NCBI GenBank assembly: GCA_016235245.1
Contig: JACRLO010000021.1
Coordinates: 1-64,000, forward strand
Origin: Nitrospirota bacterium
GTDB taxonomy: Bacteria; Nitrospirota; Thermodesulfovibrionia; Thermodesulfovibrionales; UBA6898
Length of the DNA stretch: 64,000 bases
Reading direction: 5' to 3'
Below are positions 1 to 64,000 of this stretch, piece after piece. The notes under the pieces were generated by a model. The model saw only the letters and a list, made by a program, of their open reading frames with translations, made no database searches and was not told the origin of the DNA. The translations under genes and the position numbers were made by a program. Within the stretch, counting starts at the first letter, position 1. Every line of letters begins with the position of its first letter.

Positions 1-267
1 ACTGCTGCTGATACTCTTTCTGTTTTTTTGTCCAATCCCCAGTCTCCAACCCCCAATTACCGTATTTATGCCTGCGGCCCCAATCTGCTGCTTAAGGCTA
101 TCGCAGAGATGGCCGGGGAATTCAGGATACCGGCGTACATCTCTATGGAGGAGCATATGGCCTGCGGCATCGGCGCCTGCCTCGGCTGTGTTGTAAAAAC
201 CCGTGACGGCTACACAAGAGTCTGCAAGGAGGGACCGGTGTTTGAGGGCAGGGAGATAATCTGGTGA
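1..267 (+). CDS. pyrK: Dihydroorotate dehydrogenase electron-transfer subunit, C-terminal part
   Basis: This is the last ~88 codons of PyrK, the FAD/[2Fe-2S] subunit that passes electrons from type 1B dihydroorotate dehydrogenase to NAD. The frame is open from base 1, so the start lies outside the window. What remains is the end of the NAD-binding region (YACGPN) and the C-terminal iron-sulfur domain with the cysteine pattern CGIGACLGC followed by a later Cys in TRVCKEGP, which gives four cluster ligands. The stop overlaps the GTG start of pyrD by four bases, as expected for translationally coupled subunits. Identification is firm because both motif and partner gene agree. Confidence 0.93.
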
Positions 268-1181
268 CGCCGGACCTCAGCGTCAGAATAGGCAGCCTTG
301 AACTGAAAAATCCGGTCATGACAGCATCAGGCACCTTTGGATATGGCGAAGAATATGCTGAATTCCTTGATCTGGGAAGTCTGGGCGCTGTGGTCGTAAA
401 AGGTCTTTCGCTTCTGCCAAAAGAAGGCAACCCGCCGCCGCGCATTGTCGAAACGGCCTCGGGCATGCTCAATGCCATCGGGCTTCAGAATATTGGCATT
501 CAGCGCTTCATTGAGGAGAAGGTCCCCTTTCTCAGAACCTATGACACAAAGGTAATCGTCAATTTTTTTGGAGACTCGATCGATGAATATGTCGCTGCCG
601 CAGAAAGGCTGAGCTCGGTGGAGGGCATCCATGCGCTTGAGATGAACATCTCCTGCCCCAACAAGCAGGCCGGATGGTGTATATTCGGCACTGACCCCAA
701 GGTGACGACCCAGGTTGTCGGTGCCGTGAGGAAGGCGACGAAACTCCCGCTTATTGTGAAACTTTCCCCGAATGTGACCGATATATCGCTCATGGCCAGG
801 GCCGCGGTGGATGCGGGCGCGGATGCCCTTTCCGTGATCAATACCCTGACCGGTATGGCAATCGATATCAGGACGCGAAGGCCGAAGCTTGCCAACAGAA
901 CCGGCGGCCTTTCAGGACCTGCGATCAAGCCGGTTGCAATCCGCATGGTATACGAGGTCTTTAAGGCGGTTACGGTCCCTGTCATCGGGATGGGAGGGAT
1001 TATGCATGCTGAAGACGCGATCGAGTTCATCCTGGCAGGAGCTGCCGCTGTGGCGGTCGGCACCGCAAATTTTGTGAACCCAACGGCAACAATTGAGATC
1101 CTTGATGGTATAATGGCGTATATGAAGGACGAGAAGATGGGGGATATTAACCTTTTAAGAGGAGCTGCGCATGCAACCTAA
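264..1181 (+). CDS. pyrD: Dihydroorotate dehydrogenase, catalytic subunit (type 1B)
   Basis: PyrD oxidises dihydroorotate to orotate in pyrimidine synthesis, using FMN. The 305-residue product has normal length for the 1B class. Visible landmarks are the N-terminal [13 protein letters not shown] segment, the active-site cysteine near residue 131 in NISCPNK (cysteine, not serine, is the class 1 base), and the FMN phosphate-binding GMGGI plus AVAVGTA near the C-terminus. It starts at GTG 264, overlapping the pyrK stop, and its own end overlaps the next gene by 11 bases. PyrK next door makes the NAD-linked heterotetramer the likely form. Confidence 0.96.
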
Positions 1182-1977
1182 TTCAGTCATAACGCTCACG
1201 ACGGACTTCGGACTCAACGACCCCTATGTAGGTGTCATGAAGGGGGCCATACTCAGCATCAACCCCGCAGCAAATGTCATTGACCTCAGCCATGGAATTG
1301 CCTCTCATGATATCAGGGAGGCGACTTTTACGATCGGCATGAACTATAAGTTTTTCCCTGAACGGACTGCCCATGTGGTTGTGGTAGATCCCGGTGTGGG
1401 CTCGCGGAGGCGGCCTCTCCTTGTGGTTACCGAACGGCAATATTTTATCGGTCCGGATAACGGGGTATTCTCATACATTTATAAGAAGGAAGCGAGAACG
1501 CTTCAGGTGTTCCATGTCACCGCAGACCACTATTTCCTTAAATCCACGAGTTCTACCTTCCAGGGGAGGGATGTTTTCGCCCCAGTTGCAGCGTGGCTTA
1601 CCGGCGGCAAGAACGTTCAGAATTTCGGCGAAGTCGTCACCGATTATTATGCTATAGATCTTCAGATGCCGACGGTCGGCAGGGATGTGATAAAAGGCGA
1701 AATTATCCATATTGACAAGTTCGGCAATGCCACGACAAACATCAGCCAGACAGAGATCGACTCCCTTGTCAGTCAGCGCCCTGGGACATCGCTGAAAGTA
1801 TTGCTCTCGGGAAAAGAGGTCCCCATGAAGATGTATTATGGCGAGGCCCTGGATAAGGAGCTTCATTCCGTGATCAACAGTTCTGAATATATCGAATTTT
1901 TTGTGAATCGGGGCTGTGCTGCTGCGCTTTTCAATATCTCGATCGGCAATCCGGTTGAGATACAGCTTATTCCGTAA
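1171..1977 (+). CDS. SAM hydroxide adenosyltransferase family protein (DUF62)
   Basis: Members of this family split S-adenosylmethionine to adenosine and methionine with water, and are relatives of SAM fluorinase/chlorinase. The 268-residue protein has the N-terminal [13 protein letters not shown] motif and the [12 protein letters not shown] motif carrying the conserved Asp (73) and Arg. The third residue of the usual Asp-Arg-His set normally lies in a FHGRDxFAP motif; here the motif reads FQGRDVFAP with Gln131, so the His is replaced. The fold assignment is secure but hydrolase activity is less certain because of that change. It follows pyrD with an 11-base overlap, so it is co-transcribed with pyrimidine genes for no obvious metabolic reason. 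Confidence 0.88.
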
Positions 1978-2019
1978 TCTCCTCTTTGTTTGCCACCGTG
2001 TGGTGCTTCTGAAGAATAC

Positions 2020-2046
2020 TTGACAGATTTACTAAACTTTTATAAG
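2020..2046 (+). promoter_or_regulatory. Promoter and possible Rrf2 operator of iscR
   Basis: TTGACA at 2020-2025 is followed after 15 bases by TATAAG at 2041-2046. An inverted repeat TTTAC (2028-2032)/GTAAA (2047-2051) overlaps the -10 and would suit autoregulation by the Rrf2 protein. The short spacer is less than ideal, a known trait of regulated promoters. Transcription would begin almost at the ATG at 2054. Confidence 0.55.
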
Positions 2047-2053
2047 GTAAATC

Positions 2054-2533
2054 ATGCTCAGGTTATCCACAAAGGGACAGTATGGCGTCCGCGCGATGTA
2101 TGAGATTGCAAAGGCCGGCAGTATTGGGCCGGTCACGATAAAGCAGATCTCCGAACGGCAGGACGTTTCAGTCTCATATCTCGAGCAGATACTCAATACA
2201 CTCCGTAAATCAGGGATTATCCAGAGTGTGAAGGGGCCGGGCGGCGGCTATGTCCTTTCCCGGGAGCCGGAGAAGATCAGCATCGCCGAGATCCTCAGGG
2301 AACTGGAAGGGCCGGTAGCGATCACCTCCTGCCTTGATCCTGCCGAGGGCTGCATCCGCATTGACAGTTGCGTAACACACCTTCTCTGGAAATCGCTCGG
2401 CGAGAATATCGAGAGGTTTCTTGACAGCATGTCTCTTGACGATCTGCTTGCGGGTAATCAGCTCATGACGATACCGAAGAGGCCCAGGAAAGTCAGGCAG
2501 GGACACGCATCAGGGCGGCCCGGCAGAGCATGA
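2054..2533 (+). CDS. iscR: Rrf2/IscR-family transcription regulator
   Basis: A 159-residue winged-helix regulator that heads the iron-sulfur cluster genes. The N-terminal LRLSTKGQYGVRAM and the wing segment GPGGGYVLSR are typical of Rrf2 proteins. The C-terminal half carries Cys93, Cys100 and Cys106 followed by His109 (motif end CVTHLLW), matching the three-Cys/one-His [2Fe-2S] ligand set of E. coli IscR, although the first spacer is one residue longer. A cluster-sensing repressor of the downstream tusA-iscS-iscU genes is the natural reading. Its end overlaps the following ATG by four bases. The tail after residue 140 is basic and probably disordered. Confidence 0.9.
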   Translation: MLRLSTKGQYGVRAMYEIAKAGSIGPVTIKQISERQDVSVSYLEQILNTLRKSGIIQSVKGPGGGYVLSREPEKISIAEILRELEGPVAITSCLDPAEGCIRIDSCVTHLLWKSLGENIERFLDSMSLDDLLAGNQLMTIPKRPRKVRQGHASGRPGRA

Positions 2534-2781
2534 AATTTGTCCAGGACGTAAAGCCTGATGTAACTACAGACATTGTTTATATGATGTGCCCCATGCATCT
2601 TCTGAAACTCGAGGAGCAGATGAAGGAACTGGAGCCGGGCCAGATACTTGAGATCATGACTGACTATGACGGCGCGCTTGAAGATATCCCTGCGTGGTGC
2701 GACAAAACAGGTAATGAATTTTTGGGAATTGACGAGACACCGGATTTCTTTAAATTTTATATAAGGAAGGGCACGAGGTGA
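2530..2781 (+). CDS. TusA-family sulfur-carrier protein
   Basis: An 83-residue TusA-fold protein. The signature Cys-Pro pair is present (Cys20-Pro21 in MMCPMHLLKLEE), as is the second half of the fold with LEDIPAWCDKTGNEFLG. TusA proteins carry a persulfide on this Cys and relay sulfur between enzymes. Here the gene sits between iscR and the cysteine-desulfurase homologue, overlapping the former by four bases, so it may donate or accept sulfur for cluster assembly. That role is inference: in E. coli TusA serves tRNA thiolation. An extra Cys in AWCDK could be redox active. Confidence 0.85.
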   Translation: MKFVQDVKPDVTTDIVYMMCPMHLLKLEEQMKELEPGQILEIMTDYDGALEDIPAWCDKTGNEFLGIDETPDFFKFYIRKGTR

Positions 2782-2783
2782 TC

Positions 2784-3983
2784 ATGAAGAAATACTATGT
2801 TGACCATGTTGCGACAAACCCCCTTCACCCTGATGTACTTACGGCGATGATGCCGTATTTCACGGAAGAGTTTGGCAACCCCCTCAGCGTCTATGCGTAT
2901 GGTATGAAGGCCAAGGAGGCGATCGAGTCGGCCCGCGGACAGGTCGCCGCACTGGTGAATGCAAAGCCTGCTGAAATTATTTTTACGGCCAGCGGTGCCG
3001 AGGCGAACAACTTTGCCCTGCGGGGCATTGCCCTTGCGCGGCAGAACGAGGGCAAGCATATTTTGGTATCGAGGATGGAGCATCATTCTATTCTCAATGC
3101 TGCGCGGTTCCTCGAAAAGAGCGGCTTTACCGTAACGTATCTGCCGGTGGACAAACAGGGTTTTGTTGATCCTGAAACCGTGAAGAAGATGATAACCAAA
3201 GAGACCACCCTGATTTCAGTCACGCATGCGAGCAGCGAAGTCGGCACGATCGAGCCGATAAAGGAGATTGTGAAGATCGCGAAAGATCAGAATATCTCTG
3301 TCCATACCGACGCAGTCGCCACAACCGGCAATATACCGGTTGATATGCCTGATCTTGGCGTTGACCTGCTGAGCATGGCTGCTCATCAGTTTTATGGACC
3401 AAAAGGCGCTGCAGCGCTCGTGGTGAAACAGGGGACGCGCATCGTTCCGCTGATCTACGGCGGCATACAGGAGTCAGGCAGGCGTGCAGGCACCGAAAAT
3501 GTACCGGCGATTGTCGGTATGGGAAAAGCTGCCGAGCTTGCAAAGGCGGAACTGCAGGGCAGGATGGACTATCTCAGACCTCTCCGTGACAAGATCATTG
3601 ATGTCATGGCGAATGTCGAGAGGGTCTACCTGACCGGCGACAGGAACAACAGGCTTCCGGCGCATGCGAGCTTCTGCGCGGAATATATTGAGGGGGAGGC
3701 AATGCTCCTGCTACTGGCCGCAAAAGGCATCTTTTCGGCAAGCGGGTCTGCCTGCTCTTCAAAGGCGTTAAAGGCATCGCCGGTCTTGCTCTCGATGGGC
3801 ATACCGTCCGGTCTTGCTCAGGGTTCGATTGTGTTCAGTCTGGGCATGGGTAATACCCCTGAAGATATCGACTATGTTGCAGCGGAGTTCCCTGCAGTTA
3901 TCAAACGGCTCAGAGAAATCTCTCCCTATTCCCAGGGGTGGGGAGATAACCAGGAAGGTGGATCATGTACAGTGACAAAGTAA
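2784..3983 (+). CDS. iscS: IscS/NifS-like protein lacking the PLP-binding lysine
   Basis: By sequence this is a class I cysteine desulfurase of 399 residues, the sulfur donor for IscU. The catalytic loop Cys is intact (Cys324 in SGSACSS), as are the stacking His in MEHHSI and the Asp in HTDAVA. However, the motif that normally reads SxHKxYGPKG reads AAHQFYGPKG: codon 3387-3389 is CAG, so residue 202 is Gln where the Schiff-base Lys belongs. The residue equivalent to E. coli Gln183 is also changed (DAVA). I chose ATG 2784, five bases after GAGG, over GTG 2778. The protein ends inside iscU. Classical desulfurase activity is doubtful; a scaffold role or one using another sulfur source is possible. 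Confidence 0.88.
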   Translation: MKKYYVDHVATNPLHPDVLTAMMPYFTEEFGNPLSVYAYGMKAKEAIESARGQVAALVNAKPAEIIFTASGAEANNFALRGIALARQNEGKHILVSRMEHHSILNAARFLEKSGFTVTYLPVDKQGFVDPETVKKMITKETTLISVTHASSEVGTIEPIKEIVKIAKDQNISVHTDAVATTGNIPVDMPDLGVDLLSMAAHQFYGPKGAAALVVKQGTRIVPLIYGGIQESGRRAGTENVPAIVGMGKAAELAKAELQGRMDYLRPLRDKIIDVMANVERVYLTGDRNNRLPAHASFCAEYIEGEAMLLLLAAKGIFSASGSACSSKALKASPVLLSMGIPSGLAQGSIVFSLGMGNTPEDIDYVAAEFPAVIKRLREISPYSQGWGDNQEGGSCTVTK

Positions 3984-4336
3984 TGGATCATTTCACCAAT
4001 CCCCGCAACGTAGGGGACATGGAAGATGCGGATGGTGTCGGCACAGAGGGAAATCCCACGTGCGGGGATGCCATGAAGATCTACATCAAAGTACAGGATG
4101 ACCGCATCGTTGATGCGAAGTTCAAGACCTTTGGCTGCGGCGCAGCCATTGCCGTCAGCAGCATGGTGACCGCGATGGTGAAGGGCAAGACGCTTGATGA
4201 AGCGCTTGCCATATCCAAAGAGGCTGTTGCCAATGAACTTGGCGGACTTCCTCCTCAGAAGATGCACTGTTCCAACCTTGGCGCGGATGCACTGAAGAAG
4301 GCGATTGAGGATTACCGCTCAAAGAAGAAACCGTAG
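3965..4336 (+). CDS. iscU: Iron-sulfur cluster assembly scaffold IscU
   Basis: A 123-residue IscU/NifU-N protein on which Fe-S clusters are built before transfer to apoproteins. All three ligand cysteines are present: Cys33 in NPTCGD, Cys58 in FGCGAAIA and Cys102 in MHCSNLG. The start overlaps the end of the IscS-like gene by 19 bases, so the two are translationally coupled and likely to form the usual IscS-IscU complex. No hscA, hscB, iscA or ferredoxin gene follows, so this is a minimal Isc set. Confidence 0.95.
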   Translation: MYSDKVMDHFTNPRNVGDMEDADGVGTEGNPTCGDAMKIYIKVQDDRIVDAKFKTFGCGAAIAVSSMVTAMVKGKTLDEALAISKEAVANELGGLPPQKMHCSNLGADALKKAIEDYRSKKKP

Positions 4337-4370
4337 TGCATCGTTTTCCATTTTTTCGCTGCAGGCATTC

Positions 4371-4400
4371 TTTACAAAAGGCGAAGTGAACTGGTAAAAT
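4371..4400 (+). promoter_or_regulatory. Promoter of tRNA-Ser(GCT)
   Basis: TTTACA (4371-4376) and TAAAAT (4395-4400) are separated by 18 bases and lie 10 bases before the tRNA 5' end, the spacing expected for a stable-RNA promoter. The run downstream (tRNA, lipoprotein gene, tRNA-Arg) has no terminator until 5216. Confidence 0.7.
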
Positions 4401-4410
4401 CCGTTGTTTG

Positions 4411-4503
4411 GGAGAGGTGGCCGAGTCGGTCGAAGGCAACCGCCTGCTAAGCGGTTGAATGGGTAACACCGTTCCCAGGGTTCGAATCCCTGCCTCTCCG
4501 CCA
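4411..4503 (+). tRNA. tRNA-Ser(GCT)
   Basis: Acceptor strands GGAGAGG (4411-4417) and CCTCTCC (4493-4499) pair fully, with G discriminator and an encoded CCA at 4501-4503. The anticodon stem ACCGC/GCGGT encloses the loop CTGCTAA, giving anticodon GCT. The long variable arm is typical of class II tRNA-Ser, and the T arm CAGGGTTCGAATCCCTG is perfect. It reads AGC/AGU codons. Confidence 0.96.
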
Positions 4504-4555
4504 TTTTTGGTTTGGAGAAAAAATTTATTTTATTTTTTTTAAGGAGGAGTCGTAC

Positions 4556-5092
4556 ATGAAAAAGCAGATTTTAGTGGCGGTATGTGGCGTCGCACTTGTA
4601 TTAAGTTTTGGTGCGTGCAAAAAGAAAGAAGATAAGCCTCAGGTTCCTCAGGCCGGCGCACCAGGACAGCAGCTTCCTGCCGGTCATCAGCAGCCGGGAG
4701 CTCCCGGAGGAGAGCAGGTTACCATGCCTAAGGGTCAGACGACTGTTTCTCTCCCGGATGCCGTTAAGGGCAAGTGGAAAGCAGTTGTTGTCGTAGTTGA
4801 GGAGAAGGCCAGCAAGAAGAAGTCTGAGTACACGATTAATGTTAATAGTGACTTCAAAATACCGGGCTCAAACATCAAGCTTGCAGTCGGCGAGTTTATC
4901 CCTGATTTCAAGATGGACGGTCTTACCATCACGTCTCTCTCGAATGAGCCGAATAATCCGGCTGTCGGTCTGAAGGTAATGGAAGATGAAAAGGAAGTAT
5001 TCAAGGGATGGCTGTATTCAAAGTTCCCTGCAATCCATCCGTTTGAACACCCCAAGTATGCGGTTCTGCTGAAAAGCGGCGTCAAGAAATAA
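4556..5092 (+). CDS. DUF2155-like lipoprotein
   Basis: A 178-residue envelope protein of unknown role. The N-terminus is a lipoprotein signal with lipobox FGAC, so Cys21 would be lipidated. Residues 22-60 are a Pro/Gly/Gln-rich linker. The rest (GKWKAVVVVVEEK to the end) resembles the DUF2155 domain found in many delta-type Gram-negatives, including the GWLYSKFPAIHPFEHP segment. A strong AAGGAGG site lies nine bases before the ATG. It sits between two tRNA genes on the same strand with no terminator between them, so transcription with tRNAs is likely. Function is not known to me. Confidence 0.85.
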   Translation: MKKQILVAVCGVALVLSFGACKKKEDKPQVPQAGAPGQQLPAGHQQPGAPGGEQVTMPKGQTTVSLPDAVKGKWKAVVVVVEEKASKKKSEYTINVNSDFKIPGSNIKLAVGEFIPDFKMDGLTITSLSNEPNNPAVGLKVMEDEKEVFKGWLYSKFPAIHPFEHPKYAVLLKSGVKK

Positions 5093-5110
5093 GCAGTCGT
5101 TACAGGACGT

Positions 5111-5187
5111 GCGCCCTTAGCTCAGCTGGATAGAGCGTCAGACTACGAATCTGTAGGCCGGGGGTTCGAATCCCTCAGGGCGCGCCA
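5111..5187 (+). tRNA. tRNA-Arg(ACG)
   Basis: Acceptor strands GCGCCCT (5111-5117) and AGGGCGC (5177-5183) pair, and CCA is encoded at 5185-5187. The anticodon loop CTACGAA gives anticodon ACG; the top pair of that stem is a U-U mismatch. A34 of this tRNA is the standard substrate for deamination to inosine by TadA, whose gene lies 107 bases downstream. Confidence 0.95.
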
Positions 5188-5215
5188 GTTGAAATCCTAA
5201 GGGATTCAGAGTTGC

Positions 5216-5261
5216 ATAGGAGCTGCAGGCAGGAAACATTGCCTTCAGCTCCTATTTTTTT
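5216..5261 (+). terminator. Intrinsic terminator after tRNA-Arg
   Basis: The ten-base arms ATAGGAGCTG (5216-5225) and CAGCTCCTAT (5246-5255) pair perfectly, the inner GCAGG/GCC region can extend the stem, and seven T residues follow. This ends the tRNA-Ser/lipoprotein/tRNA-Arg unit. Confidence 0.88.
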
Positions 5262-5293
5262 ATCTCTGGTCAAGCTCGTGTTATTATTACCCG

Positions 5294-5749
5294 ATGCAGC
5301 GCGAAGAAGATATCATATATATGAGAATCGCCCTGGAAGAGGCTGTTTTTGCATTTGACAAGGGAGAGGTCCCGGTCGGTGCACTGGTCGTGCGCGGCGG
5401 GGATATCATTGGCAGTGCCCACAATCTCAGAGAAGAGACCAAAGACCCCTCGGCGCATGCAGAAATACTTGCGTTGCGCGCTGCAACCCGTGTATCAGAC
5501 TCCTGGCGTCTTCTTGATGCCACCCTTTATGTCACAAAAGAGCCCTGTATCATGTGTGCAGGTGCGATTATAAATTCCCGAATCTCCCGTCTTGTGTACG
5601 GCTGCAGGGACAGCAAGGCCGGCGGCGTCGACAGTGTGTATCACCTTTTGACTGATGATCGTCTCAACCACCAGGTCGAGGTTGTTTCAGGCGTCCTTGA
5701 TAACGAGGCCGCTGCATTGCTTCAGAGATTCTTCAGGGAACGAAGGTAG
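5294..5749 (+). CDS. tadA: tRNA-specific adenosine deaminase
   Basis: TadA converts A34 of tRNA-Arg(ACG) to inosine so that one tRNA reads CGU, CGC and CGA. The 151-residue protein has the zinc and catalytic motifs of the family: His55-Ala-Glu57 and the PCIMC pair Cys85/Cys88. The C-terminal SVYHLLTDDRLNHQVEVVSGV segment is typical of bacterial TadA. No good Shine-Dalgarno is visible before the ATG. The gene lies just beyond the terminator of its own substrate tRNA gene, a position that may be chance or may reflect linked maintenance. Confidence 0.95.
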   Translation: MQREEDIIYMRIALEEAVFAFDKGEVPVGALVVRGGDIIGSAHNLREETKDPSAHAEILALRAATRVSDSWRLLDATLYVTKEPCIMCAGAIINSRISRLVYGCRDSKAGGVDSVYHLLTDDRLNHQVEVVSGVLDNEAAALLQRFFRERR

Positions 5750-5792
5750 TTATCTTCAGTGCATTCTCTCGTGATACAATAAGCAACAATCC

Positions 5793-7508
5793 ATGGAAGA
5801 ACTGCCAAAAAGCGAAATAGAGACCATCCTTGATTCCACCTATGACGGCATGATAGCGGTGGGTCATGACGGTGTGGTTACGCTGTTCAATAAGGCCGCC
5901 GAGAGGACCACCGGGCTGAGCGCAAAGGAGATCATCGGCAGGCCTGCGGTTGAGGTGATACCCAATACCCGCCTTCATATCGTGCTTGCCGGTGGGAAAC
6001 CGGAGATCGGGCAGGAGCAGAATCTCGGCAATGCAGTGATTATCACCAACAGGGTTCCCGTGCGGGATGCGGAAGGCAGGGTGAGGGGAGCCGTTGCCGT
6101 CTTCCGTGACATTACGGAAATAAAGAGACTTTCAAGCACGGTAAGCGATCTCTGGAATGTGCGCAGCCTGCTGGAGGCCGTGCTTGACTCAACATCCGAC
6201 GCCATTTCCGTTGCTGACGGGCTGGGCAATAATATTATCGTCAACCCTGCGTACACGCGCATAACCGGGCTTCCGCCCGAGGCGGTCATCGGCAAGCATG
6301 CCACGGTCGATATTGCCGAGGGAGAAAGCATGCATATGAAAGTCCTCAAAACGGGAAAGCCTGTGAAAAATGTGCATATGAAGGTCGGCCCTGCCAAAAA
6401 AGAAGTTATCGTCAATGTTGCTCCGGTCTATATTGATGGAGAGATGCGGGGCAGTGTCGGCGTTATACGGGATATTTCCGAGGTTATCGCCCTTACTGAA
6501 GAGCTTGCCCACGCAAAAAAACTTATCCGACAGCTCAAGGCGCGCTACACCTGGGATGATATAATCGGCATGAGCCCGGCCATAGAACTGGCAAAGGAGC
6601 AGGCGAAAAGGGCGGCCGAGACGCCGGCAACCGTGCTTTTGCGGGGAGAAAGCGGTACAGGCAAGGAACTCTTTGCTCACGCAATTCATAATGCAAGCAG
6701 CAGGAAGAAGGGACAGTTTGTCCGGATCAACTGTGCGGCCCTGTCCGAGAATCTGCTCGAAAGTGAACTCTTCGGCTACGAAGAAGGCGCATTTACCGGC
6801 GCCATAAAGGGCGGCAGGAGAGGCCTGTTCGAGGAGGCAAGCAGGGGGACGATATTTCTCGATGAGATTGGCGAGATAAGCCTTTCGCTCCAGAAGAAAC
6901 TCTTGCGTGTCCTTCAGGAAAAAGAGGTGACAAGGGTCGGCAGTGCAGTTCCCCTGCCGATTGACCTGCGGGTTATTGCAGCAACGAATGCCGATCTCGA
7001 GCGGAACGTAAGAGACGGCAGTTTCCGCGAAGACCTTTATTACCGTCTGAACGTTCTTCCCATACAGATCCCTCCCCTGAGGAATATCATAACGGATATC
7101 CCGTTTTTGGCAGGGCATATTATTTTCAAGCTTAACCAGAACTATGGCAGAGAAGTGCTGAAGATCTCTGATGAGGCCATGGAAGTCCTTCTCCATTACA
7201 ACTGGCCGGGCAATGTGCGGGAGCTCGAAAACGTTATCGGCAGGGCGATGATCAATATGAGGCTCAACGAGAAAGTGATCGAGACCGAGCATCTTCCCCT
7301 GCTGGGCTGCGAAAAAATCAACCAGGCCTTCTTTACCGCAGAGCAGGGCGGCTTGCGGACCCTCGATCAGGCTGTCTCCGAAGCAGAAAGAACTGCCATC
7401 GTGAGGGCCCTTTCCCAGGCCGGAGGTAATCGTCAAAAGGCTGCCGGACTGCTCGATACTGCCCTCAGAAATCTCTATTATAAAATAAAAAAATACCGGA
7501 TCAGCTAG
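5793..7508 (+). CDS. Sigma-54-dependent activator with two PAS domains
   Basis: A 571-residue bacterial enhancer-binding protein. Two N-terminal PAS domains occupy roughly residues 8-110 and 125-235. The AAA+ domain has the Walker A GESGTGKE (near 285), the sigma-54 contact loop GAFTGA (near 332), and Walker B FLDEIGE. A Fis-type helix-turn-helix ends the protein ([12 protein letters not shown]...[10 protein letters not shown]). There is no receiver domain, so the PAS domains probably sense a ligand or redox state, or are addressed by a partner kinase. It is the only such activator in the window and lies ~5 kb upstream of a sigma-54-type promoter for the propionate genes, making it a candidate regulator of them. 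No Shine-Dalgarno precedes the ATG. Confidence 0.92.
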
Positions 7509-7624
7509 TCTCCGGGATACGGCATCATTTCCTGCTGTCGGATATTCCTGCTGCGTTGCACGCAACGCATCGTCTTTTCCTCCCGGCCCGGTTCAGCGGT
7601 ACAAGCCTTCAGAAAAGATGTATA

Positions 7625-7653
7625 TTGACGTTGCCGCTCAAACGTGCTATCTG
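7625..7653 (+). promoter_or_regulatory. Promoter of the HD-GYP sensor gene
   Basis: TTGACG (7625-7630) and TATCTG (7648-7653) are 17 bases apart and 33 bases before the ATG at 7687. The match to a housekeeping promoter is reasonable; a GGATG-like ribosome site precedes the ATG. Confidence 0.55.
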
Positions 7654-7686
7654 TAAAGAAGAATATGCGTTTAAGGATGATGGATT

Positions 7687-10596
7687 ATGAAACCTGTGCG
7701 TATTACGGTCTCCTTTGCGATAGCTGCCATACTCTGCCTGCCGGTCTATATTCTTTTTGTTTTTTCACCTGCTGTTACACGACTTATTGAAAAGAACGCA
7801 CGGGAGGAGGCTCTCAGCGTTGCTACCCACCTTACCGGCATGTTGCTGCGCGATAATGTCGTGCCGGGCCGCGATTTGCTCCCGGCCGATTTCTCCGCTG
7901 AAGTTGAAACAGTGCGAAAAGATTTCCGGATCATTATGGTCAAGGTCTATTCATCTGCGGGTGAGGTGATCTATTCATCTGATCCTTCCTTTCTCGGACA
8001 GGTTAACCGTGAGGACTATTTCAGAAATACGGTAGCCAACGGCAAGGTCTATAGCAGCATTGTAAGACAGAAAACAAAGACGCTTGAAGGCCAGACTGCT
8101 GATATTGATGTGGCAGAGACCTATGTGCCTCTTATGAATGCAGGAGTCTTTAGCGGTGCATTCGAAATATATTATGACGTCTCAGACAGGATCAATAATC
8201 TTAACGGAGTCATGTCGCATGCCTATGCTATCCTCTTTGCCGTAGTGACCCTGCTGCTTGCAGTAGCAGGGTCTGCCCTTAACAGGGCGGTCAAGAGCAT
8301 GAAGGAGCGGGATATGGCGAGGAAGGAGTGGGAAAATACCTTCGATGCGGTTACAGACCCCATTATGATACTCGATCGGGAGTTCCGTATGCTTCGGGTC
8401 AACAGGGCGATGGGACAACTGCTGGACGTTGCGCCGGAGAAGGCCGTGGGAATGACCTGTTACCGTCATATCCATTGCACAGAGGAGCCGCTTGCCGACT
8501 GTCCTCACCGTAAGCTGCTGCAGGACCGCAAGGTCCACACGGAAGAGGTCTATGAAGCCCGCACGGACACTCATCATGCGGTCACCGTCTTTCCCATTTT
8601 CGATGAGAACGGTGATCTTGCTGCCTCAGTGCATTATGCGAAAGACATTACCATGAGCAAGAAAGCGGAACAGGAACTGCTCAATGCTGAGGCCAAATAC
8701 CGGATTGTTGCGGATAATGCGTACGCCTGGGAGTTCTGGATGGCCCCGGATGGCAGGTACATTTATACATCTCCCTCCTGCATGAGAATAACCGGATACC
8801 AGCCGGATGAATTTACCTCTGATTCGGGACTGTTGCTGCGGATCATACACCCCGAAGACCAGGAGCGCGTTGCGGCACATCAGGCAACGGCCCAGAATCA
8901 GGCAACGGCGGACGAGATCCAGTTCCGCATTGTATGCCGTGACGGAACCATACGCTGGATGTCCCACGTCTGTCAGCCGATATACGATGAGCAGGGTAAG
9001 CACCTCGGGGTAAGAGGAAGCAATTACGATATTTCGGGGCGTAAAGAAACAGAGGCCGCACTACGGGAGAGCGAGAAGCTGTTGCGCACTATCGTTGAGT
9101 CAGAACCTGAGTGTGTGACTCTTCTGTCAAGGGAAGGGGCGATTATAATGATGAATCCTGCCGGACTTGCCATGCTGGATGCCGAATCCCTCGACGCTGT
9201 CAGGGGACATAACATCTCCGCGCTGGTCAATCCTGAATACCGCGAACCATTCAGAGGATTACTAGGGGATGTCTTTCTTGGCAGAAGCGGCAAGCTGGAA
9301 TTTGAGGTTACCGGGTTCAAGGGGAGACAGTGCTGGTTCGATACCCATGCAGTGCCGCTTCGCAACGACAGAGATGAAATTATTGCACTGCTCGGCATAA
9401 CACGGGATATTACAGAGCGTAAGCGCAGTGAAGAGGCGACTGAGCGTCAGCTGAAGTTTGTTACGGCACTGACTGATATCGGGATGGCGATCAGCTCCAG
9501 TCTGGATATGAGAGTCACTCTCAATATACTGCTTGACCGTCTGACCTCACAATTGGGAGTCGACGCTGCAGATGTGATGCTGCTCGATCAGGACACCCTC
9601 TATCTCAGCTGCGCAGCCGCTCTGGGGTTCGAAACATCTGCCATCCGGAAGATCAGCCTCCGGATTGGCATGGGCCATGCCGGGCGGGCAGCAATGGAGC
9701 GGCGAACGCTTATCATTACCGATCTAGGCGACACCCTTACCCACTCACTCAGGGGGGAGGGGTTCATTTCCTACATTGCGGTCCCTCTGATTTCGCAGGG
9801 CAAGATCAAGGGTGTGCTTGAAATTTTTCAGCGACAGCACTTTGAGCCTAGTGATGAATGGCTTGGCTATCTTGAACTTATCTCAGCCCATGCCTCTATT
9901 GCTATTGACAATGCGTCCATGTTCGACAGTCTTCAGCGCTCGAACATGGAACTGACGCTCTCTTATGATGCGACGCTGGAAGGGTGGGGCCGCACCCTTG
10001 AGTTCAGAGATGAGGACACTATGGGACATACGGCACGGGTTGCAGGCATGACCGTTCGTTTTGCACGGAAAATGGGCCTTGAAGAACGGGAGATCGTGCA
10101 TGTCAGGAGGGGTGCTCTTCTCCATGATATCGGCAAAATCGGCATTTCAGACAACATTCTGCTGAAGCCGGGTCGTTTGAGCGATGGTGAGCGCGAGATT
10201 ATGCAGCGTCATCCCGATTATGCATATCGTCTTCTGTCGCCGATTCCATTTCTTCGTCCTTCACTGGATATTCCTTACTGTCACCATGAGAAGTGGGACG
10301 GCACCGGATACCCAAGGGGCCTGAAAGGCGAGGAGATTCCTCTTTCTGCGCGCATCTTCTCCGTTGTGGATGTCTGGGACGCCCTTCTTTCTGCACGCTC
10401 CTATCGTGAGGCATGGCCGCTTGAGAAGGTTAAGGAGTATATTCGGTCCCGTTCCGGCTCAGAGTTCGACCCTGCCGTAGTGGACTGCTTCATGAAAATT
10501 CTGGATGAACAGGGACCTGATGAAATAACTAATCAGATAGATGAAGGCAATATATTGCATGCAATTAATTGCAATTATGATAATTATTGCATCTGA
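7687..10596 (+). CDS. Membrane PAS/GAF/HD-GYP sensor, likely cyclic-di-GMP phosphodiesterase
   Basis: A 969-residue signalling protein. One membrane helix lies near residues 7-27 and another near 178-200, bracketing an extracytoplasmic sensor of about 150 residues. Then come at least three PAS domains (about 215-575), a GAF domain (about 590-750) and an HD-GYP domain. The metal-binding HD is in LLHDIGKIG (near 811) and the GYP motif in HHEKWDGTGYP (near 865), both intact, so cyclic-di-GMP hydrolysis is expected. The first PAS carries several cysteines (TCYRHIHCTEEPLADC), a pattern seen in redox or metal-linked PAS domains. The last 20 codons are AT-rich and palindromic and may double as regulatory DNA for the next operon. 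Confidence 0.9.
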   Translation: MKPVRITVSFAIAAILCLPVYILFVFSPAVTRLIEKNAREEALSVATHLTGMLLRDNVVPGRDLLPADFSAEVETVRKDFRIIMVKVYSSAGEVIYSSDPSFLGQVNREDYFRNTVANGKVYSSIVRQKTKTLEGQTADIDVAETYVPLMNAGVFSGAFEIYYDVSDRINNLNGVMSHAYAILFAVVTLLLAVAGSALNRAVKSMKERDMARKEWENTFDAVTDPIMILDREFRMLRVNRAMGQLLDVAPEKAVGMTCYRHIHCTEEPLADCPHRKLLQDRKVHTEEVYEARTDTHHAVTVFPIFDENGDLAASVHYAKDITMSKKAEQELLNAEAKYRIVADNAYAWEFWMAPDGRYIYTSPSCMRITGYQPDEFTSDSGLLLRIIHPEDQERVAAHQATAQNQATADEIQFRIVCRDGTIRWMSHVCQPIYDEQGKHLGVRGSNYDISGRKETEAALRESEKLLRTIVESEPECVTLLSREGAIIMMNPAGLAMLDAESLDAVRGHNISALVNPEYREPFRGLLGDVFLGRSGKLEFEVTGFKGRQCWFDTHAVPLRNDRDEIIALLGITRDITERKRSEEATERQLKFVTALTDIGMAISSSLDMRVTLNILLDRLTSQLGVDAADVMLLDQDTLYLSCAAALGFETSAIRKISLRIGMGHAGRAAMERRTLIITDLGDTLTHSLRGEGFISYIAVPLISQGKIKGVLEIFQRQHFEPSDEWLGYLELISAHASIAIDNASMFDSLQRSNMELTLSYDATLEGWGRTLEFRDEDTMGHTARVAGMTVRFARKMGLEEREIVHVRRGALLHDIGKIGISDNILLKPGRLSDGEREIMQRHPDYAYRLLSPIPFLRPSLDIPYCHHEKWDGTGYPRGLKGEEIPLSARIFSVVDVWDALLSARSYREAWPLEKVKEYIRSRSGSEFDPAVVDCFMKILDEQGPDEITNQIDEGNILHAINCNYDNYCI
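10555..10591. promoter_or_regulatory. Cluster of TTGCA palindromes, possible enhancer site
   Basis: This AT-rich stretch holds the perfect palindromes TTGCATGCAA (10555-10564) and TGCAATTAATTGCA (10560-10573), then another TTGCA half-site at 10587-10591. It lies 100-136 bases before the sigma-54-type promoter at 10691, the usual distance for an activator-binding enhancer. It overlaps the last codons and stop of the HD-GYP gene. Function is inferred from position and symmetry only. Confidence 0.45.
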
Positions 10597-10690
10597 AGGT
10601 CAAGGAGATATGTTGATAGTAGTTTAAATTAGTCAAGTAATTTGAGTGGTTACTCATATAATTTAATCCTATTGTTTAAGTTTGCATATC

Positions 10691-10706
10691 TGGAACACGT
10701 CTTGCA
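10691..10706 (+). promoter_or_regulatory. Sigma-54-type (-24/-12) promoter of the propionate operon
   Basis: The sixteen bases TGGAACACGTCTTGCA fit the consensus TGGCACGNNNNTTGCW at all key positions (GG at -24, GC at -12) with exact spacing. Its -12 end is the first arm of a perfect inverted repeat TTGCAAA-GAGG-TTTGCAA (10702-10719), and a TGAGT-GGTT-ACTCA repeat lies upstream at 10643-10656. The leader to prpB would be about 170 bases. Propionate operons of enteric bacteria are also sigma-54 dependent. Confidence 0.7.
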
Positions 10707-10886
10707 AAGAGGTTTGCAATCAAAATCATTCAAAGCATATAATCAAATACGGTATGCTGAATCTGGCTGGCAGATAGGCCACGAAAATGCATGTACTGCC
10801 GGCATGCAGCTATCAGGTCTTCGTGTTTCAGACTCATCTGCCCGCAGCAGCGGGAACTCAGACAACGCAGGTTGAGGAGGCATCAC

Positions 10887-11777
10887 ATGGCATATCCGCT
10901 CTCACAGGGTGCCCGGTTTCGGGCAGCAGTAAAGGAAGAACGTCCGCTCCAGGTTGTTGGTGCGATCAACGCCTACGCAGCCCGTATGGCAGAGCGTTCC
11001 GGTTTTAAGGCGCTCTATCTTTCCGGCGGCGGCGTAGCTGCAAGTTCTCTTGGTGTTCCGGATCTCGGCATCAGCACCATGGACGATGTACTTACTGATC
11101 TCCGCCGCATAACTGATATCTCCGAGCTTCCTGTGCTGGTGGATATCGATACCGGCTGGGGCGGGGCATTCAATATCGCGCGGACTGTCCGCTCCATGAT
11201 TACGTTTGGCGCTGCTGCCGTGCATATCGAGGACCAGGTTCAGGCCAAGCGCTGCGGCCATCGGCCAGGCAAGGCAATCGTCAGCAGGGAAGAGATGGTG
11301 GACCGCATTAAAGCAGCAGTTGATGCAAAGACTGATCCTGATTTTGTGATCATGGCGAGAACTGATGCGCTTGCGGTCGAAGGCCTTCAATCAGCGATCG
11401 ACCGGGCCTGTGCCTGTGTGGAGGCCGGAGCGGATATGATATTCCCCGAGGCCATGACGGAACTGGCGATGTATAAGGAGTTCGCCGCGGCAGTGAAGGT
11501 CCCTGTCCTTGCGAATATCACCGAGTTCGGTTCAACAGAGCTTTACACGGTTGACGAACTCCGGCAGGCCGATGTTGCCCTGGTGCTCTATCCGCTTTCG
11601 GCATTCAGGGCGATGAGCAGGGCAGCACTTGCTGTGTATAACTCGATCCGCAAAGACGGAACGCAGAAGAGCACGCTGCCGATGATGCAGACACGTGCAG
11701 AACTATATGATTTTCTTGATTACCATGCTTTTGAGCAGAAGCTCGACACTATATTTTCCCGGGAGGAGACGAAATGA
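10887..11777 (+). CDS. prpB: 2-methylisocitrate lyase
   Basis: PrpB cleaves 2-methylisocitrate to pyruvate and succinate, the last step of the methylcitrate cycle. The product from ATG 10887 is 296 residues, standard for the family, and carries the signature KRCGH with the catalytic cysteine at residue 123, plus the metal-binding VDIDTGWGG and VHIEDQ segments. The frame is open further upstream, but GAGGAGG six bases before ATG 10887 and homology of [12 protein letters not shown] to family N-termini fix this start. It overlaps prpC by four bases. Confidence 0.96.
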
Positions 11778-12934
11778 GCGCAGCGGAGGCAATTGAAACT
11801 GCAGCACCAAGGGTGAAGAAATCGGTCGCACTCTCAGGCGTATGCGCAGGCAATACCGCTGTCTGCACCGTAGGCCGGACCGGCAATGACCTGCATTACC
11901 GCGGGTATGACATCGTGGAGCTCGCGATGCATTCTACTTTCGAGGAAGTTTCTTTTCTCCTTGTGCATGGCGAATTGCCGACGGTGTCAGAACTAAAGGA
12001 CTACAAGAAGAAACTCAGGAGCATGCGCGGTCTGCCTGCAGAACTAAAGACAGTGCTGGAACATATTCCTGCTGCTGCACATCCGATGGATGTGCTCAGG
12101 ACAGGCTGTTCAGTGATCGGCACGGTCCTGCCCGAAAAAGAGGACCGCAATATTCAGGGTGCACGTGACATTATCGACCGGCTGGTTGCTTCTTTCGGGT
12201 CGATGCTTCTTTACTGGTGGCATTACAGTCAGAACGGCCGCCGCATCGAGGTAGAGACCGACGATGATACGGTCGCTGGTCATTTCCTGCATCTGCTGCA
12301 CGGCAGGAAGCCGTCACCGCTTCAGGAGAAGGCCCTTGACCAGTCGCTCATCCTGTATGCCGAGCATGAATATACTGCCTCCACCTTTGCAGCCCGTGTC
12401 ATCACCGGAACGCTATCGGACGTGCATTCTGCAATTACCGGGGCTATCGGCGCGCTTCGCGGGCCGAAGCACGGCGGTGCGAATGAGGCGGCCATAGAGA
12501 TCCAGCGGCGCTATCGCACCCCCGACGAAGCTGAAGACGATATCAGGGTGCGCGTTGCGAACAAGGAGATCATTATCGGTTTCGGTCATCCGGTCTATAC
12601 GGTCGGCGATCCGAGGAATCCGATCATTAAGGAGATTGCACGCAGACTCTGTAAGGACGGGGACAATATGAACCTGCATGCTGTTGCTGACCGTATTGAA
12701 ACGGTCATGAAAAGGGAAAAGAACATGTTCCCGAACCTCGACTGGTATTCAGCGGTCTCATACCATATGATGGGAGTCCCTATTCCGATGTTCACCCCGA
12801 TCTTCGTGATATCGAGGACAACGGGGTGGGGCGCTCATGTCATTGAGCAGCGTCTGGACAACAAGATCATCAGGCCGTCTGCCAACTACATCGGGATGGA
12901 GGACCGCACGTATCTGCCGATCGAAAAAAGATAA
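11774..12934 (+). CDS. prpC: 2-methylcitrate synthase
   Basis: A 386-residue citrate-synthase-family enzyme that condenses propionyl-CoA with oxaloacetate. Family landmarks are LHYRGYDI near the start, [15 protein letters not shown] with the substrate-binding His region, and [14 protein letters not shown] with the catalytic His. The shorter length and its place between prpB and prpD favour methylcitrate synthase over citrate synthase, though such enzymes often accept acetyl-CoA too. It overlaps prpB by four bases, and prpD follows after a 103-base gap with no clear terminator. Confidence 0.94.
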
Positions 12935-13037
12935 GAATACTGCTAAGCAGGGCTGAGGCTGAATATGTCTGCGTACTTCTGCCTGCAGGGAACTGATTCG
13001 TATTAAATAAATCAAGGAAAGATAACGAGGTATAACG

Positions 13038-14489
13038 ATGAGCTCACAACTGTCAAATGTCCGCCCTGAGCCTGACAAGGTTCTGGTTGATATTGCGGAG
13101 TACGTATGCAGCTATGAAATTACGTCTGATGAGGCGTTTGAGACCGCGCGCTACTGCCTGATCGATACGCTCGGCTGCGGCCTGGAGGCATTAGGGTATC
13201 CCGCATGCACGAAACTGCTCGGCCCGATCGTTCCCGGCACTGTTGTGCCGGACGGAGCACGCGTCCCCGGCACACAGTTTCAGCTCGATCCTGTCCAGGC
13301 GGCATTCAATATTGGCGCTATGGTCCGCTGGCTCGACTTTAACGATACCTGGCTTGCTGCTGAATGGGGCCATCCTTCAGACAACCTCGGAGGAATACTT
13401 GCCGTAGCCGATTACCTGTCACGTAAGGCTGTCAGCCAGGGGAAGAAACCGCTTACGATGCGCGACGTTTTGTCTGCCATGATCAAGGCCCATGAGATCC
13501 AGGGCGTGATCGCCCTAGAAAATGCCTTTAACCGCGTTGGCCTTGACCATGTGGTACTGGTGAAGGTGGCATCTGCTGCAGTCTGCACCAGGCTTATGGG
13601 CGGCACTAGGGACGAGGTCATCGACGCCGTGTCGCAGGCGTTTGTGGATGGCCAGTCATTGAGAACATACCGACATGCTCCCAATACCGGTTCACGCAAG
13701 TCCTGGGCTGCAGGGGACGCAACCAGCAGGGCAGTACGTCTTGCCCTCTTTACGATGAAGGGCGAAATGGGCATTCCCGGGGTGCTGACCGCCAAGGGTT
13801 GGGGCTTCTATGACGCGCTTTTCAGGGGAAGTGCGTTCAGGTTTCAGCGTCCCTACGGCTCCTATGTTATGGAGCAGATACTCTTTAAGATATCCTTCCC
13901 TGCAGAATTCCATTCCCAGACCGCGGTGGAGTGTGCGATGGCACTGCATGCAACGCTGAAGGCATCGGGCAGGACTGTTGACGATATTGCCAAAATCACG
14001 ATCCGCACCCATGAGGCTGCGGTGCGCATCATTGATAAAAAAGGTCCGCTCAATAATCCTGCAGACCGCGATCATTGCATACAGTATATGGTTGCAGTGC
14101 CTTTGATTTTCGGCCGGCTTACCGCATCGGACTACGAGGAGAGCATTGCAGTAGATCCCCGCATTGATGCACTTCGCGACAAGATTATATGCGTAGAGGA
14201 CCCCCAGTTTACGAAGGACTATCACGATCCGGAGAAACGCTCTATCGCCAACGGTATTACGGTAGAACTGCGTAATGGCACCGTGCTCCCGGAGATGGTC
14301 ATCGAATATCCGATCGGCCACCGCCGCCGCCGTACAGAAGGGATGCCGGTTCTGGTCGATAAGTTCAGGACCAACCTTACCCGTCGTTTCCCGGCAAAAC
14401 AGCAGATGGCGATACTCGATGTATCTCTCGACCAGGCAAGGCTTGAGGAGATGCCGGTCAATGAATATGTCGATATGTTTGTCATATGA
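13038..14489 (+). CDS. prpD: 2-methylcitrate dehydratase
   Basis: PrpD dehydrates 2-methylcitrate to 2-methyl-cis-aconitate without an iron-sulfur cluster. The 483-residue protein matches the MmgE/PrpD family throughout: [15 protein letters not shown] near residue 35, [21 protein letters not shown] near 100, and the conserved [16 protein letters not shown] and [14 protein letters not shown] segments. Having PrpD rather than AcnD/PrpF, the cell needs an aconitase for the following hydration, and one is encoded immediately downstream. The ATG is preceded by AACGAGG. Confidence 0.95.
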
Positions 14490-14525
14490 TGTCCCGCCGG
14501 TGTTTTGCTGAAGCCCTGAAGGCTG

Positions 14526-17231
14526 ATGCATAACCTTTTCGGTACGCTCAGGCAGTTCGATCCCGGCAATGGCAGGGTAGGGAGATACTTTTCCCTGCCC
14601 GCTCTTGCGGAAGCAGGCTTTAACAACGTTTGCCGTCTTCCTGTCTCGCTCCGTATCCTTCTTGAATCTCTGCTCAGAAACTACGACAATAAAAAAATAA
14701 CAGAAGCTCATGTCAGGCAGCTTGCCGGATGGAAGCCCGATTCAGTCCGAACAGAGGAGATCCCGTTTGCCGTTGCCCGGATCCTATTGCAGGACTTCAC
14801 CGGAGTGCCTCTTCTTTGTGATATGGCTGCAATGCGTGGTGTTGCCCTGCGGCAGGGAAAAGACCCTGGCATTATAGAGCCTCTTGTCCCTGTTGATCTT
14901 GTGGTGGACCATTCGGTACAGGTGGACTACTACGGCGGGACGTCTGCGCTACAGAAGAACATGGTGCTGGAGTTTGAGCGCAACAAAGAGCGCTATCAGT
15001 TTCTGAAATGGGGCATGAATGCCTTTAAGACCTTCAGGGTGGTCCCTCCCGGTATTGGCATTGTGCATCAGGTGAATCTCGAATATCTGGCGCGCGGACT
15101 TCATCAGAAGGACGGGCTGTATTATCCTGATACCCTTGTCGGCACTGACAGCCACACTACCATGATCAACAGCATAGGCGTCGTTGGCTGGGGTGTTGGC
15201 GGCATAGAGGCAGAGGCAGGTATGTTAGGCCAGCCGGTCTCTTTCCTTACGCCGGATGTTGCGGGTGTTCATCTCAGAGGCAGACTGCAGGAAGGCGTGA
15301 CCGCAACGGATCTCGCACTGAGCATAACGGAGCTGCTGCGCCGGGAAAAGGTGGTAGGCAAATTCGTTGAGTTTTTCGGTGAGGGAGCCTCAGCCCTTGC
15401 ACTCCCTGACCGGGCGACTGTGGCCAACATGGCTCCTGAATACGGTGCGACAATCGGCTTTTTCCCGATAGATGGCGTGACGGTCGATTTCTTCAGGTGC
15501 AGCGGCCGCACGGACGAGGAAGTATCTGCGATCGAATCATATTTCAGGGCGCAGGAACTGTTCGGGATGCCGAAGCCCGGGGAGATTGATTACTCAAGGG
15601 TGATCGACGTCGATCTTTCCGCGATTAGACCTTCTGTGGCAGGGCCGCGGCGGCCTCAGGACCGCATCGATCTTTCGGCCCTCGGAACCCGGTTTACGGA
15701 ACTTTTCAGCCGGCCGGTCGAGGAAAACGGTTTTGCAAAAAAAAGCGCTGACCTGTCCCGGCGTTTCAGAACTGAGGACGGCAGCGAAATAGGCTCCGGT
15801 GATGTTATTATCGCAGCGATCACGTCCTGCACAAACACCTCTAATCCGGCAGTACTGCTTGCTGCAGGCCTGCTTGCAAAGAAAGCGGTCGAAAAGGGTC
15901 TCGTCATCGGCAAGCATGTAAAGACCTCTCTTGCACCAGGGTCCCGGATCGTTACCGACTATCTCAGGAGGGCAGGACTTCTGTCGTATCTCGAAGCATT
16001 GGGTTTCGCTGTTGCAGCATACGGCTGCACCACCTGCATTGGCAATGCAGGCCCTCTGGATGAGAGCGTTGAGGAGGCCATTGTAGCCAACGACCTTGTC
16101 TGTGCCGCAGTGCTGTCAGGCAACCGGAATTTCGAGGCCCGCATCCATGCCAACCTGCGTGCCAATTTTCTGATGAGTCCGCCGCTTGTCGTGGCCTTTG
16201 CCATTGCCGGTACGGTAATCAAGGACCTGGTTAACGAGCCTCTCGGTATTGGGAGCGACGGATCTGCCGTCTATCTGAGGGACCTCTGGCCCGGCAATGA
16301 AGAAGTTGCTGCAGTGATGAAGTATGCCACAGACCCCGATGCATTTCGACGCCTGTATGCTGACTTTACGAAGGACCATGATTTATGGAACAATGTATCG
16401 TCTGTTACTGACGAGGTCTATGACTGGCCGTCATCGACGTACATTGCAGAGCCGCCGTTCTTTGAGGATTTTACGATGCATACCGGCCGTATACCGGACA
16501 TCAGGGCTGCACGGGCATTGGGCATCTTCGGAGATTCTGTCACGACCGATCATATCAGTCCTGCAGGCGCGATTCGGGCCGATTCTCCTGCGGGCAGATA
16601 CCTTATCGAAAGGGGCGTTGAGAAGGCTGACTTTCAGAGCTACGGCACCCGGAGGGGCAACCACGAGGTGATGCTGCGCGGGACGTTTGCCAATGTGAGG
16701 ATAAAGAACCTGATGCTGCCGCTCAGGGAAGACGGCAGTCCACAGGAAGGGGGCTATACGCTGTATCAGCCCTCAGGAGAACTGATGTCTATCTATGACG
16801 CCGCAATGAAATATGCTGCTCAGGGCACTCCGGCCATTGTGTTTGGAGGCGAGGAATATGGAACAGGTTCCTCGAGAGACTGGGCCGCCAAGGGTACTCA
16901 ACTCCTTGGCATTAAGGCAGTTATTGCGAAGAGCTTTGAACGCATTCACCGCTCGAACCTCGTAGGCATGGGTATACTGCCGCTTCAGTTCGAAGGTGAT
17001 TTTTCCGTCAAGTCCCTCGGCATCAGGGGCGATGAGGAGTTCGATATTGCAGGGCTGGAAGCTATCAGGCCGCAGCAGAAGATTTCGCTTGTTGTGCGTC
17101 GCAAAGACGGCAGCAGGCAGGAAGCAAGTCTGCTCTGCCGAATAGATACGCCCATAGAGGCAGATTACTTCAGGCACGGCGGGATACTTCCCTGCGTGCT
17201 GAGGGAGATTTTATCAGATCATACTGTATGA
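14526..17231 (+). CDS. acnA: Aconitate hydratase, AcnA type
   Basis: A 901-residue aconitase. Three cluster-ligand cysteines are visible: one in [14 protein letters not shown] and two in [11 protein letters not shown]. The substrate segments [11 protein letters not shown] and [16 protein letters not shown] are intact, and a C-terminal swivel domain completes the AcnA layout. In this operon it should hydrate 2-methyl-cis-aconitate to 2-methylisocitrate, and may also serve the TCA cycle. The gene starts 36 bases after prpD; no strong ribosome site is seen. Confidence 0.95.
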
Positions 17232-17305
17232 TCCGTTAAGGTCCTGATAAGCAGGTCTTTGCGGTAAAGACCCTTCATAGAGTATAGGAAGAGAGTGGGA
17301 AGAAG

Positions 17306-17980
17306 ATGAGGTTTCTGAGCAACCCGACTGGCAGAAAGATTGTGATGTCCCTTACCGGACTGATGATGATATTTTTTGCCGTAATCCATCTGCTGGGTAA
17401 TATTTCGTTTTATAAGGGCCCTCAGGGCATCAACGCCTATGCAAACGTCCTGCAGGGTCTCGGCCCGCTGCTCTGGACCTCCCGGTTCGCCATGCTGACG
17501 GCCATCTTCCTGCATGGATTTTTCGGCATCCGTCTTACGCTTGAAAACAGAAGGGCAAAGTCACCGAAATACGCTGTCAATAATAACCTCAGCACGACCT
17601 TTGCAGGCAGAAGCATGATATGGACCGGGCTGCTCATAGCTTTTTATCTCGGTTATCACCTTCTTCATTTCACGCTGCAGATAATCTTCCCCGAGACTTC
17701 AGCCGCCCGGAACCCCGATGCCCTGGGCAGGCCGGATGTTTACCTGATGATGATACAGAGTTTTCATAAGCCGGCGATTGTCTTTATCTATTTTTCCGGC
17801 CTGGCTGCTCTGTCACTGCATCTCAGCCATGGCATACAGAGCATGGTTCAGACAGTGGGACTGAACAGTGAAAAGACCGTACCTTTGATGATGAAGGTTG
17901 CCGCAGTTGTTGCTGCAATCGTCTTTCTCGCCTACATATCCATCCCTGCGGGCATCATCGCCAATGCGGTGGGGAAATAG
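17306..17980 (+). CDS. sdhC: Succinate dehydrogenase/fumarate reductase cytochrome b subunit
   Basis: The membrane anchor of complex II, 224 residues with five predicted helices in a single polypeptide, as in type B enzymes that hold two haems and use menaquinone. Histidines suited to haem ligation occur in VIHLLGN, FLHGFFG, YHLLHF and LSLHLSHG. There is no separate sdhD, consistent with the fused one-subunit form. GGAAGAAG precedes the ATG, and sdhA follows after eight bases. With methylcitrate genes upstream the enzyme probably oxidises succinate, but the type B form can also run as fumarate reductase. Confidence 0.92.
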
Positions 17981-17988
17981 GAGTAACG

Positions 17989-19902
17989 ATGATCCTTAAC
18001 GGAAATAGCCCTTCGGGGCCGCTGGCGCAGATGTGGGACAGACGCAGGCAGGAGCTGAAGCTCGTGAATCCTGCCAACAAACGCAAATATAAGATCATTG
18101 TCGTCGGACTGGGGCTTGCGGGCGCCTCTGCCGCAGCTACCCTCGGTGAACTCGGCTATCAGGTTGAGGCGTTTTGCTTTCAGGACAGCCCCAGAAGAGG
18201 GCACAGCATTGCGGCCCAGGGTGGTATCAACGCGGCCAAGAACTATCCCAGTGACGGCGACAGCATATTCCGCCTTTTCCATGACACGATAAAAGGTGGA
18301 GACTTCAGGGCGCGTGAGTCAAACGTATACCGGCTTGCTACGCTCAGCAACCTTATCATTGACCAGTGCGTGGCGCAGGGTGTTCCCTTTGCCCGGGACT
18401 ATGCAGGTTATCTTGACAACCGGTCCTTTGGTGGAGCACAGGTATCGAGGACCTTCTATGCAAGGGGGCAGACAGGACAGCAGCTCCTGCTTGGCGCATA
18501 TGGCGCACTTTCCCGCCAGATACATGCCGGTACCGTCAGACTTTTTCCCAGATCTGAGATGCTCGACCTTGTGGTTGTCAACGGACAGGCCAGGGGCATA
18601 ATAGTGAGGGACCTGGTCACCGGCATGGTCAACAGTTTCGCTGCTGATGCCGTATGCCTCTGCACTGGGGGTTACACAAACGTATTTAACCTCTCGACCA
18701 ATGCCATGGGCTCCAACGTAACCGCGACCTTCCGCGCCTACATGAAGGGGGCCTATTTTGCGAATCCCTGCTACACGCAGATACATCCGACCTGCATACC
18801 GGTTACCGGAGAGCATCAGTCAAAACTGACGCTCATGTCCGAGTCGCTCCGCAACGACGGACGGGTCTGGGTGCCGAAGACCGGAGGGGACAAAAGAGCT
18901 CCGCGGGACATACCGGAGGGAGAGAGGGATTATTTCCTCGAAAGAAAATACCCCAGTTTCGGCAATCTTGCGCCGCGGGACATAGCCTCCCGCGCAGCGA
19001 AGGAAGTCTGCGATGAAGGCAGGGGAGTGGGGCCGGGGGGAAGAGGCGTATACCTTGATTTCGCCGATTCTATTGCACGGCTCGGGAAAGAGAAAATAGC
19101 AGAGCGATACGGCAACCTCTTTGAGATGTATCAGAAGATCACGGCAGAAAATGCGTATGACAGACCGATGCGCATCTATCCCGCGCCTCACTATGCCATG
19201 GGCGGACTCTGGGTGGACTATAACCTCCAGAGCAGCATCCCCGGACTCTTTGTCCTTGGAGAGGCCAACTTCTCGGACCATGGCGCAAACCGCCTTGGAG
19301 CCAGCGCTCTGATGCAGGGGCTTGCGGACGGGTATTTCATCATCTCCCATACCATCGCTGACCACCTTGCGCGCACAGAGCCCGGCAAGGTCAGGCCGGA
19401 GCACGAGGAGTTCAAAAGAGCGGAGGAAGGGGTCAATAGCCGCACAAAAAAACTGCTCTCGATCAAAGGGGGAAAGACGGCAAGCGATTTCCACCGGCAG
19501 CTTGGCAGTATCATGTGGGAGCATGTCGGTATGGCAAGAACCAGAGAGAGCCTTGGCATCGCCCTAGGTCGGATACCCGAGCTCAGAGCGGAGTTTTGGG
19601 AGAACGTGGCAATACCCGGCAGCGGGGCTCAACTGAACCAGGAACTCGAAAAAGCGGGGCGTGTTGCTGACTTCCTCGAGTTTGCGGAACTGATGGCCCT
19701 TGATGCGCTTCAGCGTGAAGAGTCCTGTGGCGGCCATTTTCGGGTTGAGCATCAGATGCCTGACGGAGAAGCCAGGCGCGACGACGAAAACTTCTGCTAC
19801 GTGGCGGCGTGGCAGTTCAGGGGAAGAGACGGCAGCCCCGAGCTTCACAAGGAGCCGCTCATCTTTGAGAATATACCGCTTGCAACAAGGAGCTACAAGT
19901 AA
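17989..19902 (+). CDS. sdhA: Succinate dehydrogenase flavoprotein subunit
   Basis: A 637-residue FAD subunit of complex II that interconverts succinate and fumarate. The dinucleotide fold [12 protein letters not shown] begins near residue 40, and [15 protein letters not shown] contains the His that binds FAD covalently. The catalytic region includes [13 protein letters not shown] near the C-terminal third. The extended N-terminus before the FAD fold (about 35 residues) and the overall length match the B-type enzymes of delta-type bacteria and Bacteroidetes. Its stop overlaps the sdhB start by one base. Confidence 0.95.
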
Positions 19903-20657
19903 TGGACCTTATCTTATATATCTGGAGGCAAAACGGTCCTGAGGATATGGGCAGGCTGGAGCAGCATCGGGCGTTACATATAAGCCCTGACATGTCATTC
20001 CTTGAGATGCTCGATCAGGTAAACGAAGCCCTCATCAAAGAAGGCAGAGAACCGGTTGCTTTTGACCATGACTGCAGGGAAGGCATCTGCGGCATGTGTT
20101 CGCAGGTGATTAACGGCATTCCCCACGGCCCCCAGAAAAAAACGACGGTCTGCCAGCTCCATATGCGCAACTTCAAAGATGGCGATACTATCTATATTGA
20201 ACCCTGGAAGGCGCGTGCCTTCCCGGTGATCAGAGACCTGATCGTCGACCGGAGCAGTCTTGACCGAATCGTCCAGTCGGGTGGATATGTCTCAGTGCAT
20301 ACCGGCGGTGTGCCTGACGCAAACGCAATCCTGATACCAAAGGAAGACGCAGACAGCGCCATGGACGCCTCAGAATGCATCGGCTGCGGCGCCTGTGTGG
20401 CTGCCTGCCCCAATGGCTCGGCCATGCTCTTTACCGCTGCAAAGGTATCTCACCTTGCGGCGCTGCCGCAGGGAAGAGTTGAGGCTGCGCGCCGGGTATG
20501 TGCCATGACTGAGGCCATGCTTCGTGAGGGGTTCGGAAACTGCAGCAACCATTATGCGTGCGAGGCGGCATGTCCCAAGGGGATCAAGGTGAAGTTCATT
20601 GCAAAACTAAACAGGGAGTACATAAAAGCTCAATTCAATACAGGGAGAAATACATGA
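19902..20657 (+). CDS. sdhB: Succinate dehydrogenase iron-sulfur subunit
   Basis: A 251-residue electron-transfer subunit joining SdhA to the haems of SdhC. The [2Fe-2S] domain has CREGICGMC with a later Cys in TVCQL. The C-terminal domain has [14 protein letters not shown] and [14 protein letters not shown] for the [4Fe-4S] and [3Fe-4S] clusters. It overlaps both neighbours (one base with sdhA, four with mdh), so expression is tightly coupled. Confidence 0.95.
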
Positions 20658-21586
20658 AAAAAAAGGTGACTGTCATAGGTGCAGGCAACGTTGGTGCTTC
20701 ACTGTCGCAGATGATCGTGCAGCAGGGCGGCGCTGACGTTGTGCTCTTCGATATTGCAGAGGGGGTTCCGCAGGGCAAGGCACTCGACCTTGCTGAGGCC
20801 TGTCCTCTGTGGGGTTCTTCGTCCCGCATTACCGGCACAAACGACTATGCAGAGACGGCTGGATCAGATGTAATTGTGGTAACAGCCGGTTTTCCGAGAA
20901 AGCCTGGCATGAGCAGAGACGACCTTCTTTCAGCAAATGCAGCGGTGGTCTCCGGCGTTGTCGGCCATACCGCAACGTTGTCTCCCGATGCGGTCATCAT
21001 TATCGTAACCAACCCCATGGATGTCATGACTCAGTTGAGCCTGAAGGTCTCAGGCTTCGACCCCCGCAGGGTGATCGGGATGGGAGGCATCCTGGATTCA
21101 GCGAGGTTCAGGACCTTTGTGGCCTGGGAAATGGGGGCGTCGCCTCAGGATGTTGAAGCCCTTGTGCTGGGGGGCCACGGGGATCTGATGGTCCCGATGC
21201 CGCGCTTCACCACGGTTAAAGGCGTGCCTGTCACAACGCTTCTTGGCGGGGAGAGGATTAACGCACTTATTGAGAGGACAAAAAGCGGCGGCGCTGAGGT
21301 GGTCTCTCTCTTAAAGACCGGGAGCGCCTATTATGCGCCGGCTGCGGCAACCCACCAGATGGTTATGTCTGTTATCCTTGACGAAAAAAGAATGCTCCCC
21401 TGCGCAGCCTATCTGAACGGACAATACGGTACGCAGGGGGTTTATACCGGAGTGCCGGTTTTGCTGGGAGCCGACGGAGTGGAGAAGATTATTGAGCTGC
21501 CGCTGAACGATCAGGAAAGAGCAGATTTCGATCGTTCTGTGGAGGCTGTCAGGCAGCTTACGGATAAACTGAAACTGACAACATAA
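20654..21586 (+). CDS. mdh: Malate dehydrogenase
   Basis: A 310-residue NAD-dependent malate dehydrogenase of the LDH-like group. Landmarks are [10 protein letters not shown] (NAD fold), [16 protein letters not shown] (mobile loop with substrate arginine), NPMDVMT and the catalytic GGHGDLM. The frame is open upstream within sdhB, but ATG 20654 overlaps the sdhB stop by four bases, has GGGAG seven bases before it, and gives the normal N-terminus. It returns oxaloacetate, the acceptor consumed by PrpC, once succinate has been oxidised and hydrated. Confidence 0.95.
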
Positions 21587-21623
21587 TTGCCACAAAATAC
21601 ATAAATAACCAAGGAGGCTTACG

Positions 21624-23522
21624 ATGGGCAGGTACGAGGAAGTTTTTAACAGAAGTATTCAGGACCCGGAGGGTTTCTGGGCAGAGGCTGCTGAAGCAAT
21701 TGACTGGTACAAGAAGTGGGACAAAGTTCTGGACGATTCGAACAAGCCTTTTTACCGCTGGTTTTCCGGCGGTGAGATGAACACCTGCTACAATGCGGTT
21801 GACCGGCATGTCAAAGACGGCCGGGCTGAGCAGACGGCACTTATTTATGACAGTCCTGTTACCGGTTCGATACAGAAATATACCTATCGTGAACTGCTTG
21901 AAAAGGTCTCGCGGTTTGCCGGAGCGCTTAAGGATATGGGAGTAGCCAAAGGCGATACGGTCATTATTTATATGCCGATGATCCCGCAGGCAGCAATAGC
22001 AATGCTCGCCTGCGCGCGTCTGGGGGCGATTCACTCGGTGGTATTTGGCGGCTTTGCTCCGCACGAGCTTGCCATCCGCATTGACGATGCGAGGCCGCGT
22101 GTCATCATCTCCGCCTCCTGCGGCATAGAGGTAAAGAAGATTATCGAGTATAAATCGATGCTCAACAAGGCCATTGAACTTGCCGAACATAAACCGGAAA
22201 AATGCGTAATTCTGCAGCGTCCCCAGGTTGCTGCCGAGCTGACACCGGGACGTGATTTTGACTGGGATGACGTATCGGCAAAGGCGGAACCGGCTGACTG
22301 CGTACCGGTCAAGGCGACTGACCCGCTCTATATCCTCTACACCTCTGGCACAACCGGCAAGCCTAAAGGCATTGTGCGCGACAACGGCGGTCATGCCGTT
22401 GCGCTGCGCTGGAGCATGGAGAACATCTATGATACGAAACCTGGTGAGGTTTTCTGGGCTGCATCTGACGTGGGGTGGGTAGTTGGCCATTCCTACATTG
22501 TCTATGCCCCGCTTCTGGCAGGTTGCACGACCATACTGTATGAAGGAAAACCGGTCGGCACGCCTGATCCGGGAGCCTTCTGGAGGGTAATCTCTGAACA
22601 CGGCGTGAAGACCCTTTTTACGGCGCCGACTGCGTTTCGGGCAATCAAGAGGGACGATCCTCAGGGTGATTACCTGAAAAAGTATGACCTGTCGAATTTC
22701 AAATATCTATTTCTGGCCGGTGAACGGCTCGATCCGGATACCTACCACTGGGCCCATAATTTACTTCACAGGCCGGTCATTGACCACTGGTGGCAGACAG
22801 AGACCGGCTGGCCGATAACCGCAAACTGCATGGGCATAGAACAGTTTCCCCTCAAACCGGGATCATCGACCATGCCTGTTCCGGGATTCGACGTTCAGAT
22901 ACTCGACAGCAGCGGCAAGGTTCTCGGTCCCACGCAGGAGGGACTTGTTGTTGTGAAACTGCCTCTTCCTCCGGGCACGCTGCCGACGCTCTGGCAGGCT
23001 GATGAGAGATTTTTACAGTCATATACAAAGGTATATCCCGGTTACTATTTCACGAGCGACGGGGGGTTCAGGGATGAGGATGGGTATGTCTTTATCATGG
23101 GCCGCGTTGACGATGTGATCAATGTAGCAGGTCATCGTCTTTCGACCGGTGAGATGGAAGAGATTATTTCCCAGCACCCGGATGTTGCAGAATGTGCAGT
23201 CTTTGGTGTGCATGATTCGCTTAAGGGACAGGTTCCTTTTGGCCTTGTGGTCCTGAAGGCGGGTGTCAAGACAGACAGCAGTGAGATGAAAAAAGGACTG
23301 GTGGGAATGATACGGCAGGAAATCGGCCCCATTGCCTGCTTTAACGAGGCTGCGGTTGTCGCAAGACTGCCGAAAACGCGCTCGGGAAAGATCCTGAGAG
23401 GCACGATGAGAAAAATCGCTGACGGCGAACCATTTGCCATGCCCTCGACCATCGAGGACCCTGCGGTTCTTGGTGAAATTGAGGAAACGCTCAGAAAAGC
23501 GGGGTATGCGAACAAAAAATAG
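21624..23522 (+). CDS. prpE: Propionyl-CoA synthetase (acyl-CoA synthetase)
   Basis: A 632-residue AMP-forming acyl-CoA synthetase. The ATP motif YTSGTTGKPKG is near residue 238 and the C-terminal catalytic lysine is in KTRSGKILRG near 587. The N-terminal domain FWAEAAEAIDWYKKWDKVLD and overall length fit PrpE rather than acetyl-CoA synthetase, and its operon position agrees: it makes propionyl-CoA for PrpC. AAGGAGG precedes the ATG by seven bases. An intrinsic terminator follows 20 bases after the stop. Confidence 0.93.
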   Translation: MGRYEEVFNRSIQDPEGFWAEAAEAIDWYKKWDKVLDDSNKPFYRWFSGGEMNTCYNAVDRHVKDGRAEQTALIYDSPVTGSIQKYTYRELLEKVSRFAGALKDMGVAKGDTVIIYMPMIPQAAIAMLACARLGAIHSVVFGGFAPHELAIRIDDARPRVIISASCGIEVKKIIEYKSMLNKAIELAEHKPEKCVILQRPQVAAELTPGRDFDWDDVSAKAEPADCVPVKATDPLYILYTSGTTGKPKGIVRDNGGHAVALRWSMENIYDTKPGEVFWAASDVGWVVGHSYIVYAPLLAGCTTILYEGKPVGTPDPGAFWRVISEHGVKTLFTAPTAFRAIKRDDPQGDYLKKYDLSNFKYLFLAGERLDPDTYHWAHNLLHRPVIDHWWQTETGWPITANCMGIEQFPLKPGSSTMPVPGFDVQILDSSGKVLGPTQEGLVVVKLPLPPGTLPTLWQADERFLQSYTKVYPGYYFTSDGGFRDEDGYVFIMGRVDDVINVAGHRLSTGEMEEIISQHPDVAECAVFGVHDSLKGQVPFGLVVLKAGVKTDSSEMKKGLVGMIRQEIGPIACFNEAAVVARLPKTRSGKILRGTMRKIADGEPFAMPSTIEDPAVLGEIEETLRKAGYANKK

Positions 23523-23541
23523 CAGCGACAATGAACGAGAT

Positions 23542-23572
23542 AAAAATGCGGCTTTCGGGCCGCATTTTTTTT
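23542..23572. terminator. Bidirectional terminator between prpE and the methyltransferase gene
   Basis: AAAAATGCGGC (23542-23552) and GCCGCATTTTT form a stem around a short TTTCGG loop, with A-runs and T-runs on both sides. It can end prpE transcription on the plus strand and the convergent methyltransferase transcript on the minus strand. Confidence 0.88.
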
Positions 23573-23595
23573 ATGAAGACTGGATGCCGCGAAAG

Positions 23596-24861
23596 CTACT
23601 TCTTATGAAAAAGGACAATGCGGTTGGTGTTGGTGCCGTCGGTGTTATTGCTGACCCCCCAGATGTTTGAGGTCTTGGTAAATTCCTGCAGGTTAATAAC
23701 GATCCCTTCGCAGGAGAAGCCCGCAGCAATGCCAAGGGGCACCACAAATTCATCGAGCCTGATCGTCCCTTTTCGTACTTCGCCCACCTCAAAGGCTACC
23801 CAACCGCCCTTTTTCGTGATCCGATACAGTTCATGAAAGACCCTGCCCATGATCTCCGACCAATCTGTTATCGATTTCGGCGTAGATATACCTGAGGCGA
23901 TCTTTTCGGCATCCATGCCATTGAACCAGCATCTGAGCCAGTTGTCCTTTGAATACGTGACAATGTCCAGGAAGGGCGGTGATGTTACGGTCAACTGAAC
24001 GGTTTTTGATTGTATCTCTGCTGTTTTGGATGCATCACATGCCAGGAATAATGCCGTTTCCCCTGCCTTGTTCAGGTAACTCTTCTGTTCTTCTGTCACA
24101 TTCCTGAGGAGGCTTTTTGTTTTTTTCAGGATGATCTGTTTAATATCCCTATATTCCGGGATTTGGTCGCGCTTTATATTTATCCTGATCTGTTCATCCT
24201 GTGTTATTGCCTGATTGGGCGGAAACGTATAGACCGAGAAAAAGCCTGAGGAGTGGCCGGTCAGGCGGTTCGTGGCAACCATGCGGATCCATCTGTCTGT
24301 CATGTCCTCAGATCCGTCCTCTTTTCTTTTCTGCAGATACTGTTTGAGTGAAAGGATTTCTGTCAGCGTATCAGCATGATAGAACATCGATAGATCTGTG
24401 TCAGGCTTGATCCGTTTCTTAAATCTGATCTGCTCAACGCGCTCTGCGATATCCTCAAAACGGGGGATGAAAAAACGCGGTATTGCCAGTATTTGATTAA
24501 GCGGATTGATGTCGTTTGAGATGATCCTGCGGCAGAGCAGTCCTGCCTCGATAACGGTTGTGCCCCGCCCGCTGAACGGATCATACACAATATCACCCTC
24601 TGATGTAAGGAGGTTGATAAAGAAGGCAGGCAACTGCGGCTTAAAGCATGCCCTGTACGATATCTCATGGATTGAAGAGGCCTGCCGCTGTCTTGCAGTC
24701 CAGAATTCATTTATATACTGAGGTATGCGGTGACCATCAAGAGAAACGGTTCGGACTATTGTTGCTGATTCATGTTGGTGAGGAACATCTGAAACGTGTA
24801 TATTTCTGAATTGGCTGATATAGCTTGCAAGAGTTTCTGTATTGCCTTTTGTGCCAATCAT
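23596..24861 (-). CDS. Orphan DNA methyltransferase (N4-cytosine/N6-adenine type)
   Basis: A 421-residue site-specific DNA amino-methyltransferase. The SAM-binding motif DPFSGRGTT (94-102) comes before the catalytic motif TSPPF (293-297), which gives the beta-class order; TSPPF is commonly linked to N4-cytosine transfer, but adenine cannot be excluded. A target-recognition region of nearly 190 residues separates the motifs. No restriction endonuclease gene adjoins it, so it is either an epigenetic orphan or the remnant of a system. It starts 29 bases after the 3' end of tRNA-Ser(CGA), a common insertion point, and has no visible Shine-Dalgarno. Confidence 0.88.
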   Translation of the reverse strand: MIGTKGNTETLASYISQFRNIHVSDVPHQHESATIVRTVSLDGHRIPQYINEFWTARQRQASSIHEISYRACFKPQLPAFFINLLTSEGDIVYDPFSGRGTTVIEAGLLCRRIISNDINPLNQILAIPRFFIPRFEDIAERVEQIRFKKRIKPDTDLSMFYHADTLTEILSLKQYLQKRKEDGSEDMTDRWIRMVATNRLTGHSSGFFSVYTFPPNQAITQDEQIRINIKRDQIPEYRDIKQIILKKTKSLLRNVTEEQKSYLNKAGETALFLACDASKTAEIQSKTVQLTVTSPPFLDIVTYSKDNWLRCWFNGMDAEKIASGISTPKSITDWSEIMGRVFHELYRITKKGGWVAFEVGEVRKGTIRLDEFVVPLGIAAGFSCEGIVINLQEFTKTSNIWGVSNNTDGTNTNRIVLFHKK

Positions 24862-24889
24862 GAGGTCAGTCCTAACGCATGGAGATAAC

Positions 24890-24979
24890 TGGCGGAGAGG
24901 GGGGGATTCGAACCCCCGATGGAGTTGCCCCCATAACGATTTTCGAGACCGCCGCCTTCAACCGCTCAGCCACCTCTCC
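24890..24979 (-). tRNA. tRNA-Ser(CGA)
   Basis: On the minus strand GGAGAGG pairs with CCTCTCC, G is the discriminator and CCA is encoded (24892-24890). The anticodon loop CTCGAAA gives anticodon CGA, which reads UCG. The long variable arm is that of class II tRNA-Ser. The methyltransferase gene lies directly downstream on the same strand. Confidence 0.94.
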
Positions 24980-25109
24980 AAGGCGTCTATTTTACCGCAA
25001 ACGTATTTACAATTGAAACCGTGATGAGGGAAAAATGATGAGCAGGCTTCTCCTGTTACTGCCCAATCCTGCGGAATAGTGATGAAATGTCGGCGAGAGC
25101 CCTGTGTTG

Positions 25110-25517
25110 TCAGTGAAATGCCTGTTCTTTGACCTGGATCACGGTCAGGGGCATTGAACTGACCAGTTCCTTGTCGAGATAGTGCTCAATCCAGTATGTG
25201 CCGGCTGCCCGGAACTCGATATTCAGATGCAGGGAAACATCGCGGTGTTTGTGATGAGCGTCGTTCATCGCGATCCGTGATACCGTTTCCCTGAGCGTGG
25301 TCTTCCGGTCAGGGGACAAAAGTCGTGTAATAATTTCAAATTCTCCCCGGCCTTCAGTCCATTCGGACATGAGGGCAAGACGCGGGTGAAGCACAGGGAA
25401 ACTCATGGCGTAGATGTTTTCAAAAAGACCCATGAGGCTGATCTTGCCCCCCTGTTCCTGTCTCACATCATCGCAGACGATGGTGTAGCTGAGTGATGGT
25501 TTCATTGTCTCTGTCAT
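25110..25517 (-). CDS. DUF6941-like protein of unknown function
   Basis: A 135-residue protein, from ATG 25517 with AGGGG upstream. The frame is open for 60 more codons upstream, but these look non-coding. The sequence starts MTETMKPSLSYTIVCDDVR and contains KISLMGLFENI and a C-terminal half with beta-rich features (GTYWIEHYLDKELVSSMPLTV). This matches small proteins annotated as DUF6941, which have no established function. No membrane segment, signal peptide or metal motif is visible. It is divergent from the next gene. Confidence 0.7.
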   Translation of the reverse strand: MTETMKPSLSYTIVCDDVRQEQGGKISLMGLFENIYAMSFPVLHPRLALMSEWTEGRGEFEIITRLLSPDRKTTLRETVSRIAMNDAHHKHRDVSLHLNIEFRAAGTYWIEHYLDKELVSSMPLTVIQVKEQAFH

Positions 25518-25689
25518 TGGGAGCCCCTTTGTAATAGCGATAGCAGTAATAGTCTGTATTTTACCGTTCACCGGAAAAAACAACAAGAAGCCGCCGGATA
25601 CCTTAGAGCGTATTCCTGCCACAATCGGATACGCTCGCAGATCTGCTGATGTATGGAAATACGCTCCGGACAAACGGTAAAATAAGCCC

Positions 25690-25923
25690 ATGATCATTCA
25701 TACGAAAAATGGAGAAATGACTGACACGTTACTGCAGTTGAGAGAAATGTTCCCCTCCCTTGCCGATGAAGCGGATTCGCTTGAGGTCCTTGTCTGCGTC
25801 AGGGAGGATGCGGTGCGGGTCAGGGCCTTTGCTGCCATGTCAGGATTCAGGACCGAACTCTGTCGTGAAGACGACCATTACCGGATCAGCATTAGCGGCA
25901 GTTCCTGCGGATGTTGCAGGTAA
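25690..25923 (+). CDS. Small TusA-like protein with a C-terminal CGCC tail
   Basis: A 77-residue protein. Its second half (LEVLVCVREDAVRVRAFAAM then GFRTELCREDDHYRISISG) follows the TusA pattern of strand, charged turn, helix and final strands. The N-terminal Cys-Pro that defines working TusA proteins is missing (the helix reads MTDTLLQLREMF). Instead the protein ends in SSCGCCR. A degenerate TusA fold with a relocated thiol, perhaps for metal or sulfur binding, is my reading. It begins a run with an FAD protein four bases later and a B12-radical SAM protein, so it may serve one of them. The family assignment is moderate and the function unknown. Confidence 0.6.
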   Translation: MIIHTKNGEMTDTLLQLREMFPSLADEADSLEVLVCVREDAVRVRAFAAMSGFRTELCREDDHYRISISGSSCGCCR

Positions 25924-25927
25924 TTCG

Positions 25928-27352
25928 ATGAGTATTCCGTTTCAGGAAAATGAGCATATCGTGGTATTGGGAGGCGGACTGACCGGTCTTTCTGCAGGAG
26001 CTGTTCTTGCCCGGGCAGGGTTTGGGGTGCGTGTGCTTGAAGCCGACATGACGGTCGGAGGCCTCTCAAAGACGATTTATCACAACGGCTTCAGGTTTGA
26101 TCTCGGCGGCCACCGGTTCTTTACGACTGACGAAAAACTGAATTATTTTATTCGGGACCTGATGCAGGATGAACTGATCACCGTGCCCCGCTCCAGCAAG
26201 ATTTTCATGCGGGATACGTTTCTCGACTATCCTCTCAGACCCGCAAATGCTTTTTTTGGGCTCGGTATATCTACGAGCCTCGGTATCCTTGTTGATTTCG
26301 GCATCGAAAAATGCAGAGGCTTATTCGGCCGAAAAGACCCTGTTTCTCTTGAGGACTGGGTGATAAGAAACTTCGGCCGCACCATGTTCGATATTTACTT
26401 TAAGGTCTATAGTGAAAAGGTCTGGGGTATCGATTGCAGCAGGATCAGCGCTGAATGGGTTGACCGCAGGATCAGCGGGTTGTCGCTCGGCAGGGCGCTC
26501 AAAAATGCATTTTTCAGGGCAGGCGGGAAAAAGATTCCGACCCTCGTGGATGAGTTCTTTTATCCGAAGCTCGGTATCGGCAGGATATCTGACCGGCTTA
26601 AAGACGAGATCGAGCTGCATAATGAGGTCAGGCTTGATACCAGGGTCGAGGAGATCCATCACGACCATGGCGAGATCAAAAGCATCGCGGTGCGTCATCA
26701 GGGCAAGCGTGAGCTGATAACCGGCAGGCAGTTCATATCGAGTCTGCCCCTGACCCACGTTATCAATATGCTGCGTCCTGCTCCACCGCATCATATCCTT
26801 GAGGCGGCATCAAGACTCAGGTTTCGGGACCTTGTCGTTGTCGCCGTTATGATCGACAAAAAACGGGTTACTGATCAGACATGGATCTACATACCGGAGG
26901 AGAAAATACCTTTTGGCAGGATTCATGAGCCGACGAACTGGTCTGAGATGATGGCTCCGGAGGGCAAGACCCTGCTTGTGGTCGAATATTTCAGTTTTAA
27001 AGGTGACAGGATATGGAGCGAAACGGATGCGCACCTTCTTGAGATTACGGTCGGGCACCTTGAGAAACTCGGCTTTATCGAAAGCAGAGATGTATGCGAC
27101 AGCATGGTCGTCCGCGTTCCAAAGGCCTATCCGCTTTTTGAAGTCGGCTATCATGGGCTTTGCGATGAACTCTATACGTATCTGGGGCAGTTTAAGAATC
27201 TTCATATTGCCGGAAGATCAGGCATGTTTCGCTATTACAATATGGACCATGCGATAGAGTCAGGCATCGGTGCAGCAGAGGCTGTGATACGCAGGGGTGC
27301 GCCTTCATCTGCTTCGGCAGAAGCAGATACATTCTATGCAGGCTGCAAATAA
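25928..27352 (+). CDS. FAD-dependent oxidoreductase, protoporphyrinogen oxidase/UGM-like
   Basis: A 474-residue flavoprotein from ATG 25928; the frame is open upstream but only this start gives the normal N-terminus. The FAD fold is VVLGGGLTGLSAGAVLARAG, followed by VLEADMTVGG and the FDLGGHRFF motif shared with UDP-galactopyranose mutase-like and phytoene-desaturase-like enzymes. The C-terminal AGRSGMFRYYNMDHAIESG closes the FAD site. The substrate cannot be told from sequence. Its last base is shared with the ATG of a B12-radical SAM gene, and a TusA-like gene precedes it, so the three probably work in one pathway, possibly lipid or glycan modification. Confidence 0.82.
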   Translation: MSIPFQENEHIVVLGGGLTGLSAGAVLARAGFGVRVLEADMTVGGLSKTIYHNGFRFDLGGHRFFTTDEKLNYFIRDLMQDELITVPRSSKIFMRDTFLDYPLRPANAFFGLGISTSLGILVDFGIEKCRGLFGRKDPVSLEDWVIRNFGRTMFDIYFKVYSEKVWGIDCSRISAEWVDRRISGLSLGRALKNAFFRAGGKKIPTLVDEFFYPKLGIGRISDRLKDEIELHNEVRLDTRVEEIHHDHGEIKSIAVRHQGKRELITGRQFISSLPLTHVINMLRPAPPHHILEAASRLRFRDLVVVAVMIDKKRVTDQTWIYIPEEKIPFGRIHEPTNWSEMMAPEGKTLLVVEYFSFKGDRIWSETDAHLLEITVGHLEKLGFIESRDVCDSMVVRVPKAYPLFEVGYHGLCDELYTYLGQFKNLHIAGRSGMFRYYNMDHAIESGIGAAEAVIRRGAPSSASAEADTFYAGCK

Positions 27353-28803
27353 TGAGATGCGCGCTGGTCATACCATCATGGGTCCCTGAGGATATCTTTT
27401 CCTCAAAGACCGCGGCATCCCAGATCAACTACTGGCAGCCACTCGGAACGCTCTATGTTGCGGCAGTGCTGAGACAGGCCGGCCATGAGGTTATCTTTGT
27501 TAATGGTGCATTTACCCTGCATGAGCAGCTTTTGAGCGAAATCCGGGCATTCAAACCGGATTTTATCGGTATCTATTCAACTACCTTTGGCTGGAACAAG
27601 GCGAAAGCTGCGGCAGCTGACATCCGAAAGATGCTTGGAGATGTTTTTATCTGCGCCGGCGGCCCGTATCCGATTGCGGTTCAGGAGAACTGTCTTCAGG
27701 ATTCAGGCAATCTCTTTGATGCAATCGTCACAGGGGAGGGTGAGCAGACCTGCCTTGAGATGATCGAGAGACTTGAATCCGGCAAAGGATTTCAGGGAGT
27801 TTCAGGCGTAGCATATCGTGAAAAAGGAGAGATCGTTAAGAACCCGCCCCGACCGCTGATAGAAGATCTTGATGCGCTGCCTTTTCCAGCGCGAGACCTC
27901 CTTGGCGATTCGATGCTCTATATCCCACCCCCTGCGACGTACAAGAGAAAACCGGTGGCCGTGCTTATGACTTCGCGCGGCTGCAACAGGAAATGCATCT
28001 ATTGCTTTCAGATAGACAGACAGAGACAGCGGGGTATCAGGTTTCGCAGTGTTGACAGCGTGCTGAAAGAGATCGAGCATTGCCTTGCGCTCGGCTATAA
28101 GGAGATCAAATTTATTGACGACACGCTAGCCGCTGATTATGACAGGGCAATGCAGCTTGCGCAGGAGATAAAAAAACGGAAGCTCGACTTTACCTGGTTT
28201 GCCTCTGCCTGCGTAAATCAGGTGGACAAGCCGCTGCTCCAGGCGTTCAGAGATGCCGGCTGCTGGGCTATTCTTTTTGGCGCAGAAAGCGGTGTTCAGA
28301 AGAACCTCAACACCATCAGGAAGGGCACGACCCTTGACCAGATACGCAGGGCAGTAAAGGCCGCACAGGAAGTCGGCATCCGGGTGAGCACTCCCTTCAT
28401 GTTCGGCATTCCGGGGGAGACCTTTGAGGAGGGGCTCCAGACCATTGAATTTGCTCTTGACCTGAATCCTGACATTGCCAACTTTCATGCCATAACGCCC
28501 TTTCCCGGCACAGAACTTTATGACAACCTTGCCCAGTATGGTACGATCTCGGACGAGCTTTCAGACTTCACCTATCAGGGGGCAGCATTCATCCCCTTTA
28601 CCATGACCAGGGAAGAGATCCTGAAACTCCGCCAGCTCGCATTTAAGCGGTTTTATTCCCGCCCCTCATTTCTGTTTAAGCGACTGCTTGAATTGAGAAG
28701 TCCCCATGAACTCATGATTGCCCTCAAGAGCCTGAGAAGCCTCTTCCATCTCTGGACCAAAAGCGAACTTTTTGAAAAGAAGAAGCGTGATGTCTCTGCA
28801 TAG
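27352..28803 (+). CDS. B12-binding radical SAM protein
   Basis: A 483-residue enzyme with an N-terminal cobalamin-binding domain (about 1-170, including ICAGGPYPIAVQENCL and DAIVTGEGEQT) and a radical SAM core with CNRKCIYCF (Cys211, 215, 218). It belongs to the BchE/HpnR-like group, whose members do methylations or ring closures on lipids, pigments and other small molecules. The C-terminal ~100 residues have no motif I can name. The one-base overlap with the FAD gene indicates coupled translation. The specific product is unknown. Confidence 0.87.
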   Translation: MRCALVIPSWVPEDIFSSKTAASQINYWQPLGTLYVAAVLRQAGHEVIFVNGAFTLHEQLLSEIRAFKPDFIGIYSTTFGWNKAKAAAADIRKMLGDVFICAGGPYPIAVQENCLQDSGNLFDAIVTGEGEQTCLEMIERLESGKGFQGVSGVAYREKGEIVKNPPRPLIEDLDALPFPARDLLGDSMLYIPPPATYKRKPVAVLMTSRGCNRKCIYCFQIDRQRQRGIRFRSVDSVLKEIEHCLALGYKEIKFIDDTLAADYDRAMQLAQEIKKRKLDFTWFASACVNQVDKPLLQAFRDAGCWAILFGAESGVQKNLNTIRKGTTLDQIRRAVKAAQEVGIRVSTPFMFGIPGETFEEGLQTIEFALDLNPDIANFHAITPFPGTELYDNLAQYGTISDELSDFTYQGAAFIPFTMTREEILKLRQLAFKRFYSRPSFLFKRLLELRSPHELMIALKSLRSLFHLWTKSELFEKKKRDVSA

Positions 28804-28805
28804 CC

Positions 28806-29141
28806 TTAATTGCTGCGAAGGGTAAACAACGGTTCCTGGATCTTTTCTCCGTGGCAGATGGGGCACCTGCCCGGTTTTTTGAGCCGCTCCCTTTTCCTGA
28901 AGATAAAGCCGCATTTCGTGCATTCAGCCGGTATGACGGTAAGATGATGGCCGGTCTTATGTGTCGAACGTCCGATATGTTCAAGGTGTTCAGATACATC
29001 CTTCTCTGAAATATGGACCTCAGCCGATAGCTCCATTGCAGAGAGGGTCTGGTCCTTTAGCAAAGACAAAATCTCCTTTCTGATCGTCTCGTGCCGTTCA
29101 GCAGGGACCGGCGGCTCCTTGGGTTTCTGCTTCCTTACCAC
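28806..29141 (-). CDS. HTH/zinc-ribbon transcription regulator
   Basis: A 111-residue protein joining a winged-helix segment (about 20-60, ISEKDVSEHLEHIGRS) to a C-terminal zinc ribbon with Cys74-x2-Cys77 and Cys93-x2-Cys96. Proteins with this layout are known in archaea and anaerobes as putative regulators, sometimes near redox genes. It starts inside the end of the nitroreductase gene (7-base overlap), so the two share a transcript and it may sense a condition related to that flavoprotein. It converges on the radical SAM gene with two bases between stops. Confidence 0.75.
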   Translation of the reverse strand: MVRKQKPKEPPVPAERHETIRKEILSLLKDQTLSAMELSAEVHISEKDVSEHLEHIGRSTHKTGHHLTVIPAECTKCGFIFRKRERLKKPGRCPICHGEKIQEPLFTLRSN

Positions 29142-29647
29142 GTGTTGTTATGAATACGCGACTGATTGTACCGGTCAGACCGGGGTGGTTTTTCTTCAGC
29201 CGGATGGCCGATTGGGATCAAGGCAAAGGGTATCACCTGCTCAGGGATGCCGAAAAGTTTGCGGAACCCGGTAACGCGATCTTCCCTGGGGTACACCCCT
29301 ACCCATACTCCTCCAAGCCCGACTGCATGGATTGCCAGAAGAAGGTTCTCCGTGGCCGCCGCACAGTCCTGAACCCAGTATCCGACATGTTTTTCGAGTG
29401 ACGGATCTCCGCAGACAAGGATTGCCATCGATGATTCCCGGCACATGAGGGAATGGGGGTGCAGAGAAGGTATCTGGTCTAACAGTTTTCTGTCGTTTAT
29501 GACGATAAAATGCCAGGGCTGCTGGTTGCCTGCTGACGGTGCGCTCATGGCGGCCTCAAGTATGTCATGCAAGGCCTGTCCTGAAACCGCTTCTGTGGTA
29601 TATTTGCGAATGCTCCTGCGTGAATAGAGTATCTCCATAGCGCTCAT
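29135..29647 (-). CDS. Nitroreductase-family flavoprotein
   Basis: A 170-residue FMN-binding NAD(P)H oxidoreductase. Family landmarks are SRRSIRKYTTEAV at the N-terminus, AAMSAPSAGNQQPWHFIV and the C-terminal GHPAEEKPPRSDR. The ATG at 29647 has AGGAGG six bases upstream; the frame remains open beyond but without support. Natural substrates of this family are rarely known. It is the first gene of a two-gene unit with the HTH/zinc-ribbon protein. Confidence 0.9.
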   Translation of the reverse strand: MSAMEILYSRRSIRKYTTEAVSGQALHDILEAAMSAPSAGNQQPWHFIVINDRKLLDQIPSLHPHSLMCRESSMAILVCGDPSLEKHVGYWVQDCAAATENLLLAIHAVGLGGVWVGVYPREDRVTGFRKLFGIPEQVIPFALIPIGHPAEEKPPRSDRYNQSRIHNNTW

Positions 29648-29747
29648 GATAGGCCTCCTGACCATGATTTTCGATATGCTTTCAGTATAGCAAAAGAGTA
29701 TCTGGTTTGCCCTGGCCGGGCATGGAAATAGACCGCTCATAATTGGT

Positions 29748-30887
29748 ATGCTTACATCTATGCGAAAAGAACTGCTCATCAACAAAAAACGTCTGATCTG
29801 CACCTTCATGGACCTTATCAATATCAACTCTCCATCCTTTGAAGAGGGACGCATTGGCGACCACCTTGAAGACGCATTTCGTGGCCTTGGATTCAGGGTA
29901 ACCAGGCAGAGCTATGACAGATCGTTCAATATTATAGCCTTCAAGAAAGGCAGTCTGAAAAAAGCTGCACCGCTTCTGCTCAGCGCACATATGGATACAA
30001 TCGAGCCGACAGAGGGCATACGCTATGCGATAAAGGGAAATGTCATAAGGTCTGTCGGCGAAACAGTCCTTGGCGCAGACGACAAAAGCGCCATAGCCCA
30101 GATTCTCGAGGCAATGACAGTGATGAAGAAGCAGGATATCCCTCATGGTGATATCGAGGTTGTCCTGACTTCAGCAGAAGAGAAGGGACTCTTTGGCGCC
30201 AAGGGCCTTGATTTCAGAAAAATAAAAAGCAGATTTGCCCTTGTGCTCGACTCAGGCGGTCCGGTCGGCAGGATCGTTGTTTCTGCTCCGACGCAGATCA
30301 GTTATGAGATGCGGGTTGTAGGGAGGCCTGCGCATGCCGGTATCGAGCCGGAGAGAGGCATCAACGCCATACGAGTTGCCGCGGAGATCATTGCGGCAGT
30401 CCCTGACGGAAGAATTGATTCAGTGACAACTGCGAATATCGGGTTAATCCGGGGAGGCACTGCGACGAATGTTGTCCCCAAAGAGGTCCTGATCCATGGT
30501 GAAGTGAGAAGCCATGATTCCGGTGCGCTGCGAACGGTCAAGAACGCTATCTTCGATTCGGCAAAAAACATTGCAAAAAAGAGAAGTGCAAAGGTGCATA
30601 TCAAAGCCCGCGAAGAATACCGGACATTCAGGATCAGCGAAAAGGAGCCTTTCCTTGCCTTTATGGATTCGATATTCCTGAAGTCAGGGATAGAGCCGGA
30701 GCATACGGCGACCGGCGGCGGCTCTGACGCCAATATCTTTAATCAGCACGGGATCGTAACTCTCAACCTTTCCACCGGTATGCAGAAGGTCCACTCCCAC
30801 GATGAATTTATCCATATCGACGACCTTCTGAACGGAAGCATTGTTGTTGCTGCTGCGGTCAGAGATTTCGTCGAGTTCAGGAAATAG
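29748..30887 (+). CDS. M20-family metallopeptidase (PepT-like)
   Basis: A 379-residue zinc aminopeptidase of the tripeptidase group. Metal-binding motifs are SAHMDTIEP, LGADDKSA and the catalytic TSAEEKGLFG pair of glutamates; the inserted dimerisation domain lies around 175-280. C-terminal HSHDEFIHIDD completes the site. The start is uncertain: ATG 29748 or 29760; neither has a good ribosome site, and a CATAAT box at 29738-29743 sits so close that 29760 could be right. It probably acts in the cytoplasm on small peptides, as does the M3 peptidase next door. Confidence 0.88.
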   Translation: MLTSMRKELLINKKRLICTFMDLININSPSFEEGRIGDHLEDAFRGLGFRVTRQSYDRSFNIIAFKKGSLKKAAPLLLSAHMDTIEPTEGIRYAIKGNVIRSVGETVLGADDKSAIAQILEAMTVMKKQDIPHGDIEVVLTSAEEKGLFGAKGLDFRKIKSRFALVLDSGGPVGRIVVSAPTQISYEMRVVGRPAHAGIEPERGINAIRVAAEIIAAVPDGRIDSVTTANIGLIRGGTATNVVPKEVLIHGEVRSHDSGALRTVKNAIFDSAKNIAKKRSAKVHIKAREEYRTFRISEKEPFLAFMDSIFLKSGIEPEHTATGGGSDANIFNQHGIVTLNLSTGMQKVHSHDEFIHIDDLLNGSIVVAAAVRDFVEFRK

Positions 30888-30932
30888 CTGCGAATACCCG
30901 CCCGTTACGTCCGCTGATATGATAAGGAGATA

Positions 30933-32771
30933 ATGATGAGAAAAATGAATGATAAAGAGCCGCAGGGCAAAAACGTCGTCTGGAACCTGAAGCATCTTTT
31001 TCTGGGCGACGATGATCCGCGCATTGAAGAGCAGAAGAGGCTGATCAAGAAGAAGAGTTATGCGTTTATCAATAAGTGGAAAGGGCGCAGGGATTACCTG
31101 AAAGACCCTGCCGTGCTTAAAGAGGCGCTGGATGAGTATGAGCGCTGGATGAGGAATTACGGTTCAGACGGCAATCCTGGCTATTATTTCTGGCTCAGAA
31201 ACCAGATCGATCGAAATAATACTGACCTCAAGGCACAGCTCAACAAGATCGAAGAATTCAGCAGGAATATCGGCAATGATATTCAGTTTTTCCACCTCAG
31301 AATCGCAAAGATACCCCGCTCCCTGCAGAAGAAATTCCTTGCATATAAGGGTCTCCGCACATATCGTCATTACCTCGACCGTATTTTTGCAGAGTCCCAG
31401 TATATGCTCTCCGAACCGGAAGAGAAGATCATGAACCTCAAATCCTCCACTTCTTACGGCAACTGGGTAAGAATGACGTCCGACTTTCTCTCCCGTGAGG
31501 AGCGCAAGGTCCTGCTTGAAGACGGCAGTTATGCCGCAAAACCCCTTCCGGATATCTCAAGCCTGACGAAAAGCAGAAACAGGAAAGTGCGTGATACTGC
31601 TGCAAAGGCGTTCAATGATATCATGAGCTGCAACGTCGATATCGCAGAGGTCGAGATCAACTCCGTGCTTGCGAACAAGAAAGTTGACGATGAACTGAGA
31701 GGGGTCCCCCGGCCGGATCTGCTTAGGCATATCAGCGATGACATGGAGAGTGAGACGGTCGATGCGCTGATACGGGCTGTTTCCGGGCGCTATGATATCT
31801 CCCGCCGCTTTTATGAACTGAAGGCCGAACTCATGGGTGTAAGGGTCCTGAAATATCATGAGAGAAATGTTGAATACGGCTCGATAGAGACGAAATATCC
31901 GTATGACAGATCAGTGAAACTTACCAGAAAGGTCTTTGCCGGTCTTGATCCGCAGTTTGCCGATATTTTTGACGGGTTTCTCGGCAGCGGGCAGTTCGAC
32001 GTGTATCCGAGAAAGGGCAAGGGCAGCGGCGCCTTCTGTGTGCATCATCTTATATCCCAGCCGACCTATATCCTTCTGAACCACACGGGTATTCTCTCTG
32101 ATGTGCTGACGCTTGCTCATGAGCTTGGCCATGGTATCAATAATGAGCTGATCCGGCAGAAGCATCATGCACTGAACTTCGGCACGCCTACTTCGACTGC
32201 GGAAGTTGCCAGCACCTTTATGGAAGACTTTGTCTTGAAGGAGATCCTGCGGCAGGCTGATGACGAACTCAGACTGAGCATCATGATGATGAAACTCAAC
32301 GATGAAGTCTCAACCATCTGCAGGCAGGTTGCCTGCTACCAATTCGAGCAGGAGCTTCACCTTATCTTTAGAGCGAAGGGCTACCTTTCGAAGCTTGAGA
32401 TCGGCAAGCTCTTCCAGAAGCATATGGCGGCTTATATGGGCGATGCAGTTGAGCAGTCAGCAGGATCCGAGAACTGGTGGGTCTACTGGAGTCATATTCG
32501 CCAGTTCTTTTATGTGTATTCCTACGCCGGCGGGCTCCTTATCTCAAAGTCGCTTCAGAACTCTGTTCAGGGGGACCCGAAGTTCATTACGAAGGTAAAG
32601 GAATTTCTGTCCGCAGGTCTTTCGGACAGCCCGAAGAATATATTCATGAAGATGGGCATTGATATCACAGACCGCGGGTTCTGGGATAAAGGACTGGATG
32701 AGATTGAAGTCCTGCTTCAGGAGACAAGGGAATTAGCATTGAAACTGAAGAAGATCAGAAAGAAACGATAA
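30933..32771 (+). CDS. M3-family oligoendopeptidase
   Basis: A 612-residue zinc peptidase of the oligoendopeptidase F kind. The HELGH zinc motif is at 396-400 and the third ligand Glu lies in the STAEVASTFMED segment about 25 residues later. No signal peptide is present, so the protein is cytoplasmic. AAGGAG precedes the ATG by six bases, and the gene follows the M20 peptidase by 45 bases, suggesting a peptide-turnover pair. The N-terminal ~120 residues are rich in charged helices. Confidence 0.9.
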   Translation: MMRKMNDKEPQGKNVVWNLKHLFLGDDDPRIEEQKRLIKKKSYAFINKWKGRRDYLKDPAVLKEALDEYERWMRNYGSDGNPGYYFWLRNQIDRNNTDLKAQLNKIEEFSRNIGNDIQFFHLRIAKIPRSLQKKFLAYKGLRTYRHYLDRIFAESQYMLSEPEEKIMNLKSSTSYGNWVRMTSDFLSREERKVLLEDGSYAAKPLPDISSLTKSRNRKVRDTAAKAFNDIMSCNVDIAEVEINSVLANKKVDDELRGVPRPDLLRHISDDMESETVDALIRAVSGRYDISRRFYELKAELMGVRVLKYHERNVEYGSIETKYPYDRSVKLTRKVFAGLDPQFADIFDGFLGSGQFDVYPRKGKGSGAFCVHHLISQPTYILLNHTGILSDVLTLAHELGHGINNELIRQKHHALNFGTPTSTAEVASTFMEDFVLKEILRQADDELRLSIMMMKLNDEVSTICRQVACYQFEQELHLIFRAKGYLSKLEIGKLFQKHMAAYMGDAVEQSAGSENWWVYWSHIRQFFYVYSYAGGLLISKSLQNSVQGDPKFITKVKEFLSAGLSDSPKNIFMKMGIDITDRGFWDKGLDEIEVLLQETRELALKLKKIRKKR

Positions 32772-32804
32772 TGCTTGCTGCGGTCGGAGCGTCTGACGTC
32801 TGCG

Positions 32805-33110
32805 CTATTTAAGGACGATATGGAAGCCGATTACCGTACGGAAATCCTTGCTGGTCTTCTTTGTCGGGTCCTGCCGGCTTGGCGCTGTGCAATCCATATA
32901 GGTGCTGAGACCATCACCGACAGGGATGCTGAATTCCCGTGCGGTGTTTACTGATTGGGCTTTATTCATCATGAGTCCGGTTGCTTTAAGATTGATGGCG
33001 GATGCAAGGTCTTTCGTTGAATCGTCAGCCATTGCAGCGGATGCAAGAAAAAGAGACAGGACGGTAAAAACCAGGAGGGATACGTATCTCAGAAGGGTAA
33101 TGGTATTCAC
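32805..33110 (-). CDS. Small exported protein of unknown function
   Basis: A 101-residue protein with a clear signal peptide: a hydrophobic core (about residues 10-24) and a likely cleavage after SAAMA at residue 28. The mature part of about 73 residues has a single cysteine (YMDCTAPS) and no motif I recognise. It starts with GTG, and no Shine-Dalgarno is visible. The divergent region 33111-33220 is AT-rich and must hold promoters for this gene and the ferredoxin-like gene. Support is the signal peptide and lack of any competing frame. Confidence 0.6.
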   Translation of the reverse strand: MNTITLLRYVSLLVFTVLSLFLASAAMADDSTKDLASAINLKATGLMMNKAQSVNTAREFSIPVGDGLSTYMDCTAPSRQDPTKKTSKDFRTVIGFHIVLK

Positions 33111-33220
33111 GACTTTTTTATGTTATCACAATGTTCGTGAAAACACCGTTAAATTTTCTTCATTTTTAATAGTATCTTGGAACTATTCAATCATAAACAA
33201 ATATTGTCAGGAGCATAAAG

Positions 33221-33898
33221 ATGTGTGAATTCTGCACAAAGCACGGAGAAGGAAAGATCTGGTATAAGAATGCGGCAAACTATGGACAGGATCTCCTGTC
33301 TGACCTCAACCGCCGTAACTATATAGAGACTTTCTTGCTGCCGATCGAGGAGATCCGCGAACTGGTGCGGAAGGCCAGGACCGTGGTCCGCATGCCCTGT
33401 GCCTGCCGCTGGGATATCGAAAAAAAAGAAGTCCGCTGCTGTTATGCGATCAGCTATGGCCCTGAGCCCTGGTATAACGCCATAGATATGAGCTACTTTG
33501 GCACTGCACCAGATCAGGGTCTTGAATCCCTGAACGCTGACCTTGCGCTAAGGCAGATGGAGGAGATGGAAGAGCAGGGGGCGATCCATACCATCTGGAC
33601 CATGATGACGCCTTTTATCGGTGCCATCTGCAACTGCTCCGCAGAGGGCTGTCTTGCCATGACAACCCTCTCAAAAATTCATGTCGAGACCATGGCTCGG
33701 GCTGAATATGCGGCACGGGTCGATGAAACGATCTGCAGCGGATGTGGTCTCTGTGATACGGTCTGTCACTTTGACGCTATCGACAGTATTGAGGTGAGCG
33801 GAAGGTCGGTCAGCCGCATTGACAAGGGAAAATGTTTCGGCTGCGGAATATGCCGCAGGTCCTGCAGTCTGAATGCTATCTCGCTGGAATTAAGGTAA
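33221..33898 (+). CDS. Cys-rich protein with two C-terminal 4Fe-4S ferredoxin motifs
   Basis: A 225-residue soluble iron-sulfur protein. The C-terminal third carries two [4Fe-4S] motifs, CSGCGLCDTVC near 171 and CFGCGICRRSC near 207, although both lack the usual trailing CP. The N-terminal two thirds have further cysteine groups: MCEFC, MPCACRW, RCCYA and ICNCSAEGC, enough for at least one more cluster or metal site. AGGAG lies seven bases before the ATG. I cannot name its partner; a small electron carrier or sensor for an anaerobic oxidoreductase encoded elsewhere is likely. Confidence 0.8.
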   Translation: MCEFCTKHGEGKIWYKNAANYGQDLLSDLNRRNYIETFLLPIEEIRELVRKARTVVRMPCACRWDIEKKEVRCCYAISYGPEPWYNAIDMSYFGTAPDQGLESLNADLALRQMEEMEEQGAIHTIWTMMTPFIGAICNCSAEGCLAMTTLSKIHVETMARAEYAARVDETICSGCGLCDTVCHFDAIDSIEVSGRSVSRIDKGKCFGCGICRRSCSLNAISLELR

Positions 33899-33915
33899 CG
33901 GCAGAGCGTTCCGGC

Positions 33916-35949
33916 TTATTGCCAAAAACGCTTCTTTTTCAGGATCTGAAAGAGGTTGCTGTAGTCATCGGTCCAGACGCGCATCGCAGGATCTGATTTC
34001 AGCGTTCCTGCAGCCTTGGCAATTTCAGGAGATTTCAGCGGCGCTGAGGTCATCAAAACCCAGTCTGAAGAATAGATCTCCTCAGTTTCGTCTTCCGTGC
34101 TGCTGATCATGACCGCCTGCTTGCCAAGTGCGCTGCCGAGTTTTTCGACAACCGGTTCCAGATTAAGGTGGGCATTGGAAATGTGCAGCGCAAGGACTCC
34201 ATCGGGCCCGAGGTGGCGGAAATAAAGCTCAAGCGCCTGTGTGGTAAGCAGATGGGCGGGAATGGAGTCTCCGGAGAACGCATCTACTACCAGCAGGTCA
34301 TATATCCGGTCCTTTTCCTGCTCAAGAGAAAGACGGGCGTCTCCAAGAATAATCTCTGCAGTGCCGCGGCAATCCGACAGATAGGTAAACTCTTCCCTGG
34401 CGAGCTTCTCGACAAGGGGATTGATCTCATAAAAGCGGAAGAGGTCGCCAGGTTCGGCGTATGCTGCCAGAGTTCCGGCGCCGAGGCCTACAACACCGAC
34501 CTGCAGCGAAGGTTTTCTGAGATGCTTTATCGCCATGCCGACACCGGATTCCGGAGCGTAATAGGCTATCGGATCACGCCGCCACTCAGGATCGATGAAC
34601 TGAACTCCGTGGGTAATCGAGCCATGGACAAGTCTTCGGGTCTCGATCTCCTCTCCTTTGTCGTATTCGTTGACGCGCAGCATGCCGTAGAAATTTCTGA
34701 CCATGGCCCGGGCGGTCTGCTGGTAGGTATAGACATAGTAGCCGCAGGCGAGTATGACCCCAACCACCAGAAGGGTGCCTGCCACATTGTACCACCTTCT
34801 CCGGATATGAACGATAAAGAGAAGGATCGCGCAGGCAGCAAGTGAAGCCGGCAGTTCATAATATCCTGAAAAGAGCGTGGGGGCTGCAAGACCTACGATA
34901 AGGCCTCCCAGTGCACCGCCGGCTGACAGCATGAGGTAGAACGAGGTAAGAAACCGTGAATGGGGCTTCCGCTTTACCAGTTCGCCATGACAGAACATAC
35001 AGCAGGCGAAGAGTCCGGCGGAAAACGAGATGATGACCAGCATCAGGCTCATCCTGGCATTCCAGTTGACCAGTCCGTATGCCATTACCCCTAATGCCAT
35101 GGCAATGATCCAGAGATACGCGTTTCTGCTGTACAGGTTCTCATAATCAAAACAGAGAATAAAGCTCAGGAGATAAAGACTTAGCGGCAGTATCCAGAGA
35201 AACGGGATAGAAGTGACATTCTGCGTGAGATGATTGGTCACAGCAAGGAGCATGGTCGAGGCGCAGGCGGCAAGGGCAAGCCAGAGCAGTTTTTCCGTAA
35301 AGGACGGAGACTGGCATTCGGGATGGTCTGTTGCAGACTGTTCGCTGACCGAACAGATATCATCTGCCCTTACATGCCTGCTGATCCAAGCCGTGGCGAT
35401 GGCAATAATCACAAATACGGCATATGCCGACGACCAGCCGGTTGACTGCTGCCTGATCGTAATTGTCGGTTCAACAAGAAAAGGATAGACAAGCAGTCCC
35501 AGCAGTGATGCCAGGTTGGAAAGGGCAAAGAGGCGATAGGGCAGCGCTGTCTTATATTTTCTGCTGTACCAGGCCTGAAGAAGCGGGCTTGTCGTGGAGA
35601 GCAGGAAATACGGGAGTCCGACAGAGACGGTCAGCAGGCCAAGGATGCGCAGAATCGGAGCTTCACTGCCCGTCGGCTTCCAGCCGGAAGCAGGAACAAT
35701 GGGCAATATAAGAAGGCTTGTGCAGAGCAGAACTGCATGAGTCAGCATCTGGAGCCTGGGCTTCAGATAACGCACGAGGATGTGTGCATAGATATAACCT
35801 GCCAGCAGCCAGGTCTGAAAAAATAGCATACAGGTGATCCAGACTGCGGCAGAGCCACCAAACCAGGGGAGGATCATCTTGGCGATCATCGGCTGTATCT
35901 GGAAGAGCAGAAAAGCACCAATAAATATTGTTCCGGCATACATAAGCAT
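33916..35949 (-). CDS. Fused membrane protein/spermidine-synthase-like methyltransferase-fold protein
   Basis: About 677 residues. The first ~430 form a set of roughly 12 membrane helices, beginning with a conserved FLLFQIQPMIAKMILPWFGG segment. The soluble C-terminal domain has the spermidine-synthase nucleotide fold (VGVVGLGAGTLAAY and DLLVVDAFSGDSIPAHL). Such fusions are widespread in anaerobes; the catalytic substrate is unproven and polyamine synthesis should not be assumed. The start could be ATG 35949 or 35943; an AGGTG lies just before them. The frame is open to TTG 35979. Confidence 0.82.
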   Translation of the reverse strand: MLMYAGTIFIGAFLLFQIQPMIAKMILPWFGGSAAVWITCMLFFQTWLLAGYIYAHILVRYLKPRLQMLTHAVLLCTSLLILPIVPASGWKPTGSEAPILRILGLLTVSVGLPYFLLSTTSPLLQAWYSRKYKTALPYRLFALSNLASLLGLLVYPFLVEPTITIRQQSTGWSSAYAVFVIIAIATAWISRHVRADDICSVSEQSATDHPECQSPSFTEKLLWLALAACASTMLLAVTNHLTQNVTSIPFLWILPLSLYLLSFILCFDYENLYSRNAYLWIIAMALGVMAYGLVNWNARMSLMLVIISFSAGLFACCMFCHGELVKRKPHSRFLTSFYLMLSAGGALGGLIVGLAAPTLFSGYYELPASLAACAILLFIVHIRRRWYNVAGTLLVVGVILACGYYVYTYQQTARAMVRNFYGMLRVNEYDKGEEIETRRLVHGSITHGVQFIDPEWRRDPIAYYAPESGVGMAIKHLRKPSLQVGVVGLGAGTLAAYAEPGDLFRFYEINPLVEKLAREEFTYLSDCRGTAEIILGDARLSLEQEKDRIYDLLVVDAFSGDSIPAHLLTTQALELYFRHLGPDGVLALHISNAHLNLEPVVEKLGSALGKQAVMISSTEDETEEIYSSDWVLMTSAPLKSPEIAKAAGTLKSDPAMRVWTDDYSNLFQILKKKRFWQ

Positions 35950-36043
35950 GGCACCTATATTATACGAAGTGAATACCAAACGCTAACTTCGCAGAGCGCT
36001 GCCGCACAAATCAATGGCTAAACCGCACAACTGATGGGGTGAC

Positions 36044-36433
36044 CTAGCGGTCTAATATTTCGCGGACTTTACGGAGGAGGTCTATGGGAGACAGAGGTTT
36101 CATGATAAAATCGAGATGAGAGTCCAGAAGGGTCTCTTTATTTATAATGTCCGCAGTATAGCCGCTTGCAAACAGCGCACGAATATCCGGGTTGAGCGCT
36201 TTTATGTCGTCATAGGCTTCCTTGCCGTTTTTGACCGGCATCAGCATATCGAGGATCACCAGCCGTATTGCATCGTTATTGGCCCTGAATTTCTCGATGG
36301 CATCAGCACCGTCTTCAGCAAGAATCACTGTATAGCCAAACTCAGACAAAACAGTGCTGGCCAGCCTTCTGAGAGCTTCGTCATCCTCGGCAACTAATAT
36401 GGTTTCGCAGCCGCCCTTGGGCAAATCATTCAT
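36044..36433 (-). CDS. Stand-alone response-regulator receiver protein
   Basis: A 129-residue receiver domain with no output domain. The acidic pair is in VAEDDEALRR, the phosphorylated Asp is residue 62 in ILDMLMP, and the conserved Lys is in FIMKPLSP. The opening GGCETILVAEDDE is typical of receiver domains at the end of hybrid histidine kinases, so this may be a detached receiver working with a kinase elsewhere. It ends with stop 36044 and stands alone between two minus-strand transcripts. Confidence 0.9.
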   Translation of the reverse strand: MNDLPKGGCETILVAEDDEALRRLASTVLSEFGYTVILAEDGADAIEKFRANNDAIRLVILDMLMPVKNGKEAYDDIKALNPDIRALFASGYTADIINKETLLDSHLDFIMKPLSPIDLLRKVREILDR

Positions 36434-36555
36434 TGATCAGCAACTTCCCTTATGGAGAATTGATGGTTTACGACAAAACAGATCGTATCTCTGAGAACTG
36501 AATCATTTTACTGCTCTAAGCAGCATTATCTCAAGCAGACTGAGCAGGATTCCCC

Positions 36556-36595
36556 AAAAAAAAAGAGCCCCCTGCAGAATTCAGGGGGCTCTTTT
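36556..36595 (-). terminator. Intrinsic terminator of fhs
   Basis: AAAAGAGCCCCCTG (36561-36574) and CAGGGGGCTCTTTT (36582-36595) pair perfectly over 14 bases with a 7-base loop. Read on the minus strand the stem is followed by a T-run (plus-strand A-run from 36556), just after the fhs stop at 36615. Confidence 0.92.
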
Positions 36596-36614
36596 AAAAA
36601 ATAAGGAAAGGTAT

Positions 36615-38378
36615 TTAGAACAGCCCGCTCACCTTTCCGGTGTCAGTGTCCACGTCAATTCTCCTGAATGCCGGGTTGGATGCTGTTCCGGGCATCAGGG
36701 TGATGGTGCCTGCGCACGGGCAGAGGAACTTGGCGCCGGAGTAAATCAGGATATCTCTGATCGGCAGCGTCCAGCCCTTCGGAACTCCCTTGAGCGTTGG
36801 GTCGTGTGACAGGCTCAGGTGTGTCTTGACCATCATGGTGGCATAGTCGGCATACTGGGGATCGTCTTCAAGCATCTTGGCCTTTGCCTCGGCTTCAGGC
36901 AGCCAGGAAACGCCGTCAGCGCCGTAGACCTCTTTGGCGATAAGCGCTACGCGGTCGCGCAGCTTCATCTCAAGCGGATAGAGGAACCTGAAGTCGTTGT
37001 CTTCCTTGCAGGCGTCAATGACTGCGTCGGCCAGTTCCAGCGCGCCGTCACCACCTTTGAGCCAGTGCTGTGATTCAGCGCAGCGGGCTCCGGCAGCTTC
37101 AGCAGCCCTCTTGACAGCGGCAACTTCGGCATCGGTGTCCGTATAGAACCGGTTTACGCAGACAACCGGATTGATGCCTGATTTGCGGATAACATTGATC
37201 ATATGGACCATGTTGGCGCAGCCTTTTTCGACCAGTCCGATATTCTCCTTCGTGTATTCGTCTGACAAAGCCTTGCCGGCAACTACCTTGGGGCCGCCGC
37301 CATGCATCTTCAGGGCGCGGACCGTGGTGGTGAGCACCGAGACATTAGGCTTGAGGCCGCCTATGCGCGCCTTGACGTTCCAGAACTTCTCGAAACCGAT
37401 GTCTGCGGCAAAGCCTGACTCGGTCACGTGATAGTCGAACATCTTCAGTCCTATACGGTCAGCAATGATCGAGGACTGCCCCACTGCGATATTGGCAAAA
37501 GGACCGGCATGTACGAGGCAGGGGTTGTATTCTGCCGTGCACATAAGCGTAGGGTTGATGGTGTTGCGCATGAAAGCAGCCATGGCATTGCCGACTTCAA
37601 GATCGCCTGTGGTAACAGGCTTGCCGCTCTTATCAAAGGCAACCGTGATATTGTTGAGGCGTTGTTTCAGGTCTGCGAGGTCGTTGGCAATTGCCAGGAT
37701 GGCCATGCATTCGGAACCGACTGCGATACCAAACTTCGACTGCATCATATAGCCGTCTGTCCTGCCGCCCATGCCGATTATGATATTGCGCAGACTCTGG
37801 GCGCAGAAGTCGATGATCCATCCCATTTCCACACGGGTAGGATCAATGTCAAGACGCCGCATTTTGGTAAGCCGCTGCAACTGCTCGTCATTGTAGTTGC
37901 GCTCGTGCTGCATGCGCGACGTCATAGCCACCATCGCCAGGTTGTGCGCGTTCATGATGTCATTGATATCGCCTGTGAGGCCCAGGGAAAATTCGGTCAT
38001 CGGGATCAAAAGGGAGTTTCCGCCGCCTGCAGCCGTCCCCTTAACATTCATGGTAGGGCCGCCGGAGGGCTGACTGAGCGTGCCGCCGACATTCATGCCG
38101 CGCTTTCCGAGGCCTTCCATCAGGCCGCAGGACGTGGTGCTTTTGCCTTCTCCCAGAGGCGTAGGGGTTATGGCAGTCACCTCAATGTATTTACCGTCAG
38201 GGTTGCCTTTGAGACGGTTAAAGATCTTGAGAAAGTCTAATTTGGCCAGGCGGCCCATAGGAAGTATCTCGTCCTTCTGTAGTCCCAGTTTTTCGCGCCA
38301 CTGCTCAGGGGAAGGCATATTCTTTTCCGCTTCCTCGGAAATCTGCCAGTCGGCTAACTTCGTTGCATCATACGGCAT
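36615..38378 (-). CDS. fhs: Formate-tetrahydrofolate ligase
   Basis: Fhs makes 10-formyl-tetrahydrofolate from formate, THF and ATP. The 587-residue protein is slightly longer than average and has the nucleotide loop TPLGEGKST at 73-81 and the MQHERNYND and [17 protein letters not shown] segments of the family. A GAGGAGG site precedes the ATG. It stands alone with its own terminator; no folD, metF or CODH genes are in the window, so whether it feeds purine and fMet synthesis (purN and fmt are nearby) or a Wood-Ljungdahl route cannot be decided here. Confidence 0.96.
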
Positions 38379-38599
38379 TTGAACCTCCTCGTGATGAATT
38401 AATTGTTATTAAAATGAATACCTGCTATAAAAACAGGCACAAAGAAAGACGATTTTTTTCAATAGTTGCGTTCAGTTGCGAGATTATAGCAGTATTGTCG
38501 GATAATCTTCAATATAAATAAAGCTCATAAGCTTATAAGTTAAGAAAGCATGGATTTTCTGAAAAAATATAGTATATAGTATCTATTCCGGAGGTGATC

Positions 38600-39556
38600 A
38601 TGATCAGAAATAAAATTGTATATCCCCTGATATTTCTTTTTGTTTTGACGTCGTATGTACAGGCAACGTTTCTTCTTGACCGTGTTGTCGCTGTCGTCAA
38701 TCAGGACGTTATCACCTGGAGCGAACTCTACCGCTTTATGGAAGTTGACGCCTCCCCGGCGGTGAAGGCCCTGCCCGAGGAGGAGAGAAAAAAGATTTTT
38801 CTCAATAACGAGACCCTTTTTCTCGAAAGTCTTATTGAGTTAAGGCTGCAGGTCCAGGAGGCGGCAAACAGCAGGGTAAAGGTTGTAGGTGAGGAAGTAA
38901 AGGAGACCATCGAGGGGATCAAAAAGAAATACGGCATGACGGATTCCCAGTTTCAGGATTCTCTGAAGTCGGAGGGGTATACCTTTGAGGAATACAAAAG
39001 GCGTCTTGTCGACCAGTTGCTGCAGAGCAAGATTGTGAATCAGCAGGTCCGCAGTAAAGTCCTGGTAAGTGATGCTGATGTTGATAATTTCATGAAGGAG
39101 AATAAGGATATGAGCAGCAGCGCCGGCTCTTATCATATCCGCCAGATCTTTTTCAAAAAGCCGAAGGATCCGGCCGAAAGGGCCTTGGTAGAAGAAAAGG
39201 CACTTGCAGTGTATGCAAAGGCCGGGCAGGGTCAGGATTTCGCTGAATTGGCACGCCTGCATTCCGAGGATGCAACCAGGAATTCGGGAGGAGATCTCGG
39301 GTATATTGAAAAGGGAATTTTAGGGAAGGAGTTTCTCGGCGCACTGTCTGCCATGAAGCAGGGGGATGTAAGTAAACCCTTCTGGAGTGACAGAGGTATG
39401 CATATACTCATGCTTGAGGAGACGGCTGCTCCGAGATCTGCGGCTGAGCTTAAAGAGGACGCGAAGATACAGCTTCAGGAGAAGCTCTTTAACGAAAAAT
39501 ACAAGGCCTGGATCAAGTCGCTGCGCGAGAAATCGTTTATCGATATCCGGCTCTGA
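38600..39556 (+). CDS. SurA-like periplasmic peptidyl-prolyl isomerase
   Basis: A 318-residue exported chaperone/isomerase. The N-terminus is a hydrophobic signal (about 8-24), followed by a SurA_N helical domain (LDRVVAVVNQDVITWSELYR) and a parvulin domain from about 170 (HIRQIFFK ... DFAELARLHSED ... SGGDLGYI). Only one parvulin repeat is present, against two in E. coli SurA. The likely job is folding of outer-membrane proteins, which fits the Lpt genes elsewhere in the window. GGAGG five bases before ATG 38600 favours this start over GTG 38594. Confidence 0.88.
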   Translation: MIRNKIVYPLIFLFVLTSYVQATFLLDRVVAVVNQDVITWSELYRFMEVDASPAVKALPEEERKKIFLNNETLFLESLIELRLQVQEAANSRVKVVGEEVKETIEGIKKKYGMTDSQFQDSLKSEGYTFEEYKRRLVDQLLQSKIVNQQVRSKVLVSDADVDNFMKENKDMSSSAGSYHIRQIFFKKPKDPAERALVEEKALAVYAKAGQGQDFAELARLHSEDATRNSGGDLGYIEKGILGKEFLGALSAMKQGDVSKPFWSDRGMHILMLEETAAPRSAAELKEDAKIQLQEKLFNEKYKAWIKSLREKSFIDIRL

Positions 39557-39604
39557 TTTGGCTGCAAGGTCTTAACGCCTGAGCTATTTTCAAAAGGAGG
39601 GGTC

Positions 39605-40258
39605 ATGGAACTGATGAGTGTCGGCGTTCTTGCCTCAGGGAGGGGGTCGAATTTTCAATCTATTATCGATGCCATAGAAGCGGGCAGTCTTAAGGCGAAG
39701 ATCGTTCTTTTGATTACGGACAACCCCAATGCCTTTGCCATTGAGCGGGCAAAGAAGCACGGCATCGAAACGCTTATCATGGTCCCGAAGCAATATGCCG
39801 GGCGAAGCGATTACTATACGGCTGTTGTGAGGGAACTGAAGATCCGGGAGGTTGGGCTGGTGGTGCTTGCCGGCTTCATGAGGATCATCGGCAAACCGCT
39901 TATCGAGGCGTACCGGGACAGGGTCATGAATATCCATCCTGCCCTCCTGCCGTCATTTCCCGGACTGCACGGCCAGAAACAGGCTCAGGACTACGGGGTC
40001 AGAATATCGGGTTGTACGGTGCATTTTGTTGACGAAGGCATGGATACGGGCCCCATCATTATTCAGGCGGCAGTCCCTGTTTCCTTTGAAGATACGGAAG
40101 AGTCCCTTTCTGAACGAATACTGAAGCTCGAACATAAGATATTCCCTGAGGCGATCAGACTTTTTTCCGAAGGCAGGCTTGAAGTCGTAGGCAGGAAAGT
40201 AAAAATTGCCGGTGCTGCTCCGGACAAGAGTTCTCTCGTCTTCCCCCCGCTTGATTAG
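39605..40258 (+). CDS. purN: Phosphoribosylglycinamide formyltransferase
   Basis: PurN transfers formyl from 10-formyl-THF to GAR in purine synthesis. The 217-residue protein has VLASGRGSNFQSII near the start (phosphate binding), the catalytic Asn/His in MNIHPALLPSFPGLHG and the Asp in DEGMDTGPIIIQ. AAAGGAGG precedes the ATG by six bases. Its end overlaps the ECF sigma gene, so purine and stress-sigma genes are linked here. Confidence 0.96.
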   Translation: MELMSVGVLASGRGSNFQSIIDAIEAGSLKAKIVLLITDNPNAFAIERAKKHGIETLIMVPKQYAGRSDYYTAVVRELKIREVGLVVLAGFMRIIGKPLIEAYRDRVMNIHPALLPSFPGLHGQKQAQDYGVRISGCTVHFVDEGMDTGPIIIQAAVPVSFEDTEESLSERILKLEHKIFPEAIRLFSEGRLEVVGRKVKIAGAAPDKSSLVFPPLD

Positions 40259-40826
40259 CCCTGAAGAAACCGATATCAGCCTCATGGGGCTGATCAGAAA
40301 AGGCGATGCAAAGGCCTTTGAACTCCTTGTTGCCCGCCATCAGCGTGCTGTTTATAATATTGCCCTTCGCTTTCTTCGCGATTCAGACGAGGCAGAGGAT
40401 CTGACGCAGGATGTTTTCATCCGGATCTATAAGGCGGCAGCAACGTATAGCCCTGAGGCCAAATTCACGACCTGGCTTTATACCATCGTCAGAAATCTCT
40501 GTTTTAACGTCCTCAGGAGCAGGAAACAGGCTGTACTCATGTCAGTTGACGATGAGGCTATGCCGGAGCTTTCAGAAAAGGGCGACAATCCTCTGGAGCG
40601 TATCACCAGGCAGGAGGTAAGGGAAAGGGTGATGCATGCCGTGGGCAAACTGCCTGACAATATGAGGCTGGCTGTGCTTTTGAGCAAGTATCAGGGCCTC
40701 TCGTATGACGAGATTGCCGGCGTTATGGGTTGCTCCGTAACGGCGATCAAGCTCAGGGTGCATCGGGCAAAGGCTATTCTTGCGGCAGAGCTTTCCGATT
40801 TAAGAGATGAAACCGGGGACAATTAG
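40251..40826 (+). CDS. ECF-type RNA polymerase sigma factor
   Basis: A sigma-70 family factor of the RpoE/ECF group, about 191 residues. Region 2 (AFELLVARHQRAVYNIALRF, DLTQDVFIRIYK, KFTTWLYTIVRNLC) and region 4 (YDEIAGVMGCSVTAIKLRVHRAK) are both complete. The start is uncertain: TTG 40251 gives the usual MISPEETDISL N-terminus but lacks a ribosome site; TTG 40206 has AGGAAAG upstream. A zinc-type anti-sigma factor gene follows after 27 bases. Confidence 0.9.
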   Translation: MISPEETDISLMGLIRKGDAKAFELLVARHQRAVYNIALRFLRDSDEAEDLTQDVFIRIYKAAATYSPEAKFTTWLYTIVRNLCFNVLRSRKQAVLMSVDDEAMPELSEKGDNPLERITRQEVRERVMHAVGKLPDNMRLAVLLSKYQGLSYDEIAGVMGCSVTAIKLRVHRAKAILAAELSDLRDETGDN

Positions 40827-40853
40827 CAGTGTTTAATAGCCAGGAGGTCAGAC

Positions 40854-41381
40854 ATGGACTGTAAAGAAATTCAGGATAACCTGTCAGCATATATAGACCG
40901 GGAGCTGCCATCAGCAAACCAGGAAACCGTCAGGACGCACCTTGCAGACTGCGGGCAATGTGCCTTGCAGTACGCACGACTGCGCAGGGGTTGGCAGGCC
41001 CTTGATGCGTGGGAAGACGTCACTGCTCCAGAGAGGATGCGAAAGAAGATTCTCGAGTCTGTGAGGCCGCAGAGGAAGCCGGTCTGGTGGCGCGCAGTAA
41101 TGTCTTCAGCTGCTGTCCTTATTCTTGTTTTTGGCATTGCCGTATATTATTCCGGCCAATCGTCATTGCAGAATATTGCCAATAATCAGCCATCTCTCCA
41201 GACAGCTGCCGGCGCTTTCAGTGAGGATGAAATCATAGCAAACCTTCTCCTTCTCCAGGAAAATGACTTTTTTGATACCCTGGACGAGCTCGTCAGGATA
41301 GGTGATCTCCCCTTTGCCGAAGAACCGTCTCATGGGATAAAGGAGCCTGACAGAAGCTCCCTGGATATGGTCTGCACATGA
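40854..41381 (+). CDS. Zinc-type anti-sigma factor, membrane anchored
   Basis: A 175-residue protein with an N-terminal zf-HC2 domain: Cys3 and His29-x3-Cys33-x2-Cys36 form the zinc site seen in ZAS anti-sigma factors. One membrane helix lies at about 80-100 (AVMSSAAVLILVFGIAVYY), followed by a periplasmic tail of ~75 residues. It should hold the upstream ECF sigma inactive until an envelope signal. AGGAGG precedes the ATG, and its end overlaps the next gene by four bases. Confidence 0.88.
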   Translation: MDCKEIQDNLSAYIDRELPSANQETVRTHLADCGQCALQYARLRRGWQALDAWEDVTAPERMRKKILESVRPQRKPVWWRAVMSSAAVLILVFGIAVYYSGQSSLQNIANNQPSLQTAAGAFSEDEIIANLLLLQENDFFDTLDELVRIGDLPFAEEPSHGIKEPDRSSLDMVCT

Positions 41382-41869
41382 AAAACCTGATACGCATTCT
41401 GGGCATGGGTCTGCTGCTGGCGATCGCGTTTGTCGAAGCTGCAGCAGGCGCTGACAGCAGGGAGATGGATAACAGAGGGCGCTGGCAATCCATGCCTCCG
41501 GAGGAAAAGAGGAGGGTGATAGAGAATTACCGTCAGTGGAAGAGCCGGCCTCGTGAAAACAGAGATAGATTGCAACGCAACCTGGACGCCTACCAAGAGC
41601 TTAGCCCGGAGGAAAGGCAGATGCTGAGACAGAGGTATCGGGCGTACAAGGGCCTTGAACCTGCCGGAAAAGAGAGACTGAGGGAGCGTCTGCATAGAGT
41701 GGATCCTCATGCTCCGGACAACAGCCAGGAGATAATGAGAAGGTTCAGGAGATCGCAGGGCCTGCCACCTGAGGAGAGGATGAGACGTCTTGAGCGGTCA
41801 CGGTTCTGGAAAGAACTTAGCAATGAGGAGAGAGAAACGTATAAAAAGCTTTTGTTTCCTGATAATTAA
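41378..41869 (+). CDS. DUF3106-like exported protein
   Basis: A 163-residue protein with a signal peptide (cleavage near AAAGA, about 25) and a very Arg/Glu-rich mature part. Repeated segments follow the pattern W/Y-x-x-(M/L)-(P/S)-P-E-E-(K/R)-R (MPPEEKRRVIENYRQWK, LSPEERQMLRQRYRAYK, LPPEERMRRLERSRFWK), as in DUF3106 proteins. Such proteins often sit downstream of ECF sigma/anti-sigma pairs and may act as periplasmic sensors in the manner of CpxP, which is inference. Overlap with the anti-sigma gene indicates one operon. Confidence 0.8.
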   Translation: MKNLIRILGMGLLLAIAFVEAAAGADSREMDNRGRWQSMPPEEKRRVIENYRQWKSRPRENRDRLQRNLDAYQELSPEERQMLRQRYRAYKGLEPAGKERLRERLHRVDPHAPDNSQEIMRRFRRSQGLPPEERMRRLERSRFWKELSNEERETYKKLLFPDN

Positions 41870-41963
41870 GGTATATTACTTAACTTACTGCTTTATGTTG
41901 ATCTGTTTTCTCTGTATTTCTCCCTCCAGCTGTTTTCCGTAATACGCATTCAATCAAAATATA

Positions 41964-41992
41964 TTGAAGCAGCAGGTCATAGGGGCTATAAT
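41964..41992 (+). promoter_or_regulatory. Strong promoter of the cyclase gene
   Basis: TTGAAG (41964-41969) and a perfect TATAAT (41987-41992) are separated by 17 bases. The ATG at 42002 is only nine bases beyond the -10 and lacks a Shine-Dalgarno, so the transcript would be almost leaderless. Confidence 0.75.
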
Positions 41993-42001
41993 CACTACTG
42001 A

Positions 42002-43381
42002 ATGAGACTGAAACATAAAATAGCTGGTTTCATGATCCTTATCCAGACCGTAATCATTGCCACGGTCATGTTTGGGACTATACGCAGTGAAGTGGACATG
42101 ACCTATTCGTCCATGGCTTCGTATGGCAGGATGATGGCAAAAGTGATTGCAGGAAGGCTGATCAGTGAGATCATGGTCAACGATTCCACAAAGAGCGCAG
42201 ACCTGGAGCGTTTTATTGACATTGTTATGTCCTTTGATGCAAGGATCGCCTGCGTTGTGGTATCGGACAGAAACAGAAACGTGCTTGCAGGACAGATCAA
42301 TCGGACGTGGGTCGATTATGAGGGGACCAGGGATGCAGCGCTTGTGCAGCTCGTTCAGGGCGCGGAAGCCTACCGCAAATTCAAGTCAGTTGCCGTGGCT
42401 ATAGATTCAGACGGACAGCATATCGGAGATATCAGGATCATCTTCAGTCTGGTTCCCCTGCAGAAGCAGATACTCCTTTCAGTCCTTCTCTGGATGAGCG
42501 CGGGCATTGCCCTTGCAGGCCTCGGTGTAGCCGGGGCGTTCATCATCTCAAAAAAGATAACGGACCCTCTTGGCAGCGTTGCGGGTGCAATGAAGCGTGT
42601 TGAGGATGGGGACCTTGAGCAGCGCGTGGAGATCAGGACAAAGGATGAGGTCGCTGATATGGCCCATGCCTTCAATAAGATGGTTGAGGGGCTGAAAGAG
42701 CGCGAGTTCATCAAGAACACCTTCTCCAAGTATGTATCAAGCCAGGTTGCAGAGAGGATCCTGAAGGAAAAGGATTTTCTGAACCTCAAGGGCGAAAAAA
42801 GGGTAGTGACCGTGTTGTTTGCCGATATTCGGGGATTCACGCCTCTTGCAGAGTCCCTGCCGCCGGAAAAGGTGCTCGATATCCTGAACAGATACTTCAG
42901 CAAAATGGTTGATATTGTGTTTCGGTACGGCGGGCTGCTCAATAAATTCATTGGCGATGCCATCATGGTTCTCTACAATGCACCGCTAGACCAGAGGTAT
43001 CATGAACTCAGGGCCATCCTTACAGGCATCGAAATGCAGAAGGAAATAGCACGTATCAATGAAGAGAGAAGGCAGCATGGAGACATCCAGGTCAACATGG
43101 GGATCGGCATCAATACCGGCGATGCCGTTGCCGGCAACGTAGGTTCGGAACTGCGGCTTGAATACACGGTAATAGGAGCTGGCGTGAACCTTGCCCAGCG
43201 CATAGAATCGCATACGGCAAAAGGGCAGCTCCTTATCAGCGAAAGCACGTATAATGCTGTTAAGGACCACGTTGAGGTGGTCAGGCTCGAACCCATGCAG
43301 GTCAAGGGTATCTCAGAACCTGTCCAGCTCTATGCTGTGATCAATGCAGACATTCCGGAGGATTTCAATGAAATCGCATAA
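42002..43381 (+). CDS. Membrane class III adenylate/guanylate cyclase with HAMP domain
   Basis: A 459-residue signalling enzyme. Membrane helices at about 7-27 and 158-184 bracket a small extracytoplasmic sensor; a HAMP domain follows (about 180-235), then the class III cyclase domain. Metal-binding aspartates are in FADIRGFT and KFIGDAIM, and the catalytic Asn and Arg in VNLAQRIE are present; the Lys in LNKFIGD with Thr in EYTVIG is the pair common in bacterial adenylate cyclases. Activity is therefore expected and cAMP is the likelier product. It overlaps the next lipoprotein gene by 14 bases. Confidence 0.92.
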   Translation: MRLKHKIAGFMILIQTVIIATVMFGTIRSEVDMTYSSMASYGRMMAKVIAGRLISEIMVNDSTKSADLERFIDIVMSFDARIACVVVSDRNRNVLAGQINRTWVDYEGTRDAALVQLVQGAEAYRKFKSVAVAIDSDGQHIGDIRIIFSLVPLQKQILLSVLLWMSAGIALAGLGVAGAFIISKKITDPLGSVAGAMKRVEDGDLEQRVEIRTKDEVADMAHAFNKMVEGLKEREFIKNTFSKYVSSQVAERILKEKDFLNLKGEKRVVTVLFADIRGFTPLAESLPPEKVLDILNRYFSKMVDIVFRYGGLLNKFIGDAIMVLYNAPLDQRYHELRAILTGIEMQKEIARINEERRQHGDIQVNMGIGINTGDAVAGNVGSELRLEYTVIGAGVNLAQRIESHTAKGQLLISESTYNAVKDHVEVVRLEPMQVKGISEPVQLYAVINADIPEDFNEIA

Positions 43382-44006
43382 GGTCATTATACTGCTGCTT
43401 GCCGCCTCTTTTCTGGTCCCTGCATGCTCCAAAGACCGTTCGCAGGAAGAGAAGATCAGAATCACTATTGATAAGCCTGATGCGCAGAGACCGCAGGAGG
43501 CTTCCCCCAGGGCGGAAGTTCCGGAGAGAAAATCTTCAACTGAATCTCAGCAAAGCGAGGTGAGGCCAAAGACGTCAAAACCTGAACCAGCACCTGAGGG
43601 GGAGCCTCTCAAACCGGAAAGGAGGGATGAAAGGACTGCACGTCCTCCGGCTCAGGTCAGATCGCTCGATTTCAGGCATGTTGCTGAACATCTCGATACA
43701 ACGAAGTATTCAAGGCAGCAGATAAAGGCATACTTTCTGTCCATACGCGGGAAGAGAGTTTCCTGGGCAGGGACCGTGTATCAGGTGCGAATCGGCAGAA
43801 ACGGATACAAGATCCTGGTCGAAAACCGGACTGCGCCGGCGCGAGCCGGTTATAATATCGTGCTTGTCAATAGAGGCCCTTCAAACATCGGGCATATCGC
43901 CAACGGGACTGAGATCAGATTCAGCGGCGTTATCAGAGATGTTGGAGCTGCGAGGCCCGGCTCAGGCCCGGTGATAGTGCTCGTGGACACGAAGATACAG
44001 AATTGA
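43368..44006 (+). CDS. Lipoprotein with C-terminal OB-like domain
   Basis: A 212-residue lipoprotein from ATG 43368. The lipobox is LVPACSK with Cys near residue 20. Residues 25-100 are a Pro/Glu/Lys/Arg-rich low-complexity linker. The C-terminal ~110 residues (YFLSIRGKRVSWAGTVYQVR ... EIRFSGVIRDVG) look like an OB-fold of the tRNA_anti-like kind found in envelope proteins. Because it overlaps the cyclase gene, a role linked to that sensor is possible but unproven. Confidence 0.75.
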   Translation: MKSHKVIILLLAASFLVPACSKDRSQEEKIRITIDKPDAQRPQEASPRAEVPERKSSTESQQSEVRPKTSKPEPAPEGEPLKPERRDERTARPPAQVRSLDFRHVAEHLDTTKYSRQQIKAYFLSIRGKRVSWAGTVYQVRIGRNGYKILVENRTAPARAGYNIVLVNRGPSNIGHIANGTEIRFSGVIRDVGAARPGSGPVIVLVDTKIQN

Positions 44007-44025
44007 GATCAGAAGGATATATATC

Positions 44026-44601
44026 ATGAGAATTTCGGCTGGAGAGTTTAAGGGAAGAAAGATCGGCTCGAAGAAGCTCTTTGTCAAGAGGGCAGGCAAG
44101 GACGACCTCAGACCGACACCGGCAAAGGTGCGCGAGGCTATCTTTGATATCCTGCGAAACGAGGTCGAGGGTGCATCCTGGCTCGATCTGTATGCCGGCA
44201 CTGGCACGGTTGGCATCGAAGCTTTGTCCCGCGGGGCTGAGAATGCCGTCTTTGTCGAATCGGTCCGCCCCAGGGCAAAGGCAATCAGTGACCTGATCGA
44301 TAAGCTCAATCTGGCAGCAAGGGCGTCAGTGCATTGTGAAGAGGCTGAAGCATTCCTCAGGAGAGCTTCGATGACCGGAGAGACCTATGACATTATTTTT
44401 GCCGACCCGCCTTATGCGTCATCTGAAATAGAGAAAATACTTCCTTTGATCGACAAATATGGTATGTTAGATGCGCAGGGTCTGCTGCTGTGCGAGCATG
44501 GAGCGAAAGCGATTGTCCCCGAGGCCGTTGGCGGACTTAAGCTGAAGAAACAATACCGGTATGGCGACACAAGACTTGCCCTGTACAGGAAAGAACTATG
44601 A
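44026..44601 (+). CDS. rsmD: 16S rRNA (guanine966-N2)-methyltransferase
   Basis: A 191-residue RsmD that methylates G966 of 16S rRNA. The N-terminal MRISAGEFKGRKI and RPTPAKVREAIFDIL segments and the catalytic DPPYAS motif are diagnostic, with the SAM-binding LDLYAGTGTVGIEALSRGA between. It overlaps coaD by four bases; rsmD-coaD is a very common bacterial pair. Confidence 0.95.
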   Translation: MRISAGEFKGRKIGSKKLFVKRAGKDDLRPTPAKVREAIFDILRNEVEGASWLDLYAGTGTVGIEALSRGAENAVFVESVRPRAKAISDLIDKLNLAARASVHCEEAEAFLRRASMTGETYDIIFADPPYASSEIEKILPLIDKYGMLDAQGLLLCEHGAKAIVPEAVGGLKLKKQYRYGDTRLALYRKEL

Positions 44602-45086
44602 GCGAAAGATTAGGCATATATCCCGGCACGTTTGACCCTTTCACGAACGGTCACCTTGACCTTGTGCGAAGAGGTCTGAGGATATTCGACCGTCTTATCG
44701 TGGGCGTTGCTCCGAGCCCGAAGAAGAACCCCCTGTTTTCGGTTGAGGAGCGTCTCATCCTGATCCGCAAAACGCTGAAGGGATATAAAGGGGTTTCTGC
44801 AGAGAGGTTCGACGGTCTGCTGGTGGATTATGTAGCAGACAGAAAAGGGGCTGCTATTATCAGGGGTCTGCGCGCGGTATCGGATTTTGAGTATGAACTG
44901 CAGATGGCGCTTATGAACCGGCGCCTTTCATCAGACATCGAGACGGTCTTTATGATGCCGAGCGAAGAATACTCCTATCTTACTGCTACGATCGTTAAGG
45001 AGATGGCGTCCCTCGGCGGCTCAGTCCGCGGCCTGGTGCCTCCTCATGTCGAAAAGGCTTTAACAAAGAAGTTCCGGAAACAGTAA
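44598..45086 (+). CDS. coaD: Phosphopantetheine adenylyltransferase
   Basis: CoaD makes dephospho-CoA from 4'-phosphopantetheine and ATP. The 162-residue protein has the nucleotidyltransferase motif GTFDPFTNGHLDLV near residue 9, GLRAVSDFEYELQMALMNR and the C-terminal YSYLTATIVKEMASLGG, all typical. It overlaps rsmD by four bases and has normal length. Confidence 0.97.
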   Translation: MSERLGIYPGTFDPFTNGHLDLVRRGLRIFDRLIVGVAPSPKKNPLFSVEERLILIRKTLKGYKGVSAERFDGLLVDYVADRKGAAIIRGLRAVSDFEYELQMALMNRRLSSDIETVFMMPSEEYSYLTATIVKEMASLGGSVRGLVPPHVEKALTKKFRKQ

Positions 45087-45095
45087 AGCCCTTTG

Positions 45096-45920
45096 ATGTC
45101 CCAGATCTACATTCTCCTTTCCATATTTCTCTGGAGTTCCATCGGCATCGTTTTCAGGATTGCTGATCTGCCGGTGCATATTTTCCTCTTCTATTCCCTG
45201 CTGATAGCTGTGGTTGTACAGTCGCTTATCGCATGGAACAGGGGATACCTTACGGAAATAACGGACAGAAAGAAGCTGACCGCACCAGTGCTGTTAGGTC
45301 TGGTCAGTCTTCTCAACAGTCTCGCTTTTTTTTATGCATTCAAAACAACGACGATATCAAATGCGGTATTGACTCATTATACTGCTCCCATTATCGTTGC
45401 TGTTCTGGCTGCCCTTTTCCTGAAGGAAAAGATTACCAGGATCCTTATCGGCGCTATCGCAATTTCATCCATGGGCCTCTGGATCATGCTTGACGGTTTT
45501 TCGACTCCGCGTGGGCATATGACCGGCGTATTGTCCGGCCTTGCTTCAGGAATTGCCTATGCGGTTATTATTATCCTCGCAAGGAAGTATGCCAGTGGGT
45601 ATCGTCCCTTCATGCTTACCTATATCGTAAATATTACTATGGTGGTCTGCCTTGCTCCCTTTGTCAGGCAATTCCCCATGCATGCACTCTGGAGCTTTCT
45701 TGTCATGGGTCTGATCCATTCGATCGTAGCGCCGATGCTCTACTATCGCGGCCTCCAGGATGTTTCTGCTGGCAGGGCCGCGGTGCTCGGCTATCTGGAG
45801 CCGGTATGTGCAATCCTGCTGAGTATGATCTTTCTCGGGGAGCTGCCGGGCCACAATTCGCTGCTTGGCGGGGTGCTCATACTTTTTTCCGGATTTATGA
45901 CGATCAGGTCGGCAGCTTAA
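45096..45920 (+). CDS. EamA-family (DMT) transporter
   Basis: A 274-residue inner-membrane protein with about ten helices in two EamA repeats, opening with ILLSIFLWSSIGIVF and with the second repeat beginning around GVLSGLASGIAYAVIIILA. DMT exporters move amino acids, metabolites or drugs; the substrate is not predictable here. ATG 45096 is preferred over TTG 45093. It starts nine bases after coaD and ends ten bases before queE. Confidence 0.88.
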   Translation: MSQIYILLSIFLWSSIGIVFRIADLPVHIFLFYSLLIAVVVQSLIAWNRGYLTEITDRKKLTAPVLLGLVSLLNSLAFFYAFKTTTISNAVLTHYTAPIIVAVLAALFLKEKITRILIGAIAISSMGLWIMLDGFSTPRGHMTGVLSGLASGIAYAVIIILARKYASGYRPFMLTYIVNITMVVCLAPFVRQFPMHALWSFLVMGLIHSIVAPMLYYRGLQDVSAGRAAVLGYLEPVCAILLSMIFLGELPGHNSLLGGVLILFSGFMTIRSAA

Positions 45921-45930
45921 AAGGAGTCCA

Positions 45931-46569
45931 ATGATAGTTTGTGAACTGTTTGCGAGCATTCAGGGAGAATCAACTTATGCGGGAACTCCCTGCACCTTCA
46001 TCCGGCTGAGCGGCTGTAATCTCCGCTGCTCCTACTGCGATACCGCCTACTCCTATGATAAGGGAACGGAGATCTCCATAGACCGGATTATGGATAAAGT
46101 TGCGGAGGCAGGACACCGTCTGGTGGAAATTACCGGCGGTGAACCGCTGCTGCAGCATCATGAAGTGGCTGAGCTTACGAAGCGCCTGCTCGATGCAGGA
46201 TTCCGCGTGCTTATTGAGACCAACGGCACGCTGGATATCAGTTGTCTGGACAGCAGGGCGGTCGTGATTATGGATATAAAAACGCCGTCAAGCGGCATGA
46301 GCGGAAAAAACAATCTTGCCAATTTGGCGCATATAAAGCCGGAAGATGAGATCAAATTCGTTATCGGCGACAGAAACGACTATGAGTGGTCACAGAAGAT
46401 TGTGCTGGAAGAAGGGCTGGAGAGACGCTGCACGGTCCTTTTTTCTCCGGCAGCAGGCAGTATCAGTCCGCGGGAGCTTGCAGGCTGGATTCTTCAGGAC
46501 AGGCTTGAAGTACGGCTCAACATGCAGCTGCATAAGATCATATTTTCGCCTGACGAAAGAGGAGTATAA
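45931..46569 (+). CDS. queE: 7-carboxy-7-deazaguanine synthase
   Basis: QueE is the radical SAM enzyme forming the deazaguanine core of queuosine. The 212-residue protein has SIQGESTYAGTPCTFIRLSG and the cluster motif CNLRCSYCDT (CxxxCxxC near 31-38), then EITGGEPLLQ. AAGGAG precedes the ATG by six bases. No queC or queD is nearby. It converges with rapZ, eight bases between the stops. Confidence 0.94.
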   Translation: MIVCELFASIQGESTYAGTPCTFIRLSGCNLRCSYCDTAYSYDKGTEISIDRIMDKVAEAGHRLVEITGGEPLLQHHEVAELTKRLLDAGFRVLIETNGTLDISCLDSRAVVIMDIKTPSSGMSGKNNLANLAHIKPEDEIKFVIGDRNDYEWSQKIVLEEGLERRCTVLFSPAAGSISPRELAGWILQDRLEVRLNMQLHKIIFSPDERGV

Positions 46570-46577
46570 AAAGTTTT

Positions 46578-47480
46578 CTAAATATCCCGATGGATGATAT
46601 GCGGCTCCAGGTTTCCCTTTGCCATGAATTTTGAAATTTCCTCGGCAATGGCAGGGGAACGGTGTCGTCCCCCGGTGCAGCCAAAGGCGATCGACAGGTA
46701 CGATTTGCCCTCCCGGATATAGTGGGGAATGAGAAAGCCCAGAAGGTCCTTCACTTTCTTCATGAACTGTTTTGTGGTCGGCTGAGAAAAGACAAAATCG
46801 GAAACCTTCCTGTCCCTGCCGGTAAGTTCCCTGAGTCCCGGCACAAAATGCGGGTTCGGAAGAAACCGCACATCAAAGAGCAGGTCGATGTTCTGCGGGA
46901 TACCGTATTTAAAGCCGAAGGATATGATGCTGACCGCAAGATCTTTATGTCCGGCTGCCGGAGCATAGAGGGACGTTATCAGTTTCCGCAGTTCATGCGG
47001 AGAGAGAGTGGATGTATCAATCACCCTGTCTGCGTTTGCCTTGAGCCCTGAAAGGACCTTCTTCTCGGCCATGATCGCTTCTTCGAGACTGCCGCCAAGC
47101 GGGTGAGGTCTTCTCGTCTCCTTGAATCTTCTGACGAGCACCGCAGGTTCTGCTTCGAGAAACAGGATCTGGAGCGAAAACTTTTTTTTGAGCAATGCAA
47201 CAGCGGCGTTGCTATCTTTAAGGTATTCCTTTTCGCGTATATCAATCCCGATCGCGATATGTCTTGACCCGCTCTGTTGTGAGATCTTGCCGATCAGGGA
47301 ACTGATGAGGGATACCGGAATATTGTCGACACAATAAAATCCTGAGTCCTCTACAGCCCGAAGGGCTACGGTTTTCCCTGAGCCGGAAAGACCGCTGACG
47401 ATAAGGATGCGAGCTCCCCGGCCGCTTTTTCTGGCTGCAGCCGGGGCCTTCGCACTATCCGTTTTCTTTTTCGCTGCCAT
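46578..47480 (-). CDS. rapZ: RapZ-like nucleotide-binding protein (RNase adapter family)
   Basis: A 300-residue P-loop protein of the RapZ/YvcJ family. The nucleotide loop GLSGSGKT is near residue 31 and the C-terminal domain has the family hallmark GCTGGRHRSPAIAE. In E. coli RapZ targets a small RNA controlling glucosamine-6-phosphate synthase, but elsewhere its role is unsettled. I chose ATG 47480; a TTG eight codons upstream would overlap hpf. It ends the rpoN-hpf run, its usual genomic place, although ptsN is missing from that run. Confidence 0.93.
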   Translation of the reverse strand: MAAKKKTDSAKAPAAARKSGRGARILIVSGLSGSGKTVALRAVEDSGFYCVDNIPVSLISSLIGKISQQSGSRHIAIGIDIREKEYLKDSNAAVALLKKKFSLQILFLEAEPAVLVRRFKETRRPHPLGGSLEEAIMAEKKVLSGLKANADRVIDTSTLSPHELRKLITSLYAPAAGHKDLAVSIISFGFKYGIPQNIDLLFDVRFLPNPHFVPGLRELTGRDRKVSDFVFSQPTTKQFMKKVKDLLGFLIPHYIREGKSYLSIAFGCTGGRHRSPAIAEEISKFMAKGNLEPHIIHRDI

Positions 47481-47490
47481 CTGCAGGATG

Positions 47491-48012
47491 CTACTGAGGC
47501 TCAATCAGTCCGAAATTGCCGTCTTTTCTGCGATAAATAACATTGATTACATTGCTCTTGTCATTCATGAAGACGAAGAAGTCTTTGTCAAGGAGTTCCA
47601 TCTGCATTGCTGCTTCGTCAGGGTTCATGGGTTTGAGGTCAAACCGCTTATTTTTTATGATCTTTCCGCCTTCATGTGCAGCCGGCTCCCGTTCTGTCAA
47701 TTCTGACTGTTTTGACGCGCCTTTCCGGTAAGAACTGTGCTTTTCCTTGTACTTCTTCACCTGCCGGTCGAGTTTTTCTGAGACCTCGTCGATGGAAGAA
47801 TAGATCTCGCCGGTCACGCTTTCCGCCTGAATAAGCACGCCGTTCGTTTTCAGCAGGACCTCCGCCTTGTGCCGGTATTTCTCGACGCTGAGGGTAACGG
47901 TTGCGTCCGATCCTTCGGGAAGAAATTTCTCGAATTTCCTGATCTTCTCCTCCGAATAGTTTTTGAGGGCTGGTGTTACTTCAAGGTGTCTGCCGTTTAC
48001 GATGATGTTCAT
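47491..48012 (-). CDS. hpf: Ribosome hibernation promoting factor, long form
   Basis: A 173-residue long-form HPF that makes 100S ribosome dimers in stationary phase. The N-terminal ribosome-binding domain (about 1-95, starting MNIIVNGRHLEVTPALKNY) is joined by a charged linker to the C-terminal dimerisation domain (MNPDEAAMQMELLDKDFFVF). AAAGGAG precedes the ATG. It sits between rpoN and rapZ, its standard place. Confidence 0.95.
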   Translation of the reverse strand: MNIIVNGRHLEVTPALKNYSEEKIRKFEKFLPEGSDATVTLSVEKYRHKAEVLLKTNGVLIQAESVTGEIYSSIDEVSEKLDRQVKKYKEKHSSYRKGASKQSELTEREPAAHEGGKIIKNKRFDLKPMNPDEAAMQMELLDKDFFVFMNDKSNVINVIYRRKDGNFGLIEPQ

Positions 48013-48049
48013 GATTATCTCCTTTCTGTGGGAGGATAGGGTGGAGATC

Positions 48050-49486
48050 CTATCTTCTCCTCTGGCTCTGCGGGGGAATCTTCAGTTCCTCCCGGTACTT
48101 TGCTATGGTCCTTCTTGCGATGGTTATATTCTTGCTCTTGAAGATATCGACGATCTTCATATCACTGAGCGGGCTGGTTGCTGCCTCTTCCAGAATGATC
48201 GTCTTTATCATATCTTTTACCGAGGTAGAAGAAAGCTCTCCTGAGTCGCTTGGAATGGCATTGCTGAAGAAGTATTTAAACCCGTAGATGCCGCGGGGAC
48301 AGGCTAGATACTTGGTGGAGGTTACCCTGCTGACCGTGCTTTCATGGAGGTTCAGTTCCGTTGCGATATCCTTGAGGTTGAGCGGTCTCAGATGACTGAC
48401 GCCTGCTTCAAAAAAATCCTTCTGGTAGTTCAGGATACATTCCGTAACGCGGTAGATCGTCTTGTTCCGGTGATCGAGGCTCTTGATCAGGTCTTTTGCA
48501 GCGCGGAGCTTTTCCTCCAAAAAGTGACGCTCTTCTTTGGGCACCAGGTTCTTCTGCTGGAGCAGCCGCAGATAGTAGCTGTTTATTCTGAGCTTCGGCA
48601 TGCCTTCGTCGTTCAATACGATCTGATATCCTTCGTCCGTTTTGAAGATATACACATCAGGAGTGATGTAGTTGGTCGCATCCGTAGAAAAACTGCGTGC
48701 GGGCTTCGGATTCAGCCCTTCAATGACCTTGACGGCAGCCATAATCTCCTCAAGCGTCACATTGCAGGTCTTTGCCACCTGTTGATATTTCTTCCGGCTG
48801 ATCAGCTCAAGATGGCTGAGTATAAGCGTCTCGACAAGGGTGCCGGTGAGGTTGAGAGGCCGGAGCTGGAGCTGGAGGCATTCCCTGAGGTCACGGGCGG
48901 CTATACCGGGAGGGTCAAAGCTCTGTACAAGCATGAGCGCCTCCTGCACGATCTCGGGAGTCGACTGGGAAGTCTGCTGGAGCTCATCCGCGTGAAGCAG
49001 GAGATACCCTTTCTCGTCAATATTGCCGATAATGACTTCCGCCACTCTTCGCACATCATCTTCATCCCTGCTATGGCGAAGCTGCATGATGAGATGGTCA
49101 TAAAGGTCCGGTGCGGTGCTCAGGTAATATTCAAAGGATGGATGTGTTGTCGTGCCGGGTGTGAAATACCCGAGATCTCTGCCGTCAGAACGGCGCTCGT
49201 CAAAATAATCATCGGTAGTAAAACTGGCAAGGCCTTCAAGGGGAAGTTCTGCGTCATCCCGGTCGTCATCTGCAGGTTCTAGAGAATCTTTCTCCTCAGA
49301 AGAAAGCTCCTCTAGAGAAAGATTTTCGACTGATTCCTCGAGGAACGGGTTTTCTGTCAGCTCGGTCGTAAGCGTCTGGGAAAGCTCAAGCTGCGGCATC
49401 TGAAGGAGCTTGATCGCCATCTGGAGCTGGGGGGTGAGAACCAGCTTCTGGCCGAGCTTGATTTCCAGGCGGTTCTGCAGAGCCAT
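48050..49486 (-). CDS. rpoN: RNA polymerase sigma-54 factor
   Basis: A 478-residue sigma-54. Region I (QKLVLTPQLQMAIKLLQMPQ) binds activators, the acidic region II spans about 50-100, the core- and -12-binding domain follows, and the C-terminal RpoN box ARRTIAKYRE contacts the -24 element. It starts on the last base of lptB. Its product would read the -24/-12 promoter at 10691 and act with the activator encoded at 5793. Confidence 0.97.
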   Translation of the reverse strand: MALQNRLEIKLGQKLVLTPQLQMAIKLLQMPQLELSQTLTTELTENPFLEESVENLSLEELSSEEKDSLEPADDDRDDAELPLEGLASFTTDDYFDERRSDGRDLGYFTPGTTTHPSFEYYLSTAPDLYDHLIMQLRHSRDEDDVRRVAEVIIGNIDEKGYLLLHADELQQTSQSTPEIVQEALMLVQSFDPPGIAARDLRECLQLQLRPLNLTGTLVETLILSHLELISRKKYQQVAKTCNVTLEEIMAAVKVIEGLNPKPARSFSTDATNYITPDVYIFKTDEGYQIVLNDEGMPKLRINSYYLRLLQQKNLVPKEERHFLEEKLRAAKDLIKSLDHRNKTIYRVTECILNYQKDFFEAGVSHLRPLNLKDIATELNLHESTVSRVTSTKYLACPRGIYGFKYFFSNAIPSDSGELSSTSVKDMIKTIILEEAATSPLSDMKIVDIFKSKNITIARRTIAKYREELKIPPQSQRRR

Positions 49487-50208
49487 TAGAGCCTGAACTC
49501 CTCGCCGAGATAGGCCTCTTTTACTTTGGGGGTCGCAATCAGCTTTTCCGGTGTGCCTTCTTCGAGGATCTCACCTTCGCTGATAATATATGCCCTGTCG
49601 GTGATCGAGAGGGTATCCCTCACATTATGGTCCGTGATGATGATGCCGAGACCTTTTGATCTGAGGTAGATCATCATCTTCTTCAGTTCTATGATCGCCA
49701 GCGGGTCTATGCCTGCAAAGGGCTCGTCAAACAGTATGAACGTAGGCCTTGTTGCCAGGGCGCGTGCAATTTCGGTCCGTCTTCTTTCGCCTCCGGACAG
49801 TTTGTATCCGTCCCTTTTTGAGAATTCGGTAAGATTGAATTCGCGGAGAAGACTCTTGAGCTCCGTCTCGATCTCATCCCTGCCCAGGCCCTTGATCTCA
49901 AGCACAGCCCTGAGGTTATCCTCAACCGAAAGTTTTCTGAAGATCGACGGCTCCTGCGGCAGATAACTGATACCTCTTCTGGCCCGCTGATACATGGGGA
50001 GATTACTGATGTCCTGGCTGTCAAGGAGAATTCTTCCCCCCTCGGGCCTGACAAGACCGAGAATGCTGTAAAACGTGGTTGTCTTTCCAGCGCCGTTTGG
50101 ACCAAGAAGTCCGACGATCTCGGAGGTGGAGACATAAAGATCGACATTCTTTATGACAAGCCTTTTGCCGTAATTCTTTTGAAGACCTTTAACCTCAAGG
50201 AGGTGCAT
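49486..50208 (-). CDS. lptB: LPS export ABC transporter ATPase
   Basis: LptB powers extraction of lipopolysaccharide from the inner membrane with LptFG and LptC. The 240-residue ATPase has Walker A GPNGAGKTTT, the signature LSGGERRRTEIARA and Walker B FILFDEPFAGIDP followed by the H-loop ITDHN. One-base overlaps with lptA upstream and rpoN downstream show translational coupling. The lptFG permease genes are not in the window. Confidence 0.96.
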   Translation of the reverse strand: MHLLEVKGLQKNYGKRLVIKNVDLYVSTSEIVGLLGPNGAGKTTTFYSILGLVRPEGGRILLDSQDISNLPMYQRARRGISYLPQEPSIFRKLSVEDNLRAVLEIKGLGRDEIETELKSLLREFNLTEFSKRDGYKLSGGERRRTEIARALATRPTFILFDEPFAGIDPLAIIELKKMMIYLRSKGLGIIITDHNVRDTLSITDRAYIISEGEILEEGTPEKLIATPKVKEAYLGEEFRL

Positions 50209-50738
50209 TACCGGTCCTGCCTGCTCTTCATGATTACCTTGCTTCCGCCTTCCACAAAGGACCGGTCGTCATCCACGAAATAGGTTATCCTGTTTCCGGA
50301 GACAACATTCTGGCCGTCAAAGGCCCGCGGGCTGCCCGAAAATACGATCCTCTCGGGCGACTCTGCAAAGTAGGTGGCTTCCTGGGATGTCATCACCTTG
50401 TCTTCCTTCTGCACCTTCACATTCCCCTTTGATTCGATCTTCGTTATATCTCCGCCAGGGTCAGTGTAGTGCACCAGCATCCAGTCCGCAGACATCGTCA
50501 TCTCAGAGGTCTTGGCGTCCACATTTTTTTCAAAAAGGGCGGTATGGGCCTGGTTGTCTGCGGTCAGTGTCTCGGAGGTCACCGTCACAGGACCTTTTAC
50601 TTTTGACCGTGAACTTCCGGAGGTCCTGGCGCTCTCGGCAAGCTTCGTTTTTTGGGCAGGATTTGGCGCTTCGGAAAATGAAATGCCGGGAAGGAGTACA
50701 AGGGAAAAAAGACTAACGGTTAAAAGTAGCTTTGACAT
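50208..50738 (-). CDS. lptA: LPS transport periplasmic protein LptA
   Basis: A 176-residue periplasmic bridge protein with a signal peptide (about 1-22, SLFSLVLLPGISFS) and an OstA-like beta-jellyroll: TVTSETLTADNQAHTALF, MTSQEATYFAESPERIVFSG and NVVSGNRITYFVDDDRSFVEGG. It carries LPS between LptC and LptD. It overlaps lptC by 26 bases and lptB by one. Confidence 0.9.
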   Translation of the reverse strand: MSKLLLTVSLFSLVLLPGISFSEAPNPAQKTKLAESARTSGSSRSKVKGPVTVTSETLTADNQAHTALFEKNVDAKTSEMTMSADWMLVHYTDPGGDITKIESKGNVKVQKEDKVMTSQEATYFAESPERIVFSGSPRAFDGQNVVSGNRITYFVDDDRSFVEGGSKVIMKSRQDR

Positions 50739-51225
50739 CTTTCAGTATCCTCACTTTATGGTCGTTATTTTCCGCCTGCATGCCTTTTCCTTCGAGTTCG
50801 AACTTCTTCCCCTCGATTCGTACATCTCCGGCAGTATCAAGACTTCCCCTGCTGCCGTCAATACGGGCATTGCTCGTGGTGAGTGCAAAATTGCTGTTCT
50901 TCGCATGCAGAACTCCGTCTACGGATATCTGCCGGGTTTCCATGTCGTACACCCCTTTATCAGCCAAAACGGTCATACCATGCCCCTGAAGTTTCACCTC
51001 AACGCCGCTCAGCAGGGCTTCTTTTCCGTCTCTGGACATATCCGCTCTTTTTGCCCACAATATCCAGTCAGTTACACCATTTTTCCTGTTAACAATCTTC
51101 AGCCCCTCGAAAAAGGAATCGCCCTTGAGCTGAACATCGAGCTTAGTCCCTTTTTCCGAGCGAATAAGGAGAAAAAAAGCCAGTGAGGCGCAAATAAGAA
51201 TGACGAAAAGAGACTTTTTAGTCAT
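50713..51225 (-). CDS. lptC: LPS export protein LptC
   Basis: A 170-residue bitopic protein: a single N-terminal membrane helix (about 6-22, LFVILICASLAFFLLI) and a periplasmic domain with the repeated jellyroll strands (LLSGVEVKLQGHGMTVLADK, DTAGDVRIEGKKFELEGKG). LptC links the ABC transporter to LptA. It begins the lptC-lptA-lptB-rpoN-hpf-rapZ series, 57 bases after aroE. Confidence 0.88.
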   Translation of the reverse strand: MTKKSLFVILICASLAFFLLIRSEKGTKLDVQLKGDSFFEGLKIVNRKNGVTDWILWAKRADMSRDGKEALLSGVEVKLQGHGMTVLADKGVYDMETRQISVDGVLHAKNSNFALTTSNARIDGSRGSLDTAGDVRIEGKKFELEGKGMQAENNDHKVRILKDVKATFNR

Positions 51226-51282
51226 GAAAAAAGTTTATCATAAGGCAGGTTAGTTAGTAAAGGCAAAAAGTATGCCAGCGCA

Positions 51283-52107
51283 TCAGGCCGGATGGCTCAA
51301 GAGTGCACTTCTCATGATCTCCACAGGTGGAATGCTGCCTGTCCAGAGCTCAAAGGCAAGGGCTCCCTGCCACAGCAGCATGCCCGCACCTGAGACGGTT
51401 TTGCAGCCCTTCGCGTCTGCCCGGCTTAGAAGTGGAGTTTTATGGTAGATCAGATCGCAGACGACCACGGAAGGAGTTAACATATCAGGATCAAGCGGCA
51501 TTTGATCGCACTGCCTGAGGCCCAACGGAGTCGCATTGATTATGATATCGAAACCCCCAAGATGCCCGATATCCGAAGCTGCTGTAACCGTCCCCCCTGC
51601 GGAGGAAAGATCCGCTGCCAGCGCCTCCGCCTTTTCCCTGCTCCTGTTATAGAGTGTCAGGACCTTCGCCTCTTTGCTGAGGTAAAAGCCGATGGCCCGC
51701 GATGAGCCGCCTGCGCCAATAATCAGGACTTGCTTGCCTGCCGCAGCAACCCCCAGCTCTTCGAGGGAGCGCATAAAACCCTTGCCGTCAGTGTTATATC
51801 CGGACAGTTTCCCTCCCCGGTTTACGATCGTGTTGACTGCCCTGATAACGGCGGCTTCTTTATCGATGGCGTCAAGCAGAGGGAGAACAGCCTCCTTGTG
51901 GGGGATGGTAAGGTTTGCACCGATGAAAGAGAGAGCCCGGATCGACTCGACTGCCTGCTTCAGCGCCTCAGGGGCCACGGAAAAGGGCAGGTAGCAGTAG
52001 TCTAACCCCAGATGACTAAACGCCGCATTCTGCATCACCGGGGAGAGTGTATGTTCAACAGGATATCCAAAAAGGGCGGCAACTCTGGTCTTTCCGGTGA
52101 TGCGCAT
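51283..52107 (-). CDS. aroE: Shikimate dehydrogenase
   Basis: AroE reduces 3-dehydroshikimate with NADPH. The 274-residue enzyme has the substrate motif PVEHTLSPVMQNAAF, catalytic Lys in TIPHKEAVLP, Asp in YNTDGKGFMRSL, and the NADP fold IIGAGGSSRAIGFYL with NRSREKA. It starts two bases after the stop of the DUF512 gene and is the last metabolic gene before the Lpt block. Confidence 0.96.
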   Translation of the reverse strand: MRITGKTRVAALFGYPVEHTLSPVMQNAAFSHLGLDYCYLPFSVAPEALKQAVESIRALSFIGANLTIPHKEAVLPLLDAIDKEAAVIRAVNTIVNRGGKLSGYNTDGKGFMRSLEELGVAAAGKQVLIIGAGGSSRAIGFYLSKEAKVLTLYNRSREKAEALAADLSSAGGTVTAASDIGHLGGFDIIINATPLGLRQCDQMPLDPDMLTPSVVVCDLIYHKTPLLSRADAKGCKTVSGAGMLLWQGALAFELWTGSIPPVEIMRSALLSHPA

Positions 52108-52109
52108 GG

Positions 52110-53408
52110 TTATCCGAGCCCTGCAAGCGTATCGATAAAGCCCTGGGGCGTGCCGTCCGTTGTCACGACTTTCAGGCCTGTTGCCTCTTCGAGATCCCTC
52201 AGGGAGACATTATCAAGAAAGAGGGTATCGCCCTCCCTGAGAACAACATCGGGGACCACAAGAACATCGCAGTTATCACTGTTATCGTGAAGCGCCGAAA
52301 TAACGTCTCTGCCGGTCAGCAGCCCGGTGACTGTTACGGTTTCGCCGAAGTAGGCATTTTTTACCGGAATTACATCTACCGGCAGCTGTTCCTTCTCAGC
52401 AAGACGGCCGATGAATTTTTTCAGGTAAGGATAGAAGGATGTTCCGGTAAAGGTCAGCACCCGGTTTTTATTGCTGATCGTCCGGGGAATCTTCAGTTTG
52501 CGCGCCTGACTGATAAACAGGGGCACCAGGCCTACACCGTTTTCGATCTGCGGAAGCTCTCCATATTCCTGCACCGGCGGAAAAGGTGCTTCTGCCTTGA
52601 TAAACATTTCATCTGCACAGTACACGATCGCCTCGCCATGCTTTTTTCTGAACCGCTTCTGGAAGGCACTCACGATATCAAGCGTTTTCAGCGCCGATTC
52701 TTTTGATACCGGGGTGAGCTGCATCTTACGGTGTTTTGTAAGCCCCACAGGAACCACGGCAATCGACGATACATACGGATAGAACCGGTAGATATCCCGG
52801 ATTGTAGACTGCAATTCCCTTCCGTCATTCAGTCCGGGACAGACAACGATCTGGATATGCATCCTGATCTTGTGGTCGGCAAAGAATTTGAGCTCCTTGA
52901 GGATATCCAATGCCCTGGGGTTTCCTAACATCCTGTTTCTGAGCGCCTTGTTGGTCGAATGCACCGAGATGTACATGGGACTGAGCCGCTGCTCGACAAT
53001 CCGTTTCTTCTCTTCGACCGTGATGTTGGAGAGAGTTGTGTAATTGCCATACAGAAATGAAAGCCGGTAGTCTTCATCCTTGATATAGAGCGGTTTTCTG
53101 AGCCCTTTTGGAAGCTGCCTGACAAAACAGAAGATGCAGTTATTTTTGCAAATTTTGACTTTCATCGGCTTAAACGATATGCCAAGGTCAGCGCCGCTGT
53201 CAGAAAATATGCTGATTTTCTTCCTGACCCCGTCGCGACGGAAGCCGATGTTCAGTTCATCCTCATCTTTATGGAACATGAAATCAATGACATCGCGCAT
53301 GGGCGAGGAATTGACCGTGCATACAATATCACCGGCACGGAGGCCGGCGGCTTCTGCAATGCTGCCGGCAGTGATACTCTCGACCGTGATGCCCCTGTCA
53401 GATCGCAT
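52110..53408 (-). CDS. PDZ/radical SAM/DUF512 protein
   Basis: A 432-residue protein with an N-terminal PDZ-like segment (about 5-60, ITAGSIAEAAGLRAGDIV), a radical SAM-like core with the cysteine motif CKNNCIFCF, and a C-terminal DUF512 domain. The family is widespread in anaerobes and often adjoins the GTPase der and glycerol-lipid genes; here the neighbour is pgsA. No reaction has been assigned to my knowledge. It overlaps pgsA by 11 bases. Confidence 0.88.
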   Translation of the reverse strand: MRSDRGITVESITAGSIAEAAGLRAGDIVCTVNSSPMRDVIDFMFHKDEDELNIGFRRDGVRKKISIFSDSGADLGISFKPMKVKICKNNCIFCFVRQLPKGLRKPLYIKDEDYRLSFLYGNYTTLSNITVEEKKRIVEQRLSPMYISVHSTNKALRNRMLGNPRALDILKELKFFADHKIRMHIQIVVCPGLNDGRELQSTIRDIYRFYPYVSSIAVVPVGLTKHRKMQLTPVSKESALKTLDIVSAFQKRFRKKHGEAIVYCADEMFIKAEAPFPPVQEYGELPQIENGVGLVPLFISQARKLKIPRTISNKNRVLTFTGTSFYPYLKKFIGRLAEKEQLPVDVIPVKNAYFGETVTVTGLLTGRDVISALHDNSDNCDVLVVPDVVLREGDTLFLDNVSLRDLEEATGLKVVTTDGTPQGFIDTLAGLG

Positions 53409-53937
53409 CGGCGAGCCTCAGTCCGTTGTAGATATACTGAATCCCCGAGATGCCGGTCACTAGTGCAGTGACCGCAAAAAGCAGCTCCTGCTGAGGAATT
53501 TTTGAGGACAGGTTAATGCTCAGCAGTACCAGAGCAAGCGTTATAAGCTGCAGGGCAATGGCCGTCTTGCCGAGCATCACAGGCTCTATCGTTGAGCGGT
53601 GACTGAGCAGATACAGCAGAAACCAGCCGATAACCACAATGAGATCCCGGCTGATGACCGTTATCGTAAGCCAGAGCGGAATCCATCCCTGGACCGAAAA
53701 CAGGATAAAGGAGGAGATGAGGAGGGCCTTGTCAGCAAGCGGATCAAGGAATTGCCCCAGGGCAGTCTTCTGGTTGGTGACCCTTGCAATAAAACCGTCG
53801 AGCAGGTCGGTCAGTGCGGCTATAACGAACAGAGCGAGCGCAGACCGGTGCTTCTGGTAAATAACGGCAGTGACGAACATCGGTATAATAATAATGCGTG
53901 CAACCGTCAGCATGTTCGGCAGATTCAAAATTCTCAA
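53398..53937 (-). CDS. pgsA: CDP-diacylglycerol-glycerol-3-phosphate phosphatidyltransferase
   Basis: PgsA makes phosphatidylglycerol phosphate. About 179 residues with several membrane helices and the CDP-alcohol phosphotransferase motif (DLLDGFIARVTNQKTALGQFLDPLADK), i.e. DGxxAR-x8-Gx3D-x3-D, complete. Three starts are possible: TTG 53937 with GGAG ten bases before, TTG 53928 giving the common MNLPNMLT, and ATG 53913. The frame continues upstream into the TPR gene, but that extension is antisense-like noise in another frame. Confidence 0.93.
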   Translation of the reverse strand: MRILNLPNMLTVARIIIIPMFVTAVIYQKHRSALALFVIAALTDLLDGFIARVTNQKTALGQFLDPLADKALLISSFILFSVQGWIPLWLTITVISRDLIVVIGWFLLYLLSHRSTIEPVMLGKTAIALQLITLALVLLSINLSSKIPQQELLFAVTALVTGISGIQYIYNGLRLADAI

Positions 53938-53992
53938 ATAAAACGTTCTCCAAAGAGTATTTATATGTATAGGTGGAAATCGTATCGAAAAA

Positions 53993-55078
53993 TCAGGGAA
54001 TATTAAACGGCGCCTCGTTAAAGTCCATTGCCAGCCCCAGGGTATTATAACAGACAATATTCTTTTTTCCAGAGGCATACGACAGCAGCATGGAAGCATG
54101 GCAGGTTTCGACCCTGAAGCCGTATTTTTTCGCCTGGTCAAGGGAATCCCTGAAATACCGCAAAGCCGCAGCATTCTTCCCCTGAAGCAGCGCGAGTTCG
54201 CCAAAGCCGAGTTGGCAGTAGATAAGTCCGCGCGGATCCTTTGTCTTTTTAAAGAACCCCTGAGCCTCTTTGAATAGTTTTTCGGCTGCCGTATGATCGT
54301 GGAGCATTTTATGGGTCGTCCCCATGCTCCAGAGCGTATAGGAGTAGCTGACCCTGTCGCCGATCTTTTTATAGAGGGTTGACGCTTTTGCAAAGGATGC
54401 CAGGGCTTTCCGGTAATCTCCCATCATCCTGTGCGCATTGCCGATTCCGCAGTGAGAATAGGCAGTGCCAAAGGTATCGCAGAGGCCGTGAAATATCTCA
54501 TTTGCGGAAAGATAATAGGCAAGTGATTCCTCGAATTTGCCCGCTATGCGGGAACTGCCGCCCAGACCGCAGAGGCAGTATCCGATACCGGAATGAGAAC
54601 GCAGCGCCTGAAAGGCCCTGAATGCTTCTTTGTAGGTCTTGAGTGCTCCCGGAACGTCCCCTTTTATTCTCAGGGAACCTGCCATTGACCAGAGCGTGAA
54701 GGCAACGCCTTCCCTGTCCCGTTTTTTTCGGTAGAACTTCAGCGCCTGAGTGAGCATGGTCAGCGCATACTTCCAGTCTCCTCTGCCGCGCCGTGAAAGT
54801 CCGATACCGGCCTTTGCGTCCGCTACGGCCTCTTCATTGCCGATCTTCTTCGCCATGGTGACTGCATCGGCGTAGGCCTTTTCCGAGCGCTCAAAATCGC
54901 CTACCATCCGGTTTACATCGCCAATAGACAAGAGGCATGCAACGGCGCTCTCCTGGTTCTTTTCCGTCAGACTTTTTTTCAGGGCCTGCCTAAACACGAG
55001 CAGGGCTTGAGGATACCGGCTTTTCTGTCTGAGCAGTTCTGCCTCTTCAAAGAGCTTATCGATTTCTGAGGTTATCAT
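53993..55078 (-). CDS. Tetratricopeptide repeat protein
   Basis: A 361-residue protein made almost wholly of about eight TPR-like repeats of ~40 residues (for example GDFERSEKAYADAVTMAKKIGN and GDYRKALASFAKASTLYKKIGD). It has no signal peptide or catalytic domain and seven or more scattered cysteines. TPR proteins mediate protein contacts; the partner is unknown. GGAG seven bases before the ATG supports the start, which overlaps the end of rpe by 23 bases. Confidence 0.85.
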   Translation of the reverse strand: MITSEIDKLFEEAELLRQKSRYPQALLVFRQALKKSLTEKNQESAVACLLSIGDVNRMVGDFERSEKAYADAVTMAKKIGNEEAVADAKAGIGLSRRGRGDWKYALTMLTQALKFYRKKRDREGVAFTLWSMAGSLRIKGDVPGALKTYKEAFRAFQALRSHSGIGYCLCGLGGSSRIAGKFEESLAYYLSANEIFHGLCDTFGTAYSHCGIGNAHRMMGDYRKALASFAKASTLYKKIGDRVSYSYTLWSMGTTHKMLHDHTAAEKLFKEAQGFFKKTKDPRGLIYCQLGFGELALLQGKNAAALRYFRDSLDQAKKYGFRVETCHASMLLSYASGKKNIVCYNTLGLAMDFNEAPFNIP

Positions 55079-55715
55079 TGAGTTTCTCCATGGTTATTTT
55101 GTAATCGCCCGACTCAAAGAATGCAGAGCCCATAACAAGAATGTCAGCGCCTGCGTCAGCGATCTCTTTAGCATTGTCCTGTTTTACCCCTCCGTCGATC
55201 TCGATAAGCGCACCGGAACCACAAGTCATGATCATATCCTTGACCTTCCTGATCTTCTCCATGGTCGCCGGGATAAATTTCTGTCCGCCAAAGCCGGGAT
55301 TCACCGACATGAGGAGTACAAGGTCGATATCTGCAATGATGTTTTCGAGCTGCGCTACTGGCGTTGCCGGGTTGATTGAGACTCCTGCCCTGATCCCCTT
55401 TTCCCTGATCCACTGTACAGATCGATGCAGATGCACCGAAGCTTCAGCATGCACGGTAAGATAGTCTGCCCCTGCGTTTGCAAAATCTGCAAGGAATTTA
55501 TCAGGGTCTTCGATCATGAGATGCACGTCAAGCGGCAGCTTTGTGATCTTTCTGATGGCTGCCACAATAGCTGGCCCAATGGTGATATTCGGCACAAAAT
55601 GACCGTCCATAATATCAAGGTGGATAAGGTGAGCTCCTGCTGCTTCTGCTGCGTGTATCTCCTCCCCAAGGCGCATGAAATCCGCCGAGAGAATGGATGG
55701 GGCAATCTGGATCAT
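55056..55715 (-). CDS. rpe: Ribulose-phosphate 3-epimerase
   Basis: Rpe interconverts ribulose-5- and xylulose-5-phosphate. The 219-residue TIM barrel has IAPSILSADFMRLGEE at the start, the metal/catalytic HLDIMDGHFVPNITIGP, LDVHLMI, and the phosphate-binding MSVNPGFGGQKF and EIDGGV. It overlaps the PASTA gene by four bases and the TPR gene by 23. Confidence 0.97.
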   Translation of the reverse strand: MIQIAPSILSADFMRLGEEIHAAEAAGAHLIHLDIMDGHFVPNITIGPAIVAAIRKITKLPLDVHLMIEDPDKFLADFANAGADYLTVHAEASVHLHRSVQWIREKGIRAGVSINPATPVAQLENIIADIDLVLLMSVNPGFGGQKFIPATMEKIRKVKDMIMTCGSGALIEIDGGVKQDNAKEIADAGADILVMGSAFFESGDYKITMEKLNDNLRNR

Positions 55716-56419
55716 GGTGTCGTAACCTCTTTCATTTCAAGGTAGAGTTTTTCGCTGTTCTTTATCACTGCACCCGGCTTCGGTCTCTGGTTCTTGACAA
55801 TGCTGCCTGTCCCCTGCGTTTCGATCTCAAGTCCCATCTTCTGCGCCACTTCCCGGACATCTTCTATCTGCCTGCCCTGGAAATCCGGGCAATAATATGT
55901 CTGATCATGGGGACCTGCGCTCACCAATACGGTGATCACGTCAGTGAGCTTGTCGTCAGGTTCAGGTCTTTGGGCCACGACGAGTCCCTTTTCGATACCA
56001 TCTGAGTGGACATTGATAACCTTGCCGATCCTGAGCCCCTTCTGTACAAGGATGGACTCAGCGTTTTGAAGGGTTTCGTTTACGAGCAGCGGAATCGAAA
56101 GGACCTTTGGCCCCTTGCTGATAACAACCCTGATGGCACGTTTTTCCTTTACGGTTTTTCCCGGCGGAACATCCTGCCGGACGATCTTGCCCAAAGGGAT
56201 GACAGAATCAAAGTCTTCTCCTTCAATTTTCAGATCAAGCCCGGCTTTTCCAAGAACCTTGTCCGCTTCGATTACGGTCATATTCATGATCGAAGGCACC
56301 TCGACCGTTCTGCTGAAGCTCAGGATCTTGAAGGTGAGGAACCCGAAGGTCAAACCGAAAACGACAAAAAGCACAAAAAAGAGGGACACCCTCAGAAAAC
56401 TGTTCATGCCTTTCTGCAC
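55712..56419 (-). CDS. Membrane-anchored PASTA-domain protein
   Basis: A 235-residue protein with one N-terminal membrane helix (about 8-32) and three extracytoplasmic PASTA domains (about 38-105, 106-170, 171-235), each with the pattern of a strand, the Gx(A/D)-type helix and PPG/PKPG turn. PASTA domains bind peptidoglycan fragments or beta-lactams in kinases and penicillin-binding proteins; here no kinase or PBP domain is attached. GTG 56419 has GGAG eight bases upstream and overlaps rsmB; ATG 56407 is an alternative. Confidence 0.85.
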   Translation of the reverse strand: MQKGMNSFLRVSLFFVLFVVFGLTFGFLTFKILSFSRTVEVPSIMNMTVIEADKVLGKAGLDLKIEGEDFDSVIPLGKIVRQDVPPGKTVKEKRAIRVVISKGPKVLSIPLLVNETLQNAESILVQKGLRIGKVINVHSDGIEKGLVVAQRPEPDDKLTDVITVLVSAGPHDQTYYCPDFQGRQIEDVREVAQKMGLEIETQGTGSIVKNQRPKPGAVIKNSEKLYLEMKEVTTP

Positions 56420-57708
56420 AATATTGCTCCAAAAAAGCCGTCCATGCTGTCTTTATGGGGAAAAGTCCTGAATAAGCCGTCTGTCACAAATGGTTTCATG
56501 TATACCTGATCAGCATCTATAATACGGAATTCATCTGTTGTCTTCAAGAACTCCCTGATGACCTGTTCGCCCTCTTCAGGTTCGATCGAACAGACCGAGT
56601 AGACAATCCGGCCGCCCTTACGCAGAAAAGGGGTGACGGCATGCAGCAGCTCTTTCTGTTTTTTCCCGAATGCAACTATGTCTTTCAAGGTATGACGATA
56701 TTTCACATCAGGGTTGCGCCTGATTACGCCGGTGGAGGAGCAGGGTGCATCGAGGAGGATCCTGTCAAAAGCCCCGAGGCCCTTCAGTTCACCAATATCG
56801 GCCCTGATAGCCTCTGCTGATTGAACGCCAAGGGCCGCGATACTTTCCTTGAGTTTCAGAATCCTCTGCGGGTCTTTCTCTACCGCAATGATCTCGCCCT
56901 CATCCTCCATCATCTGGGCAATGTGGGTTGTCTTGCCGCCCGGAGCAGCACATGCGTCGAGCACCCTTTCTCCTTTTTCGGGAGCCAAAAGACAGCTGAT
57001 CAGCTGAGACGCCTCATCCTGAACGGCAAAAAGGCCGTAAAAGGAGGAGAGGTCCTGGTATGAAGTCTCACCGCCTATGACAATGCCGTCCGGCGAATAT
57101 CGGACCGGTTCGGCTGAAACACCCTTTTCAGTAAGTCCATGAAGCAGTTCCTGACGAGAGATCCTGAGCGTATTTGCTCTGAGGACAAGGGGCGGTATGC
57201 GGTTATTTGCTTCCGCCAGGAGCCGGGCTTCATCCGCGCCATAGCGGGTGAGCCAGCGTCTGACCATCCAGTCCTGATGTGAGGTATTTATCGATATATC
57301 CTTGACGATATCATCATAAACCAGGGGCAGCACTGTCTTGTCCTTTCCGCGAAGCAGGTTCCTGAGCACGGCATTGACCAGGGACGGCTTGCCGCCGCGC
57401 TTTTCCATCTCGACCGATTCGTTGACAACGGCATAGCCAGGCACCCGCATGAAGAGGATCTGATACAGCGCGATGCGGAGGTTGTTGGTCGTCTCGTCGC
57501 TGAGTGTTTTGGTATTTTTAATGAACGTCCCGATGATCGCATCAAGTGCATAGAGGTTTCTCATCACGCCATAGACGATCTCCATCAAAAAGGCCCTGTC
57601 CCTGCGGTCAAGGGACTGAGAGAACTGCTCAAGGGTTTCTTTCGGTCTGCCCCTATGCTTGAGGATATCGATAAGGCCCGAGACAGCATAGCTGCGGGTT
57701 TTTGTCAT
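56404..57708 (-). CDS. rsmB: 16S rRNA (cytosine967-C5)-methyltransferase
   Basis: A 434-residue RsmB with an N-terminal NusB-like RNA-binding domain (about 1-140) and a C-terminal SAM methyltransferase. The SAM motif is LDACAAPGGKTTHIAQMM and the two catalytic cysteines are in LLDAPCSSTGV and VYSVCSIEPEE. ATG 57708 gives the family start MTKTRSYAVSGL; the frame stays open for 23 codons before it. It heads the long minus-strand run and diverges from def. Confidence 0.94.
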   Translation of the reverse strand: MTKTRSYAVSGLIDILKHRGRPKETLEQFSQSLDRRDRAFLMEIVYGVMRNLYALDAIIGTFIKNTKTLSDETTNNLRIALYQILFMRVPGYAVVNESVEMEKRGGKPSLVNAVLRNLLRGKDKTVLPLVYDDIVKDISINTSHQDWMVRRWLTRYGADEARLLAEANNRIPPLVLRANTLRISRQELLHGLTEKGVSAEPVRYSPDGIVIGGETSYQDLSSFYGLFAVQDEASQLISCLLAPEKGERVLDACAAPGGKTTHIAQMMEDEGEIIAVEKDPQRILKLKESIAALGVQSAEAIRADIGELKGLGAFDRILLDAPCSSTGVIRRNPDVKYRHTLKDIVAFGKKQKELLHAVTPFLRKGGRIVYSVCSIEPEEGEQVIREFLKTTDEFRIIDADQVYMKPFVTDGLFRTFPHKDSMDGFFGAILCRKA

Positions 57709-57809
57709 GATGTAGTAATTGTTCTTCCTGAATAGGTGATTTGCAAAGAAATATTGTCTACATAATGCCACGCCCACGCTGAAAATTCAATGAAATAGAA
57801 GTGCTGGTA

Positions 57810-57839
57810 TCGACCCTCATGAAAGAAATGTTTTATAAT
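57810..57839 (+). promoter_or_regulatory. Promoter of def, giving a leaderless transcript
   Basis: A perfect TATAAT at 57834-57839 lies 18 bases after TCGACC (57810-57815). The def ATG at 57845 is only five bases beyond the -10, so transcription would start at or next to the A of the ATG. No Shine-Dalgarno is present. Confidence 0.65.
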
Positions 57840-57844
57840 TAACC

Positions 57845-58354
57845 ATGGCCATTCGTGAAATTAAAAAATACCCCGAGCCGGTGCTGAAGAAAAAGGCTGC
57901 ACCTGTTACTGCCTTTGATGAAAACCTGCAGATACTGATAGACGACATGGTCGAGACCATGTACGCGGCTCCCGGGGTCGGTCTTGCCGCTCCCCAGGTC
58001 GGCGTCTCAAAGAGGCTTGCGGTAATAGACGTCAGTTCCCGGGAGGAGCAGTATCCACTTATCGTTCTTATAAACCCTTCTATTTTAAAGAGCGAGGGAG
58101 AAATAGAGTTCGAGGAGGGCTGCCTCAGCATCCCCGAATATACCGCCAAGGTTACGCGTGCCGAGCAGCTTATTGTGGGCTGCATTAACCGGGAGGGAAA
58201 AGAAGTAGAGATCGAGGCCGGCGGACTCCTTGCCATTGCCATTCAGCATGAGATAGACCATCTTGACGGGCTTCTTTTTATCGACAGGATCAGTCCGATC
58301 AAACGCGAATTTTTCAAGAAGCGCTACAAGAAAATTGCCAGAGCCGAGAAGTAA
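57845..58354 (+). CDS. def: Peptide deformylase
   Basis: Def removes formyl from the N-terminal Met of new proteins. All three family motifs are present: GVGLAAPQVG, EEGCLSIP and the metal-binding HEIDHLDG. Length is 169 residues. fmt, which adds the formyl group to Met-tRNA, follows six bases later. Confidence 0.97.
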   Translation: MAIREIKKYPEPVLKKKAAPVTAFDENLQILIDDMVETMYAAPGVGLAAPQVGVSKRLAVIDVSSREEQYPLIVLINPSILKSEGEIEFEEGCLSIPEYTAKVTRAEQLIVGCINREGKEVEIEAGGLLAIAIQHEIDHLDGLLFIDRISPIKREFFKKRYKKIARAEK

Positions 58355-58360
58355 TCGGAG

Positions 58361-59293
58361 ATGAGGATCATCTTTTTCGGCACCCCTGACTTTGCCGTAC
58401 CATCGCTGAATAAACTCATTTCATCAGGAGAGGATGTCGTCTCTGTCGTTACCCAGCCTGACAGGGTAAAGGGCAGGGGACATACACTTTCCCAGCCACC
58501 GGTAAAAGAATACGCTGTATCTCAATGCATCCCGGTGCTTCAGCCTGCAGGCATACGTTCTGAAGATTTCTTCGAGACCATTGCCGCGATGAAGCCTGAT
58601 ATGATTGTTGTGGTCGCATACGGCAGGATTATCCCGCCTGCCATGCTTGCATTGCCTCCTTATGGCTGTATTAATGTGCATGCCTCGCTTCTTCCGAAAT
58701 ATCGTGGAGCTGCTCCCATTCAGTGGTCGATTGTGCGCGGAGATTCAATGACGGGCGTTGCTACCATGCTTATGGATGAAGGACTTGACACCGGCGACGT
58801 TCTGCTTATGGAAGAGACAGATATACTGCCTGAGGACAATGCCGTGTCCCTGGGCAGCAGGCTCTCTGAAATGGGCGCTGATCTTTTGATACGGACCATC
58901 ACGGGAATCTCCAGCGGGTCTCTCCATCCGGTATCCCAGGCAGGGGAATCACGCTATGCACCGATCATAAGAAAGGAAGACGGAAAGATTGATTGGTCCT
59001 CAACGGCAACAGAGATATTCAACCTGATAAGAGGTATGTACCCCTGGCCGGGCGGCCAGTGCGTATTTGAAAGGGAAAAGATCACGATCATAAAATCGAG
59101 GGTTGTTGATGCTGATTCCAGAGAAACGGCCGGCAGCATTCTGAAGATACAGGATGACGAACTCCATGTTGGCACCGGGAAGGGCATTCTCGCCCTGATG
59201 GAACTGAAGCCTGAAGGAAAGAAAACGATGACCGGGGCTGCCTTTGCCCGCGGCCGTCATATCAGGGAAGGGATGCGGTTTGACCATCCGTAA
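58361..59293 (+). CDS. fmt: Methionyl-tRNA formyltransferase
   Basis: Fmt formylates initiator Met-tRNA using 10-formyl-THF. The 310-residue protein has IIFFGTPDFAVPSL at the start, the catalytic NVHASLLPKYRGAAPIQW and DEGLDTGDVLL, and the C-terminal tRNA-binding domain. Formyl donor could come from the Fhs encoded at 36615. Its end overlaps the DUF116 gene. Confidence 0.97.
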   Translation: MRIIFFGTPDFAVPSLNKLISSGEDVVSVVTQPDRVKGRGHTLSQPPVKEYAVSQCIPVLQPAGIRSEDFFETIAAMKPDMIVVVAYGRIIPPAMLALPPYGCINVHASLLPKYRGAAPIQWSIVRGDSMTGVATMLMDEGLDTGDVLLMEETDILPEDNAVSLGSRLSEMGADLLIRTITGISSGSLHPVSQAGESRYAPIIRKEDGKIDWSSTATEIFNLIRGMYPWPGGQCVFEREKITIIKSRVVDADSRETAGSILKIQDDELHVGTGKGILALMELKPEGKKTMTGAAFARGRHIREGMRFDHP

Positions 59294-59807
59294 AATATCA
59301 CGGGGCGTTGTCCTCAAGATATTCTATCCTATTCTCATGCTTATCGCTGCGTTTATGAAAAGCAGGAAAGAGGCATTCCAGCATGCGGTCATCCGCATGA
59401 ACAACAGGCTGGTCAGGGCTGAGAAGACGCGGACAAAGAAGATACTTATCCTGCTGCCCCACTGTCTCCAGATCAGCGACTGTGAGATCCGGATCACGCA
59501 TAATATTTATAACTGCAAACGGTGCGGCAGATGCGAGATCAAGGATCTCATCGAGATCAGTGATGCATTCAAACTCAACCTCTCCGTTGCGACAGGCGGC
59601 ACCCTTGCGAGGAAGATCGTTCAGGAGGTCAGGCCTGAGGCGATTATTGCAGTGGCCTGCGAACGCGATCTTTCAAGCGGACTGGTGGACACTTACCCGA
59701 TTCCTGTGCTTGGCATTCCTAACGAGCGGCCCTTTGGCCCCTGCTTCAATACCAGGGTCGACCTCCGCAAGGTAAAAGAGGCGATAGCCTTCTTCGGCCG
59801 GGACTAA
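59280..59807 (+). CDS. DUF116 protein
   Basis: A 175-residue DUF116 protein of unknown biochemical role. An N-terminal hydrophobic segment (about 10-30) is followed by LLPHCLQISDCEIRIT and a second cysteine group CKRCGRCEIKD; further cysteines occur in AVACERDL and FGPCFNTRVD. The pattern suggests a metal or Fe-S site. I chose TTG 59280, with AAGGG six bases upstream; it overlaps fmt by 14 bases. DUF116 genes often adjoin fmt/def and lipoate or radical SAM genes, as here. Confidence 0.85.
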   Translation: MTIRKISRGVVLKIFYPILMLIAAFMKSRKEAFQHAVIRMNNRLVRAEKTRTKKILILLPHCLQISDCEIRITHNIYNCKRCGRCEIKDLIEISDAFKLNLSVATGGTLARKIVQEVRPEAIIAVACERDLSSGLVDTYPIPVLGIPNERPFGPCFNTRVDLRKVKEAIAFFGRD

Positions 59808-59821
59808 GAAGAGGTTCCTTC

Positions 59822-60673
59822 CTGCGGCTCCCTGAATGGATCAAGACCCGGCCACATACCGGGCTCCATGACACAAAGCAGCTTCTGCGAAGACACGGGA
59901 TTTCTACGGTATGCGAGGATGCACGCTGCCCTAACAGGGGCGAGTGCTTTTCTAAGCCTACTGCAACTTTTCTTATCCTCGGCCCGCACTGTACCCGCAA
60001 CTGCGGTTTCTGTGCCGTGACATCAGCACCCCCCGTAGCCGTAAATGTTGATGAACCTGAACAGGTGGCTGGGGCGGCAGCAGAATTGAACCTGAAATAT
60101 GTCGTGGTCACCTCGGTTACCCGCGATGATCTGACTGACGGCGGCGCCGGCCAGTTTGCAGAGACGATACGCGCGGTGAAAAGAAGACTGCCCAAAGCAC
60201 GGATCGAGGTGCTTACCCCGGATTTCAGGGGTGATATCAATGCGCTCAAGATAGTTCTTGAGGCAGAGCCGAATGTCTTTAATCATAATATGGAGACCGT
60301 GCAGAGGCTCTATCCTGTGGTGAGACAACAGGCTGATTACCGGAGATCGCTTTCATTACTGAAGGCTGCAAAAGAGCTGTCGCCGGCAACGGCTATCAAG
60401 TCAGGATTTATGCTCGGGCTGGGAGAAACCATGGATGAGGTCGTTCAACTGCTTGCAGACCTTCGCAGAAGCAGCTGTGATTTTATTACGATCGGACAGT
60501 ATCTGAGGCCCACCAAGAAAAATCTCCCTGTGGTAAAATATATTCCGCCTGACGTCTTTGATGATTTAAACGAAACGGCTCTCCGCATGGGATTCAGGCA
60601 TGTTGCTTCCGGTCCGCTGGTGAGAAGCTCCATAAACGCAGAAGAGATGTATAACAAACAACTAAAAACATAA
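59822..60673 (+). CDS. lipA: Lipoyl synthase with a probable CTG start
   Basis: LipA inserts two sulfurs into octanoyl groups on lipoyl domains. The complete protein is 283 residues only if read from CTG 59822: this adds 65 residues holding both Fe-S clusters, Cys31/36/42 (CEDARCPNRGEC, sacrificial cluster) and Cys57/61/64 (CTRNCGFC, radical SAM cluster). There is no ATG, GTG or TTG in this frame between 59762 and 60016. The CTG has GAGG ending seven bases upstream and gives the family start RLPEWIKTR. The C-terminal RSS motif (LVRSSINAEE) supplying the Ser ligand is present. A call from the GTG at 60017 would wrongly remove both clusters. Confidence 0.93.
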   Translation: MRLPEWIKTRPHTGLHDTKQLLRRHGISTVCEDARCPNRGECFSKPTATFLILGPHCTRNCGFCAVTSAPPVAVNVDEPEQVAGAAAELNLKYVVVTSVTRDDLTDGGAGQFAETIRAVKRRLPKARIEVLTPDFRGDINALKIVLEAEPNVFNHNMETVQRLYPVVRQQADYRRSLSLLKAAKELSPATAIKSGFMLGLGETMDEVVQLLADLRRSSCDFITIGQYLRPTKKNLPVVKYIPPDVFDDLNETALRMGFRHVASGPLVRSSINAEEMYNKQLKT

Positions 60674-60689
60674 AGAGGGTGCTAAGCAT

Positions 60690-61988
60690 ATGATTAACGT
60701 TGGGATTATCGGTTTCGGGACAGTCGGCACAGGCACGGCAGGTATACTGCTGAAAAACAGGGATCTGCTGAAGCAGCGAACAGGTATTGATATCAATCTT
60801 CGGAAGATCGCTGACCTTGACATCAAACGGGACCGCGGTATCAGGATCCCGAAGGGCGTACTGACCTCAAATGCAGAGGAGCTTTTCAACGATCCGAAGA
60901 TACATATCATTGTTGAACTCATAGGCGGCACGACAATCGCAAAAGAGATGATTCTTAAAGCTATTCGCGCAGGCAAACACGTTGTGACCGCAAACAAGGC
61001 ACTGCTTGCCACCCATGGCATAGAGATATTCAAGGCTGCGGAAAAGGCGGGTGTCGAAGTGGGTTTCGAGGCTGCAGTGGCAGGAGGCATACCGATTATA
61101 AAGGTGCTTAGAGAAGGGCTTGTCGCAAACAGGATCAAGGCAGTGTATGGTATCATCAATGGCACCACAAACTATATCCTGTCTAAAATGTCAGCAGAGA
61201 AGGCCCAGTTTTCAGATGTGCTGAAAGAGGCCCAGAGACTTGGTTACGCAGAGGCAGACCCGACCTATGATATCGAAGGGATTGATTCGGCGCACAAACT
61301 TGCGATCCTCGCTTCAATCGCCTTTGGGAGACAGTTTACGATCAAAGACGTCTATCGAGAGGGCATCTCCTGGATTTCCCCCCTGGACATCGAGTTTGCA
61401 CGGGAGTTGGGTTGCAAGATCAAACTGCTCGGTATTACGAAAGAAACGAACGGACAGGTTGAACTCAGAGTGCATCCTACTATGGTTCCTGAAGAGCTCC
61501 TGATCTCGAAGGTTGATGGTGTCTTCAATGCGGTCTATGTAGAAGGTGACGCTGTCGGCTCAACGCTCTATTATGGCCGTGGCGCCGGAGACCTTCCGAC
61601 AGGCAGTGCGGTGGTGAGCGATATTGCAGACATTGCGCGGGATATTGCGGCCAATTCAGTCGGCAGAATTCGTGCATTCGCGAACACTCAAAAACCGATC
61701 CCTCTGATGAAAATGGAAGATGTGATGTCCATGTATTATTTCCGCTTCTCCGCGATCGACAAGCCAGGAGTGCTCTCAAAGATATCCGGCATTCTCGGCA
61801 AGCACAACATCAGCATCGCCTCGGTCATCCAGAGGGACCGCATGGAAGGCAAGGCTGTGCCTCTGGTCGTGCTGACGCATATGGCAAAAGAGAAAGGCGT
61901 TGTCAGCGCCATGAAGGAGATCAATAAGTTAACGATCGTAGCTGGCAAAACAGTCTTCATCCGCGTTGAGGGCAAAGGACACCATTAG
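60690..61988 (+). CDS. hom: Homoserine dehydrogenase
   Basis: A 432-residue monofunctional enzyme that makes homoserine, precursor of threonine and methionine. The NAD(P) fold is IIGFGTVGTGTAG, the catalytic region includes GIINGTTNYILSKM and YAEADPTYDIEGIDSAHKL, and a C-terminal ACT domain (about 355-425, FSAIDKPGVLSKISGIL) implies feedback by threonine. Its last bases overlap an open TusA frame, and sulfur-carrier genes follow, which links it to methionine rather than threonine. Confidence 0.96.
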   Translation: MINVGIIGFGTVGTGTAGILLKNRDLLKQRTGIDINLRKIADLDIKRDRGIRIPKGVLTSNAEELFNDPKIHIIVELIGGTTIAKEMILKAIRAGKHVVTANKALLATHGIEIFKAAEKAGVEVGFEAAVAGGIPIIKVLREGLVANRIKAVYGIINGTTNYILSKMSAEKAQFSDVLKEAQRLGYAEADPTYDIEGIDSAHKLAILASIAFGRQFTIKDVYREGISWISPLDIEFARELGCKIKLLGITKETNGQVELRVHPTMVPEELLISKVDGVFNAVYVEGDAVGSTLYYGRGAGDLPTGSAVVSDIADIARDIAANSVGRIRAFANTQKPIPLMKMEDVMSMYYFRFSAIDKPGVLSKISGILGKHNISIASVIQRDRMEGKAVPLVVLTHMAKEKGVVSAMKEINKLTIVAGKTVFIRVEGKGHH

Positions 61989-62004
61989 TCTGGCAGGCGC
62001 TATC

Positions 62005-62250
62005 TTGAATACGATCAAGCAGGATAAAAGGATCGACATCAGAGGCCTTGTATGTCCTTATACCTTTGTTAAGGTAAAGCTTGCTATGGAATCCATGGAG
62101 ACAGGACAGGTCCTTGAGGTCCTGCTTGATTATGAAGAGGCGACCAGGAGCATTCCCAGGTCCATGAAAGAGCATGGACAGAAGGTCCTGAATGTCGTAA
62201 AGATAAACGATACTGACTGGGTCTTATCCATAAGAAAGGACAACGATTAA
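62005..62250 (+). CDS. TusA-family sulfurtransferase
   Basis: About 81 residues with the full TusA pattern: DIRGLVCPYTFVKVKLAME holds the Cys-Pro, followed by TGQVLEVLLDYEEATRSIP and a C-terminal strand. Unlike the TusA at 2530 it has Cys-Pro-Tyr, a form common in MoeB-linked operons. The start is uncertain: TTG 62005 (AGG upstream) or TTG 61966 within hom. Its stop shares a base with the MoeB-like ATG, so it very likely works with that enzyme and the JAMM protein after it. Confidence 0.86.
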   Translation: MNTIKQDKRIDIRGLVCPYTFVKVKLAMESMETGQVLEVLLDYEEATRSIPRSMKEHGQKVLNVVKINDTDWVLSIRKDND

Positions 62251-63053
62251 TGGAATTCACCGAGCAGCAGCTTCAGCGTTACAGCAGACATATCATCCTG
62301 CCCGAGGTCGGCGGCCGGGGTCAGGCAAAGATCATCGATGCAAAGGTGGTCATTGTCGGGGCCGGAGGACTTGGATGTCCTGTGGGGTACTACCTGACTG
62401 CCGCAGGTGTCGGCACCATAGGTCTGATCGACAATGACGTTGTCGAACTGAGCAACCTCCAGCGGCAGATCGCACATAACGTTCATACCATAGGCATGCT
62501 GAAGGTCGAATCGGCAGAAAAGACCTTTAAGGCGCTCAATCCAGACGTCAATATAATTGCCCATAAGGTCAGGATATCAAAAGACAACATCATTGACATT
62601 ATCAGGGACTACGATATCGTGGTTGACGGCAGTGACAATTTCCCGACGAGGTATCTGGTCAATGACGCCTGTGTCATGGCAAAAAAACCGTTGGTGAGCG
62701 GCGCGATCCTGAAGTTCGAGGGCCAGGTCACGACAATAATTCCCGGAGAAGGTCATTGTTACCGCTGCCTTTTCGAAGAGCCTCCTCCTGCCGGGCTGGT
62801 GCCGTCATGCCAGGAAGCCGGCGTATTGGGCGTACTGACCGGAGTTGTCGGAAGTCTTCAGGCAACTGAGGTGCTGAAACTGATACTCGGAAAAGGAGAT
62901 CCTTTAAAGAACTCTTTGCTCGTATATGACGCACTGAAGACGACCTTCAGAAAAGTGAAGGTGCCAAAAAATCCCAACTGCGCCATATGCGGTGAACATC
63001 CGACCATCACAGAACTGATCGATTATAACGAAGGGTATTGCTCTCTTCCGTAG
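62250..63053 (+). CDS. MoeB/ThiF/HesA-family adenylyltransferase
   Basis: A 267-residue E1-like enzyme that adenylates the C-terminal Gly-Gly of a sulfur-carrier protein so it can be thiocarboxylated. Landmarks are the nucleotide loop GAGGLGCP (37-44), the SNLQRQIAH arginine segment, two CxxC zinc pairs (CYRC 170-173 and CAIC near the C-terminus), and the catalytic Cys187 in PSCQEAGVLG. No MoaD/ThiS-like carrier is encoded in the window, so its partner is elsewhere. Neighbours (hom, tusA, JAMM) suggest methionine or cysteine sulfur supply rather than molybdopterin. Confidence 0.92.
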   Translation: MEFTEQQLQRYSRHIILPEVGGRGQAKIIDAKVVIVGAGGLGCPVGYYLTAAGVGTIGLIDNDVVELSNLQRQIAHNVHTIGMLKVESAEKTFKALNPDVNIIAHKVRISKDNIIDIIRDYDIVVDGSDNFPTRYLVNDACVMAKKPLVSGAILKFEGQVTTIIPGEGHCYRCLFEEPPPAGLVPSCQEAGVLGVLTGVVGSLQATEVLKLILGKGDPLKNSLLVYDALKTTFRKVKVPKNPNCAICGEHPTITELIDYNEGYCSLP

Positions 63054-63057
63054 TCCC

Positions 63058-63465
63058 ATGCCTGAACTTCGTATGTCCGGAGAACTCGCTGCGCAGATGC
63101 TAAAGCATTGCAGGGCGGGCTATCCGAATGAGGCATGCGGTATCCTCGCAGGAAAAAGCGGCACGGTGGTAAAGGTCTATCTCATGCCCAATGCTGAGCC
63201 CTCGCCAGTCAGCTACGTTATGGAGCCGAAGGAACAATTCAGGGTGATGCAAGAAATGAGACAGGAAGAATTGTCCATGCTTGCCATATTCCATTCCCAT
63301 CCCCAGTCGCCTGCATATCCTTCTGCAACAGATATCAGACTTGCCTTTTACCAGGATGTCGTCTATGTAATCATTGGACTGACGAATCCTGAATCGCCGG
63401 ATATAAAGGCATATACCATTATTGAAGGTGAAGTAATTGATGCCGCGATAAGGATTTTGGACTGA
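63058..63465 (+). CDS. JAMM-type (M67) metalloprotease
   Basis: A 135-residue Mov34/MPN-fold zinc protease. The JAMM site is complete: Glu25 in NEACGIL, His79 and His81 in FHSHPQSP, and Asp92 in PSATD. Bacterial relatives trim C-terminal extensions from ubiquitin-like sulfur carriers to expose Gly-Gly, the step before activation by the MoeB-like enzyme encoded four bases upstream. This places it in a carrier-processing module; the carrier gene itself is not visible. Confidence 0.92.
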   Translation: MPELRMSGELAAQMLKHCRAGYPNEACGILAGKSGTVVKVYLMPNAEPSPVSYVMEPKEQFRVMQEMRQEELSMLAIFHSHPQSPAYPSATDIRLAFYQDVVYVIIGLTNPESPDIKAYTIIEGEVIDAAIRILD

Positions 63466-63507
63466 TCCGATCCCCCGCTTTTTCCCCTGCGCCGGCCTGC
63501 GACAGTA

Positions 63508-63535
63508 TTGACGTTTGCCCGACCATTTGTATAAA
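63508..63535 (+). promoter_or_regulatory. Promoter of the riboswitch-htpX transcript
   Basis: TTGACG (63508-63513) and TATAAA (63530-63535) are 16 bases apart. Transcription would begin near 63542, a few bases before the first strand of the riboswitch P1 stem. Confidence 0.7.
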
Positions 63536-63544
63536 ATTAAGACT

Positions 63545-63648
63545 GATAGAGGGGAGTAGCTCCCTGATGGGTTGATTGAGTCGTCAACACGTTCGCTGCG
63601 GCGGGCCGGTTCAATCGGTTATGCAGAATAACAGGCAAGACCTTTATC
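63545..63648 (+). promoter_or_regulatory. yybP-ykoY-type (manganese) riboswitch
   Basis: The conserved GGGGAGTAG (63551-63559) and GCAAGACCTTT (63635-63645) signatures of this riboswitch are both present at the expected separation. P1 forms between GATAGAGG (63545-63552) and CCTTTATC (63641-63648) with one G-U pair; an inner helix joins GATTGA (63574-63579) to TCAATC (63611-63616). The class senses Mn(II), and in several bacteria stabilises P1 to allow read-through. It precedes htpX rather than a TerC or Mn exporter gene. Confidence 0.85.
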
Positions 63649-63697
63649 TCGGCTCGTGAGTCAGTTGAATTCACCGGGGCGGGATAAGGGTTTTTTT
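63641..63697 (+). terminator. Riboswitch-controlled intrinsic terminator
   Basis: CCTTTATC (63641-63648), which is also the 3' strand of riboswitch P1, can instead pair with GATAAGGG (63683-63690), directly followed by seven T residues (63691-63697). The two pairings exclude each other, so the element looks like a transcriptional ON switch in which ligand-stabilised P1 prevents termination. Confidence 0.75.
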
Positions 63698-63720
63698 CAT
63701 GGTGCAATAAGGAGGCAACT

Positions 63721-64000
63721 ATGAATGTAATGAAGACAGTGATGCTTATGGTGCTGCTTACAATGCTTCTGGTATTTGGAGGGGCAGCAGTCGGTGGTCA
63801 GTCAGGCATGACCATTGCCCTTGTTATGGCGGGTGTTATGAACTTTGTCTCTTATTTCTTTAGTGACAAGATCGTCCTGAAAATGTACAGGGCGCAGCAG
63901 GTGACTGAGTCTGAAGCCCCTGTGCTCTACAGGATCGTAAGGACCCTGTCACAGAAGGCAGGCATGCCGATGCCAAAGGTCTATATTATCCCTGATGATT
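63721..64000 (+). CDS. htpX: HtpX-family membrane zinc protease, N-terminal part
   Basis: The first 93 codons of HtpX, cut by the window end. The protein starts with a membrane helix (MLMVLLTMLLVFGG), a second near 30-45 (GMTIALVMAGVMNFVSYFF), then the conserved VTESEAPVLYRIVRTLSQKA and MPMPKVYIIP segments that precede the HExxH site, which lies outside. HtpX removes misfolded membrane proteins in the inner membrane. AAGGAGG precedes the ATG by four bases. Control by a manganese riboswitch is the notable point. Confidence 0.93.
   Translation, partial: MNVMKTVMLMVLLTMLLVFGGAAVGGQSGMTIALVMAGVMNFVSYFFSDKIVLKMYRAQQVTESEAPVLYRIVRTLSQKAGMPMPKVYIIPDD

Follow-up and report, generated by a model that had tools for sequence, protein, structure and literature searches.

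A TusA-family sulfur carrier accompanies a PLP-less IscS in an ISC-type operon of Nitrospirota and may supply its sulfur

A DsrE2-TusA sulfur relay is known from sulfur oxidizers, and the minimal ISC system (MIS), reportedly defined by Garcia et al. 2022, comprises an IscS-like protein and IscU with no operon chaperones or carriers. Excerpts of PMC12192291 describe MIS as having a cysteine desulfurase. In E. coli, IscS is an active desulfurase and sulfur donor, and TusA takes its sulfur, competes with IscU and lowers Fe-S assembly (PMC11302665, excerpt); the complex of IscS and TusA is represented by PDB 3lvj. An IscS without PLP is known from A. fulgidus, where IscS2 partners with IscU (PDB 4eb5, 4eb7 and 4hvk), and has also been noted for IscS1 of M. 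acetivorans (PMC7585200, excerpt). Such proteins have been puzzling ever since, being encoded beside IscU yet unable to make sulfur, and earlier proposals have invoked either sulfide from outside or a role solely as ligand. Here, we describe an operon of a Nitrospirota bacterium in which a PLP-less IscS is joined by a TusA-family protein. The open-access literature, covered by titles and abstract openings and with subscription papers outside the scope, holds no report of TusA beside a PLP-less IscS, and we regard the novelty of this partnership as provisional.

The operon lies near the start of the window, by which we mean the whole stretch of 64,000 nucleotides analysed (contig JACRLO010000021.1 of assembly GCA_016235245.1). 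The genes of an IscR-like regulator, TusA, IscS and IscU share one strand, each overlapping or nearly abutting the next (Table 1). An earlier note on this DNA had delimited the TusA gene exactly, and the four-base overlap with the regulator gene that it described is indeed formed by an ATGA at 2530-2533 common to both open reading frames. Likewise, two bases separate the TusA stop codon (2779-2781) from the ATG of IscS at 2784, though with the alternative start codon GTG at 2778 the two genes would overlap.

Table 1. Genes and key residues of the ISC-type operon (positions in the window)
Feature	Position	Strand	Basis
Rrf2/IscR-like regulator	2054..2533	+	PF02082 137.2 bits; TIGR02010 IscR 146 bits
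TusA-family sulfur carrier, CPMH variant	2530..2781	+	PF01206 74.9 bits; 83 aa
C20-P21-M22-H23 of TusA (CPxH replacing CPxP)	2587..2598	+	sequence
C57 of TusA (second Cys, AWC)	2698..2700	+	E. coli TusA C56 aligned
IscS homologue, degraded PLP/substrate site	2784..3983	+	PF00266 257.7 bits; residue typing
Q202 of IscS at PLP-lysine position (E. coli K206)	3387..3389	+	alignment
C324 of IscS = persulfide cysteine (E. coli C328), retained	3753..3755	+	alignment
IscU/NifU_N scaffold, ligand residues retained	3965..4336	+	PF01592 180.9 bits; TIGR03419 208.2 bits

The IscS homologue belongs to the IscS/NifS cysteine desulfurases by family match and loop cysteine, but its PLP and substrate site is lost. 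Besides the change of the PLP lysine, which bears out its earlier description as lysine-less, alignment with E. coli IscS reveals the replacements Q183 to A179, T76 to A72, N155 to S151 and R354 to V350, with H104, D180 and C328 all retained. Judged by these residues, we consider it a dead desulfurase. In E. coli IscS, the variants K206A, Q183E and H104Q have lost desulfurase activity and R354K is active (PMC9978102, excerpt), so that losing the lysine weighs more, and homologues lacking R354 alone may still be enzymes. The persulfide cysteine is retained in all 139 TusA-linked dead IscS and in 57 of 58 unlinked ones, the remaining sequence being gapped there. We also note a cysteine in the tail of the window IscS (GGSCTVTK, encoded at 3950-3983); a cysteine lies within the last 12 residues at 67 of the 86 loci of the same class (L018-L103) versus 11 of 51 intact IscS.

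TusA proteins carry a Cys-Pro-x-Pro signature. The Cys-Pro reported earlier for the window protein is present, but the signature reads CPMH, with the cysteine and the first proline retained. The protein scores well above the gathering cut-off of its Pfam family (28.6 bits) and reaches 35 bits against the 78 bits of the TusA equivalog NF001423, by which it belongs to the TusA family without being orthologous TusA. Its supposedly extra cysteine, C57 in AWCDK, exists and is not unusual: a WC pair is also read in unlinked TusA such as L345 and L347-L351, and given its counterpart in E. coli TusA we have ruled it out as a special mark. Among linked TusA proteins, C20 and P21 are found in 150/150, C57 in 147/150 and H23 in 110/150, with CPxP retained in 40/150; in a class alignment of 30 relatives, the invariant positions include C20, P21, H23, D45, D47, D52, W56 and C57. 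It is CPxH rather than C57 that distinguishes this TusA, and among 19 unlinked TusA compared this variant occurs solely in genome G079, where the gene (L341) adjoins a truncated IscR, has lost the WC pair, has no IscS or IscU nearby and looks like an operon remnant.

Residues of the E. coli interface provide mixed evidence for docking. R27 and R31 of TusA and D52 of IscS are contact residues in the E. coli complex (PMC2854127, excerpt). In linked TusA the R27 position is mostly Glu or Asp, whereas the R31 position is Lys or Arg in 114/150; the D52 position of IscS is acidic in 132/139 linked dead homologues, but also in 50/53 intact ones.

The regulator falls within the Rrf2 family but stays below the IscR equivalog cut-off of 207.55 bits; the C/C/C/H positions of E. 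coli IscR, which we take to be its [2Fe-2S] ligands, are conserved in the alignment. IscU exceeds the TIGR03419 cut-off of 187.9 bits, carries the complete Cys/Asp/Cys/His/Cys ligand set and shares GNPTCGD, FGCGAA and KMHCS with E. coli IscU; its best PDB match is chain C of 4eb5.

Compared with the A. fulgidus system, the window IscS likewise lacks the PLP lysine (replaced by Gln, versus Asp in A. fulgidus), keeps the cysteine loop and has an IscU partner, but the two proteins are 44.7% identical and fall on separate tree branches; the loci covered on the A. fulgidus side, its relatives L280 and L281, have an upstream TusA. The E. coli pair shares the TusA family with the window and, with most TusA-linked dead IscS loci, an acidic residue at D52 of IscS and Lys or Arg at R31 of TusA, yet there IscS possesses the desulfurase residues lost here, and tusA lies outside the isc operon and encodes a CPxP protein competing with IscU, unlike the CPxH protein encoded within the operon here. 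MIS resembles this operon in combining an IscS-like protein with IscU in the absence of chaperones or further carriers; here the scaffold is present, but TusA has been added, the desulfurase residues are lost and desulfurase activity is predicted to be absent. The best PDB sequence match of the window IscS is the series 9wep-9wfy, labelled cysteine desulfurase, whose entries differ at PLP-site positions similar to those changed here and which probably represents an Aquificota protein; the Aquificota loci that we found have no TusA near, unlike the window.

The earlier note had held that a gene order unique to this genome would speak against its idea, but the order is widely conserved. A phylum search with the window IscS covered 295 genomes, and 30 plus 80 loci were taken from among the matches listed. 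The complete order IscR-TusA-IscS-IscU was found at 82 of the 86 loci of the same class (window included). Of the exceptions, L073 and L098 have neither IscR nor TusA, L027 has no IscU within its short flank, and L072 lacks IscR and meets a contig end. The median distance between TusA and IscS is 16 bp by profile ends. As control, 30 intact-type loci were drawn from a search of 148 genomes. Counting identical IscS sequences once, setting aside as partial those in which the K or R position was not seen, and calling TusA linked if it shared the strand and lay no more than 1.5 kb away, we found TusA beside 102/108 site-degraded (K and/or R lost) but only 1/33 intact IscS of the phylum, with a threshold of 20 bits at which very divergent TusA may be missed at intact loci (the host's own paralogs L007 and L008 score 20 and 23). 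Linkage holds both when K and R are lost (96/101) and when R alone is lost (6/7).

Co-occurrence across whole genomes points in the same direction. A profile built from 30 linked TusA was run on 48 genomes of the same class, of which 21 have a dead IscS and 27 do not, and at 130 bits or more a linked-type TusA was called in 19/21 versus 1/27, a contrast partly tied to assembly quality, since the genes are neighbours and a single assembly gap removes both. G004 and G144 have a dead IscS with IscU and no linked-type TusA genome-wide, and the single positive among the 27 is the remnant in G079. The Fisher values of 1.7e-24 and 3.4e-10 ignore relatedness and are not evidence of independent events.

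Beyond Nitrospirota, the pairing is less regular. Scanning public genomes for the motif A-H-[codon ending in C/T]-[F/L/M/I]-Y-G-P-K-G yielded 97 stretches, and TusA adjoins 14/79 K-lost IscS in which the R position was seen (14/64 with R lost, 0/15 with R kept). A total of 59 dead IscS with more than 900 bp of flank have no neighbouring TusA, by which we rejected the notion that a dead IscS always needs TusA; evidently, such an IscS can function with no TusA linked to it genetically. In the scan, no TusA neighbour was found in rows of Aquificota, Myxococcota/Zixibacteria, Rokubacteria or Verrucomicrobia. Among 23 genomes of the phylum that includes Pyrohabitans, TusA stands beside 12/13 K-lost versus 3/10 intact IscS, and among 247 of the one that includes Caldimicrobium, beside 10/25 K-lost versus 0/4 intact ones. 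The pairing also exists in Thermodesulfobacteriota and archaea, with differing gene orders. At 14 archaeal loci, several from the same genomes, a pseudoIscS is followed by TusA, an IscS that keeps K and R and, where the locus extends far enough, IscU, usually with a second IscU too. The TusA-linked intact IscS of the Pyrohabitans phylum (3) and of the motif scan (4 of its 5 intact rows) belong to such operons, and this second IscS has Ile at the Q183 position, which makes its activity uncertain. In the archaeal operons L286, L288, L285 and L276, the second IscU is diverged and has NRCC replacing KMHC.

Some of these operons also recall the relay of sulfur oxidizers. Eight rows have a DsrE2-type gene in the vicinity of a dead IscS, six with clear and two with very weak matches, versus 0/53 intact rows. 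In L294, L296, L303 and L307, the order is pseudoIscS-IscU-DsrE2-TusA, so that DsrE2 adjoins TusA as in sulfur oxidizers, here beside IscS and IscU; in L297 and L299, a DsrE2-type gene occurs near a dead IscS without TusA, and that of L297 also matches Pfam DrsE_2. The window operon, unlike the sulfur-oxidizer relay, contains no DsrE2. Two further arrangements were seen among loci without TusA. The dead IscS of the Aquificota locus L157 is flanked by a P-loop gene of Mrp/NUBPL type on one side and a QueH gene on the other, with neither IscU nor TusA near. In Rokubacteria rows among L128-L216, the PLP lysine is replaced by Leu, Q183 and R354 are kept, and IscR and IscU adjoin; possibly, this is a separate kind of lysine-less IscS.

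The tree of 116 IscS representatives gathers 77 dead ones from several phyla into one group with an SH-aLRT of 100. In a second tree, built without the trait columns and two long rows and with the A. fulgidus and E. coli proteins added, A. fulgidus IscS2 joins L280 (SH-aLRT 99) within intact archaeal IscS; the window IscS lies in the other dead clade, and PLP loss of the A. fulgidus type appears separate from that of the window type. At L280 and L281, TusA immediately precedes IscS and IscU follows it, and their TusA (CPEP, second Cys absent) groups with unlinked TusA in a small tree of few columns and unsettled bootstraps. Because this dead IscS branch is separate and its TusA sides with unlinked ones, the pairing seems to have arisen at least twice, to the extent that such quick, short trees are reliable. 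The main dead clade has essentially a single origin, so that an independent-pairs test of PLP loss against TusA, with its one starred pair, carries little information; within this clade the association counts as largely one inherited event. Rearrangement is weak evidence, as the up/down gene order changes only twice on the tree.

The host genome (3.25 Mb in 41 contigs) has eight TusA-family places, seven besides the operon TusA. The window itself has a second TusA-family open reading frame at 61966-62250 (CPYT), directly followed by ThiF/MoeB-like and JAMM-like open reading frames (labels by eye) up to 63465; the group may be a cluster for cysteine synthesis or a thiocarboxylate cluster. On another contig, beside a three-domain NifU, the host encodes an IscS/NifS in which K and R are intact, and SufB/SufD gave no match in this genome with a search that was positive in 14/14 control genomes. 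The host carries dsrA and is therefore expected to make sulfide. An intact class-V cysteine desulfurase is present in the genomes G014, G032 and G040 and was not found in five others of the same class (G114, G237, G247, G249 and G287, 92-98% complete), where by our own rough estimate about 2 such absences among about 86 genomes would be expected from incompleteness. The other PF00266 matches of these five carry motifs that we take to be SerC-like or aminotransferase-like, and G249 and G287 are a sister pair making up their genus with those two genomes only. The absences hint at a sulfide-fed route, though incompleteness could explain several.

As the cofactor site of this IscS is lost and relatives keep both genes together, our data suggest that TusA brings in sulfur that this IscS cannot make itself. 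We consider it fairly probable that this ISC-type Fe-S assembly operon relies on a dedicated TusA for its sulfur, the former cysteine desulfurase now serving as a platform free of PLP. The charging of TusA would take place elsewhere, with an active NifS, a rhodanese or a sulfide-supplied DsrE-type protein as donor, and TusA would dock on the IscS face equivalent to the one that accepts it in E. coli. It might then hand its sulfane sulfur either to C324 in the IscS loop or straight to IscU. The PLP-free IscS would relay persulfide or offer a platform for ligands, IscU would assemble the cluster and the IscR-like protein would adjust expression. The earlier proposal that TusA is the sulfur input for the scaffold thus stands as regards a dedicated partnership, which gene order, co-occurrence and the renewed pairing with a dead IscS of separate origin support; the flow from TusA to IscS and IscU we infer from the lost desulfurase residues, the kept persulfide cysteine and the DsrE2 of some operons. 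Counting against this explanation are the opposite traffic of TusA in E. coli, the 59 unlinked dead IscS, G004 and G144, the largely single origin of the association in the main clade, the mostly acidic R27 position and the active-looking NifS of the host beside its three-domain NifU.

Alternatively, the dead IscS and IscU could use free sulfide directly, with TusA removing sulfur or serving as reductant or chaperone. A. fulgidus IscS is devoid of desulfurase activity and contributes a cysteine ligand to the IscU cluster (cited in PMC7585200, excerpt), H2S can feed E. coli IscU without IscS (PMC13015791, excerpt), sulfide production is expected of the host, and TusA is missing from many loci with a dead IscS. 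We nevertheless deem this unlikely, as it leaves unexplained why a sulfane-sulfur carrier, in some operons together with DsrE2, is kept beside a dead IscS. That TusA merely belongs to the IscR-regulated set, and carries NifS sulfur to tRNA thiolation or the molybdenum cofactor, would account for its place in the operon by co-regulation and agree with the known role of E. coli TusA (PMC2854127 and PMC11302665, excerpts), with an intact NifS and seven other TusA-family genes in the host. However, the linked-type TusA is absent from 26/27 genomes without a dead IscS, intact IscS loci have TusA in a single case among 33, and the pairing recurs with a separately derived dead IscS, making this quite unlikely. 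Very unlikely, finally, is the delivery of iron or a small Fe-S unit instead of sulfur by a TusA variant binding metal through C20, H23, C57 and nearby acidic residues, since the frequency of CPxH and C57 in linked TusA and the invariance of D45, D47, D52 and H23 in the class alignment are offset by the CPxP kept in 40/150 and the missing second cysteine of L280 and L281.

If sulfur indeed enters through TusA, the operon might tentatively be extended to a cysteine-independent ISC of sulfide-rich anaerobes, in which sulfane sulfur made from environmental sulfide would pass by DsrE2 or rhodanese to the dedicated CPxH TusA and on to PLP-free IscS and IscU, with some lineages having no active class-V desulfurase; such a route would reverse the TusA-IscS traffic known in E. 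coli. For the PLP-less IscS itself, the conserved dedicated carrier would be a concrete, testable source of sulfur. The partnership suggests that IscS can be retained without chemistry of its own, as a platform for docking and for persulfide, and, if true, TusA would here feed Fe-S assembly instead of diverting sulfur from it.
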